Shown in pieces: positions 1 through 64,000 of a DNA stretch of 64,000 bases. Numbering within the stretch: position 1 is the first letter of the stretch; each line of letters starts with the position of its first letter. The DNA comes from Limnochordia bacterium (lineage in GTDB: Bacteria; Bacillota; Limnochordia; Darwinibacteriales; DTU012). The stretch spans positions 1 through 64,000 of the forward strand of contig SKJB01000083.1 in NCBI GenBank assembly GCA_007116145.1. The letters are read 5' to 3'. The position numbers and the translations under genes are program-made. The notes below the pieces were generated by a model. It was not told where the DNA came from and searched no databases. It saw only the letters and a program-made list of their open reading frames with translations.

Positions 1-100
1 CTATCGTAGCTAGGATTTCTCCTAACTCAGTCTGGTGAACTTACCCTTGAAGAGACAAACCTAAAGTTACATCGCCTCTTTTTCAGAAGCCACGACACCT

Positions 101-1120
101 TTAGGTTCGTGGTAGTTCACTTGCTTGGAGATACGCATGAACCATATCCACAGTAACACTATCATCTTTAAGAATGCGTACAAGAAACTCCTCAAGAAAT
201 GCATCGACATTGACGTCAGTAGCTAATCTTGCATTCCTTCGTTTACCCCAAAGTTCAGTATAATCGACTACCATCTGTCCTCTACATAAACCATCTGTTG
301 CCACATCCACGCTGTAATCTTGGAATGTTAGTAACTCTGGCATGAATGCAGCTAAAACAGCTAGCGGATCATTAAGGGTACAACCTACAATTCCGTTTAG
401 TTCCCAATGAATGTTTAGGTAATGCAGGGTGAGCTTAACTAGCCAATCAGAAAGCGGTGTACCCTGATGTTTGAGAAACTTTAGATGGAGTGGTGTTAGC
501 AAGGTCTGGCGTGTTACATCAAGCCCTATGACTACTAGTGGAACTTTACTCCACTCCAACACTTGATGAGCAGCTTCGGGATCAGACCAGAAATTAAACT
601 CGGCAACTGGTGATACATTACCTGCCACCCGGGCCGCCCCTCCCATAATCACTATCTCTTTAAATAACGCTATTGCATCAGGATCTTTGGCAATAGCTAA
701 TGCAAGATTTGTCAGCGGACCTAGACAGATCAACGTTAATTCCTTAGGGGATGATTTTACCTGTTCGATTAAATAATCCACTCCCGATTGTTCCATAACT
801 GAACGCTTAGTCGTTGGCCAACCACAATCCCCGAGACCATCCTCACCATGAATACGAGTGGCAGGAATTAATTTCCTGAAGAGCGGCGCTTTTGCACCAT
901 AGAAAACTGGTATTGCAGTGTTACCTACTATGTCGAGCACTCGAAGTACATTCGTTGCGCCAATCTCCGATTTGACATTACCTGGTGCGATTGTAATTCC
1001 CTCAATCTGTAATTCAGGGGAATGAATGGCAAAAATTAACGCTAATGCATCATCAATTCCCGGATCTGTATCAATTATAACTCTTCGTTTCAATAGTAAC
1101 ACCTGCCTTTTCATAATCAC
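101..1120 (-). CDS. Inosine/uridine-preferring nucleoside hydrolase family protein
   Basis: N-terminal DTDPGIDDALAL motif and overall IUNH-like sequence. Confidence 0.92.
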   Translation of the reverse strand: MIMKRQVLLLKRRVIIDTDPGIDDALALIFAIHSPELQIEGITIAPGNVKSEIGATNVLRVLDIVGNTAIPVFYGAKAPLFRKLIPATRIHGEDGLGDCGWPTTKRSVMEQSGVDYLIEQVKSSPKELTLICLGPLTNLALAIAKDPDAIALFKEIVIMGGAARVAGNVSPVAEFNFWSDPEAAHQVLEWSKVPLVVIGLDVTRQTLLTPLHLKFLKHQGTPLSDWLVKLTLHYLNIHWELNGIVGCTLNDPLAVLAAFMPELLTFQDYSVDVATDGLCRGQMVVDYTELWGKRRNARLATDVNVDAFLEEFLVRILKDDSVTVDMVHAYLQASELPRT

Positions 1121-1256
1121 CGTACTCTTTCTTCTCTGAGAAAATAGATTTTCCTGCTTGACTATGCCTCAGTTTCTAGTACTTTGGCATATTTATCATA
1201 GATTATGCTTAGAGTTAAAGCCTAAGACACAATCGTCTTAGGCTTTAACAATATGT

Positions 1257-2573
1257 TTACCTCTTAGCAAAGAATGCTTTAGCAATTTCAGGAAACAAGA
1301 TATAACTTAATACATCCTCTTCACAGGTGGTAATGTCCTTAATCTCTTCTCTTGCTTTAGCCATTCCTGGTTCTAGAAGATCTGCCGGTCGATTCGTTAA
1401 CGGCTCGCTATCAATTAGTTGTTTGCGAATAGCTGGCTCAATCTCTACAGGAGACCGACCATATAAACCCTGCACATAATCCTTAATCTCCTTGGACTTA
1501 ACAGAATAACGTTTTCCTGTTACTACATTTAACAAAGACTGTACTCCCACAATCTGACTCATAGGAGTGACTAATGGTGGATATCCAAGATCCTTACGAA
1601 CCCGTGGTACCTCCTCAACAATTTCCGCAAACTTATGACCAAGCTTTTGTTGCTCGAGTTGTGCTCGTAAGTTCGATAACATACCACCAGGAATCTGACT
1701 AATTAAGACTTCTGTATCCACTGTAATAGGTGGCTTTTTGTACCCTTCTAGAATTTTACTCAGCTTTTTGGTTACTTGGGCTAACATCTCTAAGTTAATT
1801 CCACTGTCATAAGGTGTCCCTTGGAGAGCTGCGATAATTGACTCCGTTGGTGGTTGAGAGGTACCCAATGCCAAAGGTGACACGGCAGTATCCACTACAT
1901 CTACTCCAGCTTGTATACCCGACCAATAAGTCATAGAAGCTAGACCGCTCGTATAGTGAGAATGAAGCTGAATGGGTATATCAATAGTTTTCTTTAAACT
2001 ACTAATCAGCTCATATGCAATACTCGGTGTTAAAATACCCGCCATGTCTTTAATACACAGCGAATCTGCACCCATTTCTTGTAGTTCTTTAGCCAACTGT
2101 ACATACCCAGCTATATTGTGAACAGGACTCAAAGTATATACCACCGATGCTTGGCTATGTCCTCCTGCTTTCTTCGTCGCTACAATTGCCCGTTCGAGAT
2201 TACGAATATCATTAAGAGCATCAAAAACTCGAATAATATCGATTCCGTTTTCTATCGACTTCTGCACAAAGGCATCCACTACATCATCTGGATACTGTCG
2301 ATAACCAAGAATATTCTGACCCCGTAATAACATCTGTAGTTTCGTCCTTGGTAAATACTTACGTAGAGTTCGTAACCGTTCCCAAGGATCTTCATTTAAA
2401 TACCGCAAACAACTATCAAAGGTCGCGCCACCCCAAACTTCCAAAGAATGGAACCCAACCTCGTCAATCAGTTCGGCAACCTCTAGCATGTCTTCAATTT
2501 TTAGCCGTGTAGCTAATAATGATTGGTGTGCATCCCGAAACAATGTTTCCGTTATACCTACTCGTTTACTCAA
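1257..2573 (-). CDS. oadA: Oxaloacetate decarboxylase alpha subunit / carboxyltransferase (no fused biotin domain)
   Basis: ITETLFRDAHQSLLATRL...WGGATFD carboxyltransferase signatures; about 438 aa, carboxyltransferase part only. Confidence 0.9.
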   Translation of the reverse strand: MSKRVGITETLFRDAHQSLLATRLKIEDMLEVAELIDEVGFHSLEVWGGATFDSCLRYLNEDPWERLRTLRKYLPRTKLQMLLRGQNILGYRQYPDDVVDAFVQKSIENGIDIIRVFDALNDIRNLERAIVATKKAGGHSQASVVYTLSPVHNIAGYVQLAKELQEMGADSLCIKDMAGILTPSIAYELISSLKKTIDIPIQLHSHYTSGLASMTYWSGIQAGVDVVDTAVSPLALGTSQPPTESIIAALQGTPYDSGINLEMLAQVTKKLSKILEGYKKPPITVDTEVLISQIPGGMLSNLRAQLEQQKLGHKFAEIVEEVPRVRKDLGYPPLVTPMSQIVGVQSLLNVVTGKRYSVKSKEIKDYVQGLYGRSPVEIEPAIRKQLIDSEPLTNRPADLLEPGMAKAREEIKDITTCEEDVLSYILFPEIAKAFFAKR

Positions 2574-2576
2574 CGC

Positions 2577-3683
2577 TTACCCTCCTAGTAATGATAAAAA
2601 TAAACCAGCCGCAATTGCTGACCCGATAACGCCAGCAACATTTGGTCCCATGGCATGCATCAACAGAAAATTATCTTTATTCTCTTTTTGACCAATCTGG
2701 TGTACAACACGAGCAGACATAGGAACCGCAGATACACCAGCCCCTCCAATAAGGGGATTAATCTTCCCCTTAGTCAGTACTTTGGCCAACTTACCGAAAA
2801 GCACACCCATGGCGGTGGCAATGGCAAAAGCCATTACGCCAAGTACCAAAATGAAGATAGTTCTACCACTTAAAAAAGAATCAGCCTGTGCAGTTGCTCC
2901 CACCGTTAGACCTAAAAAAATCGTTACAATATTAACCAATTCATTCTGAGCAGTAGCCGCTAAGCGCTTAGTAACTCCGCTCTCACGCAACAAGTTACCT
3001 AACATCAGCATTCCTAATAAGGGTATGGATGACGGGACTAATAAACCCGCAAAAACTGTTACCACTATCGGAAAAACAATCTTCTCGGTGCGACTCACAA
3101 CGCGTAACTGTTCCATCACAATCATTCGTTCTTCTTTCGTTGTGAGAAAGTACATGATCTTAGGCTGAATAATTGGCACTAGAGCCATGTAAGAGTAGGC
3201 TGCTATAGCAATGGGCGCTAGTAGTTCTGGCGCTAAACGTGATGTTAAAAAAATCGCCGTTGGACCATCAGCTCCAGCGATAATAGCTATCGAAGCGCTC
3301 TCTGGCAATGTAAATTGCACAAACGACGCAATGAGAAAGGTAAGAAAAATACCCACTTGTGCGGCCGCTCCTAGTAACATGCTGCGAGGATTGGCGATCA
3401 ATGGCCCAAAATCAGTCATTGCACCCACACCAAGAAAAATTAATGGCGGATAAATCCCTAATCGTATTCCTTCGTATAAAATACGTAATAAACCATCATC
3501 TCCCAAAATTCCCGAGCCAGGGAAATTTACTAAAAATGCTCCGAAGGCAATTGGAATTAATAGTAACGGTTCATATTTTTTGTGAATCCCTAAATATAAC
3601 AACAAGAAAACAATGCCAAACATTACTAGCTCTCGCCAGGTTATTATGCTCAGCCCTGTGCTACTCCACAACATCTCCAACAT
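2577..3683 (-). CDS. oadB: Na+-translocating decarboxylase beta subunit (OadB/GcdB/MmdB family)
   Basis: Polytopic protein with GADGPTAIF and [14 protein letters not shown] motifs typical of the beta subunit. Confidence 0.92.
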
Positions 3684-3694
3684 GCGGCTGCCTC

Positions 3695-4051
3695 CTAGCT
3701 AATGCGTGCAATGACTTGATCAGTTTCAACAGTTTCGCCTTCTGATACGATTTCTGTAACAGTTCCTGAACTAGGTGCTGTAATCTCATTTTCAAGTTTT
3801 AACGCTTCTAACGTCAAGAGGACATCACCTTTATTAACTCTCTGTCCCTGCCTAATTTTTACAGAAATAATAGTGCCTGATAAAGGTGCTGGTACAGCTT
3901 TACCCTCTGCTACTTTTGGTTTTATAATCTCTTTCGCAACCGAAGCGTTACTAGCATCTTGTTCGATCTTACTACAGGGTTCAACAGTTCCCAATTCCTC
4001 TACTTCAACTTCATAGGTTCGTCCCTCAATTGTAACACGATACATTGACAT
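3695..4051 (-). CDS. Biotin carboxyl carrier / gamma-type biotinyl subunit
   Basis: C-terminal biotinyl-lipoyl domain; biotinylation site reads EALKLENEI. Confidence 0.88.
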
Positions 4052-4065
4052 AATAGTTGTCCTCC

Positions 4066-4314
4066 CTAATAAATGCGTTTTATATGTAACGCTCCGGTTT
4101 GTCCTCGCTTTTTCATTACAGCTGCAATAATAGGTAAGTCATTCGACAAGAATATATTGGATGTTACAGACTCCAAATAGGAACTTCCCTCCATCTCTGG
4201 CTTTTTCTGTGGCTTAGGCAAAACTCTAGCTAAAAAACCAATAATCTCGGCTAATACGAAAAGCGTGATAAAGACAACCAAAACACCAACTATAGTAATA
4301 CTTATTGCATTAAT
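4066..4314 (-). CDS. OadG-like small membrane subunit; start probably upstream of the listed TTG (4281)
   Basis: In-frame upstream codons extend a TM helix (INAISITIVGVLVVFITLFVLAEIIGFLARVL); GGAGG lies about 8 nt upstream of an ATT codon at 4314. Confidence 0.55.
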   Translation of the reverse strand: MNAISITIVGVLVVFITLFVLAEIIGFLARVLPKPQKKPEMEGSSYLESVTSNIFLSNDLPIIAAVMKKRGQTGALHIKRIY

Positions 4315-4559
4315 CTTGCTCCCCTCCCATCTGTCAATCGTTCATATACCATTACATTCCTATGTTTTGGGCAACACAAAAAAGGGATCTCCCCCCTCTT
4401 GGCCTTGCCATCAGATCACTTGTTTATCTTTCTTCCATACTAACCCGACTTTTCCTGCTAGAACGTTATTTTTTCTCAAAATAATATCTGTCTAGATCGA
4501 GGAGACAAAAACATGAATCTCGTTGAAGAATCTTACGCTCTCTCCCTCTCTCCGACTGG

Positions 4560-5069
4560 TCACATCGCATATCTTTCAAAGACTCTGCGCAGAGGAGGCG
4601 CACACACTAGATAAATAACCAAATTACCCATTGCGTGGCTAATATCATAAGGTAAACCAGCTAAATAATATAACACTATTTGATTCGTGTATAGCAGACC
4701 ATTCAAGGAAACCACCATACCATAAACCATACCCATGATAGCCGCAAACACAGACATCCCCACATGCGACATCCTCGTATTTCTAATCCTCCCAGTAACC
4801 ACTGCCACAGTTACCCATCCCATGAGTTGAAACATGGTCCAAGGACCATGTCCGAGAACGAGGTTTGATGCAAGTGTGCTAACGATTGCTACTAGTACTC
4901 CTTTTGATGTTCCTAAACAGAGCGTAGACATAATAATGATAAAAGTAGCTGGTTGGATATTTGGTAGTGGGGCCATCGCAATCCGACCAGCAACACTCAG
5001 AGAAGAGAGCATAGCCACTAAAGCAATGCTCTTTACTCTAGACTTTACCTCCAGCTGCGCAGATCCCAA
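4560..5069 (-). CDS. ECF transporter substrate-binding (S) component
   Basis: Small polytopic protein with MLSSLSVAGRIAMAPLPNIQPATFIIIMSTLCLG, typical of ECF S components. Confidence 0.75.
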   Translation of the reverse strand: MGSAQLEVKSRVKSIALVAMLSSLSVAGRIAMAPLPNIQPATFIIIMSTLCLGTSKGVLVAIVSTLASNLVLGHGPWTMFQLMGWVTVAVVTGRIRNTRMSHVGMSVFAAIMGMVYGMVVSLNGLLYTNQIVLYYLAGLPYDISHAMGNLVIYLVCAPPLRRVFERYAM

Positions 5070-5425
5070 TTAATGAGGTCTCCGTTCTTATAGCTATAAG
5101 CGTCTGCCCCCACCATTGCCATATTTCCATTAATTGTGTAGAACCAAGCAGTACTCTTTTCATTCGACGACGCCTTACCCTGGATGGAGTCAATAAAACC
5201 ATTAGTATGCGCTATAACAAACTTCCTTTGCATCAATTGAAACAGTGATTCATTACCTTGCGTTCTAAATATATACGTTACCGGATTCTCACCGTTATCC
5301 TGTGTTAACACAATTGTAACTTCTACAGGATTATTCTGGGCTAATACGCCAACAGAAATCATTAATAAAGCAATTAACATAAAACCGATATATACACGTT
5401 TTTTACACGCTACCTTCATTCGGTC
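5045..5425 (-). CDS. Secreted DUF4430-domain protein (start approximate)
   Basis: Signal peptide MKVACKKRVYIGFMLIALLMISVGVLA followed by a DUF4430-like domain ending WFYTINGNMAMVGADAYSYKNGDLINWDL. Confidence 0.75.
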   Translation of the reverse strand, partial: DRMKVACKKRVYIGFMLIALLMISVGVLAQNNPVEVTIVLTQDNGENPVTYIFRTQGNESLFQLMQRKFVIAHTNGFIDSIQGKASSNEKSTAWFYTINGNMAMVGADAYSYKNGDLINWDLRSWR

Positions 5426-5495
5426 TCTTCCCCTCTTCGATAAAAATACTATGATCCCATGCCCTACGTCGTTCTGACCTAACAACACTACCTCC

Positions 5496-6266
5496 CTAAA
5501 TAGTCATAGCTCCAAACCCACCATCAACTCGCACCAGGGATCCTGTAACATAACTCGATGCTTTCTCTGATGCTAACCAGACTGTTACACCCTTTAACTC
5601 CTCGGGTTTACCATAGCGATTAACTGGTGTATGCCTCATGATATCGGCTACTCGTTCGTCTGTTAGAATCTTACGATTCTGCTCTGCAGGGAAAAAGCCA
5701 GGTATAATTGCATTGACGCGAATATTATGCGGAGCTAATTCTCGAGCAAGGAACTGGGTCACACTATTCACTGCTGCTTTAGAAGCAGAATAGGTAAACA
5801 CCCTAGATAAAGGAGGACCTGAAGAAACCGAGGAGATATTAATTATACTTCCTCCTGTTTTTTGTGCTATCATTTTCTTAGCAAAAATCTGACTCGTCAT
5901 TACCAAGCCTTTGAGATTAACATCCATAATAGCATCCCATTCATCCATTTTTAAGTCAAAAAACGGTGTCGAGCTGTTAAGTCCAGGTGCGTAGAGTAGG
6001 ATATCAATCGATTTTGCCCAGTCCCAAATCTCATCTGCCGCTCTTTGGATACTATCTTGAACCGTTACATCTGCTACAAACGATTGAATCTCTCCGCCCA
6101 TAGCTTGAATTTGCTCTTCTACTTCAGTTCCTAGTTCTGCCTTCATGACAACAGAGGCAATTCTAGCTCCATGTTCAACAAATCCTTCAGCGACCGATCG
6201 TGCTAACGTACTATTTCCACCAATTATTACTGCTGTTTTTCCTTTTAAACTAAATAAGTCACTCAT
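5496..6266 (-). CDS. SDR family oxidoreductase, possibly mannonate/fructuronate type
   Basis: Rossmann N-terminus, YSASK catalytic motif, GFFPAEQNRKIL segment, VDGGFGAMTI C-terminus. Confidence 0.85.
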   Translation of the reverse strand: MSDLFSLKGKTAVIIGGNSTLARSVAEGFVEHGARIASVVMKAELGTEVEEQIQAMGGEIQSFVADVTVQDSIQRAADEIWDWAKSIDILLYAPGLNSSTPFFDLKMDEWDAIMDVNLKGLVMTSQIFAKKMIAQKTGGSIINISSVSSGPPLSRVFTYSASKAAVNSVTQFLARELAPHNIRVNAIIPGFFPAEQNRKILTDERVADIMRHTPVNRYGKPEELKGVTVWLASEKASSYVTGSLVRVDGGFGAMTI

Positions 6267-6300
6267 CGTTATGTTCCTCCTTAAAATATATCACCTTGCA

Positions 6301-7575
6301 TTACAGACAGATAATATTTCCCTCACCATTAAAAGAGAAATCATAGGGTTCGCCGACAACCTCTAAATTTGGGTTCTTTCTTACCTCAGCCAGCATATTT
6401 TCAGAAACCTCAAGTCTACCGACATCTAACGTATTTTTAATCCGCACTAACCGAACCTTCGTAAAATCTAAAATATTACTCGTCTTGATGGCTGCTTGTA
6501 TTGCTTGTCGATCATTATCTAGAGTTGTGGGAATCTTTGTGGGCGAGACCACGGTACTTGTAAGACCGTTTGCATAGATCTTTTGATAATCAACTTTTTT
6601 CACACAATAAGCGGTCGTAAAATCAGCAGATCCAATTCCATTGGCATTTCCTTCTGTCTCGTTTGTTAAATCTAAAACTACAATTTTCGTCACATCTGGA
6701 CCACCATGCGCGTACGGAGTAGGATACCGTCCTATTACATTCGGATCCATCCCATCACCACTAATGTTCTTACCGATTTCATCAACGACTAAAACATCAA
6801 TCTGATCAAAGAACAAGCGTGGAATCCGCTGTTTAGCTTCTCGTTGTAACTCAATTTCCACAGTTTCAATGTCTTTAGCTAGAACAACACGCAATTTGAA
6901 CACCTTATCAAAAGGGTTCTCTACCGTTGCCACACCAAAGAGCACAGGTAACTTTTCCAGAATAATCCGTGCCATTGCAGGAACATGCTCAGCCATATGT
7001 TTAAAACCCAATTGATGACAGGTTTCTGCACCTTTTTGCTTTCCCAGACCAATGCTGAGCATTTTCATGAGACCACTTTCTATTGGACCACGAAATGCAG
7101 TATGCGGTTTAACTCGATTAATTACCACAATACCATCGGCCTGCGATGCCAATGTATCGACATAAACAGGTAAGCCGTTTGGTAATTTCCCAATCTCAAT
7201 CACATCCATTGAAGAGTGAATAGGGGCACCAACACTCTCCTCTGTAACACCTAAATGACGTAAAACTTCCCTTTGACCCTCTGCTGATGCTCCACCGTGA
7301 CTACCCATACTCGGTACAATAAACGGTTCTGCACCTGCCTCCTTAAGCACTTTGACAGTAATTCTTGTTATCTCCGAAATCTTGTCAACACCACGGCTAC
7401 CAACAGCGATAGCAATCTTCATTCCAGGCTTAATAAGCTCCAGAATGTTAGCTTGATTTAATTGTTGTTCTAGTACCCCTCCAACATCCTCTAGCTGTGT
7501 TTCGTCAAACTTCTGGCTTACACTTACCATGCGAGGAAGGGGAATATCTTTTACTAAATCAGCTACAATACTCAT
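6301..7575 (-). CDS. LarA-like (DUF2088) nickel-pincer-nucleotide racemase/epimerase homolog
   Basis: GSHGGAS, NRVKPHTAFRGPIESGLMKMLSIGLGKQKGAETCH and DEIGKNISGDGMDPNV motifs. Confidence 0.82.
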   Translation of the reverse strand: MSIVADLVKDIPLPRMVSVSQKFDETQLEDVGGVLEQQLNQANILELIKPGMKIAIAVGSRGVDKISEITRITVKVLKEAGAEPFIVPSMGSHGGASAEGQREVLRHLGVTEESVGAPIHSSMDVIEIGKLPNGLPVYVDTLASQADGIVVINRVKPHTAFRGPIESGLMKMLSIGLGKQKGAETCHQLGFKHMAEHVPAMARIILEKLPVLFGVATVENPFDKVFKLRVVLAKDIETVEIELQREAKQRIPRLFFDQIDVLVVDEIGKNISGDGMDPNVIGRYPTPYAHGGPDVTKIVVLDLTNETEGNANGIGSADFTTAYCVKKVDYQKIYANGLTSTVVSPTKIPTTLDNDRQAIQAAIKTSNILDFTKVRLVRIKNTLDVGRLEVSENMLAEVRKNPNLEVVGEPYDFSFNGEGNIICL

Positions 7576-7667
7576 CCAATCACCTTCGTTTATCAGATTC
7601 TCTTATAATCCTCTTCATAATCAAAAGAGGATGGAGTTACCATCCTTTTCAACTATAGGATTCTTTC

Positions 7668-8852
7668 TTACTTAGAATTCTCCTGCATGAAATTTATATT
7701 ACTTTTGACTAACCGATCCATGGCTTCTTGTAAGCGAGCTTCATCGACTGTTAATGAGATCCGAAAATACCGATCCCCTTCAGCACCATAACCAATACCA
7801 GGTGTTATCACTACTCCTGTTTGCGAAAAAACATGGTCAGCAAATTCAATGGAGTTCATCCCGTTCGGTGTGGGTGCCCAAATATATATCGATGCTTGGG
7901 GTCGACCTAATTGCCATCCCATGGTAGTTAACGCTTCGATTACAATATCACGCCTACGCTTGTAAATAGCTAATTGTTCCTCCAATGCATCTTGACTAGA
8001 GTCCAGGGCGATCATGGCTCCATATTGTACTGCTTGAAAGGCTCCGGAGTCAATATTACTTTTTAAGGTGACAAGAGTTTTCACCACATCACTGTGCCCT
8101 ACTACCCAACCAATACGCCAACCAGTCATATTATGAGATTTGGACGGAGACCCAAATTCGATACCTACATCCTTTGCTCCAGGTACTTGCATGAAGGATA
8201 AGGGCTCATAACCATCATATCCCACTTCCAAATAAGCGGCATCATGAGCGATGAGAACATTATACTCCTTAGCAAACGCAACTACCTCGTGAAAGAATTG
8301 CCTGGTCGCTATTGCGCCCGTGGGGTTATTCGGATAATTAATATACATTAACTTTGCTTGGCGGCAGACATCTGTCGGGATATCTGAGAGTATAGGCAAA
8401 AATCCATTCTCCGCCTTAAGAGGCATAAAATGACATTGACCGCCAGCAAGTGTAATCCCTGCCTGATAAACTGGATATCCAGGATCAGGTACTAGACCGA
8501 CATCACCAGGGTTGAGATAACAAAACGGCAAGTGAGCGATTCCTTCTTTTGAGCCTATTAAAGCTGCAACCTCACTAATGGGATCCAGTTGGACACCATA
8601 CCTTCTTTTATACCAGTTTGCTACACTTTGGCGCAACGACTCCATACCGACTGAAGTAGGATACTGATGGTTCGCAGCCGTTTCGGCTTGTGCTTGTAAC
8701 TCTGCAACAATGTGCTTTGGTGTTGGTAAATCGGGATCCCCAATGCCCAAATTAATTACATCAATACCTTGCTTCTTAGCATCACTGATCTTCGCCTCTA
8801 GTTGTGCAAATAAATAGGGCGCTAAGTTTTGTAAACGCTCTGCTTTTTTCAT
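7668..8852 (-). CDS. dapL: LL-diaminopimelate aminotransferase
   Basis: INLGIGDPDLPTP, YPTSVGMESLR, SPSKSHNMTGWRIGW; adjacent to dapF. Confidence 0.9.
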   Translation of the reverse strand: MKKAERLQNLAPYLFAQLEAKISDAKKQGIDVINLGIGDPDLPTPKHIVAELQAQAETAANHQYPTSVGMESLRQSVANWYKRRYGVQLDPISEVAALIGSKEGIAHLPFCYLNPGDVGLVPDPGYPVYQAGITLAGGQCHFMPLKAENGFLPILSDIPTDVCRQAKLMYINYPNNPTGAIATRQFFHEVVAFAKEYNVLIAHDAAYLEVGYDGYEPLSFMQVPGAKDVGIEFGSPSKSHNMTGWRIGWVVGHSDVVKTLVTLKSNIDSGAFQAVQYGAMIALDSSQDALEEQLAIYKRRRDIVIEALTTMGWQLGRPQASIYIWAPTPNGMNSIEFADHVFSQTGVVITPGIGYGAEGDRYFRISLTVDEARLQEAMDRLVKSNINFMQENSK

Positions 8853-8868
8853 CTTTTCATGTTCCTCT

Positions 8869-9687
8869 CTACGAGTATATTGTGTATTCTCCTCGAAATA
8901 CTAGTGTTGCTGGTCCAGTCATCCATACATGATTGTCACTCTTCCACTCTATATACAAGTCCCCTCCAGGCAAAGACACCTGTACATGTTTATCAGTTAG
9001 ACCAAGGTGAGCTGCAACAACAGCACTAGCACACGCTCCTGTTCCGCACGCTAACGTGGGACCAACACCTCGCTCCCAAACTTTTACGTTGATATGCTGC
9101 CTGTTTACTAACTGCACAAATTCAATATTAGCTTTTGCAGGAAAGATAGGATTCGTTTCTAAAATCGGACCAATCTGATTAAGAACAACACTATCAACGG
9201 TCGAAACAAAGACAACACCGTGGGGGTTACCCATGGACACACCGTGAATCTCCCATTTGCGATCCAAAACTTGAATTGTATGTCCAAAAGAGGTGCCCTG
9301 GACATTCATGGGTATATCACGCACGTCTAAAATGGGTTCACCCATATCTACAGTGTAGAGGTTATTACGGACAGACACATCTCGACTAGCCTTTAACGTA
9401 CCTATTGTTAGGTGATCTCCTTGAACATAACCATAATCAAGCAAATGCTTAGCTAGACAACGAATGGCATTCCCGCACATTTCTGCCTCCGTTCCATCTG
9501 CATTAAAAATACGCATTGTATAATCCTTATCTGGTTTGGTAATGAGTACAAAACCATCACTACCAATCCCAAAATTCCGATCACAGATCTCTCGTGCTAA
9601 CCGGGGAGCTATCGCCAATAAATCCCCAGCAAAATCTTCCGTAAAAACAAAATCATTTCCTAGTCCCTGATATTTATAAAACTTCAT
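8869..9687 (-). CDS. dapF: Diaminopimelate epimerase
   Basis: GLGNDFVF, AEMCGNAIRC, TLACGTGACAS catalytic motifs. Confidence 0.97.
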   Translation of the reverse strand: MKFYKYQGLGNDFVFTEDFAGDLLAIAPRLAREICDRNFGIGSDGFVLITKPDKDYTMRIFNADGTEAEMCGNAIRCLAKHLLDYGYVQGDHLTIGTLKASRDVSVRNNLYTVDMGEPILDVRDIPMNVQGTSFGHTIQVLDRKWEIHGVSMGNPHGVVFVSTVDSVVLNQIGPILETNPIFPAKANIEFVQLVNRQHINVKVWERGVGPTLACGTGACASAVVAAHLGLTDKHVQVSLPGGDLYIEWKSDNHVWMTGPATLVFRGEYTIYS

Positions 9688-9816
9688 CGCATACCTCCAT
9701 AATGAAGTAGCCGCTATGAGGTCTTAATGCCCACAGAGCAGACAGTAAAGTTGAACCTAGTATACATAAAATTTATTGCTTTGTGTAAGATCCCAAACAA
9801 AATATACACGTATACA

Positions 9817-11061
9817 TTATGCGCGTGTTGTCCCTTTACCATAGACAATGTACTTGGTGGTGGTTAGTTCGTTTAAACCCATTGGTCCTCGGGCATGGAG
9901 CTTCTGCGTACTAATTCCAATTTCAGCCCCCATACCAAACTGAGATCCATCGGTAAACCGCGTTGAAGCATTAACATATACGGCTGCTGCGTCGACTTCT
10001 GCTAAAAAACGCTGGGCATGGGTATAAGACTCCGTAACAATCGCTTCAGAATGTCTTGTGCCGTAGCGAGCAATATGATCGAGCCCGTCATCGAAGGTTT
10101 TTATTACACGCACCGCTAAAGTCAGGTCAAGATATTCGGTTTCCCAATCACTCTCACTAGCTAATTCAACATCAGGTAGGATCTGCTTTACTTGGGTGCA
10201 ACCGCGCACAAGCACTCCCTTCGCTTTTAGTGCTTCATAGACTTGAGGCAAGAATTCATCAGCGACATCACTGTGGACCAACAACGTTTCGGCTGCATTA
10301 CAAACAGCTGGCCTTTGCGTCTTTGCATTAATGGTGATCGCACACGCATCCGCTAGATTCGCACTCTCATCAACAAAAATATGACAGTTTCCTACTCCAG
10401 TCTCGATCACAGGTACAGTAGAATGATTAATAACAGCTTGAATCAGCCCTGCCCCACCGCGCGGAATAATTACATCGATATATTGATTGAGTTTCATCAT
10501 TTGCTGTACTTGGGCACGATCAGTATCTTCGACAATCTGTACGATTTCGGGCGACAATTCGACGTTTACAAGGGCTTGCCGTAAAAGCGCTACAATGCGT
10601 TGATTAGAACGAACTGCTTCGCTTCCGCCCCGAAGAATAACTGCATTACCTGCTTTTAAACACAACCCTGTAGCATCAGCAGTTACATTCGGGCGCGCTT
10701 CATAGATGATTCCGATTACACCAAGTGGAACACGCACTTTATTGATTTGTAGACCATTAGGGCGAACCATACCATGCAACACTTCACCGAGTGGATCAGG
10801 CATACTTGCGACCTCTCGCATTCCTTGTGCCATGTCCATAATGCGATCATCAGTTAGAGCTAGCCTGTCTAACAAGGCTCCACTAATACCTTTGTCCTGA
10901 GCATTTTGCAAGTCGATTCTATTGGCCGATAGAATCTCATCCTTATTATTAATAAGAATTAAGGCCATTTCCTCTAATACCTTGTTTCTCAGTGAACTTT
11001 TTACCCTTTGCCAAGTCCGAATAGCTTCTTTTGCTAACTTTGCCTTCTCAACGATCTCCAT
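9817..11061 (-). CDS. proA: Gamma-glutamyl phosphate reductase
   Basis: Full-length ProA similarity (VPLGVIGIIYEARPNVTAD); overlaps proB end. Confidence 0.97.
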   Translation of the reverse strand: MEIVEKAKLAKEAIRTWQRVKSSLRNKVLEEMALILINNKDEILSANRIDLQNAQDKGISGALLDRLALTDDRIMDMAQGMREVASMPDPLGEVLHGMVRPNGLQINKVRVPLGVIGIIYEARPNVTADATGLCLKAGNAVILRGGSEAVRSNQRIVALLRQALVNVELSPEIVQIVEDTDRAQVQQMMKLNQYIDVIIPRGGAGLIQAVINHSTVPVIETGVGNCHIFVDESANLADACAITINAKTQRPAVCNAAETLLVHSDVADEFLPQVYEALKAKGVLVRGCTQVKQILPDVELASESDWETEYLDLTLAVRVIKTFDDGLDHIARYGTRHSEAIVTESYTHAQRFLAEVDAAAVYVNASTRFTDGSQFGMGAEIGISTQKLHARGPMGLNELTTTKYIVYGKGTTRA

Positions 11062-12181
11062 GACACTCTCTCCTCTCTAACATATCCATCATGACCATAT
11101 TATCACGATGAATTACTTCATCAAACGGGTGGTTTGGCAAGATATCCTCAACAGCAGATGAAATTTGCCCTTTAATAGACGCAACCTCTTGAGCCGAATA
11201 GTAGGATAACCCGCGGGCGATTTCGTGTCCGTGTTCACTGACAATCTGTACTAAATCACCTGCATTAAAACTACCTGTACAACGTAAAACCCCAGCAGGA
11301 AGCAGACTCTTACCTGCCTTCAGAGCCTGTTGCGCTCCGTCATCAACAACAATTTGACCATGAGGATGGGTATAGAATGCTAACCATCGCTTGCGACTCG
11401 GCCATGCAACGGTTTGCGGGGAAAATAATGTGCCCACCGATTGACCAGCTACTAATTGTCCAAGTAAACCAGGTTTCGAACCATTCGTAATAACCATCGG
11501 AATTCCAGAACACCGAGCAATCTTAGCGGCTTGAAACTTCGTCGCCATACCACCGGTTCCTAAAGAACCAACTCCGCCAGCAAGGCTCTCAATGTCCTTT
11601 GTGACCTCTGCTATCACTGGAATCAATTGGGCATTTGGGTACTCTCGTGGATCTTTATCATAAACACCATCTATATCCGAGAGAACCACAAGTAAATCGG
11701 CATTAATTAAATTAGCAACCATGGCCGATAACCGATCATTATCACCAAATTTAATTTCATCCACTGCCACTGAATCATTTTCATTCACAATAGGTACCAC
11801 ACGCTTATGTAAGAGATTCTCCAACGTATTACCACAATTTAAATAGCGATTACGTTGCTGTAAATCCTCCGCTGTTAATAACACCTGGGCACAAACATGA
11901 CAATATTCGGCAAATATCTTAGCATACACCTGCATGAGCATACCCTGACCAACTGCAGCAACAGCTTGCTTTTCAGGAATAGTTACGGGCCTTTTATCCA
12001 TCCCTAAGCGACTCATTCCAGCGCCTATAGCTCCAGACGTTACGAGAACCACTTCATGACCCTCATTAACCAAATCGGATAATTCCCGCACCAAACGTTC
12101 AATCTGACCAAGCTGTAGGCGTCCGTTTGGATACGTTAGAGTGCTGGTTCCTACCTTAACCACAATACGACTTTTCTTCAT
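11048..12181 (-). CDS. proB: Glutamate 5-kinase with PUA domain
   Basis: VVKVGTSTLT, NENDSVAVDEIKFGDND, GTGGMATK motifs. Confidence 0.97.
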   Translation of the reverse strand: MKKSRIVVKVGTSTLTYPNGRLQLGQIERLVRELSDLVNEGHEVVLVTSGAIGAGMSRLGMDKRPVTIPEKQAVAAVGQGMLMQVYAKIFAEYCHVCAQVLLTAEDLQQRNRYLNCGNTLENLLHKRVVPIVNENDSVAVDEIKFGDNDRLSAMVANLINADLLVVLSDIDGVYDKDPREYPNAQLIPVIAEVTKDIESLAGGVGSLGTGGMATKFQAAKIARCSGIPMVITNGSKPGLLGQLVAGQSVGTLFSPQTVAWPSRKRWLAFYTHPHGQIVVDDGAQQALKAGKSLLPAGVLRCTGSFNAGDLVQIVSEHGHEIARGLSYYSAQEVASIKGQISSAVEDILPNHPFDEVIHRDNMVMMDMLERRECHGDR

Positions 12182-12301
12182 AGCAATTCACTACTTTCCA
12201 ACATCGTTGTTCTATCTATTTTATCGCAATTGCTCTACAACAGCAACGCTTTTTTTGGCGGGCAACAAGGTATTCAGCGGTAAAATCATATACATTACAT
12301 G

Positions 12302-12330
12302 TTGACAAAAGGATTCATACTCTATATAAT
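12302..12330 (+). promoter_or_regulatory. Sigma-A promoter for aroF-pheA leader (TTGACA-N17-TATAAT)
   Basis: TTGACA at 12302-12307, 17-nt spacer, TATAAT at 12325-12330; both hexamers perfect consensus. Confidence 0.88.
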
Positions 12331-12362
12331 TGAGCAAACTAGAGAAACCGTGGGTGTGTGCG

Positions 12363-12509
12363 ATGACAACAACTACAAAAACAGCGAGCACACAAGTTAA
12401 TAGTTTTGCTTATTATTTTAGCTGGGGCTATTATTTTTTTAGCGTTGGCTATTTTTATTGGAGTAGAGCAAAATATAAACGAATTCTAAAAGGATCCCAC
12501 GCAGTGTAA
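12363..12509 (+). CDS. Aromatic-residue-rich leader peptide (48 aa)
   Basis: ATG..TAA encodes MTTTTKTASTQVNSFAYYFSWGYYFFSVGYFYWSRAKYKRILKGSHAV; 33 nt after the -10 box, ends upstream of a terminator; not in the supplied ORF track. Confidence 0.8.
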   Translation: MTTTTKTASTQVNSFAYYFSWGYYFFSVGYFYWSRAKYKRILKGSHAV

Positions 12510-12549
12510 AGACTGCTCCCTAGCAATTGTATTTAGAGGCTTTGTGTGG

Positions 12550-12574
12550 AGACTTTTAGCAAAGTCTTTTTTTT
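12550..12574 (+). terminator. Attenuator terminator preceding aroF
   Basis: AGACTTT-TAGC-AAAGTCT stem-loop followed by a T7 run. Confidence 0.78.
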
Positions 12575-12602
12575 ATTCAACAAATTAAAAGGAGGATTTC
12601 CA

Positions 12603-13616
12603 ATGGTAATTGTTATGAAACCCAATACGCCCCAAAGCGAAATTCACAGATTGCATGAGAAACTGAAAACGCTAGGCTTTGATGTTAATCTCTCGCAAGG
12701 GCATAATTACACTTTGTTAGGTCTTATTGGTGATACTACCCAGATTAACGAAAGTCAATTACAGGCCAACACCTATGTGGATCGCGTTATGCGTGTTCAG
12801 CACGCTTTTAAGCGAGCCAGCCGACACTTCCACCCCCAAGATACAGTCATTGATATTGATGGCCACAAAGTCGGTGGTGGTCACTTACTAATGATCGCAG
12901 GACCTTGTGCGGTGGAATCCCAAGAACAGATACTTACTATTGCAAAGAGCGTTAAGGGCCTTGGAGCACAGTTACTGCGAGGCGGAGCATTTAAACCTCG
13001 CACTTCACCCTATAGCTTTCAGGGCTTAGAAGAAGAAGGTCTAAAAGTTCTGCTCGAAGCAAAACGACAGACTGGAATGCCAATTGTGACAGAATGTGTT
13101 TCATCGGAAACTGTTGATCTAGTAGCAAATTACGCAGATGTCCTCCAAATCGGAGCGAGAAACATGCAAAACTTTGCTCTCTTGAAAAAAGTGGGTCAAA
13201 CCAAGAAAACAATTCTTCTGAAACGAGGTCTAGCTGCCACTATTGAGGAGCTACTGATGGCTGCAGAGTATATTATGTCCGAGGGAAACACGAACGTGAT
13301 TTTGTGTGAACGGGGAATTCGTACCTACGAGACCTATACACGCAATACGCTAGATATCAGTGCAATTCCTGCTATCAAGGAATTATCGCATTTACCAATT
13401 ATTTGCGATCCTAGTCATGCAGCTGGGAAGTGGGAAATGGTTGCACCCTTAGCCAAAGCAGCTATTGCAGCAGGAGCTGATGGTCTGATTGTCGAAGTAC
13501 ACCATCAGCCGGAACTCGCTTTCTCTGACGGAGCCCAATCGCTCAAGCCCGAAAAGTATGGGCATCTAGTGTCGGCGGTTCAAAAAATTGCAGCAATCCA
13601 AAATGCTTACGTTTAA
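12603..13616 (+). CDS. aroF: 3-deoxy-7-phosphoheptulonate synthase (with N-terminal ferredoxin-like domain)
   Basis: AGPCAVES, GGAFKPRTSPYSFQG, CDPSHAAG motifs; ATG at 12603 has SD AAGGAGG; the listed GTG start at 12546 lies in the terminator region. Confidence 0.95.
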   Translation: MVIVMKPNTPQSEIHRLHEKLKTLGFDVNLSQGHNYTLLGLIGDTTQINESQLQANTYVDRVMRVQHAFKRASRHFHPQDTVIDIDGHKVGGGHLLMIAGPCAVESQEQILTIAKSVKGLGAQLLRGGAFKPRTSPYSFQGLEEEGLKVLLEAKRQTGMPIVTECVSSETVDLVANYADVLQIGARNMQNFALLKKVGQTKKTILLKRGLAATIEELLMAAEYIMSEGNTNVILCERGIRTYETYTRNTLDISAIPAIKELSHLPIICDPSHAAGKWEMVAPLAKAAIAAGADGLIVEVHHQPELAFSDGAQSLKPEKYGHLVSAVQKIAAIQNAYV

Positions 13617-13649
13617 TTGTGTTTGGATGAAAGGGGAGCACTCTACCAC

Positions 13650-14510
13650 ATGAAAAGAATAGCCTACCCTGGTGTTCCTGGGTCTTTTAGTGAACAAGCA
13701 CTAACTCAATACTTTCCTGGATCCGCAAAAAAAACGAACGTGAAACAATTTGAAGAAATTTTCACATTACTAGCCAATAACGAAATTGATTACGGAGTGC
13801 TTCCCATTGAAAATTCAAGCACAGGAGGAATTTTTGAGGTTTTTGACTTTCTCAAACAATATAATTTTTATATAGTCGGGGAGACATTCATCCATGTCAC
13901 CCATCATTTATTGGGAACATCTGGCACCACCCTTGCATCCATTCAAGCCGTGTATTCGCATCCACAAGGGTTTGGACAAAGCAGGGTTTTTCTCAAGCAG
14001 TATCCCCATTGGATTGAGACCCCGTATTATAACACAGCTATAAGTGCTGAATATGTCAGTCAAGTAAAGGATATCACGAAAGCGGCTATTGCCAGCAAGC
14101 GTGCGGGAGAACTTTATGGTCTAGATGTAATTCAAGCTAATATCCAGGATGTCAATCACAATTATACCCGATTTGTGATCATCAGTCGCAATCTTGAAGT
14201 CAAAGTAACAGACACGAAAATTAGTTTACTCTATGCTCTGCCAAACAGTGTCGGTGCCTTATACAATAGTCTAGGAATATTCGCACGTTACAACATTGAC
14301 CTGCTAAACCTGCAATCTCGCCCTATCAAAGACAAACCGTGGGAATGTTACTTCTACCTTGACTTGGTAGGTAATTTGGACAAGGACAACGTTAAAGCAG
14401 CACTCTTAGAAATAGAGAAAATCAGTTACTCTCTGCAGATTCTCGGCAGCTATAGCGCTAGTGATGATAATGGAGGTTCCATAAGTTCATCAAAAAAAGG
14501 CTCTTCCTGA
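13650..14510 (+). CDS. pheA: Prephenate dehydratase with ACT domain
   Basis: MKRIAYPGVPGSFSEQA start, GVLPIENSSTGG, TRFVIIS, ACT-domain SRPIKDKPWECYFYLD. Confidence 0.95.
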   Translation: MKRIAYPGVPGSFSEQALTQYFPGSAKKTNVKQFEEIFTLLANNEIDYGVLPIENSSTGGIFEVFDFLKQYNFYIVGETFIHVTHHLLGTSGTTLASIQAVYSHPQGFGQSRVFLKQYPHWIETPYYNTAISAEYVSQVKDITKAAIASKRAGELYGLDVIQANIQDVNHNYTRFVIISRNLEVKVTDTKISLLYALPNSVGALYNSLGIFARYNIDLLNLQSRPIKDKPWECYFYLDLVGNLDKDNVKAALLEIEKISYSLQILGSYSASDDNGGSISSSKKGSS

Positions 14511-14522
14511 GCCTTTTTTTGA
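14490..14522 (+). terminator. Rho-independent terminator overlapping the pheA 3' end
   Basis: TCAAAAAAAGGCTC-TTCCT-GAGCCTTTTTTTGA, 14-bp perfect stem with T run. Confidence 0.9.
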
Positions 14523-14565
14523 TCCCGCAATAACTTCAACTCAAAATTGATAAGAAACGTCCGAC

Positions 14566-14916
14566 TTAAGGGGCTACACGCTCTGAATCATTCACAAACT
14601 GACGATAAAAGTACTCTCCTAGCGTCACTAGAATTGCAAAAGCTAGTAAAGTTGCGAAAGTAGTTCGAAATCCTGTAAGCAATCTAGCCATGATCCAAGC
14701 AACAAGTGCAGCCATAATGCCGTCCGCCACTGAAGCGACGCTACTATCTGTTGTAGGTAGAATCATTCTATCCCCTATAAAGTAATTAACCGCTGTCGCA
14801 ATAATAGCATAAACGAAGACCAAACTAGCTGGATTAGTATCAAATAACGTTAGAGTGGATAATGCAAAAACAAACATCATGATAAACTTTATTCCTAAAG
14901 CTATCGTTATTGTCAC
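14566..14916 (-). CDS. DUF2512 (YndM-like) membrane protein
   Basis: FALSTLTLFDTNPASLVFVYAIIATAVNYFIGDRMILP with four predicted TM segments. Confidence 0.75.
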   Translation of the reverse strand: MTITIALGIKFIMMFVFALSTLTLFDTNPASLVFVYAIIATAVNYFIGDRMILPTTDSSVASVADGIMAALVAWIMARLLTGFRTTFATLLAFAILVTLGEYFYRQFVNDSERVAP

Positions 14917-15045
14917 TATGTATCACCTCAGCCCTAGTATAACCTGGATAACACTGCGTTATACCAGAATTTGGTCGTAATTGAGCGGCTCACAAGGATT
15001 ATACGGGATCCCTAACATATATGGGTATCAAGCATTCTATTCTGT

Positions 15046-15074
15046 GCATAGCATCTGCTAAAGCTGGCATACTA
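15046..15074 (+). promoter_or_regulatory. Candidate forespore sigma-G-type promoter
   Basis: GCATA-N17-CATACTA, matching the Bacillus sigma-G consensus, about 40 nt upstream of the Ger cluster. Confidence 0.6.
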
Positions 15075-15113
15075 TAAGCACTCCATAACTTTTAAACGTA
15101 ATGAGGCGATCCT

Positions 15114-15593
15114 ATGCTTTTGCCCAATTTAGTCGGGCTATTATCGGTAATTCTACTGGTTGTAATGATGTTCTTTTTCGTACCTAGAGAAGAGGTCCGA
15201 CACTTGCTGCCTTTTGGCCTCACTTTCGGCTTTGGAACTGCAATAATTTTATTACTACTTATGCAAAACATCTACAACTTTTGGCAGTTTATTCAAACAG
15301 ATTTTCTCTATCTCTTTAACATTCCACTGCTCATCTCAGCGGCTTGGATACCCACAGTTATAATTTTTGCCCATTGGGTCAAAAACGAAGTGTCGTTTAT
15401 GAGGCTGTTGGTTACTATTAGCTTGTTTGCAGGCGGCGCAACACTAGTGCATTATTTCCTGATTGCTAATCAGATGCTTGTCTACGAGAACTGGAGCTTA
15501 GTACTCACATTTACGGTATCGTTTATCATTCATGTTGTGATAACTGGTTATCTGTATATGGTAGGTAGAATAACCAAAATTGGGCTCACCTAG
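15114..15593 (+). CDS. Small polytopic membrane protein, possibly CBO0543-like and spore-associated
   Basis: Multiple hydrophobic segments; first gene after the candidate sigma-G promoter. Confidence 0.5.
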   Translation: MLLPNLVGLLSVILLVVMMFFFVPREEVRHLLPFGLTFGFGTAIILLLLMQNIYNFWQFIQTDFLYLFNIPLLISAAWIPTVIIFAHWVKNEVSFMRLLVTISLFAGGATLVHYFLIANQMLVYENWSLVLTFTVSFIIHVVITGYLYMVGRITKIGLT

Positions 15594-15656
15594 ACCACAC
15601 AATGTCTTTAGATAACTTTAGCATTAATGAATAATTCAGCTTTTTGACCAAATACT

Positions 15657-17132
15657 ATGACTATGAAACTATCTAAATCAATCGAAAAAAACCTCGAAAT
15701 ATTCCAGCAGAAAATTTTCCATGATGACGATGTTATCCGATACAGACGATTTACTCTGGGAAATACGCAAATAAAGTGCGGAATAATCTTTATTGATAGT
15801 ATGATCGATAAAGATTATCTTGGCGAGAACGTTATTTCTCCACTAACGCGCTGTAAATCGGAATCTATTCATTTACGCGAGATCTATCCATCCATTGAAA
15901 ATATCATTGCTGTCGAATCCCTAAGGATATCAAAAGGACTAGAGCAGATGATTGAGGGCATCCTCTACGGCGATGCCCTGTTACTCATTGACGGCACCGA
16001 TTTAGGAATGATATTAAGCGTTAAAGGCTGGGAGTACCGCAGCATTAGTGAGCCCACTTCTGAGAGTGTAGTACGGGGATCTCGAGAAGGATTTACCGAG
16101 TCCATCATCATAAACATCTCGCTACTGCGACGTAAAATCCAGGATTCTCGTCTAAAGTTTAAAATGCAGGAACTAGGCAGACGTACAAAAACGAAGATAG
16201 CTATCTGTTATATCGAAGATCTGGTTTCGCCGCAAATCCTGCAGGAAGTCTTTGAACGGATCAACAAGATTGACATAGATGGCATTTTGGAATCTGGTTA
16301 TATTGAGGAACTAATCAAAGATTCTCCATTAAGTCCTTTTAAAACTGTGGGGCATACAGAACGTCCCGATATCTTAGCAGGCAAAATACTAGAAGGACGA
16401 GTAGGAATTCTCTGTGATGGAACTCCTTTTGTATTAACAGTACCCTTCATCTTTATGGAGGGGTTTCAAAGCAATGAAGACTATTACCGCAACTGGGCTT
16501 TAGCTTCTTTGGACCGGATGCTACGCTATGTCGGTTTTTTTATTACAACAAGCACTCCAGCCATTTATCTATCTCTAATCACCTATCACCAGGAAATGAT
16601 TCCGACACCACTGCTCCTAAGCATCTCTGCCGCGAGAGAAGGAATCCCGTTCCCTACCATTTTCGAACTCATTGTGCTTGGATTAGTTTTTGAAATTCTG
16701 CGCGAGGGAGGAGTCCGTCTTCCTTCGCCAATCGGTCAAGCCCTTAGTATCGTCGGTGCTATTGTTTTAGGTGATGCAGCCGTAACTGCAAATTTTGTGA
16801 GCGCTCCTATGATTATTGTCATTGCTCTAACTGGAATCTCAAGCTTTGTGATCCCGCAATTTTTAGGGGTTGTGATTCTTATCCGCTTAGCCTTCGTTTT
16901 GTTTGCGTCCGTACTAGGACTTTACGGCTTTGTTTTTGCAGTCATTGGGCTATTTATTCACCTGATGTCAATTCGCTCTTTTGGTATTCCCTATATGACA
17001 GAGCTATCCTCATATAAACTCGAAGATGTTAAAGATACAGTGATCCGGGCCCCCTGGTGGTGGATGCAACGCCGGCCAAAACTGATCACAAAAAAAAATA
17101 GACCGAAACGCAAAAGGATTGAAGGCAAATGA
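15657..17132 (+). CDS. Spore germination protein GerA-family A subunit
   Basis: EGRVGILCDGTPFVLTVP, SAAREGIPFPTIFE, LREGGVRLPSPIGQALSIVGAIVLGDAAV motifs. Confidence 0.95.
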   Translation: MTMKLSKSIEKNLEIFQQKIFHDDDVIRYRRFTLGNTQIKCGIIFIDSMIDKDYLGENVISPLTRCKSESIHLREIYPSIENIIAVESLRISKGLEQMIEGILYGDALLLIDGTDLGMILSVKGWEYRSISEPTSESVVRGSREGFTESIIINISLLRRKIQDSRLKFKMQELGRRTKTKIAICYIEDLVSPQILQEVFERINKIDIDGILESGYIEELIKDSPLSPFKTVGHTERPDILAGKILEGRVGILCDGTPFVLTVPFIFMEGFQSNEDYYRNWALASLDRMLRYVGFFITTSTPAIYLSLITYHQEMIPTPLLLSISAAREGIPFPTIFELIVLGLVFEILREGGVRLPSPIGQALSIVGAIVLGDAAVTANFVSAPMIIVIALTGISSFVIPQFLGVVILIRLAFVLFASVLGLYGFVFAVIGLFIHLMSIRSFGIPYMTELSSYKLEDVKDTVIRAPWWWMQRRPKLITKKNRPKRKRIEGK

Positions 17133-18268
17133 AGCACTTGATTCTCTTACTCATTGCAGCTCTACTCTTGGCTGGCTGTTGGAATTATCGTGAAATTGAT
17201 AACTTAGCCATTGCGTTGGGGTTAGCCGTTGACAAAGGTGAAGGCGACTCATATATAGTCACAGTTGAAATTATTAACCTCGAGGGAGCTGGGCCAGAGT
17301 CCGAATTTAAACCAACTACTGTCCAAGCACAATCCGATACGATTTTCGGTGCTATTCGCAGGCTCATCACAGTAACTGGCAAAAAACTTTATTGGGCCCA
17401 TGCGAAAGTAGTAATTATCAGCGAAGAAATCGCACGTGAAGGTATCCTACCCATCCTAGACTTTGTGCAGCGCGATGCAGAAATTCGGTCAGATGTGTGG
17501 CTGTTAGTTTCTAAGGAAGAAACGGCTGCTGAAATTTTAGCAAGCACTCCACTCGTTGAATCAAGTATCTCGCAACAACTAAGTCAAATCTTACAACATC
17601 ATGCTCCAGAGCCAAAATCAATTCCTGAAGAATTATGGAATTTCATGCAAAAACTCACAGCTCCAGGTATTGCCCCTGTAATAGCTACAGTTGGACTGGT
17701 AGAGCAAGGCGAAGAGAAGCTTACGCGTATTAAAGGGGTAGCTTTTTTTCGTAGAGATAAAATGGTGGGATGGTTAGATGGAAAGGAGAGCCTAGCTCTG
17801 TCTTACCTACTCAATGAGTCAATCTCAGGACTAATTGTACTACGGTACGAGGAATCGGGTCTTACCGCGCAAATCACTTATGAGGTTGTAGGTAATAAGA
17901 CAGAGTTCCAACCCTTCATTAAAGATGATCAAATAACAATGGGTATCGTAACGAATCTCCAGGTTATTCTCGCAGAGGTAGCCAATCAAAAAGTGGATTT
18001 TAGTCAACCTAGTGTTCGTAGCAAACTAGAGAGCGATTTAGCAGAGCATCTTGAGGAATTGATGAAGCGCACAATTATCAAACTGCAACAATATAACAGT
18101 GATGCGGTAGGATTGGGCAGTGTTTTACGGCGCAGAGACCCAGAAGCGTGGAAACTAGTAGCGGATGATTGGCCTGCAGTTTTTGGCAGCTTGCAAACGG
18201 ATATCCGAGTAAAACCCGTTATTCGCGCAAGTGCCTTGGTCTCAAAACCCATTGAAATGAGGGATTGA
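17129..18268 (+). CDS. Ger(x)C family germination lipoprotein (C subunit)
   Basis: Lipobox LLAGC then WNYREIDNLAIALGLAVDK. Confidence 0.95.
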   Translation: MKHLILLLIAALLLAGCWNYREIDNLAIALGLAVDKGEGDSYIVTVEIINLEGAGPESEFKPTTVQAQSDTIFGAIRRLITVTGKKLYWAHAKVVIISEEIAREGILPILDFVQRDAEIRSDVWLLVSKEETAAEILASTPLVESSISQQLSQILQHHAPEPKSIPEELWNFMQKLTAPGIAPVIATVGLVEQGEEKLTRIKGVAFFRRDKMVGWLDGKESLALSYLLNESISGLIVLRYEESGLTAQITYEVVGNKTEFQPFIKDDQITMGIVTNLQVILAEVANQKVDFSQPSVRSKLESDLAEHLEELMKRTIIKLQQYNSDAVGLGSVLRRRDPEAWKLVADDWPAVFGSLQTDIRVKPVIRASALVSKPIEMRD

Positions 18269-18269
18269 T

Positions 18270-18497
18270 ATGCAGGTGGTCCTCCTCACTACAACTCTAA
18301 TTTTGATAGTCATAGCTGAAATAAAACTTTGGCATCAGAAAGATACACCAAAAATTATCTTCTATTGTATCTTAATGCTTTGTGCTTATGGTTTATCGGT
18401 ATTACAGATGACTGAAACAACCATTTTCAATCCATCCGTACTTATTGAGACCATTATTTCGGCACTACAAAACGATAATAGCGAGGGTCTTAGATGA
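18270..18497 (+). CDS. Small two-TM protein, candidate germinant receptor D subunit
   Basis: 75 aa, two hydrophobic helices, lies between Ger C and B subunit genes. Confidence 0.6.
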   Translation: MQVVLLTTTLILIVIAEIKLWHQKDTPKIIFYCILMLCAYGLSVLQMTETTIFNPSVLIETIISALQNDNSEGLR

Positions 18498-19582
18498 AAT
18501 TAGAAGTATTATCGGAGCAGCAAGCTATATCTCTTATGGTCCTCTTTATCTCAGGAAGCGCTGTAGTCCTGAGTATTGGAGGACAAGCTGGTGGTGATAT
18601 CTGGTTAGCCGTCATTCTCAGTGGATTACTTGCACTTCCTATTGTGACTGTGTATGCTCGATTACATAGTCTTTATCCTCATTATGATGCTTTTCAGATA
18701 ATTATTGTGATCTTTGGCAACACGTTTGGGCGCTTGATCTGCCTGGTGTATACCTGGTTTGCCTTCCACCTTGGCGCACTTGTGCTACGTAACTTCGGTG
18801 AATTTATTATTACAGTTGGTCTCGAAGAGACACCGCAGTTATTTCCAGTTACCTTGTTCGCTCTTCTCTGTTTGTGGATAGTGAAAGAAGGAATTGAGGT
18901 ACTCGGACGCTGGAGTAATTTTTTCTTTCGCTTTGCTATTATTATCGTACTCATTACCACTGCACTTGCCTTGCCTGAACTGAATATGGATCACTTTCGC
19001 CCCTTTCTATTTAATGGTATAATGCCAGTACTCCAGGGTACTGCCAATGTATTTGCTTTTCCTTTTGCCCAGACTATCGTGCTCTGGCTAGCTTTTTCTG
19101 GCTTTCAAAAGCGCTCATCTCCATATAGGATCTACTGGTTAGGGATACTCATGGGAACTCTCGTAATCTTAATTATAACAACCTTAGTGGTAGCCATCAT
19201 TGGAGTAGAAATATATAAGCACTCCTACTTTCCTGCTTACATTGCCATTGCTCGTTTAAATATCGCAGACTTTGTTCAGCGCTTAGAAATCATTGTTGCT
19301 ATTATGTTTATTATCAGTAGTTTTGTCAAAGTGAGTACTTGCTTATTGGCTACCTGCAAAGGAGTGGCTGCGATCACCAACTTTCACGACTACCGTTTTA
19401 CTGTTACCCCTATTACACTACTTATGATTAGCACCTCGTATTTTCTTTTTGATGACATCATGCAGATGCTATTTTGGGCACAGGATATTTGGCCTATCTA
19501 TGCATTTCCTTTTCAAGTAATTCTCCCTATTATCGTCCTCATTGGTGGAGAGTACAGAGCAAAATCACTAAAGAAGCAGTAA
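18494..19582 (+). CDS. GerAB/spore germination permease family (B subunit)
   Basis: Polytopic protein of the endospore germination permease type; overlaps the preceding ORF by 4 nt. Confidence 0.9.
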   Translation: MKLEVLSEQQAISLMVLFISGSAVVLSIGGQAGGDIWLAVILSGLLALPIVTVYARLHSLYPHYDAFQIIIVIFGNTFGRLICLVYTWFAFHLGALVLRNFGEFIITVGLEETPQLFPVTLFALLCLWIVKEGIEVLGRWSNFFFRFAIIIVLITTALALPELNMDHFRPFLFNGIMPVLQGTANVFAFPFAQTIVLWLAFSGFQKRSSPYRIYWLGILMGTLVILIITTLVVAIIGVEIYKHSYFPAYIAIARLNIADFVQRLEIIVAIMFIISSFVKVSTCLLATCKGVAAITNFHDYRFTVTPITLLMISTSYFLFDDIMQMLFWAQDIWPIYAFPFQVILPIIVLIGGEYRAKSLKKQ

Positions 19583-19689
19583 CTCAAAGCACTATTAAAA
19601 CAAAGTACTATGTTGCAGGAATTAAAATTTGGATGTGGAACTAATATGAATAGGAAGATATATACTCTATAGGGAAAGGGTTGGATGCT

Positions 19690-20853
19690 ATGAAGGTAAA
19701 TTTATTCACTCTAATACTAATTGCATTTGTTACTGCAGGCTGTGCTACGATCGAGATTACTCCCCAACTACCTGGTGGCTTAGTTGGATACGTCTATATC
19801 CAAGAAGGTGTAGGAGCAGCTTCAACTGGTGAATCAGCAATCATTGTTAGCGGTGAAGTAATGAATGATCCAAACTATAAGCCTTTAACGGGAGCAAAGG
19901 CTACGCTATCTGGTTCAAGTCCTGTGTATACGAACAGTTCTGGGAGATTTAGCATTGATGGAATTTCTCCGGGTTGGAAAAGTCTAACTATCGATCATGA
20001 TAATATTCGTCCCGTTCGTCAATCTGTAATCATTCAATCTGGAAAAACTACCTATCTCACCAACCAGAACAGTATAGACGCGGGGATTGGCTGGTATCTG
20101 ATTATTGGAATAGAACGTTATGGACATTTAGCATACCCACAATATTCCTCTATGGGGGCAGACAAAGATGCTACAAGTATCTGGGATGAATTGTTTTTAA
20201 GAAACGATTTAGCCGGTATGGGAAAACTCTTAATCAATAGCGAAGCAACCAAAAAAGAGATCAAGGATTGGATTCAATATGCCAACACACATAGTAAGCC
20301 AAACGATTATCTGGTAGTGTATTACGCTGGGTTGACTCTAGAACACATACGCAAGGATGAAGTCTATTATCCGACTACTGGTGGTCTACATCATATTCTT
20401 CCATATGATGCACAATTAAGTAACAACAGCGATCTAGATCGAACCCTTATCAGCGATGGTGAATTAGAACTCTGGTTAAGTGATTTTAAAGGACAGGATG
20501 TAACAGTTATTCTCGAAGCAAGCTACTCGGGTACCTTTATAGATGGTAATTCTACGTTTCCACTTCTACCATTTGCCTTAAGAAGAGCAGGTTACACCGT
20601 GATTACAGCCACAGATAGTGATACCAAGGCAACTTATGATCCTCATCTAGGAGATTCTGGGCAGAGCGTTTTTACCCATTTCCTTGTCCATGGGCTACAA
20701 ACCATTAATACCGATGATGGTAAAATAACCGCTAACCAACTCTATGTACATGTTAGAGATGAAATGGCTTCCTACTTTGGGACTGCTCCTGACCGACATG
20801 TACCCCAACTTTACGTAGGCCATTCCCGCTCCCCTGTCGTATATCGCTACTAA
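19690..20853 (+). CDS. Lipoprotein with carboxypeptidase-regulatory-like and caspase-like (C14) domains, predicted inactive
   Basis: Lipobox VTAGC; GAKATLSGSSPVYTNSSGRFSIDGISPG; YLIIGIERYGH...GADKDATSIWDEL...DYLVVYYAGLT...VTVILEASYSGTF. Confidence 0.7.
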   Translation: MKVNLFTLILIAFVTAGCATIEITPQLPGGLVGYVYIQEGVGAASTGESAIIVSGEVMNDPNYKPLTGAKATLSGSSPVYTNSSGRFSIDGISPGWKSLTIDHDNIRPVRQSVIIQSGKTTYLTNQNSIDAGIGWYLIIGIERYGHLAYPQYSSMGADKDATSIWDELFLRNDLAGMGKLLINSEATKKEIKDWIQYANTHSKPNDYLVVYYAGLTLEHIRKDEVYYPTTGGLHHILPYDAQLSNNSDLDRTLISDGELELWLSDFKGQDVTVILEASYSGTFIDGNSTFPLLPFALRRAGYTVITATDSDTKATYDPHLGDSGQSVFTHFLVHGLQTINTDDGKITANQLYVHVRDEMASYFGTAPDRHVPQLYVGHSRSPVVYRY

Positions 20854-20886
20854 TCGTTAGTCTAACTAAGAGCAGGAGGTTTTATC

Positions 20887-21657
20887 ATGAAAAAATTTGT
20901 TCTATCAGTATTAATCGCTCTATTACTCACATCACCCGTATTAGCCTTTACACCAAAAGAATATGTATCCGATCGAATCATGGCAGTATCTTGGCTAACC
21001 AATGATACAGTCTATGTGGCTATTGCTAATAATACCTTATCAAGAAATACCTATACGATTGAAACCTATGAAGCAAACCGTCGCAATCCTGTAGACCGCC
21101 AGAGTGTTGTGATCCCATCTCGTTCAGTACTCATTGAAGCATTCCCATTGCGCGCAAACCAGCTTCGTCAGGAGTGGCCGATTCAAGAAGTGGTGGTCGC
21201 GGATCGCTACAATTCTGTAACCATCACTGTACAATACGACAAGTATCTAAGCGTTAAGGATTATGTGATGCGCGCCAATACGAACATTAATATTGATGTT
21301 GATTTATTAGCAATTACTAGGAATACAAGTTATGGTCAGTTACTTGTAGACGATGAGTATAGTATCAACAGTGGAGGTCGCGGTCGTATCACGATTGGTG
21401 CATTTGAGGGTGGTTACACCGTTTCCCACGGACGAAATCGGGTGGAATACCGTCCCCCATATATGCAACTAAGTATGCGGGCCCCCTTCATGCAAGGTGT
21501 GGGAATCTTGACCTTTGGGATGATGCACTTAATCGATGGACCTGGCAATAATTTCCGTGAATATATCCAAGGTCCTCAAATCATGGTATATGGTTCTGAT
21601 GTCTGGTTAATTGATAACACCGTCCCCGCTAGGAGCTCTGATCGCGTAACAAAGTAA
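20887..21657 (+). CDS. Secreted protein of unknown function
   Basis: SD AGGAGG, signal peptide MKKFVLSVLIALLLTSPVLA, no family recognised. Confidence 0.7.
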   Translation: MKKFVLSVLIALLLTSPVLAFTPKEYVSDRIMAVSWLTNDTVYVAIANNTLSRNTYTIETYEANRRNPVDRQSVVIPSRSVLIEAFPLRANQLRQEWPIQEVVVADRYNSVTITVQYDKYLSVKDYVMRANTNINIDVDLLAITRNTSYGQLLVDDEYSINSGGRGRITIGAFEGGYTVSHGRNRVEYRPPYMQLSMRAPFMQGVGILTFGMMHLIDGPGNNFREYIQGPQIMVYGSDVWLIDNTVPARSSDRVTK

Positions 21658-21670
21658 AGAATATCGCGCA

Positions 21671-21702
21671 AAAAGAACGGATCCGCTGAGCCGTTCTTTT
21701 TT
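21671..21702. terminator. Bidirectional Rho-independent terminator
   Basis: AAAAGAACGG-N10-CCGTTCTTTT between convergent genes. Confidence 0.88.
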
Positions 21703-21711
21703 GTGTGTACC

Positions 21712-22647
21712 TTAATCCCGATCAAATAACGTGGTAGAAAGATAGCGTTCGCCAGTATCTGGTAATAGTACTACGACCACTTTCCCTGCATTTTCGGGGC
21801 GTTGGGCTAAATGTGTCGCAGCATACACGGCTGCACCTGATGATATGCCCACAATTAGTCCTTCGAATTCCGCTAATTTCCGAGCTGTAGCAAAAGCATC
21901 CTCATTACTTACTTTTACTACTTCATCATAAATTGCAGTGTTCAAAATTGCAGGGACGAAACCTGCACCAATGCCTTGAATTCGATGAGGTCCTGGAATT
22001 CCACCTGATAATACAGGAGAATCAGTCGGTTCGACTGCTACGATCTGCACTTCAGGCTTGCGTTCTTTTAAGACCTCTCCCACACCGGTGATCGTCCCCC
22101 CTGTTCCGACTCCAGCAACAAAAATGTCCACCTCACCATCAGTGTCACTCCAGATCTCCTCTGCCGTAGTTTTCCTATGCATCCTAGGATTAGCAGGATT
22201 TTCAAACTGCTGAGGTATAAATGAATTTGGTGTTTCTGCAGCAATCTCTTGGGCCTTAGCGATTGCACCTTTCATTCCTTGCGCTCCAGGTGTTAAAACC
22301 AGTGTGACCCCATAGGCTCCAAGCAAATTTCGACGTTCAACACTCATAGTATCAGGCATAACTAAAACAAGCTTATACCCTCTCGCAGCAGCTACAAGAG
22401 CGAGCGCAATACCTGTGTTACCACTAGTGGGCTCAATAATCACACTATCCGGATTTAGTAACCCATCGTCTTCAGCCTGTTTAATCATGGCAAATCCGAT
22501 TCGATCTTTAACACTTCCACCTGGATTATAGAACTCTAGTTTGGCTATAACTCTTGACTTTAGCTTGTGCTTTCTGGCAAAGTTTGTAAGCTCTAAAAGC
22601 GGTGTATTTCCAATTAGTTCGGTTAAATTCCTAGCTACCTTCCTCAC
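21712..22647 (-). CDS. cysK: Cysteine synthase A
   Basis: [47 protein letters not shown] motifs. Confidence 0.95.
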
Positions 22648-22710
22648 ACTAAATTCCTCCCAATATTAAATACCTAGTATTCTTACCAGATTATCCGATT
22701 TTATTGTTCC

Positions 22711-22739
22711 ATTATATTTGTGTGATCCAATTCTGTCAA
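22711..22739 (-). promoter_or_regulatory. Sigma-A promoter for cysK
   Basis: On the minus strand TTGACA-N17-TATAAT. Confidence 0.8.
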
Positions 22740-22862
22740 CATGTATACTTTGTCAATTTATGCGATTATCGTGTACACCCTTACCATTACTACCCAATCC
22801 ATCCGTATACTATGGTAACCACGGAAACCTGCATTCGGCTTTAACAGGAGGATACGTTGTGT

Positions 22863-22891
22863 TTGACAGACGAACCAATATTTAGTACAAT
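22863..22891 (+). promoter_or_regulatory. Sigma-A promoter for the marR-ABC operon
   Basis: TTGACA-N17-TACAAT. Confidence 0.8.
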
Positions 22892-22894
22892 ACA

Positions 22895-22916
22895 AATAGT
22901 TAGGTGCCTAACTATT
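22895..22916 (+). promoter_or_regulatory. Perfect 22-nt palindrome, candidate MarR operator
   Basis: AATAGTTAGGTGCCTAACTATT, 3 nt downstream of the -10 box. Confidence 0.75.
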
Positions 22917-22937
22917 TTCCGAGAGGGGGATCCATGC

Positions 22938-23378
22938 ATGCATAAGCAAAACAACTCCATTGACTCCCTATTTATTAGCGTAGCGAAACTTCACTACAGT
23001 CGGGCTCAAGACCTATTTAATAAACTAGGCTTACATAGAGGTCAACCCCCTATTCTCTTTGTTCTGTGGGAACAAGATGGAAGAACCCAAAGAGAGATAA
23101 GTGAGCGACTGATGAGTACACCAGCCACCGTCACAGTCATTCTGCAACGTATGGAGAAAAGTGGATTCATTATCCGCAAGCCCGATCGCCATGACCTCCG
23201 TGTCTCCCGGGTTTATCTCACAGATAAAGGCAAGGAGATTCGCTCCGCTGTAGAGGATACGCTCAAAGATTTAGAAGCACAAACCTTCGCTAATTTTAAC
23301 ACAGAAGAGCTAGCCCTAATACGACGCTTTTTTATCCAAATTAAGGAGAACTTACTAAAACCAGGAGGAACAGCATGA
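22938..23378 (+). CDS. MarR family transcriptional regulator
   Basis: wHTH region REISERLMSTPATVTVILQRMEKSGFIIRKPDRHDLRVSRVYLTDKG; the ATG at 22938 is preferred to the upstream start inside the promoter. Confidence 0.9.
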   Translation: MHKQNNSIDSLFISVAKLHYSRAQDLFNKLGLHRGQPPILFVLWEQDGRTQREISERLMSTPATVTVILQRMEKSGFIIRKPDRHDLRVSRVYLTDKGKEIRSAVEDTLKDLEAQTFANFNTEELALIRRFFIQIKENLLKPGGTA

Positions 23379-25111
23379 TCAAATTATTCGCTTTTCTCAA
23401 ACCCTATTGGAAAGTAGCCCTATTAGCCCCCTTACTAATGCTAGTTGAAGTAATTACCGATTTATACCAACCCTTATTGATGGCAAGCATTATTGACCAA
23501 GGAATAGCCCAGGGTGATGTTTCGTTTATCATCCAGACTGGCATAAAAATGATTGGAATAGCAGTCATTGGGATGGTTGGTGGTTTTGGGTGTACTATCG
23601 CAGCAAGCATCGCCGCTCAAAGCTTCGGTGCTGATTTACGGACCGAACTATTTACGAGAGTGCAATCATTCTCGTTTACTAATTTGGATAAATTCAAGAG
23701 CTCTTCATTAATAACACGTTTAACAAATGACGTTACCCAGGTGCAAAATATTGTATTGATGTCCTTACGAATGATGGTCCGTGCCCCCCTACTCTGCATC
23801 GGTGGAATCATCATGACCGTTCGGATTAATCCACAATTAGCAGCCATTCTTCTCGTGGCGATTCCCGTATTAGTAATCGCTATGGGATTTATTATTAAAG
23901 CTGGGTATCCCCTTTTCTCCATTGTGCAACAAAGACTAGACAGGGTAAATAATGTGATGCAAGAAAATCTCGCTGGTGTACGCATCATTAAAGCCTTTGT
24001 CCGCGGTGATCAAGAAAAGAAACGTTTTGCTAAGGCAAATGCTGATCTCATGGAAATCACAATGAAAGCTTCACGCCTTGTGGCATTAGCGATGCCATTA
24101 ATCATGTTAATCATGAATTTGAGTATCGTAGCGGTTCTCTGGTTTGGCGGGATTCAAGTTAATGCTGGCACCATGCAGGTCGGTCAGGTTATAGCCTTTA
24201 TAAACTATATGACACAAATTCTCTTCTCTCTAATGATGGTAGCATTTATTTTTATCATGATATCACGTGCTAAAGCATCGGCGGACCGCATATGTGAAGT
24301 TATTGAAACCCAGGTAGATATCGAAGACAGTCCATTGGCCACCGACTTCAAGCCCGAAGCTGGTCATGTAGTCTTTGACAATGTTAGCTTTCAGTATGCA
24401 GAAGCCCAGGGAGATCCCGTGCTAAAGAATATCAGTTTCTCTGCGAATCCAGGAGAAACCGTTGCTATTCTTGGAGGAACCGGTTCAGGAAAAACTACTC
24501 TAGTCAGTCTCATTCCACGGCTATACGATGTAACGGCTGGCCGAATTTTGCTTGACAATCAAGATATTCGCCACATCAAACTCCAAACCTTACGCCAAGC
24601 TGTAAGTATTGTATTGCAGGATTCTCGACTTTTCACAGGTACTATTGGAGATAATATCCGGTGGGGCGATGAGGAAGCAACCGATAGTGAGCTGCGGCAA
24701 ACAGCCGAGATGGCTCAAGCTCATGAATTCATCACGAAGTTTCAAAAAGGTTATAATACGATGCTTGGACAACGAGGTGTGAATGTCTCAGGAGGGCAAA
24801 AACAGCGTATTTCCATTGCACGAGCTCTTTTAAAAAGACCATGCATATTAATTCTTGACGATAGTACGAGTGCAGTGGACTTAGGGACCGAAGCTCGCAT
24901 CCAACAGGCACTACAAGCGCGCAAGAGCAACACAACTACATTTGTAATCGCACAACGTATTACATCCGTTATGCATGCAGACAAAATTCTTGTGCTTGAT
25001 GACGGAGCCATCGTGGCGTCTGGTACCCACCAACAATTACTAAATACGAGCCCTATTTACCAAGACATTTACCAATCACAGCTCGGCGAGGAGGATGTCA
25101 TTAATGGCTAA
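23375..25111 (+). CDS. ABC exporter, fused TMD-NBD (half of heterodimer)
   Basis: Walker A GGTGSGKTT, signature VSGGQKQR, Walker B ILILDDSTSAVD. Confidence 0.95.
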   Translation: MIKLFAFLKPYWKVALLAPLLMLVEVITDLYQPLLMASIIDQGIAQGDVSFIIQTGIKMIGIAVIGMVGGFGCTIAASIAAQSFGADLRTELFTRVQSFSFTNLDKFKSSSLITRLTNDVTQVQNIVLMSLRMMVRAPLLCIGGIIMTVRINPQLAAILLVAIPVLVIAMGFIIKAGYPLFSIVQQRLDRVNNVMQENLAGVRIIKAFVRGDQEKKRFAKANADLMEITMKASRLVALAMPLIMLIMNLSIVAVLWFGGIQVNAGTMQVGQVIAFINYMTQILFSLMMVAFIFIMISRAKASADRICEVIETQVDIEDSPLATDFKPEAGHVVFDNVSFQYAEAQGDPVLKNISFSANPGETVAILGGTGSGKTTLVSLIPRLYDVTAGRILLDNQDIRHIKLQTLRQAVSIVLQDSRLFTGTIGDNIRWGDEEATDSELRQTAEMAQAHEFITKFQKGYNTMLGQRGVNVSGGQKQRISIARALLKRPCILILDDSTSAVDLGTEARIQQALQARKSNTTTFVIAQRITSVMHADKILVLDDGAIVASGTHQQLLNTSPIYQDIYQSQLGEEDVING

Positions 25112-26960
25112 AAATAGCCCAGAAGAAAACCAATCAAACCAGCGTCAGACTAGCACAAGCGTGCGCCCAGGCGGCTTAGGCCGGGGTGGCCTCGGAATGG
25201 GGATGCCAGTTGTCAAAGCACAAAACCCAAAACAAACCCTCAAACGACTCTGGCACTATATGATCCAGGAAGCAAAGACACTTGCTGTAGTTTTTGCTCT
25301 GGTGGTTGTTGGAACCGTTTTAATGCTCACTGGACCGTATTTCATCGGAGTTGCCATTGATCGCTATATTACTCCTGGAGATTTTCCAGGACTATTACGG
25401 TTATCTGCCCTTATGCTGAGCATATTTGTTGTCAGCGCTCTTTGTACCTGGCTGCAAAACTACTATATGATCGGTTTGTCCCAAAAAATTATTGCCCAAA
25501 TGCGTAAAGACTTATTTGCTAAACTACACACCCTTCCCCTGCGTTTCTTCGATAGTAAGCCCCATGGAGAATTAATGAGTCGTTTAACCAACGACATTGA
25601 AAATATTAGCAACACACTAAACTCAAGTACTACCCAAGTGTTTGCTAGTATCATAGCTATCATGGGTGCATTTGCAATGATGATTTATTTAAGCCCGTTG
25701 CTCACAATATTTAGTTTGTTTACAATTCCCATTATGATAGTGGCCACGAAAAAAATTGCCAAAGGAACCCGAACATACTTTGCAGCCCAACAAAAGAATC
25801 TTGGTGATCTTAATGGTTTAATCGAAGAAACCATCTCTGGGCAGCGAGTCGTAAAGGTGTTCTGTCGTGAAGAAACTCTTATCCGCCAGTTTAACCAGGA
25901 CAATTTAAAGCTAAAAGAGGCTGGAATTAAAGCTCAGATTTATTCGGGTATTATTATGCCCTTTATGAACGTTTTGAATAATCTAAGCTTTGCGATCCTT
26001 GCTGGATTTGGCGGTTGGCTGGTGATTCAAGGCGCGATCACTGTGGGGGTGATTGCGAGTTTTATCAGCTACTCTAGACAATTCACTCGACCTGTAAACG
26101 AACTTGCTAATCAATTTAATATGGTACAATCAGCCATTGCTGGAGCCGAACGCTTCTTTGAAATCATGGATGAAGCACCAGAAACTAAAGATGCTCCTAA
26201 CGCTGTGGCGCTCAAAGAGATTGGAGGCAATGTCGACTTTACTGATGTATCTTTCTCTTACATGTTAGATACCCCAGTCTTAAAGCATGTAGACCTCCAC
26301 GTTACATCCGGCCAAACGATTGCTTTAGTAGGGCCCACAGGTGCAGGTAAAACCACAATAATAAATCTATTAACCCGCTTTTATGAGATAAATCAGGGAA
26401 GCATTACCATTGATGGCAAGAACATCCAAGACATTGCACGCAACAACCTACGGCAACTGTTGGGGATTGTATTGCAGGATACCTTTCTATTCTCTGAATC
26501 AGTACGTGAGAACATTCGCTATGGCAAATTGGAAGCCACAGATGAGCAAGTGGAAGCTGCAGCCAAGTTAGCAAATGCAGATACATTTATTCGCCGTCTA
26601 CCCGAGGGGTATGACACTGTCTTAACAGAAGATGGTGGGAACTTGAGTCAAGGCCAACGTCAACTGATTGCTATTGCTCGTGCTCTACTCGCTGATCCAG
26701 CTATTCTCATCCTCGACGAGGCTACAAGCAGTGTCGACACACGAACAGAAATACACATTCAAGAAGCAATGCTCCATCTCATGCAAGGAAGAACTAGTTT
26801 TGTCATCGCCCATCGCTTAAGTACAGTTCGTGATGCAGATACTATCGTAGTAATAAACGATGGAGAAATCATTGAACAAGGTACCCATGAAGAATTATTA
26901 GCACAGCAGGGATTTTACCACCAACTCTATATTAATCAATTTAGTCGGCAAACAGCATAG
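25095..26960 (+). CDS. ABC exporter, fused TMD-NBD (second half of heterodimer)
   Basis: Walker A GPTGAGKTT, LSQGQRQ, ILILDEATSSVD; overlaps the preceding gene. Confidence 0.95.
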   Translation: MSLMAKNSPEENQSNQRQTSTSVRPGGLGRGGLGMGMPVVKAQNPKQTLKRLWHYMIQEAKTLAVVFALVVVGTVLMLTGPYFIGVAIDRYITPGDFPGLLRLSALMLSIFVVSALCTWLQNYYMIGLSQKIIAQMRKDLFAKLHTLPLRFFDSKPHGELMSRLTNDIENISNTLNSSTTQVFASIIAIMGAFAMMIYLSPLLTIFSLFTIPIMIVATKKIAKGTRTYFAAQQKNLGDLNGLIEETISGQRVVKVFCREETLIRQFNQDNLKLKEAGIKAQIYSGIIMPFMNVLNNLSFAILAGFGGWLVIQGAITVGVIASFISYSRQFTRPVNELANQFNMVQSAIAGAERFFEIMDEAPETKDAPNAVALKEIGGNVDFTDVSFSYMLDTPVLKHVDLHVTSGQTIALVGPTGAGKTTIINLLTRFYEINQGSITIDGKNIQDIARNNLRQLLGIVLQDTFLFSESVRENIRYGKLEATDEQVEAAAKLANADTFIRRLPEGYDTVLTEDGGNLSQGQRQLIAIARALLADPAILILDEATSSVDTRTEIHIQEAMLHLMQGRTSFVIAHRLSTVRDADTIVVINDGEIIEQGTHEELLAQQGFYHQLYINQFSRQTA

Positions 26961-26974
26961 AGCAATAACGAGGG

Positions 26975-26998
26975 AAGCCCCCGAAAGGCAGGGGGCTT
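26975..26998. terminator. GC-rich hairpin between convergent genes
   Basis: AAGCCCCC-GAAAGGCA-GGGGGCTT. Confidence 0.7.
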
Positions 26999-27248
26999 AC
27001 TCGAGAGAAATATGCACTACTTCAGCGGATACACCAGTCAGTGTATTTAATTCGAGCTGCAACTTAACTGCTTCATCCTTATTGCTTAGCTCTAGAATAA
27101 TAAAACCATCATCTACACATTGATCATTGACTTCATGCAGACCCAGTCGAGAGCGAATAAAGCAGCCATATTTTGTGAACAATTCTTGAACTGTTACTGC
27201 AGATTCTCTACGCTTATCAAGTAAAACTACTACAACATTGCGTGCCAT
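26997..27248 (-). CDS. Small ACT-like protein resembling the TM1266 / iron-only hydrogenase system regulator family
   Basis: About 83 aa; RRESAVTVQELFTKYGCFIRSRLGLHE pattern. Confidence 0.5.
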   Translation of the reverse strand: MARNVVVVLLDKRRESAVTVQELFTKYGCFIRSRLGLHEVNDQCVDDGFIILELSNKDEAVKLQLELNTLTGVSAEVVHISLE

Positions 27249-27266
27249 CCAAACACCCCTTTTTAT

Positions 27267-28280
27267 TTATTCGCTTGGTTCAGCTACTATCGCTGACCAG
27301 CCCTTCCCAGAGTACGCATTATACCCTCTAGTGTGCGCATATCCATAAAGCATTTTTACTCCTATATTCCCTTGCTCAAGTATATATCCATAGGTCGATC
27401 CGCCACTAGCGTTTTTAACGGCAGACAACGAGGAGAGATTATCCGTTAGGGTTCCCTCTCGACTCCGACTAGCAATAACCACGCCCTGACTATTTACCAA
27501 ATAGATGAGACCGTCATCACTAACTTTTGCACTGTCCAAAATATCAAGGACATAATCCCAGTTAAACCGAGTGGTAAACACCCCGAGAGCCTCGCCACTG
27601 TTGGAGTAAACAGGGCACGAATAGGATACGGTATACCCGCCAACAGACTTTGAGAAATACATGTCCGAAACATAGACTTCCTCTTCTTGCATCGTTTGCT
27701 TAAACCACTCCCTCTGCGATACATCATGCCCTATCTGCGTTTGATCTACACCTGCAGCCACAATTTTACCTGATCGGTCTACCAAAAATAGGTCATAATA
27801 CACCTCATAGATATCTACAATCTTTTTCATCAATTCACTAGCACTTTGTTGTGTATCTTGCGATGGTTCCGCCAAACATTGCCGAATTTTCATGAACGTA
27901 GACCAAGCTTGTACATCACAATTTCGCTCAAATAAATTGCGATCTACTTTATCAATTGTATCATACGCTAGATCAGCTAAGCGCACAGCCATAATGTCAT
28001 TTGCTCTTGTTTGAATGTTTTGGATTAGTTGATAACTATCTTGATTTGAGATCCGACTTTGATCAGCAAATCTTTTAATCTCATCGGCTACAACCGAGAA
28101 ACCTCGTCCTGCATCTCCTGCTCTTGCTGCTTCTATGGCAGAGTTTAAAGCCAACAAATTAGCTTGCTTAGCAATTCCATCTATAGTCTTAGCCACCTGA
28201 CCCATTTCCTTATTGGCCGCTTTCAACTGGTTTAGCAAAATAGAAATACTCTGTTGTTGATTTGCTTCTCTTTCAGACAT
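27267..28280 (-). CDS. Soluble chemoreceptor-like protein: N-terminal MCP signalling tip, C-terminal Cache sensor domain
   Basis: [43 protein letters not shown] followed by a Cache-like [16 protein letters not shown]...REWFKQTM...SYSCPVY region; no TM segment. Confidence 0.85.
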
Positions 28281-28373
28281 GTTTATCAGCTCCTTCTCAA
28301 CTACATTACCATAAAAGTCGCTTTAACGGGATAAACTACGCTATGTATACCTGTATTATTACTTCCATCCGAA

Positions 28374-30653
28374 CTAGAATGTATACTCCTTGCTCACAAA
28401 AGTAGAATCTGTGTGATATCTAGCCCCCGGATTACTCATCCTGTCAATAGGACGTGGACGAACGGTGACATTAGACACTAAGGGCCAACCATGGCTTTGA
28501 TCCAGCACGATTAGGTGTAAGTCATCAGTAGGATAGTAATGGAAAGCTAATTCGATTCCATCCGTTGGTAGTCCGTGAAATCGTAGTCCCCAGTACCAGT
28601 CAGCTTCAAATTGATTAGTTATTTTGTATCCATTAACGCTACTTGCTAGTAAGGAAACATTATTTAATAGATACACTGTAAGAGTAGGAGCTTGTCTCAG
28701 TGAGCTAGCTTTCAAAACAAGGGAACGTACTCCAGCCGCGCTAATTTCATCGGATACTACGACTAATTCTGGTGCTTGTAGATAAGGTACCACCTCTGCT
28801 TTGGCACTTGTGTATATGGCTCCAAAAGGAGATAGCGCCACAAGCTTATCCTGTACACTTTCCAGAAACAAGTCTTTCATAGTACCATCGACTTTCCGAT
28901 CCAGTGTTGCCCAAACAGCCTGGTTAGTTGTGGCATCTAGCAAGTAAAAAAGACTTGTTCGCTTGGGGTGATTTCCACTATGACCTTGACTTGTTAACAT
29001 AATAAGCACTGCCAAACTCGCAACGATACAGACTGTGGGTAGTATTCGCCCATCCCATTTCTCCCATATAAATAAAGGCATAACTAGAGTTAACAAGAGC
29101 ACCCAGAGTAACGCTCCTAGTAGTGGCTGTGCAAGTGTCATGGCTAAAAACAGCATCCAAATCACTGGCATACATATGAGTAGAGCTGGGAGTATACTAA
29201 CCCACTTAACCCACTCCTCATACCAACTTTCTTGCTTTGTTTCACTGAAAAATAAGACGCCGACACCAATTAAGATAGATAGCAAAGGCCAGGCTAGAAT
29301 GTAACTAGCACCAGGCATAAACCCACTAATAAGAAGTAACACAACAGATAGAACAATTAACGATCCCATGGTTTTTCCATAGTAACCTAAACCCTTAGTA
29401 GCTAAGGTATAGAGGCTCATAGTGACGCCACCACTTAACCCCATAAATACCACAAAGTAATTGGAACTTTCATACGTATCTTGATTAAGTTGCAACACCG
29501 TCTGTACAAGCCATAGTATTCCCAGACTAAGAAATACACAAGTCAGAGCCACCCCACAACCACGGAGAATCTGGGGCCACTTAACATACGATCGAGTGAC
29601 ACCTATCCAGATCAGTACCACAAACAGAAATACTAGTACCAAACTAATTGGCATCACAAAATTCTTACTGTAGTGAAGAAGAAACTGTCGGGCAACAGTA
29701 AAATAAACGGCATCAGTCGTTGCCTGTTGGTCTAAGGAAATCTGACCAAAGTGACGAGCCAACCCCAAAGCATATTCGCCATGATGCTGCAGACTGCCCA
29801 GATCAAGCCGAGCTAAACTATCCTTAGCCGAATGGTAATAGGCCATATCTGAAACGATACTAAACCCAAGGCCATTAACACCAGCATCTGTAATAACTCG
29901 AAAGTCATTATCAAAACTTAAAAAGTGATACACATCTTGACTGACTGAACTAGCAAAGGGATAGTTCACAGCTTTTGCTAGCTGTTGCACTAGCCACCCA
30001 TTGTTAGCACTGGTTTCAAACATAAATACAGGACCATTAGGACCCTGGCCTTCAAAATTGAAAACCATCTTTACCTCGTCAAAGAAGGGATGCTCTCGCA
30101 CAAAAGCTTGGGCTCCTAATAAGCCGTACTCATGACCATCTGTAAACAAGATTATGAGATCGTTACGAAGTGGCCCTTCTGCTGCAATAAGTCGAGCCAT
30201 CTCCAATAGAGCAACCACACCCATGGCTGTATCACCCACTCCTGGTCCCGTTTGCACAGAGTCGTAATGAGCAACAAAAAGGACTGCACCCGAAGAATTT
30301 GTCCCAGGAAGGCGCCCCACCACATTAGTAATAGACGCCGATTGAAAAGGCACCGACCTCAAATCTCCATCCACAATGGTGGTTTGCTGCAAAGTGGAAT
30401 CTAACCCATAACGCTGTAGTTCGTCCTGTAGGTAATGATACGACATTTTGTGATATGCAGAACCTGGGATACGAGGGTGTTGCCCAATTACACGTAAGTG
30501 ATCAGAAGCTTGATAGGCTGAAAAATTCGAGTCTTGATTCTTAGGTATGGCTGAGGGCGGAATCAGCTGCAGCGCACTAACCCACATCAAAAGCCCTAAC
30601 AAGACTAATTTAGCGAAATTTTCGATAAATCGTCTTCTAGGCATAAAACTCAC
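28374..30653 (-). CDS. M28-family metallopeptidase-like protein with multi-TM C-terminal region
   Basis: VAHYDSVQTGPGVGDTAMGVVALLEMAR, FTDGHEYGLLGAQAF, C-terminal polytopic region. Confidence 0.85.
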   Translation of the reverse strand: MSFMPRRRFIENFAKLVLLGLLMWVSALQLIPPSAIPKNQDSNFSAYQASDHLRVIGQHPRIPGSAYHKMSYHYLQDELQRYGLDSTLQQTTIVDGDLRSVPFQSASITNVVGRLPGTNSSGAVLFVAHYDSVQTGPGVGDTAMGVVALLEMARLIAAEGPLRNDLIILFTDGHEYGLLGAQAFVREHPFFDEVKMVFNFEGQGPNGPVFMFETSANNGWLVQQLAKAVNYPFASSVSQDVYHFLSFDNDFRVITDAGVNGLGFSIVSDMAYYHSAKDSLARLDLGSLQHHGEYALGLARHFGQISLDQQATTDAVYFTVARQFLLHYSKNFVMPISLVLVFLFVVLIWIGVTRSYVKWPQILRGCGVALTCVFLSLGILWLVQTVLQLNQDTYESSNYFVVFMGLSGGVTMSLYTLATKGLGYYGKTMGSLIVLSVVLLLISGFMPGASYILAWPLLSILIGVGVLFFSETKQESWYEEWVKWVSILPALLICMPVIWMLFLAMTLAQPLLGALLWVLLLTLVMPLFIWEKWDGRILPTVCIVASLAVLIMLTSQGHSGNHPKRTSLFYLLDATTNQAVWATLDRKVDGTMKDLFLESVQDKLVALSPFGAIYTSAKAEVVPYLQAPELVVVSDEISAAGVRSLVLKASSLRQAPTLTVYLLNNVSLLASSVNGYKITNQFEADWYWGLRFHGLPTDGIELAFHYYPTDDLHLIVLDQSHGWPLVSNVTVRPRPIDRMSNPGARYHTDSTFVSKEYTF

Positions 30654-30785
30654 CCCTTACGATCAATTTTTCTCATTATAATACTTCGAGTTGCTAGGGA
30701 ATTAACCTGCATAGGAACAAAAAAAGAATGTCACGCAATGTACGAATTCATTCATTGTGTAACAGCCCTGCAATTTATTGCTGTA

Positions 30786-31523
30786 TCATAGAAACTCCCC
30801 TAAATCTGTAACTAAGCGTTCAAAGCGATTAATGCTTAGAATTGCCTTAGCCACACCTGGACCATAGCACTGTCTGTCACTTACATCATGTTGGATGGTC
30901 AGGGATTCACCATCGCCCCCAAAAACCACCTCTTGATGGGGCAACACTCCAGATAAGCGTAAACTATGGGTGGATATATCTTTATGTTTAAAGCCTGATA
31001 CTTTTTTCATTTCCTTCACCATTAACTTCGATGTCCCCGATGGACATTCCCTCTTATCAGGATTATAAATATCGACAATCGCTGCTTCGTTGAAGACTTG
31101 AGCTGCTAACCGCGCAGCTTGCAACATTATTAAAGCCCCCAAAGAAAAGTTAGGGATAAGAGCACCGCCTAACCCATGTTTCTCACACAGCCGACTAAAC
31201 GCTTGCATCTCATCAGCACTAAATCCTGTGGACCCGATAATTGGGTGAATTCCCAACAAAACACTGGGAAGAAAATGTTCCTTTGCCACTTCAGGTGGAC
31301 TAAAATCCACCCAAATTGTCGGACTTGTCTTATCCACTGCCTCACGAAAGTTGTCAAGAATTGGTACTTGGCTATCAAAATTTGCTAAAACACAGCGCAT
31401 GTCACTACCTACATACTTACGGCCTAATACTCCTACCACATTCATATCAGCCCGAGACGACAAATAACGAACGACTTCACGACCAGTCTTACCCGTTCCT
31501 CCAGCAACCATTACACGATGCAT
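30786..31523 (-). CDS. dapB: 4-hydroxy-tetrahydrodipicolinate reductase
   Basis: MVAGGTGKTGREV, IIGSTGFS, IPNFSLGALIMLQ, DIYNPDKRECPSGTSK. Confidence 0.88.
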   Translation of the reverse strand: MHRVMVAGGTGKTGREVVRYLSSRADMNVVGVLGRKYVGSDMRCVLANFDSQVPILDNFREAVDKTSPTIWVDFSPPEVAKEHFLPSVLLGIHPIIGSTGFSADEMQAFSRLCEKHGLGGALIPNFSLGALIMLQAARLAAQVFNEAAIVDIYNPDKRECPSGTSKLMVKEMKKVSGFKHKDISTHSLRLSGVLPHQEVVFGGDGESLTIQHDVSDRQCYGPGVAKAILSINRFERLVTDLGEFL

Positions 31524-31596
31524 AGGTATCCCCCTAAACGTTTGTCGACAAGCTCGTTTTCATTTATATTCGAGAATAAACCGTTATATGCAAAAG

Positions 31597-31630
31597 AAAA
31601 GCCTACCGGTGTATAACCGAATAGGCTTTT
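31597..31630 (-). terminator. Rho-independent terminator
   Basis: AAAAGCCTA...TAGGCTTTT hairpin downstream of the aminotransferase fusion gene. Confidence 0.8.
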
Positions 31631-31634
31631 TCTA

Positions 31635-34268
31635 TTATGCGTGTTTACGTTCGTTCACTACAGTCTTTCTACGAGTTTCCACAACACGCTGCCAAATATC
31701 CTCCGATAACGGTAAATCGAAACTACGGAATCCAGCGAGCTTAAATCCGTGAACAGTCGCTAACTTTCGTAATCGATTCAGATGATCCAAATTCAGGTCC
31801 GCACCAATACTAGTATTCTCGTAAAGGTGTTCTAATCCTAGCATCATAGTCTCTGACATACAAGCGTAAGCGGTCCCTACGTCAAAACCAAAATTCCAAC
31901 CTAAGTCTGGCTTTCCTGGCACTTCAATGATACCGCCATCCATCACTAGTACATCACTACGATTCTCTAAAATATCACGATGAACATTAGCTGGACGAGA
32001 CATATCACAAATCAATGCGCCCCATTTTACCATATCGGATGTTATCATAGCATCCGTACTACTTGTTGCTGCGAGGATAATGTCAGCTTTTGGCAACCAA
32101 TGCTTGTGATCAACAGTTAGTGTAATCGGACAGCCATTAGCTAATTGGTCCTTTGCAACATCAATCCATACTGATAGCGGAGAATCTAGCTCAGGAAGAT
32201 TCGCTAAGTTGGCAACATACGAACCGATACTGCCCGCTACAAATGTTTTTCCTAGGCTTAGCTGCTTAGCTAGATACTGAAATATTTCAGCTACTACTTT
32301 AAGCATCCGATATTCACTTTTCTCGGGTCGATCAGGATTACCCACTAAGATAAGCTCCTTAACATCCTCTGACAATAGAATCGCCGAAGCTTTTCCAATA
32401 GCACCACCGGCTCCAACCACTGCTGCTGTAACATCAGCCAGTTCCATACCCAACCGTGTTGCACCGATGGTTAGGGCTTCTACACCAGATAGCACCGTGT
32501 AACTATTTCCAGTGGTCAAAGGAACTTCCACCTGGCTTAATAACGAACGACCACCTGCTGTAACCACGGATGTATAAGCACCGAGTCCCACAATCTTAGC
32601 ACCGCGACTTACTGCTAGCTCAATTGCCGCGGTCATTTCTGATAACACTTTGTCTCTAGGCATGGCCCTCAATTCTTGAGCAGTGCGAGGCACTGCAATG
32701 AAATCGCCAAACGCACTCTTCCCAGCAGGGCTCGAAATCCTCACACTTGCGACTAAGAATGGTTCAACCATATCGCTCCAACGAGCGGACAAATCACCTA
32801 ATTGCTCAATGTCAAATACACGTAAGCTCTCATCAAAATCGGAGTAATTCTTCATATCAATAGGATGAATTAAAAAAGCAAATCGACCTTCATTGGGATC
32901 TTCGACAGACTCAATTACTGGTCGCGGCGCATTCACCCCCGCATTATGATCGGGCACTTCAAAATCAATTAAATGTCCTAAAAATGCTGCTGTATTCCGT
33001 TTGGCTAACATGGCCACCGCACGTTCAATACTAACTAACGCTCGTTCAATCTGCTCCATTGTAGTTATCAATGGTGGTTCAATCCGAATTACGCTTGCTC
33101 CATTTAGCGTTGGAGCTACTCGCAAGCCTTCAACATTTAGCAAGTAGCTGGCGATCATCGGTGTTAATATTTCTTGCTCGGCCATAACGCCCAATAAGCT
33201 TTCAGGATACAAAGAACGGGAATTGCCAAAATCGATCCCTAACATAAACCCTCGTCCGCGAATTGCTTGGATAATCTGCGGGTATCTTTTTTGAATCTCA
33301 AGTAAACCGTTTTTAAGAATGGCGCCTTTATGAGCCACCTCTTGTATTAATCGTCCATCATCACACGTCAATAGATCTAAGACTTTAAGTCCAACACGAC
33401 AGGCTAATGTATTACCACCAAATGTGGACGAGTGCTTCATTCCAAAATCATCTGTATATACATCAGCCGTACACAATACTGCTCCAATGGGTACCAACCC
33501 GCCACCCAAAGCCTTGGCTAATGTCATAATATCAGGCGAAACACCTTCAGCATTACAAGCAAATAAGTGACCGGTTCGACCTAACCCAGTTTGTATCTCA
33601 TCAAATATGAGTAAAACACCATACTCAGCACAGATAGCCTTTGCCTCAGCTAGATAACTTTTTGGTGGTTCGATAATACCACCCTCGCCTTGTATCGGTT
33701 CAATGATAAAAGCGGCTATATCTTGTCCTTGACTGGACAATACTGCACGAAGTTGCGCAATATCACCATAGAGAATATATTGAAACCCAGCTACCGGTGC
33801 ACCAAACACTGTTTGATACCCACTATTCCCAGTTGCTGACAAAGCTCCTAGTGTTTTCCCATGAAAACTATTGTGTGTGGTTAAAATTCCCATCCGACCA
33901 GTCTTTGCTCTTGCGAGCTTAATAGCGGCTTCAACTGCTTCGGCTCCGCTATTAGCAAATGTTACTTGAGTTAATCCTGATGGCGCAACCTCAGCTAGAC
34001 GCTTTCCTAAAGCACCTGCTGCTTCCAATAGTGACGGCTGGGTAAAACTTGGTTCTAAGCTTGCTTGGATATCATTAACTGCTTGCCAAATCTCAGGCGG
34101 ATTAAAGCCAAAAGGTAACGCTCCGTAAGCAGCGATAAAATCCAGATACGATTTACCTTTATGATCATAAAGATAACAGCCTTCTCCTTTTACATATTGC
34201 TTATCTAACCCTATTTCGACTAGGCGTTTACCTAGGTACGGATTAATATTTTCTAGATACGGGTGCAT
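31635..34268 (-). CDS. Class III PLP aminotransferase fused to a C-terminal acyl-ACP-reductase-like (AAR-like) domain
   Basis: N-terminal half: FIIEPIQGEGGI, LLIFDEIQTGLGRTG, LAKALGGG. C-terminal half: GLGAYTSVVTAGG..TTGNSYTV, AAVVGAGGAIGKA, MDGGIIEVPG..YACMSETMMLGLEHLYEN. Start moved to ATG 34268, which has SD GGGAGG. Confidence 0.85.
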   Translation of the reverse strand: MHPYLENINPYLGKRLVEIGLDKQYVKGEGCYLYDHKGKSYLDFIAAYGALPFGFNPPEIWQAVNDIQASLEPSFTQPSLLEAAGALGKRLAEVAPSGLTQVTFANSGAEAVEAAIKLARAKTGRMGILTTHNSFHGKTLGALSATGNSGYQTVFGAPVAGFQYILYGDIAQLRAVLSSQGQDIAAFIIEPIQGEGGIIEPPKSYLAEAKAICAEYGVLLIFDEIQTGLGRTGHLFACNAEGVSPDIMTLAKALGGGLVPIGAVLCTADVYTDDFGMKHSSTFGGNTLACRVGLKVLDLLTCDDGRLIQEVAHKGAILKNGLLEIQKRYPQIIQAIRGRGFMLGIDFGNSRSLYPESLLGVMAEQEILTPMIASYLLNVEGLRVAPTLNGASVIRIEPPLITTMEQIERALVSIERAVAMLAKRNTAAFLGHLIDFEVPDHNAGVNAPRPVIESVEDPNEGRFAFLIHPIDMKNYSDFDESLRVFDIEQLGDLSARWSDMVEPFLVASVRISSPAGKSAFGDFIAVPRTAQELRAMPRDKVLSEMTAAIELAVSRGAKIVGLGAYTSVVTAGGRSLLSQVEVPLTTGNSYTVLSGVEALTIGATRLGMELADVTAAVVGAGGAIGKASAILLSEDVKELILVGNPDRPEKSEYRMLKVVAEIFQYLAKQLSLGKTFVAGSIGSYVANLANLPELDSPLSVWIDVAKDQLANGCPITLTVDHKHWLPKADIILAATSSTDAMITSDMVKWGALICDMSRPANVHRDILENRSDVLVMDGGIIEVPGKPDLGWNFGFDVGTAYACMSETMMLGLEHLYENTSIGADLNLDHLNRLRKLATVHGFKLAGFRSFDLPLSEDIWQRVVETRRKTVVNERKHA

Positions 34269-34315
34269 AGTGAACCTCCCATTCTCGTATGTACACATTT
34301 TTGTGCACAAACATA

Positions 34316-35119
34316 TTATAGCAAGTTTTTACAGAAAACACAATGCCTTAGTTTGGATAGATTGACATATTCGATTGCGATTACCGTCAGAAATCCCATC
34401 CCGATCCAAAAAATATTACGTAAGTTCCAGATATCTATAAGCAGCATGGGTACAGACCCAAGTATCATACCAGCTAACAACGCTAAAGTAACCCTTGGAT
34501 AACGAGTTAATAGAAAGCTCATAACCCAGGCTAATAGGATTAAACCGCCAATAACACCAAGTGCAAAGGGAATAAGAAGTGAGAATTGTAGTTGGACAAC
34601 GGCCTGAAGTGTTAACTCATATAGACCTAATATCACTAAGACTGTTGATCCACTAATTCCAGGTAATAACATGGCTGTACTTGATAAAACTCCAGCTATA
34701 AACATGCCAAGAAAAGGGTTTTTCCCTAAGTCAATAAATGCACTAGTACCAAAAGTAAATGCAGCGACGATCACAAAACCTAGCAAAAACAGGGGACAGA
34801 TAAGTCCCTGGCGACCGGGTCCAATCTTTTTAATCACTACCCAGACAGACGCTAAAATAAGACCGGTTAATACGCTTTGTGTACCCGTGGGATAGGATTC
34901 TAAGATAAAAACAACCCCTCTAGAAGCCAACAAAATACTAAATATTACCCCGAGCCCAAAGGGTAGCAGCTTTTTAATGCACAGCTTCTTTAACGCATCA
35001 ATTAATTCATCATAAAAGCCTAACACCAACATTGTTGTCCCACCACTAATCCCTGGTAATACATTTGCGAAGCCTAGGGGCAAACCACGTAGAAACCATA
35101 GTAGGCACTTTTTTATCAT
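34316..35119 (-). CDS. DUF368 polytopic protein (polyprenyl-phosphate transporter family)
   Basis: GLPLGFANVLPGISGGTTMLVLGFYDEL and LPGISGSTVLVILGLYE motifs. Confidence 0.9.
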   Translation of the reverse strand: MIKKCLLWFLRGLPLGFANVLPGISGGTTMLVLGFYDELIDALKKLCIKKLLPFGLGVIFSILLASRGVVFILESYPTGTQSVLTGLILASVWVVIKKIGPGRQGLICPLFLLGFVIVAAFTFGTSAFIDLGKNPFLGMFIAGVLSSTAMLLPGISGSTVLVILGLYELTLQAVVQLQFSLLIPFALGVIGGLILLAWVMSFLLTRYPRVTLALLAGMILGSVPMLLIDIWNLRNIFWIGMGFLTVIAIEYVNLSKLRHCVFCKNLL

Positions 35120-35269
35120 ACTATTTCCTCCAATTCAATTATAACTATTTTATTACATTCTTCGCTGTTAAGCAAGACAATATTTTTGTTGGAACGGGCT
35201 AGTTCATGCCTGTTAGCAGGATTCTCGTAAGCAGATCAAGAATATATAAGAAAAAAGGGGGGCAAATTC

Positions 35270-36535
35270 TTGAAGCGACCAATTCAATGTACACTCCTCA
35301 TTCTGCTTTTGTGCATCAATGCTCCTACAGGGCGAGCGCAGAAACAGCTAGATGTTTTTTTTCTGCCAGAACAAGGATTTTTACGAGTAGACAGCAGCTT
35401 ACTTGTAGACATCAATGGCGATTCATTCGAATTTGAGTTATTCCCAAATGCACAGATTACAGCATTATGGATTCCTAACTTAGCAAAGTATACGATTGAA
35501 CGAACACGTAGTCAGACAACTGTTCGTATAGTTTTACGTGAGCCTACTACTTCTCCAACAGTCTTAGATCTTGTTTACGAAGGATTCCTTGCTCATTCCC
35601 ATCATAGCACCGCCGGGATCCTAGACCAAAGCTCGCTTTGGTTTCCTAGCTTCTTCATACCAGTAACATCATCACCAATGCAGATTACTGTACCGAGAGG
35701 GATTACAGCTATCTTACCAGGAATACTACAGAATCACCGAGAAACGGATTTCTCTATTTATACCTGGGAAATCGAAGGCTATCCAATACTACGATTTGGA
35801 TCAGAGTTACTCCTTGAACAAAGGGACCAAATTGATACCCATATAGATACCCATATAGATCAAGAAGAAATCATAGAAGAGGAAGTCATTGAGGAAACCA
35901 TTGATGTGGATCAAGCCGAACTCATTAATACCATTGCACGGTGGGACCAAGCACTAGCTAAGCGCGATAGAGTCAAGCTAGCATCGCTGATTCATCCCGA
36001 ATTTGATCAACAGGAGGCGTTCATGTCCTATTTAGTCGATCGTCCTAGTTATATCGAGACGTTTTCGACACAGCTAACAGATCTGGAGATCCGTGACATG
36101 TATTCTTTGGTTACTGGCTACCTAACAACAAATACACCTACCATTTATCAAACAACATCGAGCTGGCAACAGCAAGGTAAAGCGTGGCTGTTACGCAACT
36201 TCAACATGCGACCACTACCTGAGCTACCAAACGCTGAACTACTCCAAACATTAGAACACTGGTTTGCTTCATTTTATTATGCGGTAAAAAATAGCGATAG
36301 CACCTGGCTAACTCGTCATCTGCAAGTACCACCTACGCAGATGCAACCCATAATGCAATTTCTAGAATCATTAGGGAGCGACTATGAGTGGGAGATACAC
36401 TCACTTATTCCAAGGGATCTTGAAGTAATTACGCTCATCTACCTTCCCAACCAGGTAAGACTCAAGCTTATTTATACTATGATACCCACTGAAACAACAT
36501 GGGTAGTCTCTGACCTTAAGGTAATTCCACTTTGA
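35270..36535 (+). CDS. Secreted protein of unknown function; acidic linker joining two putative domains
   Basis: TTG start with SD GGGGGG; signal peptide; DTHIDTHIDQEEIIEEEVIEETIDVDQ linker. Confidence 0.65.
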   Translation: MKRPIQCTLLILLLCINAPTGRAQKQLDVFFLPEQGFLRVDSSLLVDINGDSFEFELFPNAQITALWIPNLAKYTIERTRSQTTVRIVLREPTTSPTVLDLVYEGFLAHSHHSTAGILDQSSLWFPSFFIPVTSSPMQITVPRGITAILPGILQNHRETDFSIYTWEIEGYPILRFGSELLLEQRDQIDTHIDTHIDQEEIIEEEVIEETIDVDQAELINTIARWDQALAKRDRVKLASLIHPEFDQQEAFMSYLVDRPSYIETFSTQLTDLEIRDMYSLVTGYLTTNTPTIYQTTSSWQQQGKAWLLRNFNMRPLPELPNAELLQTLEHWFASFYYAVKNSDSTWLTRHLQVPPTQMQPIMQFLESLGSDYEWEIHSLIPRDLEVITLIYLPNQVRLKLIYTMIPTETTWVVSDLKVIPL

Positions 36536-36538
36536 TCC

Positions 36539-36592
36539 ATGAACACGAATAAACCTCCCCATAGGTTACTGGGAAGGTTTATTCGTGTTCAT
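36539..36592. repeat. 18-bp perfect inverted repeat between convergent genes, likely terminator or transcript-end hairpin
   Basis: ATGAACACGAATAAACCT ... AGGTTTATTCGTGTTCAT. Confidence 0.75.
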
Positions 36593-36605
36593 GAACTGCT
36601 ATACT

Positions 36606-37307
36606 TTAAAAATGGATTCCGACACTAATATACGGACCACCCAGTTTAAATCCTTTATCCGTCTCGGGATCTAATTCTTGTGATCGATATCCTGCTTTGC
36701 CAACAAAAAACGGTATCCGATAATCTAATCCTAAGTCCCACCCAGTCCACATAGCAGACTGATCGTTACCATGGAGAGTTTGTAAACTTGGCCCAATCTC
36801 GTAAATGGCGGAGATTCGCAAACTACGTATCAGCTCCATACCTACGCCGCCTGCATAAGTCAGTCCATGATAAATCCCACTTTCTACCTCAGTAGCACCA
36901 TCTGCTTTGAACACATTTCCTGACACCCGGTACCCAACAGAACCTATAACAGAAATCCCATTAACAAGCAATGGCCAATCAACGCGAGCGCGACTTGTCA
37001 TACCACCGACAACATATAACTCCTGATCAAGTGCACCAATACTGTCTGCGTCTAAATTATCACGTAATAAATGGAATAAGTCCGCTATGCGTTGGCGATC
37101 TCCAGCGAACTCGAACTCACTCATTAAGCGGATGGGGCCAATCCCCAGTAAGGTAAACTCAGCTCTTTGCATATGCCCTAAATCTTCTGTTGCCGGTGTC
37201 TCTGGGTTTTGAAGTATCCAAATGTCTCCCGTAAGCTCTAATGCAGAAACAGAGATAGTAAAAACCAACAACATAATAATAGCCAATCCTACACTTTTTC
37301 TACTCAT
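36606..37307 (-). CDS. Secreted beta-barrel, outer-membrane-like protein
   Basis: Signal peptide (..ISVSA), alternating strand pattern, C-terminal GGPYISVGIHF with terminal Phe. Confidence 0.6.
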   Translation of the reverse strand: MSRKSVGLAIIMLLVFTISVSALELTGDIWILQNPETPATEDLGHMQRAEFTLLGIGPIRLMSEFEFAGDRQRIADLFHLLRDNLDADSIGALDQELYVVGGMTSRARVDWPLLVNGISVIGSVGYRVSGNVFKADGATEVESGIYHGLTYAGGVGMELIRSLRISAIYEIGPSLQTLHGNDQSAMWTGWDLGLDYRIPFFVGKAGYRSQELDPETDKGFKLGGPYISVGIHF

Positions 37308-37474
37308 GCGTGAACGCCTCCCCTAACAGAATTAATAACTACATAGTACTTAATTCGCAATCACAAGTCCTTTCTCCTTCCGACAACTGTAAAATCGATG
37401 CATACGGATACTTACAATAATTGACACTGCTAACAACAGAAAAACCCAGCTGTCTTCAATCATAGCATGATAGT

Positions 37475-38368
37475 TCATCTCTCTTGTAATAGAGCGAGCA
37501 TATCAGCAGGCAGAGTTGCTCGTACTACTACCTCTTGTCCCTGGCGCGGATGTAAAAATCGTAAACTCCAGGCATGCAATGCTTGACGACCAATCAGCGA
37601 GCTTGGCGTATGATACATCTGATCACCAATAACCGGAAACCCCAGCCATGATAAATGTACCCGAATTTGATGGGTGCGTCCTGTGGCTAGACGGAGTTGG
37701 ACTAATGATAGGTCTTTGTATTCCTTAATCACTCGATAATAAGTGGTGGCTTCTTTTCCGCCTGCTACCACTCCACGCCGCAAACCATGACCTTCTCCAC
37801 TATCTAGTCGGGCGATTGGTTGTGTTATCACTCCTGATTTATCGGGTAATATCCCCTGTACAATTGCTAAGTAAGTGCGTTCTAAATGTGTAGTACGTAG
37901 TTGCTCACCGAGACTACGATAAGCGTATGGTTCTTTCGCTACTAATAGTACACCAGAAGTTTCTCGATCGAGTCGGTGCACCAATCGAATTTTGCGTTCC
38001 ATTCCCTTCTCTTGCCACAGGTAAGCCAATCCGTTAGCTAACGTTCCATCAGGATAAGACCGTGTGGGATAGACAGCGAGGTCTGGTGGCTTATTAACCA
38101 CTAATAACGAATCATCTTCGTAGACAATAGTAAGTGGAATCTGTTGGGGCACCACACTTGTAGCTGCATCGGCAAACTGAATCCGTATTCGATCACAAGC
38201 GACGACTCGTTGGGTAATAAAAGCAGGTTCACCGTTTAGAAACACACCTCCACCTTGCTTCATGCGTCGCAAAAGACCGCGACTGAGCGCTAAGCGCCCA
38301 TAAATTATATCTTTAATCATCAGTCCAGACTCTGAAGATAATACCTCCACATCTAATCCTGTTTCCAT
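37475..38368 (-). CDS. RluA-family pseudouridine synthase
   Basis: LVHRLDRETSGVLLVAK, TGRTHQIRVHLSWLGFPVIGD motifs. Confidence 0.95.
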   Translation of the reverse strand: METGLDVEVLSSESGLMIKDIIYGRLALSRGLLRRMKQGGGVFLNGEPAFITQRVVACDRIRIQFADAATSVVPQQIPLTIVYEDDSLLVVNKPPDLAVYPTRSYPDGTLANGLAYLWQEKGMERKIRLVHRLDRETSGVLLVAKEPYAYRSLGEQLRTTHLERTYLAIVQGILPDKSGVITQPIARLDSGEGHGLRRGVVAGGKEATTYYRVIKEYKDLSLVQLRLATGRTHQIRVHLSWLGFPVIGDQMYHTPSSLIGRQALHAWSLRFLHPRQGQEVVVRATLPADMLALLQER

Positions 38369-38380
38369 ACAATCATCCTT

Positions 38381-39262
38381 TTAATTTCCGCCATGTGAAC
38401 GTTGGGTAGAATGTCTTGTTACCCAAATACTGGTCTTGAGCTTAGATACAAACATCCCGATTGCAAACTCTAACGTAGCAACTAGTACCACAGTAGCACC
38501 TGGAGGGGCTCCTACATGATACGATATAAGTAAACCAAACCAAGTAGCCAGCAGGCCAAAAACACCTGCTAGCATCATCATATGTGACAACCGTTTTGTG
38601 AATAAAGAAGCTGTTGCAGCTGGAGTAATCAGTAGAGCCATCACTAAAATAACACCCACAGCCTGCAGTGAGACCACAACCGATATGCCAACCATAATCA
38701 TTAGTAGCATTTGTAACCCAACAACTGGTAAGCCTGCGGCTTCAGCCCCCACAGGATCAAAAGAAACAAAGACAAGTTGCTGAAAAGCTAGAATCATTAA
38801 GGCACCAATAACAATAACAGCACCAGCGATCCAGTACAACTCCAACAGACGAATTCCTAACACGGATCCTAACAATAGGGCTGACAAATCACCCGCAAAA
38901 TTCGGCATAGTCGTCATGAGTATCACACCAAATGCAAATGCTCCAGTGAATAAAATGGCCAAAGCTGTATCATTTCTTATTTTAGCACTCCTGTTTAAGA
39001 ATGTCACTCCCACGGCTGTAATCAACGCAAAAATCATCGATCCGATATACAAGTTGATCCCTAATAACAAAGCTACTGCAATCCCGCTAAACGAAGTGTG
39101 TGCAATAGCATCTCCAATAAAGGCGAGCCCTTTTAACACAATAAATGTCCCTATAACCGCTGAGAGCACAGCGACTAGAGAGGTACCTACTAAAGCTCGC
39201 GTCATAAACATATATTGAAAAGGCTCAAATAACCACTCAACGATCATGAAAAGACACCTCAC
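38381..39262 (-). CDS. znuB: Zinc/manganese ABC transporter permease
   Basis: Polytopic ABC-3 permease; GDAIAHTSFSGIAVALLLG motif. Confidence 0.9.
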   Translation of the reverse strand: MRCLFMIVEWLFEPFQYMFMTRALVGTSLVAVLSAVIGTFIVLKGLAFIGDAIAHTSFSGIAVALLLGINLYIGSMIFALITAVGVTFLNRSAKIRNDTALAILFTGAFAFGVILMTTMPNFAGDLSALLLGSVLGIRLLELYWIAGAVIVIGALMILAFQQLVFVSFDPVGAEAAGLPVVGLQMLLMIMVGISVVVSLQAVGVILVMALLITPAATASLFTKRLSHMMMLAGVFGLLATWFGLLISYHVGAPPGATVVLVATLEFAIGMFVSKLKTSIWVTRHSTQRSHGGN

Positions 39263-40010
39263 CTGTTGGTTTCATTATGGGGAAATGCCTAGCGAATAAT
39301 TTTGTGAGAATATCGGCATCTAAGACTTTTGAAGGAACACCTGACACCACAACATGTCCATTCAAACCTAGTACACTATCGAAGTGCTCCGCCAAGCAGT
39401 TTAGATCATGGGTAGTAATTACAATGGTATGCCCCTGACTCTTAAGACTCCAGAACAAATCCAACAGGTCATGTTGAGCAGCAGCATCTAACCCTGTAGC
39501 TGGTTCATCCATAACTATTAGTCTCGCCTGTTGCGCAAGTGCTCTTGCGATAAATACTCTTTGCCTTTGTCCTCCCGACAATTCCCCGACTGGCTGGTTG
39601 GCAACATGGGACATTCCTACCTGCTCAAGGCAGGAACGGGCAAATAATCCATCATCTTTAGAGGTTTTCTGAAACCATTTTAAGTGGACCAACCTCCCTT
39701 GAAGAACCACTTCCAGACTGGTTATCGGGAACAACCAGTCCACCTCTTCCGCTTGGGGTAAATAGGCAATTTTACGCCTCGCCCAAATAGGACTCTTACC
39801 AAATAATGTCACCTCACCTCGATTAGGGTGTACCATACCTAATAAGGTCTTTAATAAGGTAGATTTGCCTCCGCCGTTTGGTCCGATGACCGCAGCAAGT
39901 GTACATTGGTTTACAATCCACGAAACCTTATCCAAAACTACTTTTGATCCGTAAGCTACTGTGAGCGAATCTACATTAATCGCCGAATTCATCTGTTGAT
40001 CGTCGTTCAT
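39237..40010 (-). CDS. znuC: Zinc/manganese ABC transporter ATPase
   Basis: GPNGGGKSTLLKTLLG, LSGGQRQRVFIARAL, LIVMDEPATGLD. Confidence 0.93.
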   Translation of the reverse strand: MNDDQQMNSAINVDSLTVAYGSKVVLDKVSWIVNQCTLAAVIGPNGGGKSTLLKTLLGMVHPNRGEVTLFGKSPIWARRKIAYLPQAEEVDWLFPITSLEVVLQGRLVHLKWFQKTSKDDGLFARSCLEQVGMSHVANQPVGELSGGQRQRVFIARALAQQARLIVMDEPATGLDAAAQHDLLDLFWSLKSQGHTIVITTHDLNCLAEHFDSVLGLNGHVVVSGVPSKVLDADILTKLFARHFPIMKPTGEVSFHDR

Positions 40011-40903
40011 TGTAGTGCCTCTACCAATACACGTCCGTTGTGGCGCATCATTGCGATATACGAAGGCACAGCTTCCGATAAGCTATCACTGTACAATGTA
40101 TATACCTTACCATCGACCTCTTGAGCCACAGCCTGGGCATAGCGGCTACCTCCACTTATCTGAGGCTCTGTAAAGATTACCTTTCGAGGCAATGCTGCTA
40201 ATAACCTGACCAACTGCGCCATATCCCTTGAACTCGGTTCTCGATCAGGATTAACGACTAAAAATCCAACAACATCAAATCCGTACTGATCCGCTAAATA
40301 ACGAAAGCCATCGTGATAGGTTATAATCTGCCGATTGTCCTTAGGTATTAGTTCTACTTGTTGAAATAACCAAGCATCTAACTCCATTAATTTATCGAGG
40401 TAACGCTGGGCATTTTCATCATAATACTGGGCGTTTTTAGGATCTAATTCCTTAAGTGACTGTTGAATCTTTTTTACATAATCCATCGCATACCGAACAC
40501 TTAACCAGAAATGCGGATCGCCTTCATCATGGGCGTGGTTAGTAAATGTTGGTCCTGGCAGTGGTGTTAACCCCGCAGACAGAACAACTATTGGCAAATC
40601 GGGTCGAGCTGCATTACTAATTAAGCGGTCCACCCATAATTCTAGTCCAAGACCATTGTAAAAAAGTACATCAGCACTCGCAATACTGCGAGCTTCCCGC
40701 GGAGTTGGCTCCCAGCTGTGAGGATCACCACCGAGAGGAATAATTGAGGTTACAGAAACCTTATCCCCCCCCACTTGTTGGATAAAGTCTGCTAATACCG
40801 AAAACGTGGCCACTGCTCTTAAATTAGCGCTAGCATTTCCTCCCCATACTGCGAATACCAGCAGTACGCTAACAAGACATCCTAGCATCTTAAAGTTTCT
40901 CAT
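40007..40903 (-). CDS. znuA: Zinc/manganese ABC transporter substrate-binding protein
   Basis: GGDPHSWEPTPRE, GDPHFWLSVRYA, HDGFRYLADQYG. Confidence 0.92.
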   Translation of the reverse strand: MRNFKMLGCLVSVLLVFAVWGGNASANLRAVATFSVLADFIQQVGGDKVSVTSIIPLGGDPHSWEPTPREARSIASADVLFYNGLGLELWVDRLISNAARPDLPIVVLSAGLTPLPGPTFTNHAHDEGDPHFWLSVRYAMDYVKKIQQSLKELDPKNAQYYDENAQRYLDKLMELDAWLFQQVELIPKDNRQIITYHDGFRYLADQYGFDVVGFLVVNPDREPSSRDMAQLVRLLAALPRKVIFTEPQISGGSRYAQAVAQEVDGKVYTLYSDSLSEAVPSYIAMMRHNGRVLVEALQ

Positions 40904-40972
40904 GTGTATCCTCCTCGTACTTTATCATCTTTTTTCTTCCTTGCTAGCATTAAAATTCTATCACAGAACTTA

Positions 40973-40987
40973 TGATACTTAGTATCA
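40973..40987 (-). promoter_or_regulatory. 7-1-7 Fur-family box upstream of znuA
   Basis: TGATACTTAGTATCA, perfect 7-1-7 inverted repeat. Confidence 0.75.
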
Positions 40988-41029
40988 GTTGTTCACATAA
41001 AAAGCAAAAAATATGCATTCGGTCAGAAA

Positions 41030-41479
41030 TTACTTATCACAACCTCGACAAACACCATATAGATCTAGATGATGCCCTTGAATACGATACCCTGAACGCT
41101 TAGCTATCTCGTTTACATTCGTTTTCATCGGACATTCATCTAAATAACTTATTTCGCCACAGTGACGACAGATGATTCGATCATGGTGGTGATCCTCAGT
41201 GTGACAATGACTGGCGTTTATTGTAGCGGCTGATAATTGATAATGCTGGCATCCTTCCTCTAAATGTACCCGGACCAAAACATCCAATTCCTGTAATAGC
41301 TTAAGCGTGCGAAAGACTGTAGCACGACCGATGCCTTGTTCTTTCAATTGCGCATACATTTCTTCAGCAGTAAAGGGATATAGCGATTTGCACACCATAT
41401 CGACTACATTTTGCCGAGCTATTGTTAAACGAAAGCCTTTTTGCTTTATAATTTCAGTTAAATGCAATGCATCCACCAT
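41030..41479 (-). CDS. Fur-family regulator (Zur-like by context)
   Basis: GIGRATVFRTLKLLQELDVL wHTH, HHHDRIICRHCGEISYLDECP zinc motifs, next to znuABC. Confidence 0.9.
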   Translation of the reverse strand: MVDALHLTEIIKQKGFRLTIARQNVVDMVCKSLYPFTAEEMYAQLKEQGIGRATVFRTLKLLQELDVLVRVHLEEGCQHYQLSAATINASHCHTEDHHHDRIICRHCGEISYLDECPMKTNVNEIAKRSGYRIQGHHLDLYGVCRGCDK

Positions 41480-41555
41480 CAGCGATACTCCTTTTTGTCA
41501 AACCAGGTATGATCTAACTATAGCACTTTTTGACAAATTCGGCAACAAAGTAAAT

Positions 41556-41573
41556 AGCTCCCAAAAGGGAGCT
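41556..41573. terminator. Hairpin downstream of pgi
   Basis: AGCTCCC-AAAA-GGGAGCT. Confidence 0.65.
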
Positions 41574-41627
41574 TTCTTGGCTAAAAACATCAGAATGGCA
41601 ATCCTAAAGCTCTAGATGCGTCCGTCT

Positions 41628-42980
41628 CTAAGACTTTAAGCGTTTTTCTAACTCTAATTTCTGCTCTTCAAACCCTGCCTTACCTAGCAGGGCAAACATG
41701 TTCACTTTATACGCTTCAACCCCTGGTTGATCAAAGGGATTGACACCTAGTAAATACCCACTTATAGCGCATGCCTTCTCAAAGAAATACGTTAATGCAC
41801 CAAAATAATAAGGGCTGATTTCAGGAATACCAAGTACTAAATTGGGAACACCTCCATCAGTGTGGGCTAAAAGTGTCCCTTTAAATGCTTGTTGATTGAC
41901 AAAACTCATGGTTTTTCCAGCTACAAAGTTTAGTCCATCAATGTTTTCGGGATCAGCTGCAATTGTAAAATCATGTTTTGGTTTATCCACAACGAGAACA
42001 GTCTCAAATATGTTTCGCAATCCTTCTTGAATATACTGACCTAATGAATGTAGATCGGTCGTAAAGTCAACCGAAGCTGGGAAAATCCCCTTTTGATCTT
42101 TCCCTTCACTTTCACCAAATAGTTGCTTCCACCATTCAGCAAAGAAGTGAAGATTAGGATCATAATTTGCCATTATTTCAGTTGTTTTACCCTTACGATA
42201 TAGAATATTACGAACAGCTGCATATTGATACGCTGCATTTTGGGAAAGATCGGGACTGCTATACCATTCTCGTGCATCTGCAGCACCACACATCATAGCT
42301 TCGATATCTACACCACTAACGGCAATCGGTAACAACCCTACCGCTGTTAGAACCGAAAAACGGCCTCCAACATTATCCGGAATAACAAAACTTTCATACC
42401 CATTTGCATCAGCTAATTGCTTGAGTGCTCCACGCGACTGATCTGTGGTGGCATAAATCCTCTTACTTGCTTGTGCTACACCATATTTCTTTTCAAGGTA
42501 ATCCCGAAAAATTCGAAATGCCAACGCTGGTTCCGTTGTGGTCCCTGATTTGGAAATAACATTGACCGAAACATCCTTACCTTCAAGTACTTCAAGCAGT
42601 TCCTGAATATAGGTTCCACTTACATTCTGCCCGACAAAAAACACCTGGGGTGTCTTTCTTTGGGATTTTTCGAGTAAATTCTGAAACGAATGAGTCAACA
42701 TCTCAATTGCTGCTCGAGCACCTAAGTACGATCCCCCAATCCCAATTACAATGAGAACATCAGAATCTGACTGAATTCTACTGGCAGCTTGTTGTATGCG
42801 AGAAAATTCTATTTGATCATAGTTAATCGGCAAATCCAACCAACCAAGAAAATCATGGCCAGCTCCTGTTTTTTCATGCAGTTTGTAATGTGCAAGTTTA
42901 ACTTCCTCGCTGAGATATTGCACCTCATGTTCTTTAAAAAAACTAAGAGCATTACTGTAGTCAAAATTCAATGGATTCAT
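41628..42980 (-). CDS. pgi: Glucose-6-phosphate isomerase
   Basis: [43 protein letters not shown]. Confidence 0.97.
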
Positions 42981-43133
42981 CGATTATGGCTCCTTTATAA
43001 TAGAGATATATAACTAGTACGCCAATTGTTTCTAATACCCTGCCTGTATATCCAAAATTTGACTAATTTCCTTAGTAATCGCAAACGTTTTGTGATACAC
43101 TTATCTTGTCCAAATTAAACGAGGTGATATGCT

Positions 43134-43844
43134 TTGATTATCGGAATAGTTGGTGCTATGGAAGCTGAAGTTAATGGCTTGCTCCAAATGCTTGAACACA
43201 AGAGCCACAGTATAAAAGCTAGTTTAACCTTCTATCAAGGTATGCTAGCTGGCAAATCTGTGATTGTTGTCCGTTGTGGAATAGGCAAGGTAAATGCCGC
43301 GATCTGTACGCAAATACTGATCGACCACTTCCACGTAACAGCCATAATTAACACTGGTGTCGCAGGTGGTATAAGTGGTAGTGTCGAGATTGGCGATATC
43401 GTTATCAGTAGTGCCGCACTCTATCATGATTTTGATACGACTATTTTTGGTTATCCTTTAGGGCAGATTCCGCAGATGGAAAAGAGTTGTTTTGCTGCCG
43501 ATCTTATCCTAGGAGAGTGTGCACTTACTGCATCGAGGACTATAGTGGGAGCGAAAAGAACACACTTCGGAGTCGTCGTAAGTGGAGATCAGTTCATTTC
43601 ATCCCTTGAGCGAAAGGCACAAATAGCAACGGTATTTCAAGCTACCTGTGCAGAAATGGAAGGAGCAGCGATTGCTCATACTGCCTGCTTAAATACCCTA
43701 CCTTATGTGATTATTCGCACCATATCTGATAAAGCTGATAACAGTGCACCTGATAACTTTGATGCATTTACTGAGAAAATCATCCCAAGCCTAAATCAGA
43801 TAGTCCACGCTACTGTAGATGCTTACTCGGTCTGTTCTAGTTGA
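43134..43844 (+). CDS. mtnN: 5'-methylthioadenosine/S-adenosylhomocysteine nucleosidase
   Basis: GIVGAMEAEV, NTGVAGG, VSGDQFI, CAEMEGAAIAH. Confidence 0.95.
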   Translation: MIIGIVGAMEAEVNGLLQMLEHKSHSIKASLTFYQGMLAGKSVIVVRCGIGKVNAAICTQILIDHFHVTAIINTGVAGGISGSVEIGDIVISSAALYHDFDTTIFGYPLGQIPQMEKSCFAADLILGECALTASRTIVGAKRTHFGVVVSGDQFISSLERKAQIATVFQATCAEMEGAAIAHTACLNTLPYVIIRTISDKADNSAPDNFDAFTEKIIPSLNQIVHATVDAYSVCSS

Positions 43845-44557
43845 TAAAGTGACCAATACTTAAGTATGCCAGTAGCTAAGGCTTCAGCTATGGACTGGCG
43901 AAATTGTGGATCTGTAAGCTTTTGCAGATCCGTCTCGTTGGTTAAAAAGCCAACCTCGATCATAATCACTGGAGGCTTTGCTTTTAACACCATTAAGTTG
44001 CTGCGCGGAACGATAAATGTGTGATTCATGGTTTGCACGCGCTCAAGCTCATCAAAAACAGTTTGGGCATACTGCCTATCAATGTAGGCGTTACGCATAT
44101 AGAAAACGATTGCACCTTTTTGTTCTGTATCCTTTGCCGTATTTATATGCACACTCATACCTAACTTACCACTATGAAGGATTTTATAGCGGCCTAAAAG
44201 ATCCCTTTGATGGCGTGTTTTTCCTTGATCGGCTAGGTGGGTCACATCAGTATCGCTGTCGCGAGTTAGACCAACCTTTAACCCAGCATTCTCTAAGATG
44301 TCGCGCAGGCGCAAAACAATATCGAGTGTGATATCCTTTTCATAAACGGCATCAGCCCCAACTCCACCAGAGTCAACTCCACCGTGTCCTGCGTCTAAAA
44401 CAATATCATACTCTGCAGTAGTTGTAACAATTGCAGCTGTCATCACCGCTAGATGATAAGTATTTGGAAGACTAAGACCAAATAGAGCGAGTGCTAAAAG
44501 GGTAAAGGCTAATAAGTATCTCTTTGTGATGGTGACATAGATGAATTTCCGAGGCAT
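43823..44557 (-). CDS. cwlD: N-acetylmuramoyl-L-alanine amidase, CwlD-type
   Basis: VLDAGHGGVDSG, SVHINTA, IMIEVGFLTNETD Amidase_3 motifs with N-terminal TM. Confidence 0.85.
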   Translation of the reverse strand: MPRKFIYVTITKRYLLAFTLLALALFGLSLPNTYHLAVMTAAIVTTTAEYDIVLDAGHGGVDSGGVGADAVYEKDITLDIVLRLRDILENAGLKVGLTRDSDTDVTHLADQGKTRHQRDLLGRYKILHSGKLGMSVHINTAKDTEQKGAIVFYMRNAYIDRQYAQTVFDELERVQTMNHTFIVPRSNLMVLKAKPPVIMIEVGFLTNETDLQKLTDPQFRQSIAEALATGILKYWSLYQLEQTE

Positions 44558-44642
44558 TAAGCACCTCTCCCTTCTGTTCCGTTATCTCTATGTATATGTC
44601 TTAGTAGCTTGACACATTCGCTAAATTAAGGGAGGGCTTATA

Positions 44643-45614
44643 ATGAAATCAATTGGCGAAGCACAACAACGATTGCCCAAAGAGTATGTAGAGAAATTAT
44701 ACCAATATTTTACAAGTTCAGTTGCAGATAGAATTCTCCAAGGATGCACCAATGATCGCAGCCCATCCCTACGGGTGAATACACTGAAAGCAGACTCGCG
44801 CACAATTATGCAACAATTACAACAACAGGGAATCAAATATAATCGGGTATTATGGTATTCCGATGGTCTTGTAATTACAAATGCGAAAGAACGGCGTATT
44901 GAGCAACTAGATTGTTATCATAAGGGAGAAATCTATTTACAAAGCCTATCTAGCATGATTCCTCCTCTCCTGCTTCGACCACAAACCAATGAAAAAGTAG
45001 CAGACTTGACAGCCGCTCCTGGTAGCAAAAGTACACAGCTTGCCTGCTTAATGCAAAATCGCGGATACATTTTAGCTTCCGAAATTGACAAGATTCGAGT
45101 GCAGAAACTTCAATATAACATAGAAAAACAAGGTGCGTCTATTGTTGAAGTAATTTGTACGAACGGCGTCCAGGTTGGACAACAATTACCGGAATACTTT
45201 AATCGAATACTACTTGATGCTCCGTGTAGCGGAGAGGGTCTCTTTCTGATCACGCAACCGCAAACATACCGTAGCTGGCGGGCTAAATTAGTCAGGCGCT
45301 GCATAAACACGCAACGTCGCTTATTTAAAAGTGCTTTTAGCGCTTTAAAACCAGGCGGAATTTTGGTGTATTCAACTTGTACCTTAAATCCAGAAGAAAA
45401 TGAAGAAATTGTGCAAGAAGCTCTAGACTATTATGGTGAGCAACTAAAAATACTAGAACCCGCGCTAAAGATACCTCAAGCAATGCCAGGCCTTACTGAG
45501 GTTAGAGGCAAAAAAATGCATCGTGATTTAACCCATGCTATACGTGTGGTACCGAACAGTTTATATGAGGGTTTTTTCTGTTGTGTATTACAAAAGAGGA
45601 GAGGGAGCGTATAA
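44643..45614 (+). CDS. RsmB/RsmF-type (NOL1/NOP2/sun) rRNA m5C methyltransferase
   Basis: DLTAAPGSKSTQLA, LLDAPCSGEG, YSTCTLNPEENE. Confidence 0.92.
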   Translation: MKSIGEAQQRLPKEYVEKLYQYFTSSVADRILQGCTNDRSPSLRVNTLKADSRTIMQQLQQQGIKYNRVLWYSDGLVITNAKERRIEQLDCYHKGEIYLQSLSSMIPPLLLRPQTNEKVADLTAAPGSKSTQLACLMQNRGYILASEIDKIRVQKLQYNIEKQGASIVEVICTNGVQVGQQLPEYFNRILLDAPCSGEGLFLITQPQTYRSWRAKLVRRCINTQRRLFKSAFSALKPGGILVYSTCTLNPEENEEIVQEALDYYGEQLKILEPALKIPQAMPGLTEVRGKKMHRDLTHAIRVVPNSLYEGFFCCVLQKRRGSV

Positions 45615-45635
45615 TAACGCATCCTCTCCTCTTTA

Positions 45636-46202
45636 TTACACTCGACTGCCTGGTTTCGTCATTGGCACATTGGAATCGCATAACCAACAATTCTCTGGTT
45701 GATAGGTCTTAATATCTACACTCACTAACGAGACAAACGGCACACCAAAGTCCGCCTTACCACCACTGCGATCAACAATGGATGCTACACCTTGAACCTG
45801 ACAACCAATATCGTCCACTATCTTGAGAACTTCTTTTACTGATCCTCCTGTGGTCACTACATCCTCCACAACAAGAATGCGTTCGGAAGGTTCCAGGTGA
45901 AAACCACGACGCAACTGCATAACTCCATCTTGGCGTTCCGCAAAGATAAAACGACAATCTAGGGAACGAGCTACCTCATAGCCCATATTAATGCCGCCAA
46001 TCGCTGGAGCCACCACTGTATCGATCCCACTAGGTAGCTTTGACAGTAATTCTGCCACAATTCGTCCAGCAACACTAGGACGTTCAAAAATCGTAGCACA
46101 CTGCATATATTCTGCACTGTGCAGACCCGATGTTAAGCGAAAGTGCCCCGATTTCAAGACCCCTATCTCCTTAAATAGCTCCAATATCTCCTGATTTGTC
46201 AT
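45636..46202 (-). CDS. pyrE: Orotate phosphoribosyltransferase
   Basis: SGLHSAEYMQCA, ILVVEDVVTTGGSV. Confidence 0.95.
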   Translation of the reverse strand: MTNQEILELFKEIGVLKSGHFRLTSGLHSAEYMQCATIFERPSVAGRIVAELLSKLPSGIDTVVAPAIGGINMGYEVARSLDCRFIFAERQDGVMQLRRGFHLEPSERILVVEDVVTTGGSVKEVLKIVDDIGCQVQGVASIVDRSGGKADFGVPFVSLVSVDIKTYQPENCWLCDSNVPMTKPGSRV

Positions 46203-46906
46203 GAAACCATCTCCATTTCTACAAGAATTTTAGCAAACGCCTCTTGGGGATCCGAACTAGCAACGATCGGCCGACCTATAACAAGGTAATCGCTACCTGC
46301 TTGTATTGCCTCTTTTGGTGTCATTATCCGTTTTTGATCTTGTGTTCCGCTACCAGCTGGTCGTACTCCTGGTGTTACTGTAATAAAATCGGTACCCAAT
46401 TTCGATTTTAGTAAACCTACCTCTTTCGGCGAACAAACGACACCGTGTAAACCAGCTTGCTGGGCCATACTCGCATAGTGAAGTACACAGTCTTCAATAG
46501 AACCAGAGATTTTTAGCTGCGTGTTTAAAACCTGTTGATCGGTGCTCGTTAGCTGAGTAACCCCAATCAGTAAAGTCTCACCTGTAATCGCTTCCCGCGC
46601 TCGTTGCATCATCTCTAATCCGCCAGCACAATGCAAGTTTAAAATATCGCATCCCAGCTGCGACAAAACCTGTATTGCACCATAAGCAGTATTAGGAATA
46701 TCATGTACCTTAAGATCGAGGAAAACTTTAAGACCCATCTCTTTTAAACACACAATTAAATCGGGACCAGTGCTATAAAACAGCTCCATCCCTACTTTCA
46801 CAAACTGTGCTTGTGGTATTTTCTTTAATATTGCTAAAACATCCTGCTTAGTACGTAAATCTAGAGCAATAATAATTCGCTCTGCTGTATTGATCATAAC
46901 ACACAC
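46199..46906 (-). CDS. pyrF: Orotidine 5'-phosphate decarboxylase
   Basis: IIALDLRTK, VFLDLKVHDIPNT, VTPGVRPAG. Confidence 0.96.
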   Translation of the reverse strand: MCVMINTAERIIIALDLRTKQDVLAILKKIPQAQFVKVGMELFYSTGPDLIVCLKEMGLKVFLDLKVHDIPNTAYGAIQVLSQLGCDILNLHCAGGLEMMQRAREAITGETLLIGVTQLTSTDQQVLNTQLKISGSIEDCVLHYASMAQQAGLHGVVCSPKEVGLLKSKLGTDFITVTPGVRPAGSGTQDQKRIMTPKEAIQAGSDYLVIGRPIVASSDPQEAFAKILVEMEMVS

Positions 46907-47826
46907 CCCCGTATTTCTGCTAACGACGTAATCGCATTATCCACCATAAATTCTTTAATCTGATCAATAATAGTAGGACAAGCATAGGGATCGGTAAAAT
47001 TAGCCGTTCCAACCATGACAGCCGTTGCTCCTGCCATCATAAACTCAATGGCATCCGCTCCAGTAAAAATACCACCCATCCCGATAATCGGGATGGAAAC
47101 AACCTTTGCTGCTTGATAAACCATGCGCACAGCTACAGGCTTAATTCCAGGTCCCGAAAGCCCGCCGATTCCGTTTGCAAGAACAGGTTTGCGTCTGTGA
47201 ATATTTATTTCCATCCCAATTAAAGTATTAATTAAACTAATTCCATCAGCACCGCCTTGTTCAGCAGCCTGTGCCATATCGCCGATAGAGGTTACATTAG
47301 GTGAAAGCTTGACGAACAGCGGAAGAGCACAAACTCGCTTAACCATTTGCACTAAATCCTGTAACACATGAGGATCAACACCAAAGCTAATTCCTCCACA
47401 CTTAACATTCGGACAGGATACGTTTAGCTCAACAGCATGGGCTAATTCACAATTAGCGATTGCTTCGGAAACTTGGCAGTATTCGTCTTCTGTTCTACCT
47501 GCCACATTGACAATTATCGGTACATTCTGCGTAGATAACCAGACGAGTTCCTCCTGTACAACCTTCTGCAGACCTGGGTTGGCAAGACCAATCGCATTTA
47601 GCATCCCACCACGCACTTCTGTAACTCGCGGTGTAGCGTTTCCTAACCATGGCTCTAGGGTGGTTGCCTTTACGACGACAGCACCAAGTGTTTCTAAAGC
47701 GTAATACTGTGCATACTCACGTCCATAGCCGAAACAACCTGAAGCCGGCATTACTGGATTCTTAAGCACCAATCCGGCTAAATCTACTGTTAGGTCTGGC
47801 TTATTCACAATGTCACCTCCCGCCAA
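46894..47826 (-). CDS. pyrD: Dihydroorotate dehydrogenase B catalytic subunit
   Basis: LKNPVMPASGCFG, ELNVSCPNVKCGG, LFVKLSPNV; next to pyrK. Confidence 0.95.
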   Translation of the reverse strand: MAGGDIVNKPDLTVDLAGLVLKNPVMPASGCFGYGREYAQYYALETLGAVVVKATTLEPWLGNATPRVTEVRGGMLNAIGLANPGLQKVVQEELVWLSTQNVPIIVNVAGRTEDEYCQVSEAIANCELAHAVELNVSCPNVKCGGISFGVDPHVLQDLVQMVKRVCALPLFVKLSPNVTSIGDMAQAAEQGGADGISLINTLIGMEINIHRRKPVLANGIGGLSGPGIKPVAVRMVYQAAKVVSIPIIGMGGIFTGADAIEFMMAGATAVMVGTANFTDPYACPTIIDQIKEFMVDNAITSLAEIRGCVL

Positions 47827-48626
47827 TCAAAGACTGGTCCTTCCTTACAAATTCGTTTTGCTGCTTGCTTATTTTCACTGCTACATACACATCCATAGCA
47901 TGCTCCCACCCCACAAGCCATACGCTCTTCTAATGACACGTATCCTTTTACCTGCGTTTCCACAAAGAGTTCTTTAATGGCTCGTAACATGGAAGTCGGA
48001 CCACACGAGTATAGATACTGCCATTTTTTCTCATAATACGGCTCCGCTACGATAGCCTCAGTGACATAACCCTTCTTTCCAACAGATCCATCTTCGGTTG
48101 CGATAGTAACGTTACCGAGAGGCGCAAACTTATCGAGCCAAAAACAATCCTGTTGATCACGAAAGCCTAGTAAAATATCCAACTGCCCCACGATCGGCTG
48201 CAATTCCTTCGCTAATAGATATAATGGTGGTACACCAATACCTCCACCGACAATCAATACAGCACCTGCCGTGCTCTGAATGGGAAAACCGTGACCTAAA
48301 GGCCCAAGTACATCGAGGCTATCCCCCACTCTCCGCTCACTTAACCATTTTGTCCCTGCCCCAACTGCTCGTAATACAATTGTCATACGCTGCTTTATTC
48401 GATCAACAGCTGCGATACTTATAGGACGGCGAAGGATATGATCGTAATTCTCTCCGATCCGAATATTAACAAATTGTCCAGCTTGGATGGAGTCATAGGG
48501 GAATGGACCATTGAGTACTAATTCCCAAATATCCGCACTAAGGTTGGTGATCTTTGCTACATTAACTCTCATGTCAGTCCTCCTAGTAACTTGCTCAGAA
48601 ATGTGCTTCAAGACGCACAATAACAA
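47805..48626 (-). CDS. pyrK: Dihydroorotate dehydrogenase electron transfer subunit
   Basis: FAD/NAD domain and EERMACGVGACYGCVC cluster motif. Confidence 0.94.
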   Translation of the reverse strand: MLLCVLKHISEQVTRRTDMRVNVAKITNLSADIWELVLNGPFPYDSIQAGQFVNIRIGENYDHILRRPISIAAVDRIKQRMTIVLRAVGAGTKWLSERRVGDSLDVLGPLGHGFPIQSTAGAVLIVGGGIGVPPLYLLAKELQPIVGQLDILLGFRDQQDCFWLDKFAPLGNVTIATEDGSVGKKGYVTEAIVAEPYYEKKWQYLYSCGPTSMLRAIKELFVETQVKGYVSLEERMACGVGACYGCVCSSENKQAAKRICKEGPVFDWREVTL

Positions 48627-48701
48627 TGCCTGATCTTTCCACTAGCGTAAAAAGACAGGGGTGTCCTTCTTCGTATAGCAAACACAAAAAGTTACGTACA
48701 A

Positions 48702-49961
48702 TTAAGTGTGGGAGCGATATTTCTCCGTTCCACAGACCAACGTTAGCACAGGCCAACCAGCGAACGTCTGACCAACAAAAGGAGAGTTTGTCCCTTTACT
48801 AAAAAAACCGTCTTGCGAAACTTGTCGTTCTACGGTTAAATCAAGGACTACTATGTCAGCCTCAGATCCTACAGAAAGTTGTGGAAATTCTCCGCTAATT
48901 ATTGCAGGCCCATGTGTTAAACACTCTAGCATTCGCAGAAACGATAGTTTATTGGTTTGCACTAAGTGCGTATAAACAACGGAAAAGGCAGTTTCTAGAC
49001 CCGTGACACCAAACGGTGATCCAGCTTTCACGCCATTTTCCTTCTCGAATCCATGAGGAGCGTGATCGGTAGCAATTACATCAATAATACCATCCCGTAA
49101 CCCACTAACTAATGCATCACGGTCATAACGACTCCGTAGGGGAGGCTTCATCTGGTAGTGCCCTAGAGGTTCCTGAATATCTTCATGCGTTAGAACTAAA
49201 TGGTGTGGTGTAACCTCAGCACTTACCGGCAATCCCTGTGCTTTCGCTTGCGCAATCAATTCCACCGACTCGGCACAACTTAAATGGGCTGCGTGATAGG
49301 AACATCCAGTTTCAGCGACAATCTGTAAATCCCGTTCAAGCATTTGGTATTCAGACTCCGCTGGAATATCTTGATAAAACAGTCCAGAACCCACAAGAGA
49401 TTTATCCTCTAAGTGATTGACTAACACAGCGTTAACGTTTGCAATTGCTTTCATGGATTGCAGAACCTTTGCCTTCGATAGAGGATCTCCATCATCAGAA
49501 AACAGTCGAATTCCATTCTTACGTAGCGTCGCATAGTCGACGAGTTCCTGCCCCAAGCGACCACGAGTTAGAGCGGCAATTGGATGAACATTAACCATAG
49601 CAGTCTCATTACATCGTCGGGTAAATGCAGCTATAATTTCTGGGTTATCTAGGGTTGGTGTGGTGTTTGGCATCGCGTATACAGAGGTAAAGCCACCGGC
49701 TGCAGCTGCCTTCGTCCCTGTAGCAATCGTCTCCTTACTTTCTCCTCCTGGTTCTCGTAAGTGCACGTGCAAATCAATAAACCCTCTACTAATAATTAAG
49801 CCCTCAGCGTCATAATCAGTGACAAAGCCCTGAAACTTGTCACGCAGAGCTTGCGCTTGTTCGCCAAACGCTACAATGATTCCATCAATAATTAAGACAT
49901 CTTCAGATATCAATTGATCATTTCGGTATACTAATCCCTTACGCAGAAACCAATTTTTCAT
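48702..49961 (-). CDS. pyrC: Dihydroorotase
   Basis: GFIDLHVHLREPGGESKETI, AEVTPHHLVLTHED, IATDHAPH. Confidence 0.97.
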   Translation of the reverse strand: MKNWFLRKGLVYRNDQLISEDVLIIDGIIVAFGEQAQALRDKFQGFVTDYDAEGLIISRGFIDLHVHLREPGGESKETIATGTKAAAAGGFTSVYAMPNTTPTLDNPEIIAAFTRRCNETAMVNVHPIAALTRGRLGQELVDYATLRKNGIRLFSDDGDPLSKAKVLQSMKAIANVNAVLVNHLEDKSLVGSGLFYQDIPAESEYQMLERDLQIVAETGCSYHAAHLSCAESVELIAQAKAQGLPVSAEVTPHHLVLTHEDIQEPLGHYQMKPPLRSRYDRDALVSGLRDGIIDVIATDHAPHGFEKENGVKAGSPFGVTGLETAFSVVYTHLVQTNKLSFLRMLECLTHGPAIISGEFPQLSVGSEADIVVLDLTVERQVSQDGFFSKGTNSPFVGQTFAGWPVLTLVCGTEKYRSHT

Positions 49962-50838
49962 TGCTACCTCCTTGTAAACACCATTCTAAGACAGCCATCC
50001 GCATGGCTACTCCATTACTCACTTGCTGTAATATCCGACAACGGCTATCCGTCATCGCTTCATCTGATATCTCCACATTACGGTTTACCGGGCCTGGATG
50101 CATAATGATGGCACTATTTTTTATCAATGTTAGTCTATCCCGATTTAAACCAAAACTTTTATTATAGTCACTAATTCCTCCGCAATTCTCATGGCGCTCA
50201 TGTTGAATCCGTAACATCATCACTACATCAGACTGCGCTACAGCCTGATCCATATCAACCCAGGGTACATCAGCTAACTCCTGCGCTTTGTATTGGTTCG
50301 GACCAGCAAACATCACATTCGCACCCATTGTACGAAGCAAATGTAGGTTAGAACGGGCAACTCGACTATGCATAACATCACCAACAATAGTAACATTTAA
50401 TCCGCGCAAGGAACCAAAGTGTTGTTGCATTGTTAGTGCATCTAATAAAGCTTGGGTCGGATGCTCTAGAGCGCCAGAACCAGCATTAACTAAAGATAGC
50501 TCGCAATCCATGCCTGCAACCATACTCGGCCAATCCTCTTTATGCCGTATTACTGCGAGATCAACTCCGAGAGCTTCTATCGTCTGCAGTGTGTCAATCA
50601 GCGACTCGCCTTTCTGGACACTAGAATTCTTCACTGAGAAATCCAAAACCGTTAAGCCTAACCGATGGGCTGCCATTTGAAACGAGAGGCTAGTACGTGT
50701 GCTAGGTTCGAAAAACAAATTCACCACAGTTGCCCGTTTCTTCCAAGAGTAATCTTGATTCACAAATAACTGGGCGCGCCGCAATAATGCTTCAATTGTT
50801 CGTTCATTCAAATACTTTGTACTCGTCAATGAAAACAA
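49939..50838 (-). CDS. pyrB: Aspartate carbamoyltransferase catalytic subunit
   Basis: FFEPSTRTSLSFQMAAHRLG, EHPTQALLDALTM, MHPGPVNRNVEI. Confidence 0.97.
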   Translation of the reverse strand: MFSLTSTKYLNERTIEALLRRAQLFVNQDYSWKKRATVVNLFFEPSTRTSLSFQMAAHRLGLTVLDFSVKNSSVQKGESLIDTLQTIEALGVDLAVIRHKEDWPSMVAGMDCELSLVNAGSGALEHPTQALLDALTMQQHFGSLRGLNVTIVGDVMHSRVARSNLHLLRTMGANVMFAGPNQYKAQELADVPWVDMDQAVAQSDVVMMLRIQHERHENCGGISDYNKSFGLNRDRLTLIKNSAIIMHPGPVNRNVEISDEAMTDSRCRILQQVSNGVAMRMAVLEWCLQGGSNEKLVSA

Positions 50839-50883
50839 TGAAATCCCTCCTATGGAGAACCTTTACGTCTAAACATGGGTAGC

Positions 50884-51052
50884 CAAAAACAAGACTCCTA
50901 CCAGTTGGTAGAAGTCTAAACATACATAGAGTAAGACGTGAGAACACGCTACTTTTGTATAGACGTCCTTCCCAACCTCACTGGATTGGATTAAAGGTCC
51001 ATTGTAATGTAATTGTCTATGCTTTTCTAAGCCTCTCTGGACTTGTTAAAAC
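50884..51052 (-). promoter_or_regulatory. PyrR-type pyr operon leader/attenuator
   Basis: Minus strand: TCCAGAGAGGCTT and TCCAGTGAGGTTGGGAAGG motifs followed by AGACTTCTACC-AACT-GGTAGGAGTCTTGTTTTT. Confidence 0.88.
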
Positions 51053-51065
51053 TCTAGCTACGTCT

Positions 51066-51095
51066 AGTGTACCAGACAGAATATAACTATGTCAA
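51066..51095 (-). promoter_or_regulatory. Candidate sigma-A promoter for the pyr operon
   Basis: Minus strand TTGACA-N18-TACACT upstream of the leader. Confidence 0.6.
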
Positions 51096-51114
51096 CATAA
51101 ATAAGAGAATAACT

Positions 51115-51744
51115 CTACGTCAGATCAATAAGTACAACTCTTGCTGGTGCCGCTTCCACGCTCACAATTCTAAGAGGTGCAGCGAGCATGAAATATTCAC
51201 CCGCTGGCACATCCTTTAACCGGAGACCTTCGATAATAATAATATCCCGTTTTAGTAAGCTAATGTGTGTCTCATGTTGAGGCTGGCTCCGTTCTATGCC
51301 TAAAGCATCGGTACCCACACCAGCTATTTGCTGTTCGACTAAATACTCCGCACCAGTTCTTTCTAAAAAGACAAAATTCAAGTCAAAGGTAGTATCACAA
51401 TAGGAATTGCGAGTTTTAAATAACACAAAATCCTGAGACTCTATATCATAATGCTGTAAATCCTCGCGCGTAATGCGATCTTTGACAGATGTCAAGTCTA
51501 GCACTTTCACGTTCCGCACCAAACGTTCGATTGAAGTATGGTCAATTGTTAATCCATCCTCGATAAAATGTAATGGAGCATCCACATGAGTACCCGTGTG
51601 CATGTCAAGAGATACACGTGTCTCGCGTCCCCCTTGCCCATTTTCATAATCACGTGTAACTTGAAACTCTGGTCGTCGCTCGTCTCGATCCTTCCACACT
51701 TGCATCAGTGGATGAATTTCCATTGAAACATCATATATCTTCAT
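51115..51744 (-). CDS. Cyclase family protein (kynurenine formamidase-like)
   Basis: MHTGTHVDAPLHFIEDG motif. Confidence 0.88.
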   Translation of the reverse strand: MKIYDVSMEIHPLMQVWKDRDERRPEFQVTRDYENGQGGRETRVSLDMHTGTHVDAPLHFIEDGLTIDHTSIERLVRNVKVLDLTSVKDRITREDLQHYDIESQDFVLFKTRNSYCDTTFDLNFVFLERTGAEYLVEQQIAGVGTDALGIERSQPQHETHISLLKRDIIIIEGLRLKDVPAGEYFMLAAPLRIVSVEAAPARVVLIDLT

Positions 51745-51746
51745 CG

Positions 51747-53249
51747 TTAACTCCCTCCCTCTTGGAACCACTCACGTCCATGCTTTCGCATGAGAAAATC
51801 CGCTTGGGCTGGACCCCAGCTTCCTGCTAAATAAGGAACTGTCTGCTTTTCTTCAGCTTGCCACTCTTGGGCAATCTTATCAACAAAGCTCCAAGAATGC
51901 TTTAGTTCATCCCACCGTGTAAACAAAGTAGATTCACCCCGAATTACATCATAGAGTAACCGTTCATAGGCCTCGGGAGAATTCAATCCTTCATAGCAGT
52001 TTTGACAAAAATCCATCGAAACAGGAACAATTGACTGAAGAGTTCCTGGTCGTTTTGCATTAAATTTAAGATAAATGCCTTCATCCGGTTGGACACGAAT
52101 AATTAGCAAGTTAGGTTCGAGTTTGCCACTTTTAAAATACAATACTCCTGGAAGTTTTTTATAACTAATAACTATTTCCGAATACTTCTTCGGCATCCGC
52201 TTACCTGTCCGCAGGTAAAATGGAACACCCGCCCAGCGAAAATTTTCTATCCGGGCTTTCAAGGCAACGAATGTTTCCACCTGAGAATCAGCGAGTACTC
52301 GGTCCTCATCGGTATATGCCTTTACCTGCATATTATCCACCACACCGGGTCCGTATTGTCCACGCACCACATCTTCGCCGTCAATGTAGAGCGAGCGAAG
52401 AATCTTTACTTTTTCATCACGAATAGATTCCGTATCTAGATCCACAGGGGGTTCCATGGCGATCAATGATAGTAACTGTAACATATGGTTTTGGACCATA
52501 TCCCGCAAAGCCCCTGCTTGCTCATAATATGGTCCCCGTCCCTCAACACCGACGGTCTCCGCAAATGTGATTTGTACATGATCAATATACTTATTATTCC
52601 AGAGTGGTTCAAATAGTGTATTGGCGAATCGCAACACCAAAATGTTTTGCACCATTTCTTTACCAAGATAATGATCAATGCGATAAATATTTTGCTCCGC
52701 AAACGTATGACGAATATCTTCATTCAACTGTGTTGCCGATACAAGATCCCGACCAAAAGGTTTTTCAATCACAACGCGTTGCCAAGAATTTAGATTCTGA
52801 GCCATTTTATGTCCGTGAATTTCCTTTGCAATCGGTGCAAAGTGCTCTGGAGCTACTGCTAAAAAGAACACACGATTTCCTCGTGTCTGGTAGATTTCAT
52901 CAAGTTCTTCCAACCGTGTTTGGAGACCATCATAGCTTGTGGAATCATAAAAATCGAGATTATAGTAATGAAAGCTTTGCAGAAATGCTTCATCTTCAGC
53001 TCTCAACTCTAAACGAACGCGTGAGAAGTCATGAATGGAAGATATCACATCGGAGCGGAGTTCATCCCCCGTCTTCTCCCGCCGCCCAATAGATACCACT
53101 GCAAATTGCTCAGGCAAATGCCCATCCCTAAACAGGTTATACAACGCAGGATAGAGTTTGCGTTTCGTTAAATCCCCAGTAGCTCCGAAAATCACTACGA
53201 TGCACGGGTCAAGAACTGTCTCCGCTTTCGTTTTAAGCATGTATATCAC
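51747..53249 (-). CDS. zwf: Glucose-6-phosphate 1-dehydrogenase
   Basis: IFGATGDLTKRKLYPALY, RIDHYLGKEMVQN. Confidence 0.97.
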   Translation of the reverse strand: MIYMLKTKAETVLDPCIVVIFGATGDLTKRKLYPALYNLFRDGHLPEQFAVVSIGRREKTGDELRSDVISSIHDFSRVRLELRAEDEAFLQSFHYYNLDFYDSTSYDGLQTRLEELDEIYQTRGNRVFFLAVAPEHFAPIAKEIHGHKMAQNLNSWQRVVIEKPFGRDLVSATQLNEDIRHTFAEQNIYRIDHYLGKEMVQNILVLRFANTLFEPLWNNKYIDHVQITFAETVGVEGRGPYYEQAGALRDMVQNHMLQLLSLIAMEPPVDLDTESIRDEKVKILRSLYIDGEDVVRGQYGPGVVDNMQVKAYTDEDRVLADSQVETFVALKARIENFRWAGVPFYLRTGKRMPKKYSEIVISYKKLPGVLYFKSGKLEPNLLIIRVQPDEGIYLKFNAKRPGTLQSIVPVSMDFCQNCYEGLNSPEAYERLLYDVIRGESTLFTRWDELKHSWSFVDKIAQEWQAEEKQTVPYLAGSWGPAQADFLMRKHGREWFQEGGS

Positions 53250-53352
53250 TCCCTCAAAAATTTCTGCAATCTACTCACTTCTGACAGAATACCCGAAATG
53301 GGGAAAATATGCAAACTGCAACTCCACTTGGTTTTCGTAGTTTCTGAGAGTC

Positions 53353-53805
53353 TTAGTCCATTTGGGAGAGCAATTCAAACAACGATGCAAAAAACTTCTG
53401 ATCGTCTTGTTTACCCCGAGCAGCAGGACCTTTCGTACGCCCCCCCGCTCGACGAATCTTTGCTTTTACCGCTCTTTCTTCTAACATAAACCGGATATCG
53501 TCCTCGTGATAGATCCGTCCATTCGGTGCTAACACCTTGCCGCCCTTACCGAGAACAAGAGCCGCTAAACCCCAGTCTTGCGTAACCACTAAATCACCCG
53601 CTTGAACACGATTTATCACAGCTAGATCAGCAGCTTCTTTTTCATTACCGACAGTAATGTGTTCACTATTATTAATAACATGATTAAATGAAGCAATTGT
53701 AATGAGTCGATACCCAAATCGACTTCGTTCTTTTTGGAGCAAAACCAAGCAGTTCTTCGGACAAGCATCCGCGTCGACAATAATCTTTGCCTTCAATATC
53801 ATCAC
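53353..53805 (-). CDS. YaiI/YqxD family (DUF188) protein
   Basis: IIVDADACP, DLVVTQDWGLAALVL, GRTKGP. Confidence 0.93.
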   Translation of the reverse strand: MMILKAKIIVDADACPKNCLVLLQKERSRFGYRLITIASFNHVINNSEHITVGNEKEAADLAVINRVQAGDLVVTQDWGLAALVLGKGGKVLAPNGRIYHEDDIRFMLEERAVKAKIRRAGGRTKGPAARGKQDDQKFFASLFELLSQMD

Positions 53806-53999
53806 CCATTCTCGCTACTCGTTAATGATATACTATACGAATAGCTATACCACCACATGACCGTAGCAAAAGCCTGTTACGAATACTAAGAATACTAATT
53901 GTTCATGTTAAGAATCTGTGTAATTGACTGTTTTTGCAGGATAACCCCTAAGATAACCGGAAACTATAGGATAAACCAATAAATGGAGGTGTATTATTT

Positions 54000-54323
54000 T
54001 TGAGTTTATCGGAAAAAGCAAAGGAATTAGCTTTAGCAGTAAAGGATACAGAGGAGTATAAAAATCTAACCTCTGCACAAACACGTGTTAAATTGGATCC
54101 TGCTGCAAGTCAATTAATCGAAGAGCTTCAAAAGGTCCAAGAATCGTTACAAGCATCACAAGGGGAAGGTAAAGAAATATCACCAGATCAAATTCAACAC
54201 TATCAGACGTTAGAGAGTCAAGCCCATGCGAACCTGACTCTTACTAATTTATTAAAAGCACAACAAGCTTTCAGTGAAATTATGAATCAGGTTAATCAAT
54301 CGATTACACAGGAACTCTTCTGA
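54000..54323 (+). CDS. YlbF/YmcA family regulator
   Basis: 107-aa helical protein of YlbF type; TTG start with SD GGAGGT. Confidence 0.8.
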   Translation: MSLSEKAKELALAVKDTEEYKNLTSAQTRVKLDPAASQLIEELQKVQESLQASQGEGKEISPDQIQHYQTLESQAHANLTLTNLLKAQQAFSEIMNQVNQSITQELF

Positions 54324-54333
54324 TCACTACACC

Positions 54334-54360
54334 AGCAGCCTCTTGACAAGGCTGCTTTTT
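54334..54360 (+). terminator. Rho-independent terminator
   Basis: AGCAGCCT-CTTGACA-AGGCTGCTTTTT. Confidence 0.85.
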
Positions 54361-54471
54361 GCTGTTTTTTAACAAGTTTGATCCAAAAAGACAAAGGAAA
54401 ACTAGAAAAAATGACGAATTCAGTCATGTACAAGCGTATACTTGTATAAAGGTATGCAATAAAATAACGAG

Positions 54472-55740
54472 GTGAATGTATTGATACAACAAGAACAATC
54501 CAACCCCTTTTTAATCGTGCAACAGCAATTAAAAGAAGCTGTAGACAAAATGAACCTACCCAATGATGTTTATGAGATCCTTAAGCATCCAAAACGCGTA
54601 TTAACCGTTTCCGTACCAGTAAAAATGGATGATGGAACCCTTAAAACATTTATTGGGTACCGCTCCCAACATACAGACGTTATTGGTCCGACCAAAGGCG
54701 GAATCCGCTTTCATCCTGATGTAACGGTAGATGAAGTTAAAGCGTTATCAATGTGGATGACCTTTAAATGTGGTGTTGCTGCTCTCCCATACGGTGGAGG
54801 AAAAGGTGGCGTTATTTGTAATCCAAAAGATCTAACAAACGGTGAATTAGAACGCTTAAGCCGCGGATTTGCCCAAGCGATAGCACCGATTATCGGTCCC
54901 GACAAAGACATACCCGCACCCGATGTATATACAAATGGCCAGATTATGGCATGGATGATGGATGAGTATAACAAAACGCAAGGTGGAATTAATAATCCTG
55001 GCGTTATCACTGGTAAACCGATTATTCTTGGGGGTTCTCTTGGTCGGGATACCGCAACTGCCCAGGGATGTATCTATACCATCCGCGAAGCTGCCAATAA
55101 AGTCGGCATCCAATTATCAAAAGCCACCGCAGTCATCCAAGGTTTTGGTAATGCAGGTTCCCATGCAGCCCGATTGCTCGCCAATCTTGGCGTAAAAATT
55201 GTGGCTGTCAGTGATTCAAGAGGTGCTATCCTAAATCAAGCAGGCCTCGATGTGGATACACTCATCACCTATAAAGAGAGCAACAAATCCGTTGTCGGTT
55301 TCCCTGGATCTCAGGAGATTCCAGCAAGCGAAATCCTGACCTTAGCATGTGATGTTCTTGTTCCCGCTGCTTTAGAAAATCAGATTACTGCAAGCAATGC
55401 TGCCGATGTGCAAGCAAAATTAGTTGCTGAGGCAGCGAATGGTCCAACAACACCTGAGGCAGATAAAATCCTTGCACAAAAGGGCATTATTGTAATTCCA
55501 GATATTCTAGCAAATGCTGGTGGAGTCGTTGTTTCCTATTATGAATGGGTACAAAACCTAACTGGTTATTATTGGTCTGCTGAAGAAGTAAAAGAAAAAT
55601 TAGAAGCCCAAATGGTTAAAGCGTTTGATCAAACTTGGGCAGTCAGAGAGAAATATGGCGATGTGGATCTACGTACAGCTGCCTATATGGTTTCATTAGA
55701 ACGCATTACTGAGGCCCTTCGTTTACGAGGTTGGATTTAA
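54472..55740 (+). CDS. gdhA: Glutamate dehydrogenase
   Basis: GPTKGGIRFHP, MTFKCGVAALPYGGGKGGV, VIQGFGNAGSHAA. Confidence 0.96.
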   Translation: MNVLIQQEQSNPFLIVQQQLKEAVDKMNLPNDVYEILKHPKRVLTVSVPVKMDDGTLKTFIGYRSQHTDVIGPTKGGIRFHPDVTVDEVKALSMWMTFKCGVAALPYGGGKGGVICNPKDLTNGELERLSRGFAQAIAPIIGPDKDIPAPDVYTNGQIMAWMMDEYNKTQGGINNPGVITGKPIILGGSLGRDTATAQGCIYTIREAANKVGIQLSKATAVIQGFGNAGSHAARLLANLGVKIVAVSDSRGAILNQAGLDVDTLITYKESNKSVVGFPGSQEIPASEILTLACDVLVPAALENQITASNAADVQAKLVAEAANGPTTPEADKILAQKGIIVIPDILANAGGVVVSYYEWVQNLTGYYWSAEEVKEKLEAQMVKAFDQTWAVREKYGDVDLRTAAYMVSLERITEALRLRGWI

Positions 55741-55750
55741 GTTTAATCAC

Positions 55751-55792
55751 AATAATTAAGAAGTGGCAAAGAGATGCCACTTCTTAATTATT
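55751..55792. terminator. Bidirectional hairpin terminator
   Basis: AATAATTAAGAAGTGGCA-AAGAGA-TGCCACTTCTTAATTATT, 18-bp perfect stem. Confidence 0.8.
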
Positions 55793-55830
55793 ATATCTTC
55801 CGCCATATCCCGTCTACTACACTACTCGTG

Positions 55831-58228
<2,398 letters not shown>

Positions 58229-58394
58229 TTACTGGTATATATATCATACCCCATACTAGTACTTCGACTTATTCGGGCTAAATCCTTTTAGAGAGGGGAG
58301 TTTGTTAGACCATCTCGCATCCATGACTATTGCCGTTATTCCGAACTAACTAAATTGCTATCCTTTAACACTCTAGAACGCGTGGCTCGCCTCA

Positions 58395-59681
58395 TCAATA
58401 ATGTATAGTTTCTTTTTTTTCTGTCTCTATATTAACAAGTCCAGGTACATTTAATGTCGCAAAATAGTCAGCTGGTGTTTCCGCCCGTCGAATACAGCGC
58501 GTTGATCCATCTAAACGCAATAACACTTCCGCTGAACGCAACTTGCCATTGTAGTTATAACCCATGGCAAACCCATGTGCTCCAGTGTCGTGGATGACCA
58601 CGAAATCACCCAACTCGATTTTTGGTAGCATTCGATCAACAGCAAATTTGTCATTGTTCTCACATAGTCCACCTGTAATATCATATTTATGATCACAGGG
58701 ATCAAGCTCTTTACCCATTACTGTAATGTGATGATAGGCACCATACATCGCTGGTCGCATAAGATTGGCTGCACAAGCGTCCAACCCAATATACTCCTTA
58801 TAAATGTGTTTTTCGTGTAATGCGCGTGTAACAAGGCATCCATAAGGCCCTAACATGAAACGTCCAAGCTCAGTAAAGATTGCTACATCATCCATCCCTG
58901 CAGGCACAAAAATCTCTTCATACGCTTGTCGAACACCTTCACCAATCGCAAAAATATCACTGGCTTCCTGCTCTGGGCGATACGGTATCCCAATTCCTCC
59001 AGAAAGATTAATGAAGGCAATATGGACCCCCGTTTCTTCCTGTAGTTCTACTGCAGTTTGGAACAGAATTTTTGCAAGCGCTGGATAGTATTCATTGGCC
59101 ACTGTGTTACTCGCTAAGAACGCATGCAATCCAAAGTGCTTAACGCCTCTTTCTTTTAATATCAAAAAACCTTCTCGCAACTGATCTCGTGTAAAACCAT
59201 ACTTGGCTTCACCTGGGGTATCCATAATATGATTATTAATGGCAAAAGCGCCTCCAGGATTGTATCGACAACTAATAGTCTCTGGGATACCTGCTACTGT
59301 CTCCAAAAATTCAATATGGGTGAAATCATCTAGGTTAATTGTTGCATCCAATTTGCGTGCCGCAATAAAATCTTCCTCTGGCGTAACATTAGAAGAGAAC
59401 ATAATCTGATCTCCTTGAAATCCAACTGCTTCCGCCATCATTAACTCGGTCAATGAAGAGCAATCGACTCCAAACCCTTCATCCTTTAGGATCTGTAAAA
59501 TGGTGGGGTTTGGAGTAGCTTTTACAGCAAAATACTCCATAAATCCTGGATTCCAACTAAACGCTTCCTTTAATTTTCTTGCGTTTTCTCTGATTCCTTT
59601 CTCATCGTAGAGATGAAACGGAGTGGGATACTCAGAGGTTATCTCCTGTACTTGTTTTAGGGTTACAAATGGTTTTTTCAT
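58395..59681 (-). CDS. lysA: Diaminopimelate decarboxylase family
   Basis: FAVKATPNPTILQIL, GVDCSSLTELMMA, TGGLCENNDKFA fold-III decarboxylase motifs. Confidence 0.85.
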   Translation of the reverse strand: MKKPFVTLKQVQEITSEYPTPFHLYDEKGIRENARKLKEAFSWNPGFMEYFAVKATPNPTILQILKDEGFGVDCSSLTELMMAEAVGFQGDQIMFSSNVTPEEDFIAARKLDATINLDDFTHIEFLETVAGIPETISCRYNPGGAFAINNHIMDTPGEAKYGFTRDQLREGFLILKERGVKHFGLHAFLASNTVANEYYPALAKILFQTAVELQEETGVHIAFINLSGGIGIPYRPEQEASDIFAIGEGVRQAYEEIFVPAGMDDVAIFTELGRFMLGPYGCLVTRALHEKHIYKEYIGLDACAANLMRPAMYGAYHHITVMGKELDPCDHKYDITGGLCENNDKFAVDRMLPKIELGDFVVIHDTGAHGFAMGYNYNGKLRSAEVLLRLDGSTRCIRRAETPADYFATLNVPGLVNIETEKKETIHY

Positions 59682-60382
59682 AATTTATTACCGCCCTTTC
59701 TTAGTTCGATTAAGGTAATCTCATTGCGCAATGCATCTTTAAAAAGGTCAATTAGGTTCTTACTTCTCGAATAAAGACAAGTAGACTCGGCACCGTCGGA
59801 TATATCACCTGTTAAAACATCCGTTGAATCCGCTATTAGACGGATCTGATTAGCCTCCTTATCCGCACGATAGATGGTGGCACCAGGAAGATCAAGAGCG
59901 ATGTCTGTAATAATCACAACCTTAATCCCACGGAGTAGTCCATCTCTTAGCGCAGGCAGGAGATGCTCGAGGATTTTCTTAGAAAGCGAGAGATATACCC
60001 GTTCGTCAGCCTCTACAATCATGGTCTGCATTTTGTCTAGGATATGATTTTCACCTTTAACTGTGATGTATCCGGTAGGCTGTGCCCGTGCTTGAGGCAT
60101 CACGGATATCAACTTCTGTTTCAACTCTTGCATTCTGCGAATATTGTTCGTGCAAAACTCTTCGAGAGCAACGGCTGTGTACCGATTTGCCGAACCCTCC
60201 ATCACATACGCGGCTCCTTTATCCACTAAACTCGCTAGTGATGTATAGGCATTAGATCGCGAAATACCTGTTAATTTAGCCACCTCATAACCAGTACTAT
60301 CACCTTCTGTATGTAATGCAATATAAATTGTTGCTTCTTGTCTTGTGAGGTTGAACTGTGTTAGTAACTCGACTACATCCAT
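59678..60382 (-). CDS. TrmB-family transcriptional regulator
   Basis: LTRQEATIYIALHTEGDSTGYEVAKLTGISRSNAYTSLASLVDKGAAYV wHTH plus PLD-like C-terminal region. Confidence 0.85.
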   Translation of the reverse strand: MDVVELLTQFNLTRQEATIYIALHTEGDSTGYEVAKLTGISRSNAYTSLASLVDKGAAYVMEGSANRYTAVALEEFCTNNIRRMQELKQKLISVMPQARAQPTGYITVKGENHILDKMQTMIVEADERVYLSLSKKILEHLLPALRDGLLRGIKVVIITDIALDLPGATIYRADKEANQIRLIADSTDVLTGDISDGAESTCLYSRSKNLIDLFKDALRNEITLIELRKGGNKL

Positions 60383-60413
60383 CTAAAACACACCTCCATT
60401 CACCTTATACTAA

Positions 60414-60435
60414 AGTGTTCCTGTTTAGGAATACT
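60414..60435 (-). promoter_or_regulatory. Imperfect inverted repeat, candidate TrmB operator
   Basis: AGTGTTCCT-GTTT-AGGAATACT (one mismatched pair), just downstream of a TTGTAG-N17-TAGTAT promoter-like element on the minus strand. Confidence 0.55.
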
Positions 60436-60463
60436 ATACTACGAATTTGTCAGTTTGTCTACA

Positions 60464-60497
60464 AGAAAAGTCGGCAGGATGTTATCCTAACCGACTA
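60464..60497 (-). terminator. Hairpin terminator downstream of the GNAT pseudogene
   Basis: AGTCGG-TT-AGGAT-AAC-ATCCT-G-CCGACTTTTC on the minus strand. Confidence 0.65.
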
Positions 60498-60578
60498 ATG
60501 TCTACTATTTTTTAGTATAATATACAGCGCCCTTTCAATATAATCTCCCTCAATATTGGAGACATTAGTTTAGCTCCC

Positions 60579-61243
60579 TTAAGTCCGGATTAGTTTTGGT
60601 ACGATAAAGCTCTTATCAACATAAAAATATCCACGCACAAACAAAGTAGAATCGTCAATCTTGTAATCATGTAAGGAACCGCTTACGCCTAACCAATCAG
60701 GATTAAAGCCAAAATCAATCATCTCTACTCCTGGAAAATGTAGATACGGCAGGAGTTGAGAAAAACTTATATTGATCGACTATTGGATCGATGATACAGA
60801 GTTCACTCATTTTTCTCTTGGCATCCAACTTACACTCTACAAAGGTTTGCTGTTCCGATATGGGAGCAAACCCGAATTTGGGACAAAAATCCAAGACACT
60901 ATCATTGGCAAAAAAGGAAACATGGTGTCTCTGAATACGTGTCCAAAATACAATTCATAATCTTTCGTGACAACCCCTGACCACGATATTCCTTCCTTGT
61001 TGCAACTGCACCCACTTGCAGACAATCTAATGGGCGGTCATCCACTAGCAGTTTCATCCTAAAAACAGACGCATTCGCCAGCATGGTGTTGTTTTCAATG
61101 ATGGAATAGCTTTCATAATCCTTCCCCCACAAATTGTGGCTAAACCAGGTATCAAAACTGAATCCAAACACTTGCATAATTAAGTCATTATATTGATCTT
61201 TAAAACTTGCAGTGGCCGTAAGGCCATTGGTCATTTTAGTCAT
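60579..61243 (-). pseudogene. GNAT acetyltransferase with two frameshifts
   Basis: Frame 1 MTKMTNGL..GQGLSRKIMNCILDTYSETPCFLF, frame 2 FANDSVLDFCPKFGFAPISEQQTFVECKL, frame 3 LPYLHFPGVEMIDFGFNPDWLGVSGSLHDYKIDDSTLFVRGYFYVDKSFIVPKLIRT; breaks near 60910-60915 and about 60760. Confidence 0.8.
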
Positions 61244-61543
61244 CGTATACCTCCTTAAAAAAAGACTGGAAGAAGATACTACCTTCTTACAGCCCAAACA
61301 TATCTAAACACAACCCAAACCAGGTGCCAATTCGCACAGATTAGGTCTGTATTTGATGTTTTGTTTTACCACGGCAAGAAAAGCAAGTTACCTGCTAATG
61401 CTGTCCAAAAAGAGCGCACAAAATAAACCGTAATAATACTTCAACGCTCCTTGGACAAAGCTATTAATTTAGAGTCAAATTAATATTGGCAATTAGCTGG
61501 TGTCATAATTATACTTTCCTCCCACTGATATTCCCTAACTCCA

Positions 61544-61735
61544 CTACTTAACTTCCTTTACTCGACCAACAATTCCACTCTCAAGCATCACCTTTATACC
61601 GTGATGGTGATCAGAAGATTTTGTAAGAATCCGTTTGACAACACCTTCTGTTAGCTTACCACTACGTTGATCTTGCTTTTGCACAACCATAACAGTAACT
61701 CCTATGCTAATACTGCTTCTCTTCGTTCCGTCCAT
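61544..61735 (-). CDS. YwbE family protein
   Basis: ISIGVTVMVVQKQDQRSGKLTEGVVKRILTKSSDHHHGIKVML. Confidence 0.9.
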   Translation of the reverse strand: MDGTKRSSISIGVTVMVVQKQDQRSGKLTEGVVKRILTKSSDHHHGIKVMLESGIVGRVKEVK

Positions 61736-61837
61736 TAGTCCATCCTTTCAAACTACCTAACACTGCAGGTTGCTTACACATATTTTCTTCTAGCATACCA
61801 TATCCTCTCTATCTCATGCTAAACAATGTGCTAACTA

Positions 61838-61943
61838 AGGAACCGCCGTATACCGAACGGTACGTACGGGTCTGTTATCCCGATATCGGGATAAGTGGTG
61901 TGGGAGGTCCGCTACTCAACAATGTGTAGCCTCCTACCCGATT
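61838..61943 (+). mobile_element. Group II intron 3' remnant (domains V-VI), interrupted
   Basis: GAACCGCCGTATACCGAACGGTACGTACGG ... TGGTGTGGGAGGTCCGCTACTCAACAATGTGTAGCCTCCTACCCGAT; no RT ORF nearby. Confidence 0.75.
61875..61894. repeat. Perfect 20-nt palindrome inserted in the intron remnant
   Basis: TTATCCCGATATCGGGATAA. Confidence 0.85.
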
Positions 61944-61944
61944 T

Positions 61945-64000
61945 TTACTTAATGCTTGCGTGATATTCCTGCAGAGGCTTTATCGTACTTTGGTTTAGTT
62001 CTGTCTCTTTGTAAGATTTGATGCCCTTAACACTAGCATTCGCAGCAGCAAGTGTTGTCAAATATGGTATTTTATGCTTAATCGCTGCCTTACGGATATA
62101 GGAGTCATCCGTTTGACTATGCTTGCCAATTGGCGTATTAATAATCAAGTTAATCTCTTTATTCATCATTGCATCCACTATATTTGGTCTGCCATCATTA
62201 ATCTTCTTGATGCTTTCTGCTACAATACCGTTTTGGTTTAGATATTGACTGGTCCCTTCCGTTGCTCGAATTAAGAAACCAAGCTCTACAAAACCGCGAG
62301 CAATTTCTAAGACAGCCATTTTATCAGGATCAGATACACTAATAAGTACCGTCCCTGAAGTGGGCAAGGATACTTGTGTCGCTTCTTGCGCCTTAAAGAA
62401 GGCTAAACCAAACGAATCTGCAATACCTAACACTTCACCGGTGGAGCGCATCTCAGGCCCTAACAGTGGATCAACTTCCGGAAACATGTTAAAGGGGAAT
62501 ACCGCTTCTTTGACCCCGAAATGCATAATTGTTGACGCTGACAAAGTGGGTACAATTGGCGCTCCACCCATAGTAGCTGTCATAATGACATTAGTAGCAA
62601 TACGAGCCATTGAAATGTTACAGACTTTTGACACTAGTGGCACAGTCCGAGATCCTCGTGGATTAGCTTCCAAAACATAGACAGTATCATCAGCAATTGC
62701 ATATTGGATATTCATTAAACCTATTACGCTTAATTCCTGTGCAATTCTCTTTGTATAGTCGTTGATCGTCGCTATATGTGACTCAGATATACTGATAGTA
62801 GGAATGACACAGGCCGAATCCCCTGAATGAATTCCTGCTAGTTCAATATGTTCCATCACAGCAGGCACAAAAGCATTCACACCATCAGAGATCGCATCGG
62901 CTTCAGCTTCAATTGCATTAACGAGAAATCTATCAATTAGTATCGGCTTCTCTGGGCTAACATCCACAGCTGCTGACATATACAATTCAAGCATCTCTTG
63001 ATCATAAACAACCTCCATTCCCCGTCCACCAAGGACATAAGAAGGACGTACCATTAGCGGATAACCAATCTGAGCTGCAATTGCTAGTGCTTCTTTAGCA
63101 TTGCTAGCCATACCGGATTCTGGCATAGGAATCCCTAACTTTTCCATGCTTTGGCGAAATAAGTCACGATCCTCCGCTAAGTCTATACTTTCAAGCGCTG
63201 TTCCAAGAATCCGGACCCCCTCTTTGGCTAGGTCGTTTGCAATATTTAATGGAGTTTGACCGCCAAATTGTACGATAACCCCGATTGGATTTTCTTTCTT
63301 ATAAATGCTCAAAACGTCCTCTACAGTCAGAGGCTCAAAGTATAGTTTATCTGACGTATCATAGTCGGTAGATACAGTTTCTGGGTTGCAGTTAACGATT
63401 ATCGTTTCATACCCTAAATCCCGTAGCGCTAACGCAGCGTGCACACAACAGTAATCAAATTCAATGCCCTGTCCAATGCGGTTAGGTCCGCCACCTAAAA
63501 TCATCACCTTCTGCTTCGTGCTTACTGTAGTCTTATCCTCGGCATTATAGGTAGAGAAATAGTAGGCAGCATCTTCAACTCCGCTTACTGGCACTGGCTC
63601 CCAGCCTTCAACCACCTCTAGGGCCATTCGGCGATCGCGGATACACGTTTCAGTTCGATTCAAAAGCTTGGCGAGATAACGATCCGCAAACCCATCTCTC
63701 TTTGCCTGAATTAAGAGCTCATCAGGTAATTCAATCTCCGTATACTGCAGAATTTTCTCTTCTAATAGCACCAAATCTCGCATCTGCTCAATAAACCAAG
63801 CTTTGATATGGGTTAAGCTGTGTAATTCGTCCACAGATGCTCCTTTTCGCAGTGCTTCATACATGATAAACTGGCGCTCGCTTGAAGGCTCAATGAGCAT
63901 CTTTAATAATTCTGGCAGTGTTTTCTCATTAAAATCCTTGGCAAAACCTAACCCATAGCACCCAATTTCTAACGAACGAATGGCTTTCTGGAATGCTTCT
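61945..64000 (-). CDS. carB: Carbamoyl-phosphate synthase large subunit, 5' part beyond the window
   Basis: ILGGGPNRIGQGIEFDYCCVHAA, MVRPSYVLGGRGMEVV, EANPRGSRTVPLVSK; reading frame stays open through 64000 (EAFQKAIRSLEIGCYGLGFAKDF). Confidence 0.96.
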   Translation of the reverse strand, partial: EAFQKAIRSLEIGCYGLGFAKDFNEKTLPELLKMLIEPSSERQFIMYEALRKGASVDELHSLTHIKAWFIEQMRDLVLLEEKILQYTEIELPDELLIQAKRDGFADRYLAKLLNRTETCIRDRRMALEVVEGWEPVPVSGVEDAAYYFSTYNAEDKTTVSTKQKVMILGGGPNRIGQGIEFDYCCVHAALALRDLGYETIIVNCNPETVSTDYDTSDKLYFEPLTVEDVLSIYKKENPIGVIVQFGGQTPLNIANDLAKEGVRILGTALESIDLAEDRDLFRQSMEKLGIPMPESGMASNAKEALAIAAQIGYPLMVRPSYVLGGRGMEVVYDQEMLELYMSAAVDVSPEKPILIDRFLVNAIEAEADAISDGVNAFVPAVMEHIELAGIHSGDSACVIPTISISESHIATINDYTKRIAQELSVIGLMNIQYAIADDTVYVLEANPRGSRTVPLVSKVCNISMARIATNVIMTATMGGAPIVPTLSASTIMHFGVKEAVFPFNMFPEVDPLLGPEMRSTGEVLGIADSFGLAFFKAQEATQVSLPTSGTVLISVSDPDKMAVLEIARGFVELGFLIRATEGTSQYLNQNGIVAESIKKINDGRPNIVDAMMNKEINLIINTPIGKHSQTDDSYIRKAAIKHKIPYLTTLAAANASVKGIKSYKETELNQSTIKPLQEYHASIK

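Follow-up and report, generated by a model that had tools for sequence, protein, structure and literature searches.

A transaminase–acyl-ACP reductase-type fusion with a conserved catalytic cysteine is near-universal in one order of Limnochordia and seems to have replaced a stand-alone reductase

The window analysed here, a stretch of 64,000 nucleotides from a Limnochordia bacterium (GenBank assembly GCA_007116145.1, contig SKJB01000083.1, positions 1 to 64,000 of the forward strand), carries an open frame of 877 amino acids without internal stops, P0001 (31635..34268, minus strand), which runs from an ATG at 34268 to a stop at 31635. An in-frame TTG at 34310 is an alternative start and would give 891 amino acids. 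All window features below lie on the minus strand. Residues 25-418 (33015..34196) form a class III PLP aminotransferase domain (PF00202, E = 2.3e-99), for which the PDB sequence matches were PigE and putrescine aminotransferase and Foldseek led to PigE and YgjG. Its Lys252 (33513..33515) occupies the family position of the PLP Schiff-base lysine and is a lysine in all 40 aligned fusions. Residues 462-869 (31662..32885) were recognised by an hmmsearch with a profile of the stand-alone acyl-ACP reductase (AAR) and form an acyl-ACP (thioester) reductase-like domain. The last 439 amino acids matched both the long-chain acyl-ACP reductase model TIGR04058 (E = 8e-23) and the PigE model (E = 2e-42), and by sequence the C-terminal half was related to the crystallised Synechococcus AAR (SeAAR, E = 8e-11) and to PigE (E = 4e-24). 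Within it lies a VGAGGAIG dinucleotide-binding loop (residues 618-625, 32394..32417), whose Gly619, Gly622 and Gly625 are conserved in essentially all homologues. A marginal match to Pfam Shikimate_DH (25.1 against a cut-off of 24.3), which would have pointed to an unrelated dehydrogenase, was dismissed given the far higher scores of the AAR and PigE models. AlphaFold2 gave a confident two-domain model of P0001 (pLDDT 89, pTM 0.84); a Foldseek search with the whole model returned only transaminases among the best 50 matches, and hence says nothing on the reductase half. The first-pass annotation had proposed, partly from remembered motifs, that one frame joins a complete class III aminotransferase to an AAR-like domain of about 440 amino acids. 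The motifs are real, the profile and sequence matches place the fusion far above chance, and the profile searches of the C-terminal half did not assign it to an unrelated dehydrogenase.

The same annotation had stated that the reductase-like domain lacks the usual catalytic cysteine, which would leave its chemistry open. That view placed the nucleophile in VGATGDIGSAVCRWL. In the numbering of the solved SeAAR chain, the cysteine of AVCRWL is residue 172 and that of FACFAEAM is residue 294, and the structure and acyl-enzyme of SeAAR identify Cys294 as the acylated nucleophile (PMC7089970). Cys294 aligns with Cys803 of P0001 (31860..31862) in the motif YACMSET, a position that is cysteine in 42/42 fusions and 58/58 stand-alone proteins; every PigE protein and proteobacterial fusion that was inspected has it too. 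Independent published work agrees, with conserved cysteines assigned to the Cys294 position in four fusions by Prout et al. (PMC10829540) and C887 as the equivalent residue in PtTamH (PMC9594044). The position of Cys172 is taken in P0001 by Ala629 (32382..32384), and is A, S or T in fusions and A or T in stand-alone homologues. Since Cys172 is not the nucleophile and Cys803 is invariant, the premise of a missing cysteine was wrong; the correct motif, YACMSETMM, is in fact quoted in the annotation, which did not identify it as catalytic. With both the GxxGxxG loop and the Cys294 equivalent in place, nothing is missing from the active site, and standard acyl-thioester reduction is to be expected.

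The cofactor pocket differs from that of SeAAR, where the phosphate of NADPH is bound by R189, R193 and R314 (PMC7089970). Arg189 is replaced by Asn644 (32337..32339), which is N in 40/41 Bacillota fusions, against R in 55 of 56 stand-alone homologues, and Arg314 is replaced by Ala823 (31800..31802), with A, S, T, V or I in Bacillota fusions and K or R in stand-alone homologues. The three pocket positions thus read N, R and A in P0001, the middle one uncertain because its column lies near an insertion in the alignment. The hydride donor is probably NADH, a prediction that rests on these three residues. That the fusions have lost R189 and R314 agrees with PtTamH, whose specificity for NADH has been determined. 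PigE, though a fusion as well, keeps both arginines.

Directly downstream of the fusion is a divergent DapB paralogue (30786..31523; TIGR00036 above cut-off), a possible operon partner and the second DapB of the genome, which encodes a canonical copy elsewhere. A DapB-like gene adjoins the fusion in 14 sampled loci (duplicates counted), although the association is patchy. All 14 of these copies lack both histidines of the DapB motif and keep the lysine, residues that we take to be catalytic. Directly upstream lies an undecaprenyl-phosphate translocase-like (DUF368) gene (34316..35119; PF04018, E = 1.6e-44), which stands beside the fusion in few relatives only. In many relatives from the order, the fusion is followed by a DegT-family aminotransferase and then by DapF and a glycerophosphodiesterase (L017:9713-10984 and similar). 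Given their patchy association, the DUF368 and DegT neighbours were rejected as pathway partners.

A survey of the distribution, which the first-pass annotation had suggested, found the fusion to be near-universal in the order of the window's genome (34/37 genomes). Among 61 related genomes, 57 have an AAR domain: 40 in the fusion, 17 as a stand-alone protein and none in both forms, an exclusion with a Fisher p of 1e-11 if genomes are treated as independent, which they are not. In one of the genomes, G057, the two halves occupy adjacent frames. In class relatives, the stand-alone AAR sits in a conserved gene order of rho, a LysM protein, dusB, an HTH protein (c17, a putative regulator), c1, AAR, greA and lysS. 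The window's genome and three other fusion-bearing members of the order (G010, G032 and G017) have kept this operon, with c1 directly followed by greA and precisely the AAR gone (rho-LysM-dusB-c17-c1-greA(-lysS); L147, L149, L150 and L152). This is most simply explained by displacement of the stand-alone gene, and in this order the fusion seems to have replaced an older AAR.

Other arrangements were seen as well. Genome G169 has the regulator, c1 and the fusion in one block, with c1 and the regulator directly upstream of the fusion, while its dusB-lysS region still contains a separate stand-alone AAR (L161:4910-9034; L162:2811-3899). In genome G071 the c1 operon includes a stand-alone AAR, and a fusion that is more distant, at 43% identity, is encoded as well (L160:2642-3757 and 15440-18136). 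Outside the window's class, therefore, the fusion has not taken over from AAR in every case. A Leisingera plasmid encodes a fusion of 1395 amino acids with about 530 extra C-terminal residues (L141:11980-16167), followed by an MMPL transporter; genes for an adenylate-forming enzyme and for further biosynthetic functions lie nearby. Plasmid-borne fusions of Rhodovulum (L143:12025-14613), Haematobacter (L142:11992-14697) and Paraburkholderia phymatum (L144:9001-11568) lie, where annotated, outside pig- or tam-like clusters.

The gene left behind in the operon belongs to c1, a family of about 305 amino acids. In many Bacillota and Armatimonadota it immediately precedes the gene of the stand-alone AAR (for example L030:5969-6895, and L147:1099-2016 on contig C80 of the window's genome; family alignment A2). 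Across 250 genomes of the phylum, 159 have AAR and c1, 4 AAR only, 28 c1 only and 59 neither, so that c1 accompanies AAR in 159 of the 163 AAR-bearing genomes. Searches with c1 gave no match in Pfam or NCBIfam and no convincing relative among PDB sequences, and a literature search for c1, or for a transaminase–AAR pair in Limnochordia, found nothing. Its model is confident (pLDDT 89) and resembles two-Rossmann-domain proteins in Foldseek. As to whether c1 might be an AAR paralogue, AAR is among the best matches (TM 0.50), but other two-domain folds score alike and profile comparison detected no c1–AAR homology. We tentatively consider a widespread, so far undescribed housekeeping route of anaerobic Bacillota, and of Armatimonadota, in which AcpP-bound fatty acids would be turned into a long-chain aldehyde or amine. 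It would be built on AAR, with c1 as near-constant partner and a linked regulator, and the fused form would have replaced AAR in some lineages. If such a route exists, the transaminase-fused form implies an amine lipid or an amine-modified envelope component. The displacement of AAR, together with the constancy of c1 as its partner, suggests that fatty aldehydes or fatty amines have an unstudied function in the primary metabolism of many anaerobes.

The window's genome, which is about 97% complete, encodes a single PP-binding protein, inside a normal fapR-plsX-fabH-fabD-fabG-acpP-fabF cluster (gene names read from translations). With only this carrier there is no assembly-line donor, a dedicated carrier of the tam or pig type is unlikely, and AcpP or CoA must serve. 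AcpP, the only acyl carrier protein of the cell, is most likely the acyl donor. An aldehyde deformylating oxygenase (ADO) was searched for in the same genome and not found, and the alkane route was rejected on this ground.

Taken together, we favour, with a probability of about 0.78, the reading of P0001 as a bifunctional thioester reductase and transaminase of the PtTamH and Thermaerobacter-fusion type, a core gene in its order and the successor of an older stand-alone AAR. The acyl group, most likely from AcpP, would be loaded onto Cys803. Hydride transfer from NADH, or less probably NADPH, would release the aldehyde, which the PLP domain would then transaminate through Lys252 to give a primary amine, with L-glutamate as the probable amino donor. 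This order of reactions, already raised by the first-pass annotation as a possibility, is likely because PtTamH, PigE and the fusions of Thermaerobacter and Thermincola are close analogues.

Other roles were weighed against this reading. That the AAR-like domain is dead or serves another purpose, as Ala629 in place of SeAAR Cys172 might suggest, is hardly credible and is already contradicted by the alignment, in which the replaced residue is not the nucleophile and the true one is invariant. A more serious alternative, though still an unlikely one, is that the aldehyde is the main product, common to the stand-alone AARs of relatives, and that the transaminase acts as a safety valve or side branch. 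It would agree with the replacement of a stand-alone AAR by the fusion and with the c1 operon of stand-alone genomes, which has no linked transaminase; stand-alone transaminases with 41-47% identity do occur in those genomes and were considered as the missing partner, but their neighbourhoods show no link. On the other hand, the fusions conserve every active-site residue of the transaminase, and fusion itself favours a direct hand-over such as the one suggested for PigE on the model of GluTR-GSAM (PMC8341465).

Those enzymes of this type for which a product is known (PigE, TamH and KecF) all serve the tail of a prodiginine-, tambjamine- or koreenceine-type alkaloid, and Prout et al. reported prodiginine-type antiSMASH clusters in the thermophile genomes (PMC10829540). 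We nevertheless regard a secondary-metabolite role of P0001 as improbable. The only PP-binding domain lies in the fab operon, which leaves no PKS/NRPS or TamA-like ACP, the neighbours are housekeeping genes and the fusion is present almost throughout the order. Furthermore, the window's genome was found to hold no dedicated ACP/ANL and pathway cluster of the tambjamine or prodiginine type, and the improbability of a dedicated carrier there argues against a prodiginine-type role in the order. Slightly less probable again is a keto- or amino-acyl thioester substrate whose amine product would cyclise to an imine, to be reduced by the neighbouring DapB-like protein to a ring amine. The spontaneous cyclisation of the PigE product (PMC8341465) and the 14 directly downstream DapB copies without motif histidines speak for it, but many orthologous loci, some of them in the same family, lack the DapB neighbour.

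The nearest named records for P0001 are Limnochordia metagenome bins. The bifunctional reading places it beside a set of known enzymes. Judged by sequence, it is a further member of the characterised transaminase–AAR fusion family of the PtTamH and Tmar_2123 type and, with the catalytic cysteine present, an ordinary-looking one. The first-pass annotation had allowed that the fusion might be an already characterised enzyme; this largely holds for the fusion type as such. P0001 scored below the curated cut-off of the cyanobacterial AAR equivalog model TIGR04058 (81 bits against 449.7) and, in the comparison with the tambjamine and prodiginine enzymes TamH and PigE, below that of NF053554 (530 against 850). 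In a quick tree, a branch with SH-aLRT 97 separated the fused AAR domains, those of Bacillota, proteobacteria and PigE, from stand-alone AARs, consistent with a common descent of the fused domains; some rows were long and the tool gave a warning about long-branch joining, which makes the exact placement of PigE uncertain.

Cyanobacterial AAR (TIGR04058; PDB 6JZU) shares the reductase fold, cysteine nucleophile and dinucleotide loop with P0001, but stands alone, has an NADPH-specific arginine pocket and is paired with ADO. YgjG (PDB 4UOX), the nearest solved transaminase after PigE, has no reductase domain and acts on diamines, unlike P0001. PigE, from prodigiosin synthesis (PMC8341465, PDB 4PPM), shares both domains, with a homologous reductase and Cys296, but has them in reverse order and belongs to a pigment cluster. 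PtTamH of Pseudoalteromonas tunicata has the arrangement of P0001, with an N-terminal class III transaminase and a C-terminal AAR-type reductase with GxxGxxG and the catalytic cysteine; with TamA, NADH and L-Glu it converts C12 acid or C12-ACP to the C12 amine in vitro, refuses acyl-CoA and needs the dedicated TamA ACP (PMC9594044). PtTamH lies in the tam cluster with this ANL-ACP, whereas no TamA-like partner was seen for P0001, a core gene with AcpP alone available. Tmar_2123, ThesuDRAFT_00745 and Tfer_2018 of Thermaerobacter and Thermincola are Bacillota fusions of the same architecture in which Cys294 likewise corresponds to a conserved cysteine. According to the available part of Prout et al., their transaminase activity was shown on aliphatic aldehydes with Glu, Ala or Gln and their reductase step was inferred rather than measured (PMC10829540). 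They come from thermophiles, and that part of the report makes no mention of a core-gene distribution, AAR displacement or c1. What is novel about P0001 is its genomic context. Fusions of this type have been described chiefly from clusters for pigments and alkaloids, whereas here the fusion is a near-universal core gene in one order, in a genome without such clusters, and seems to have displaced the stand-alone AAR.
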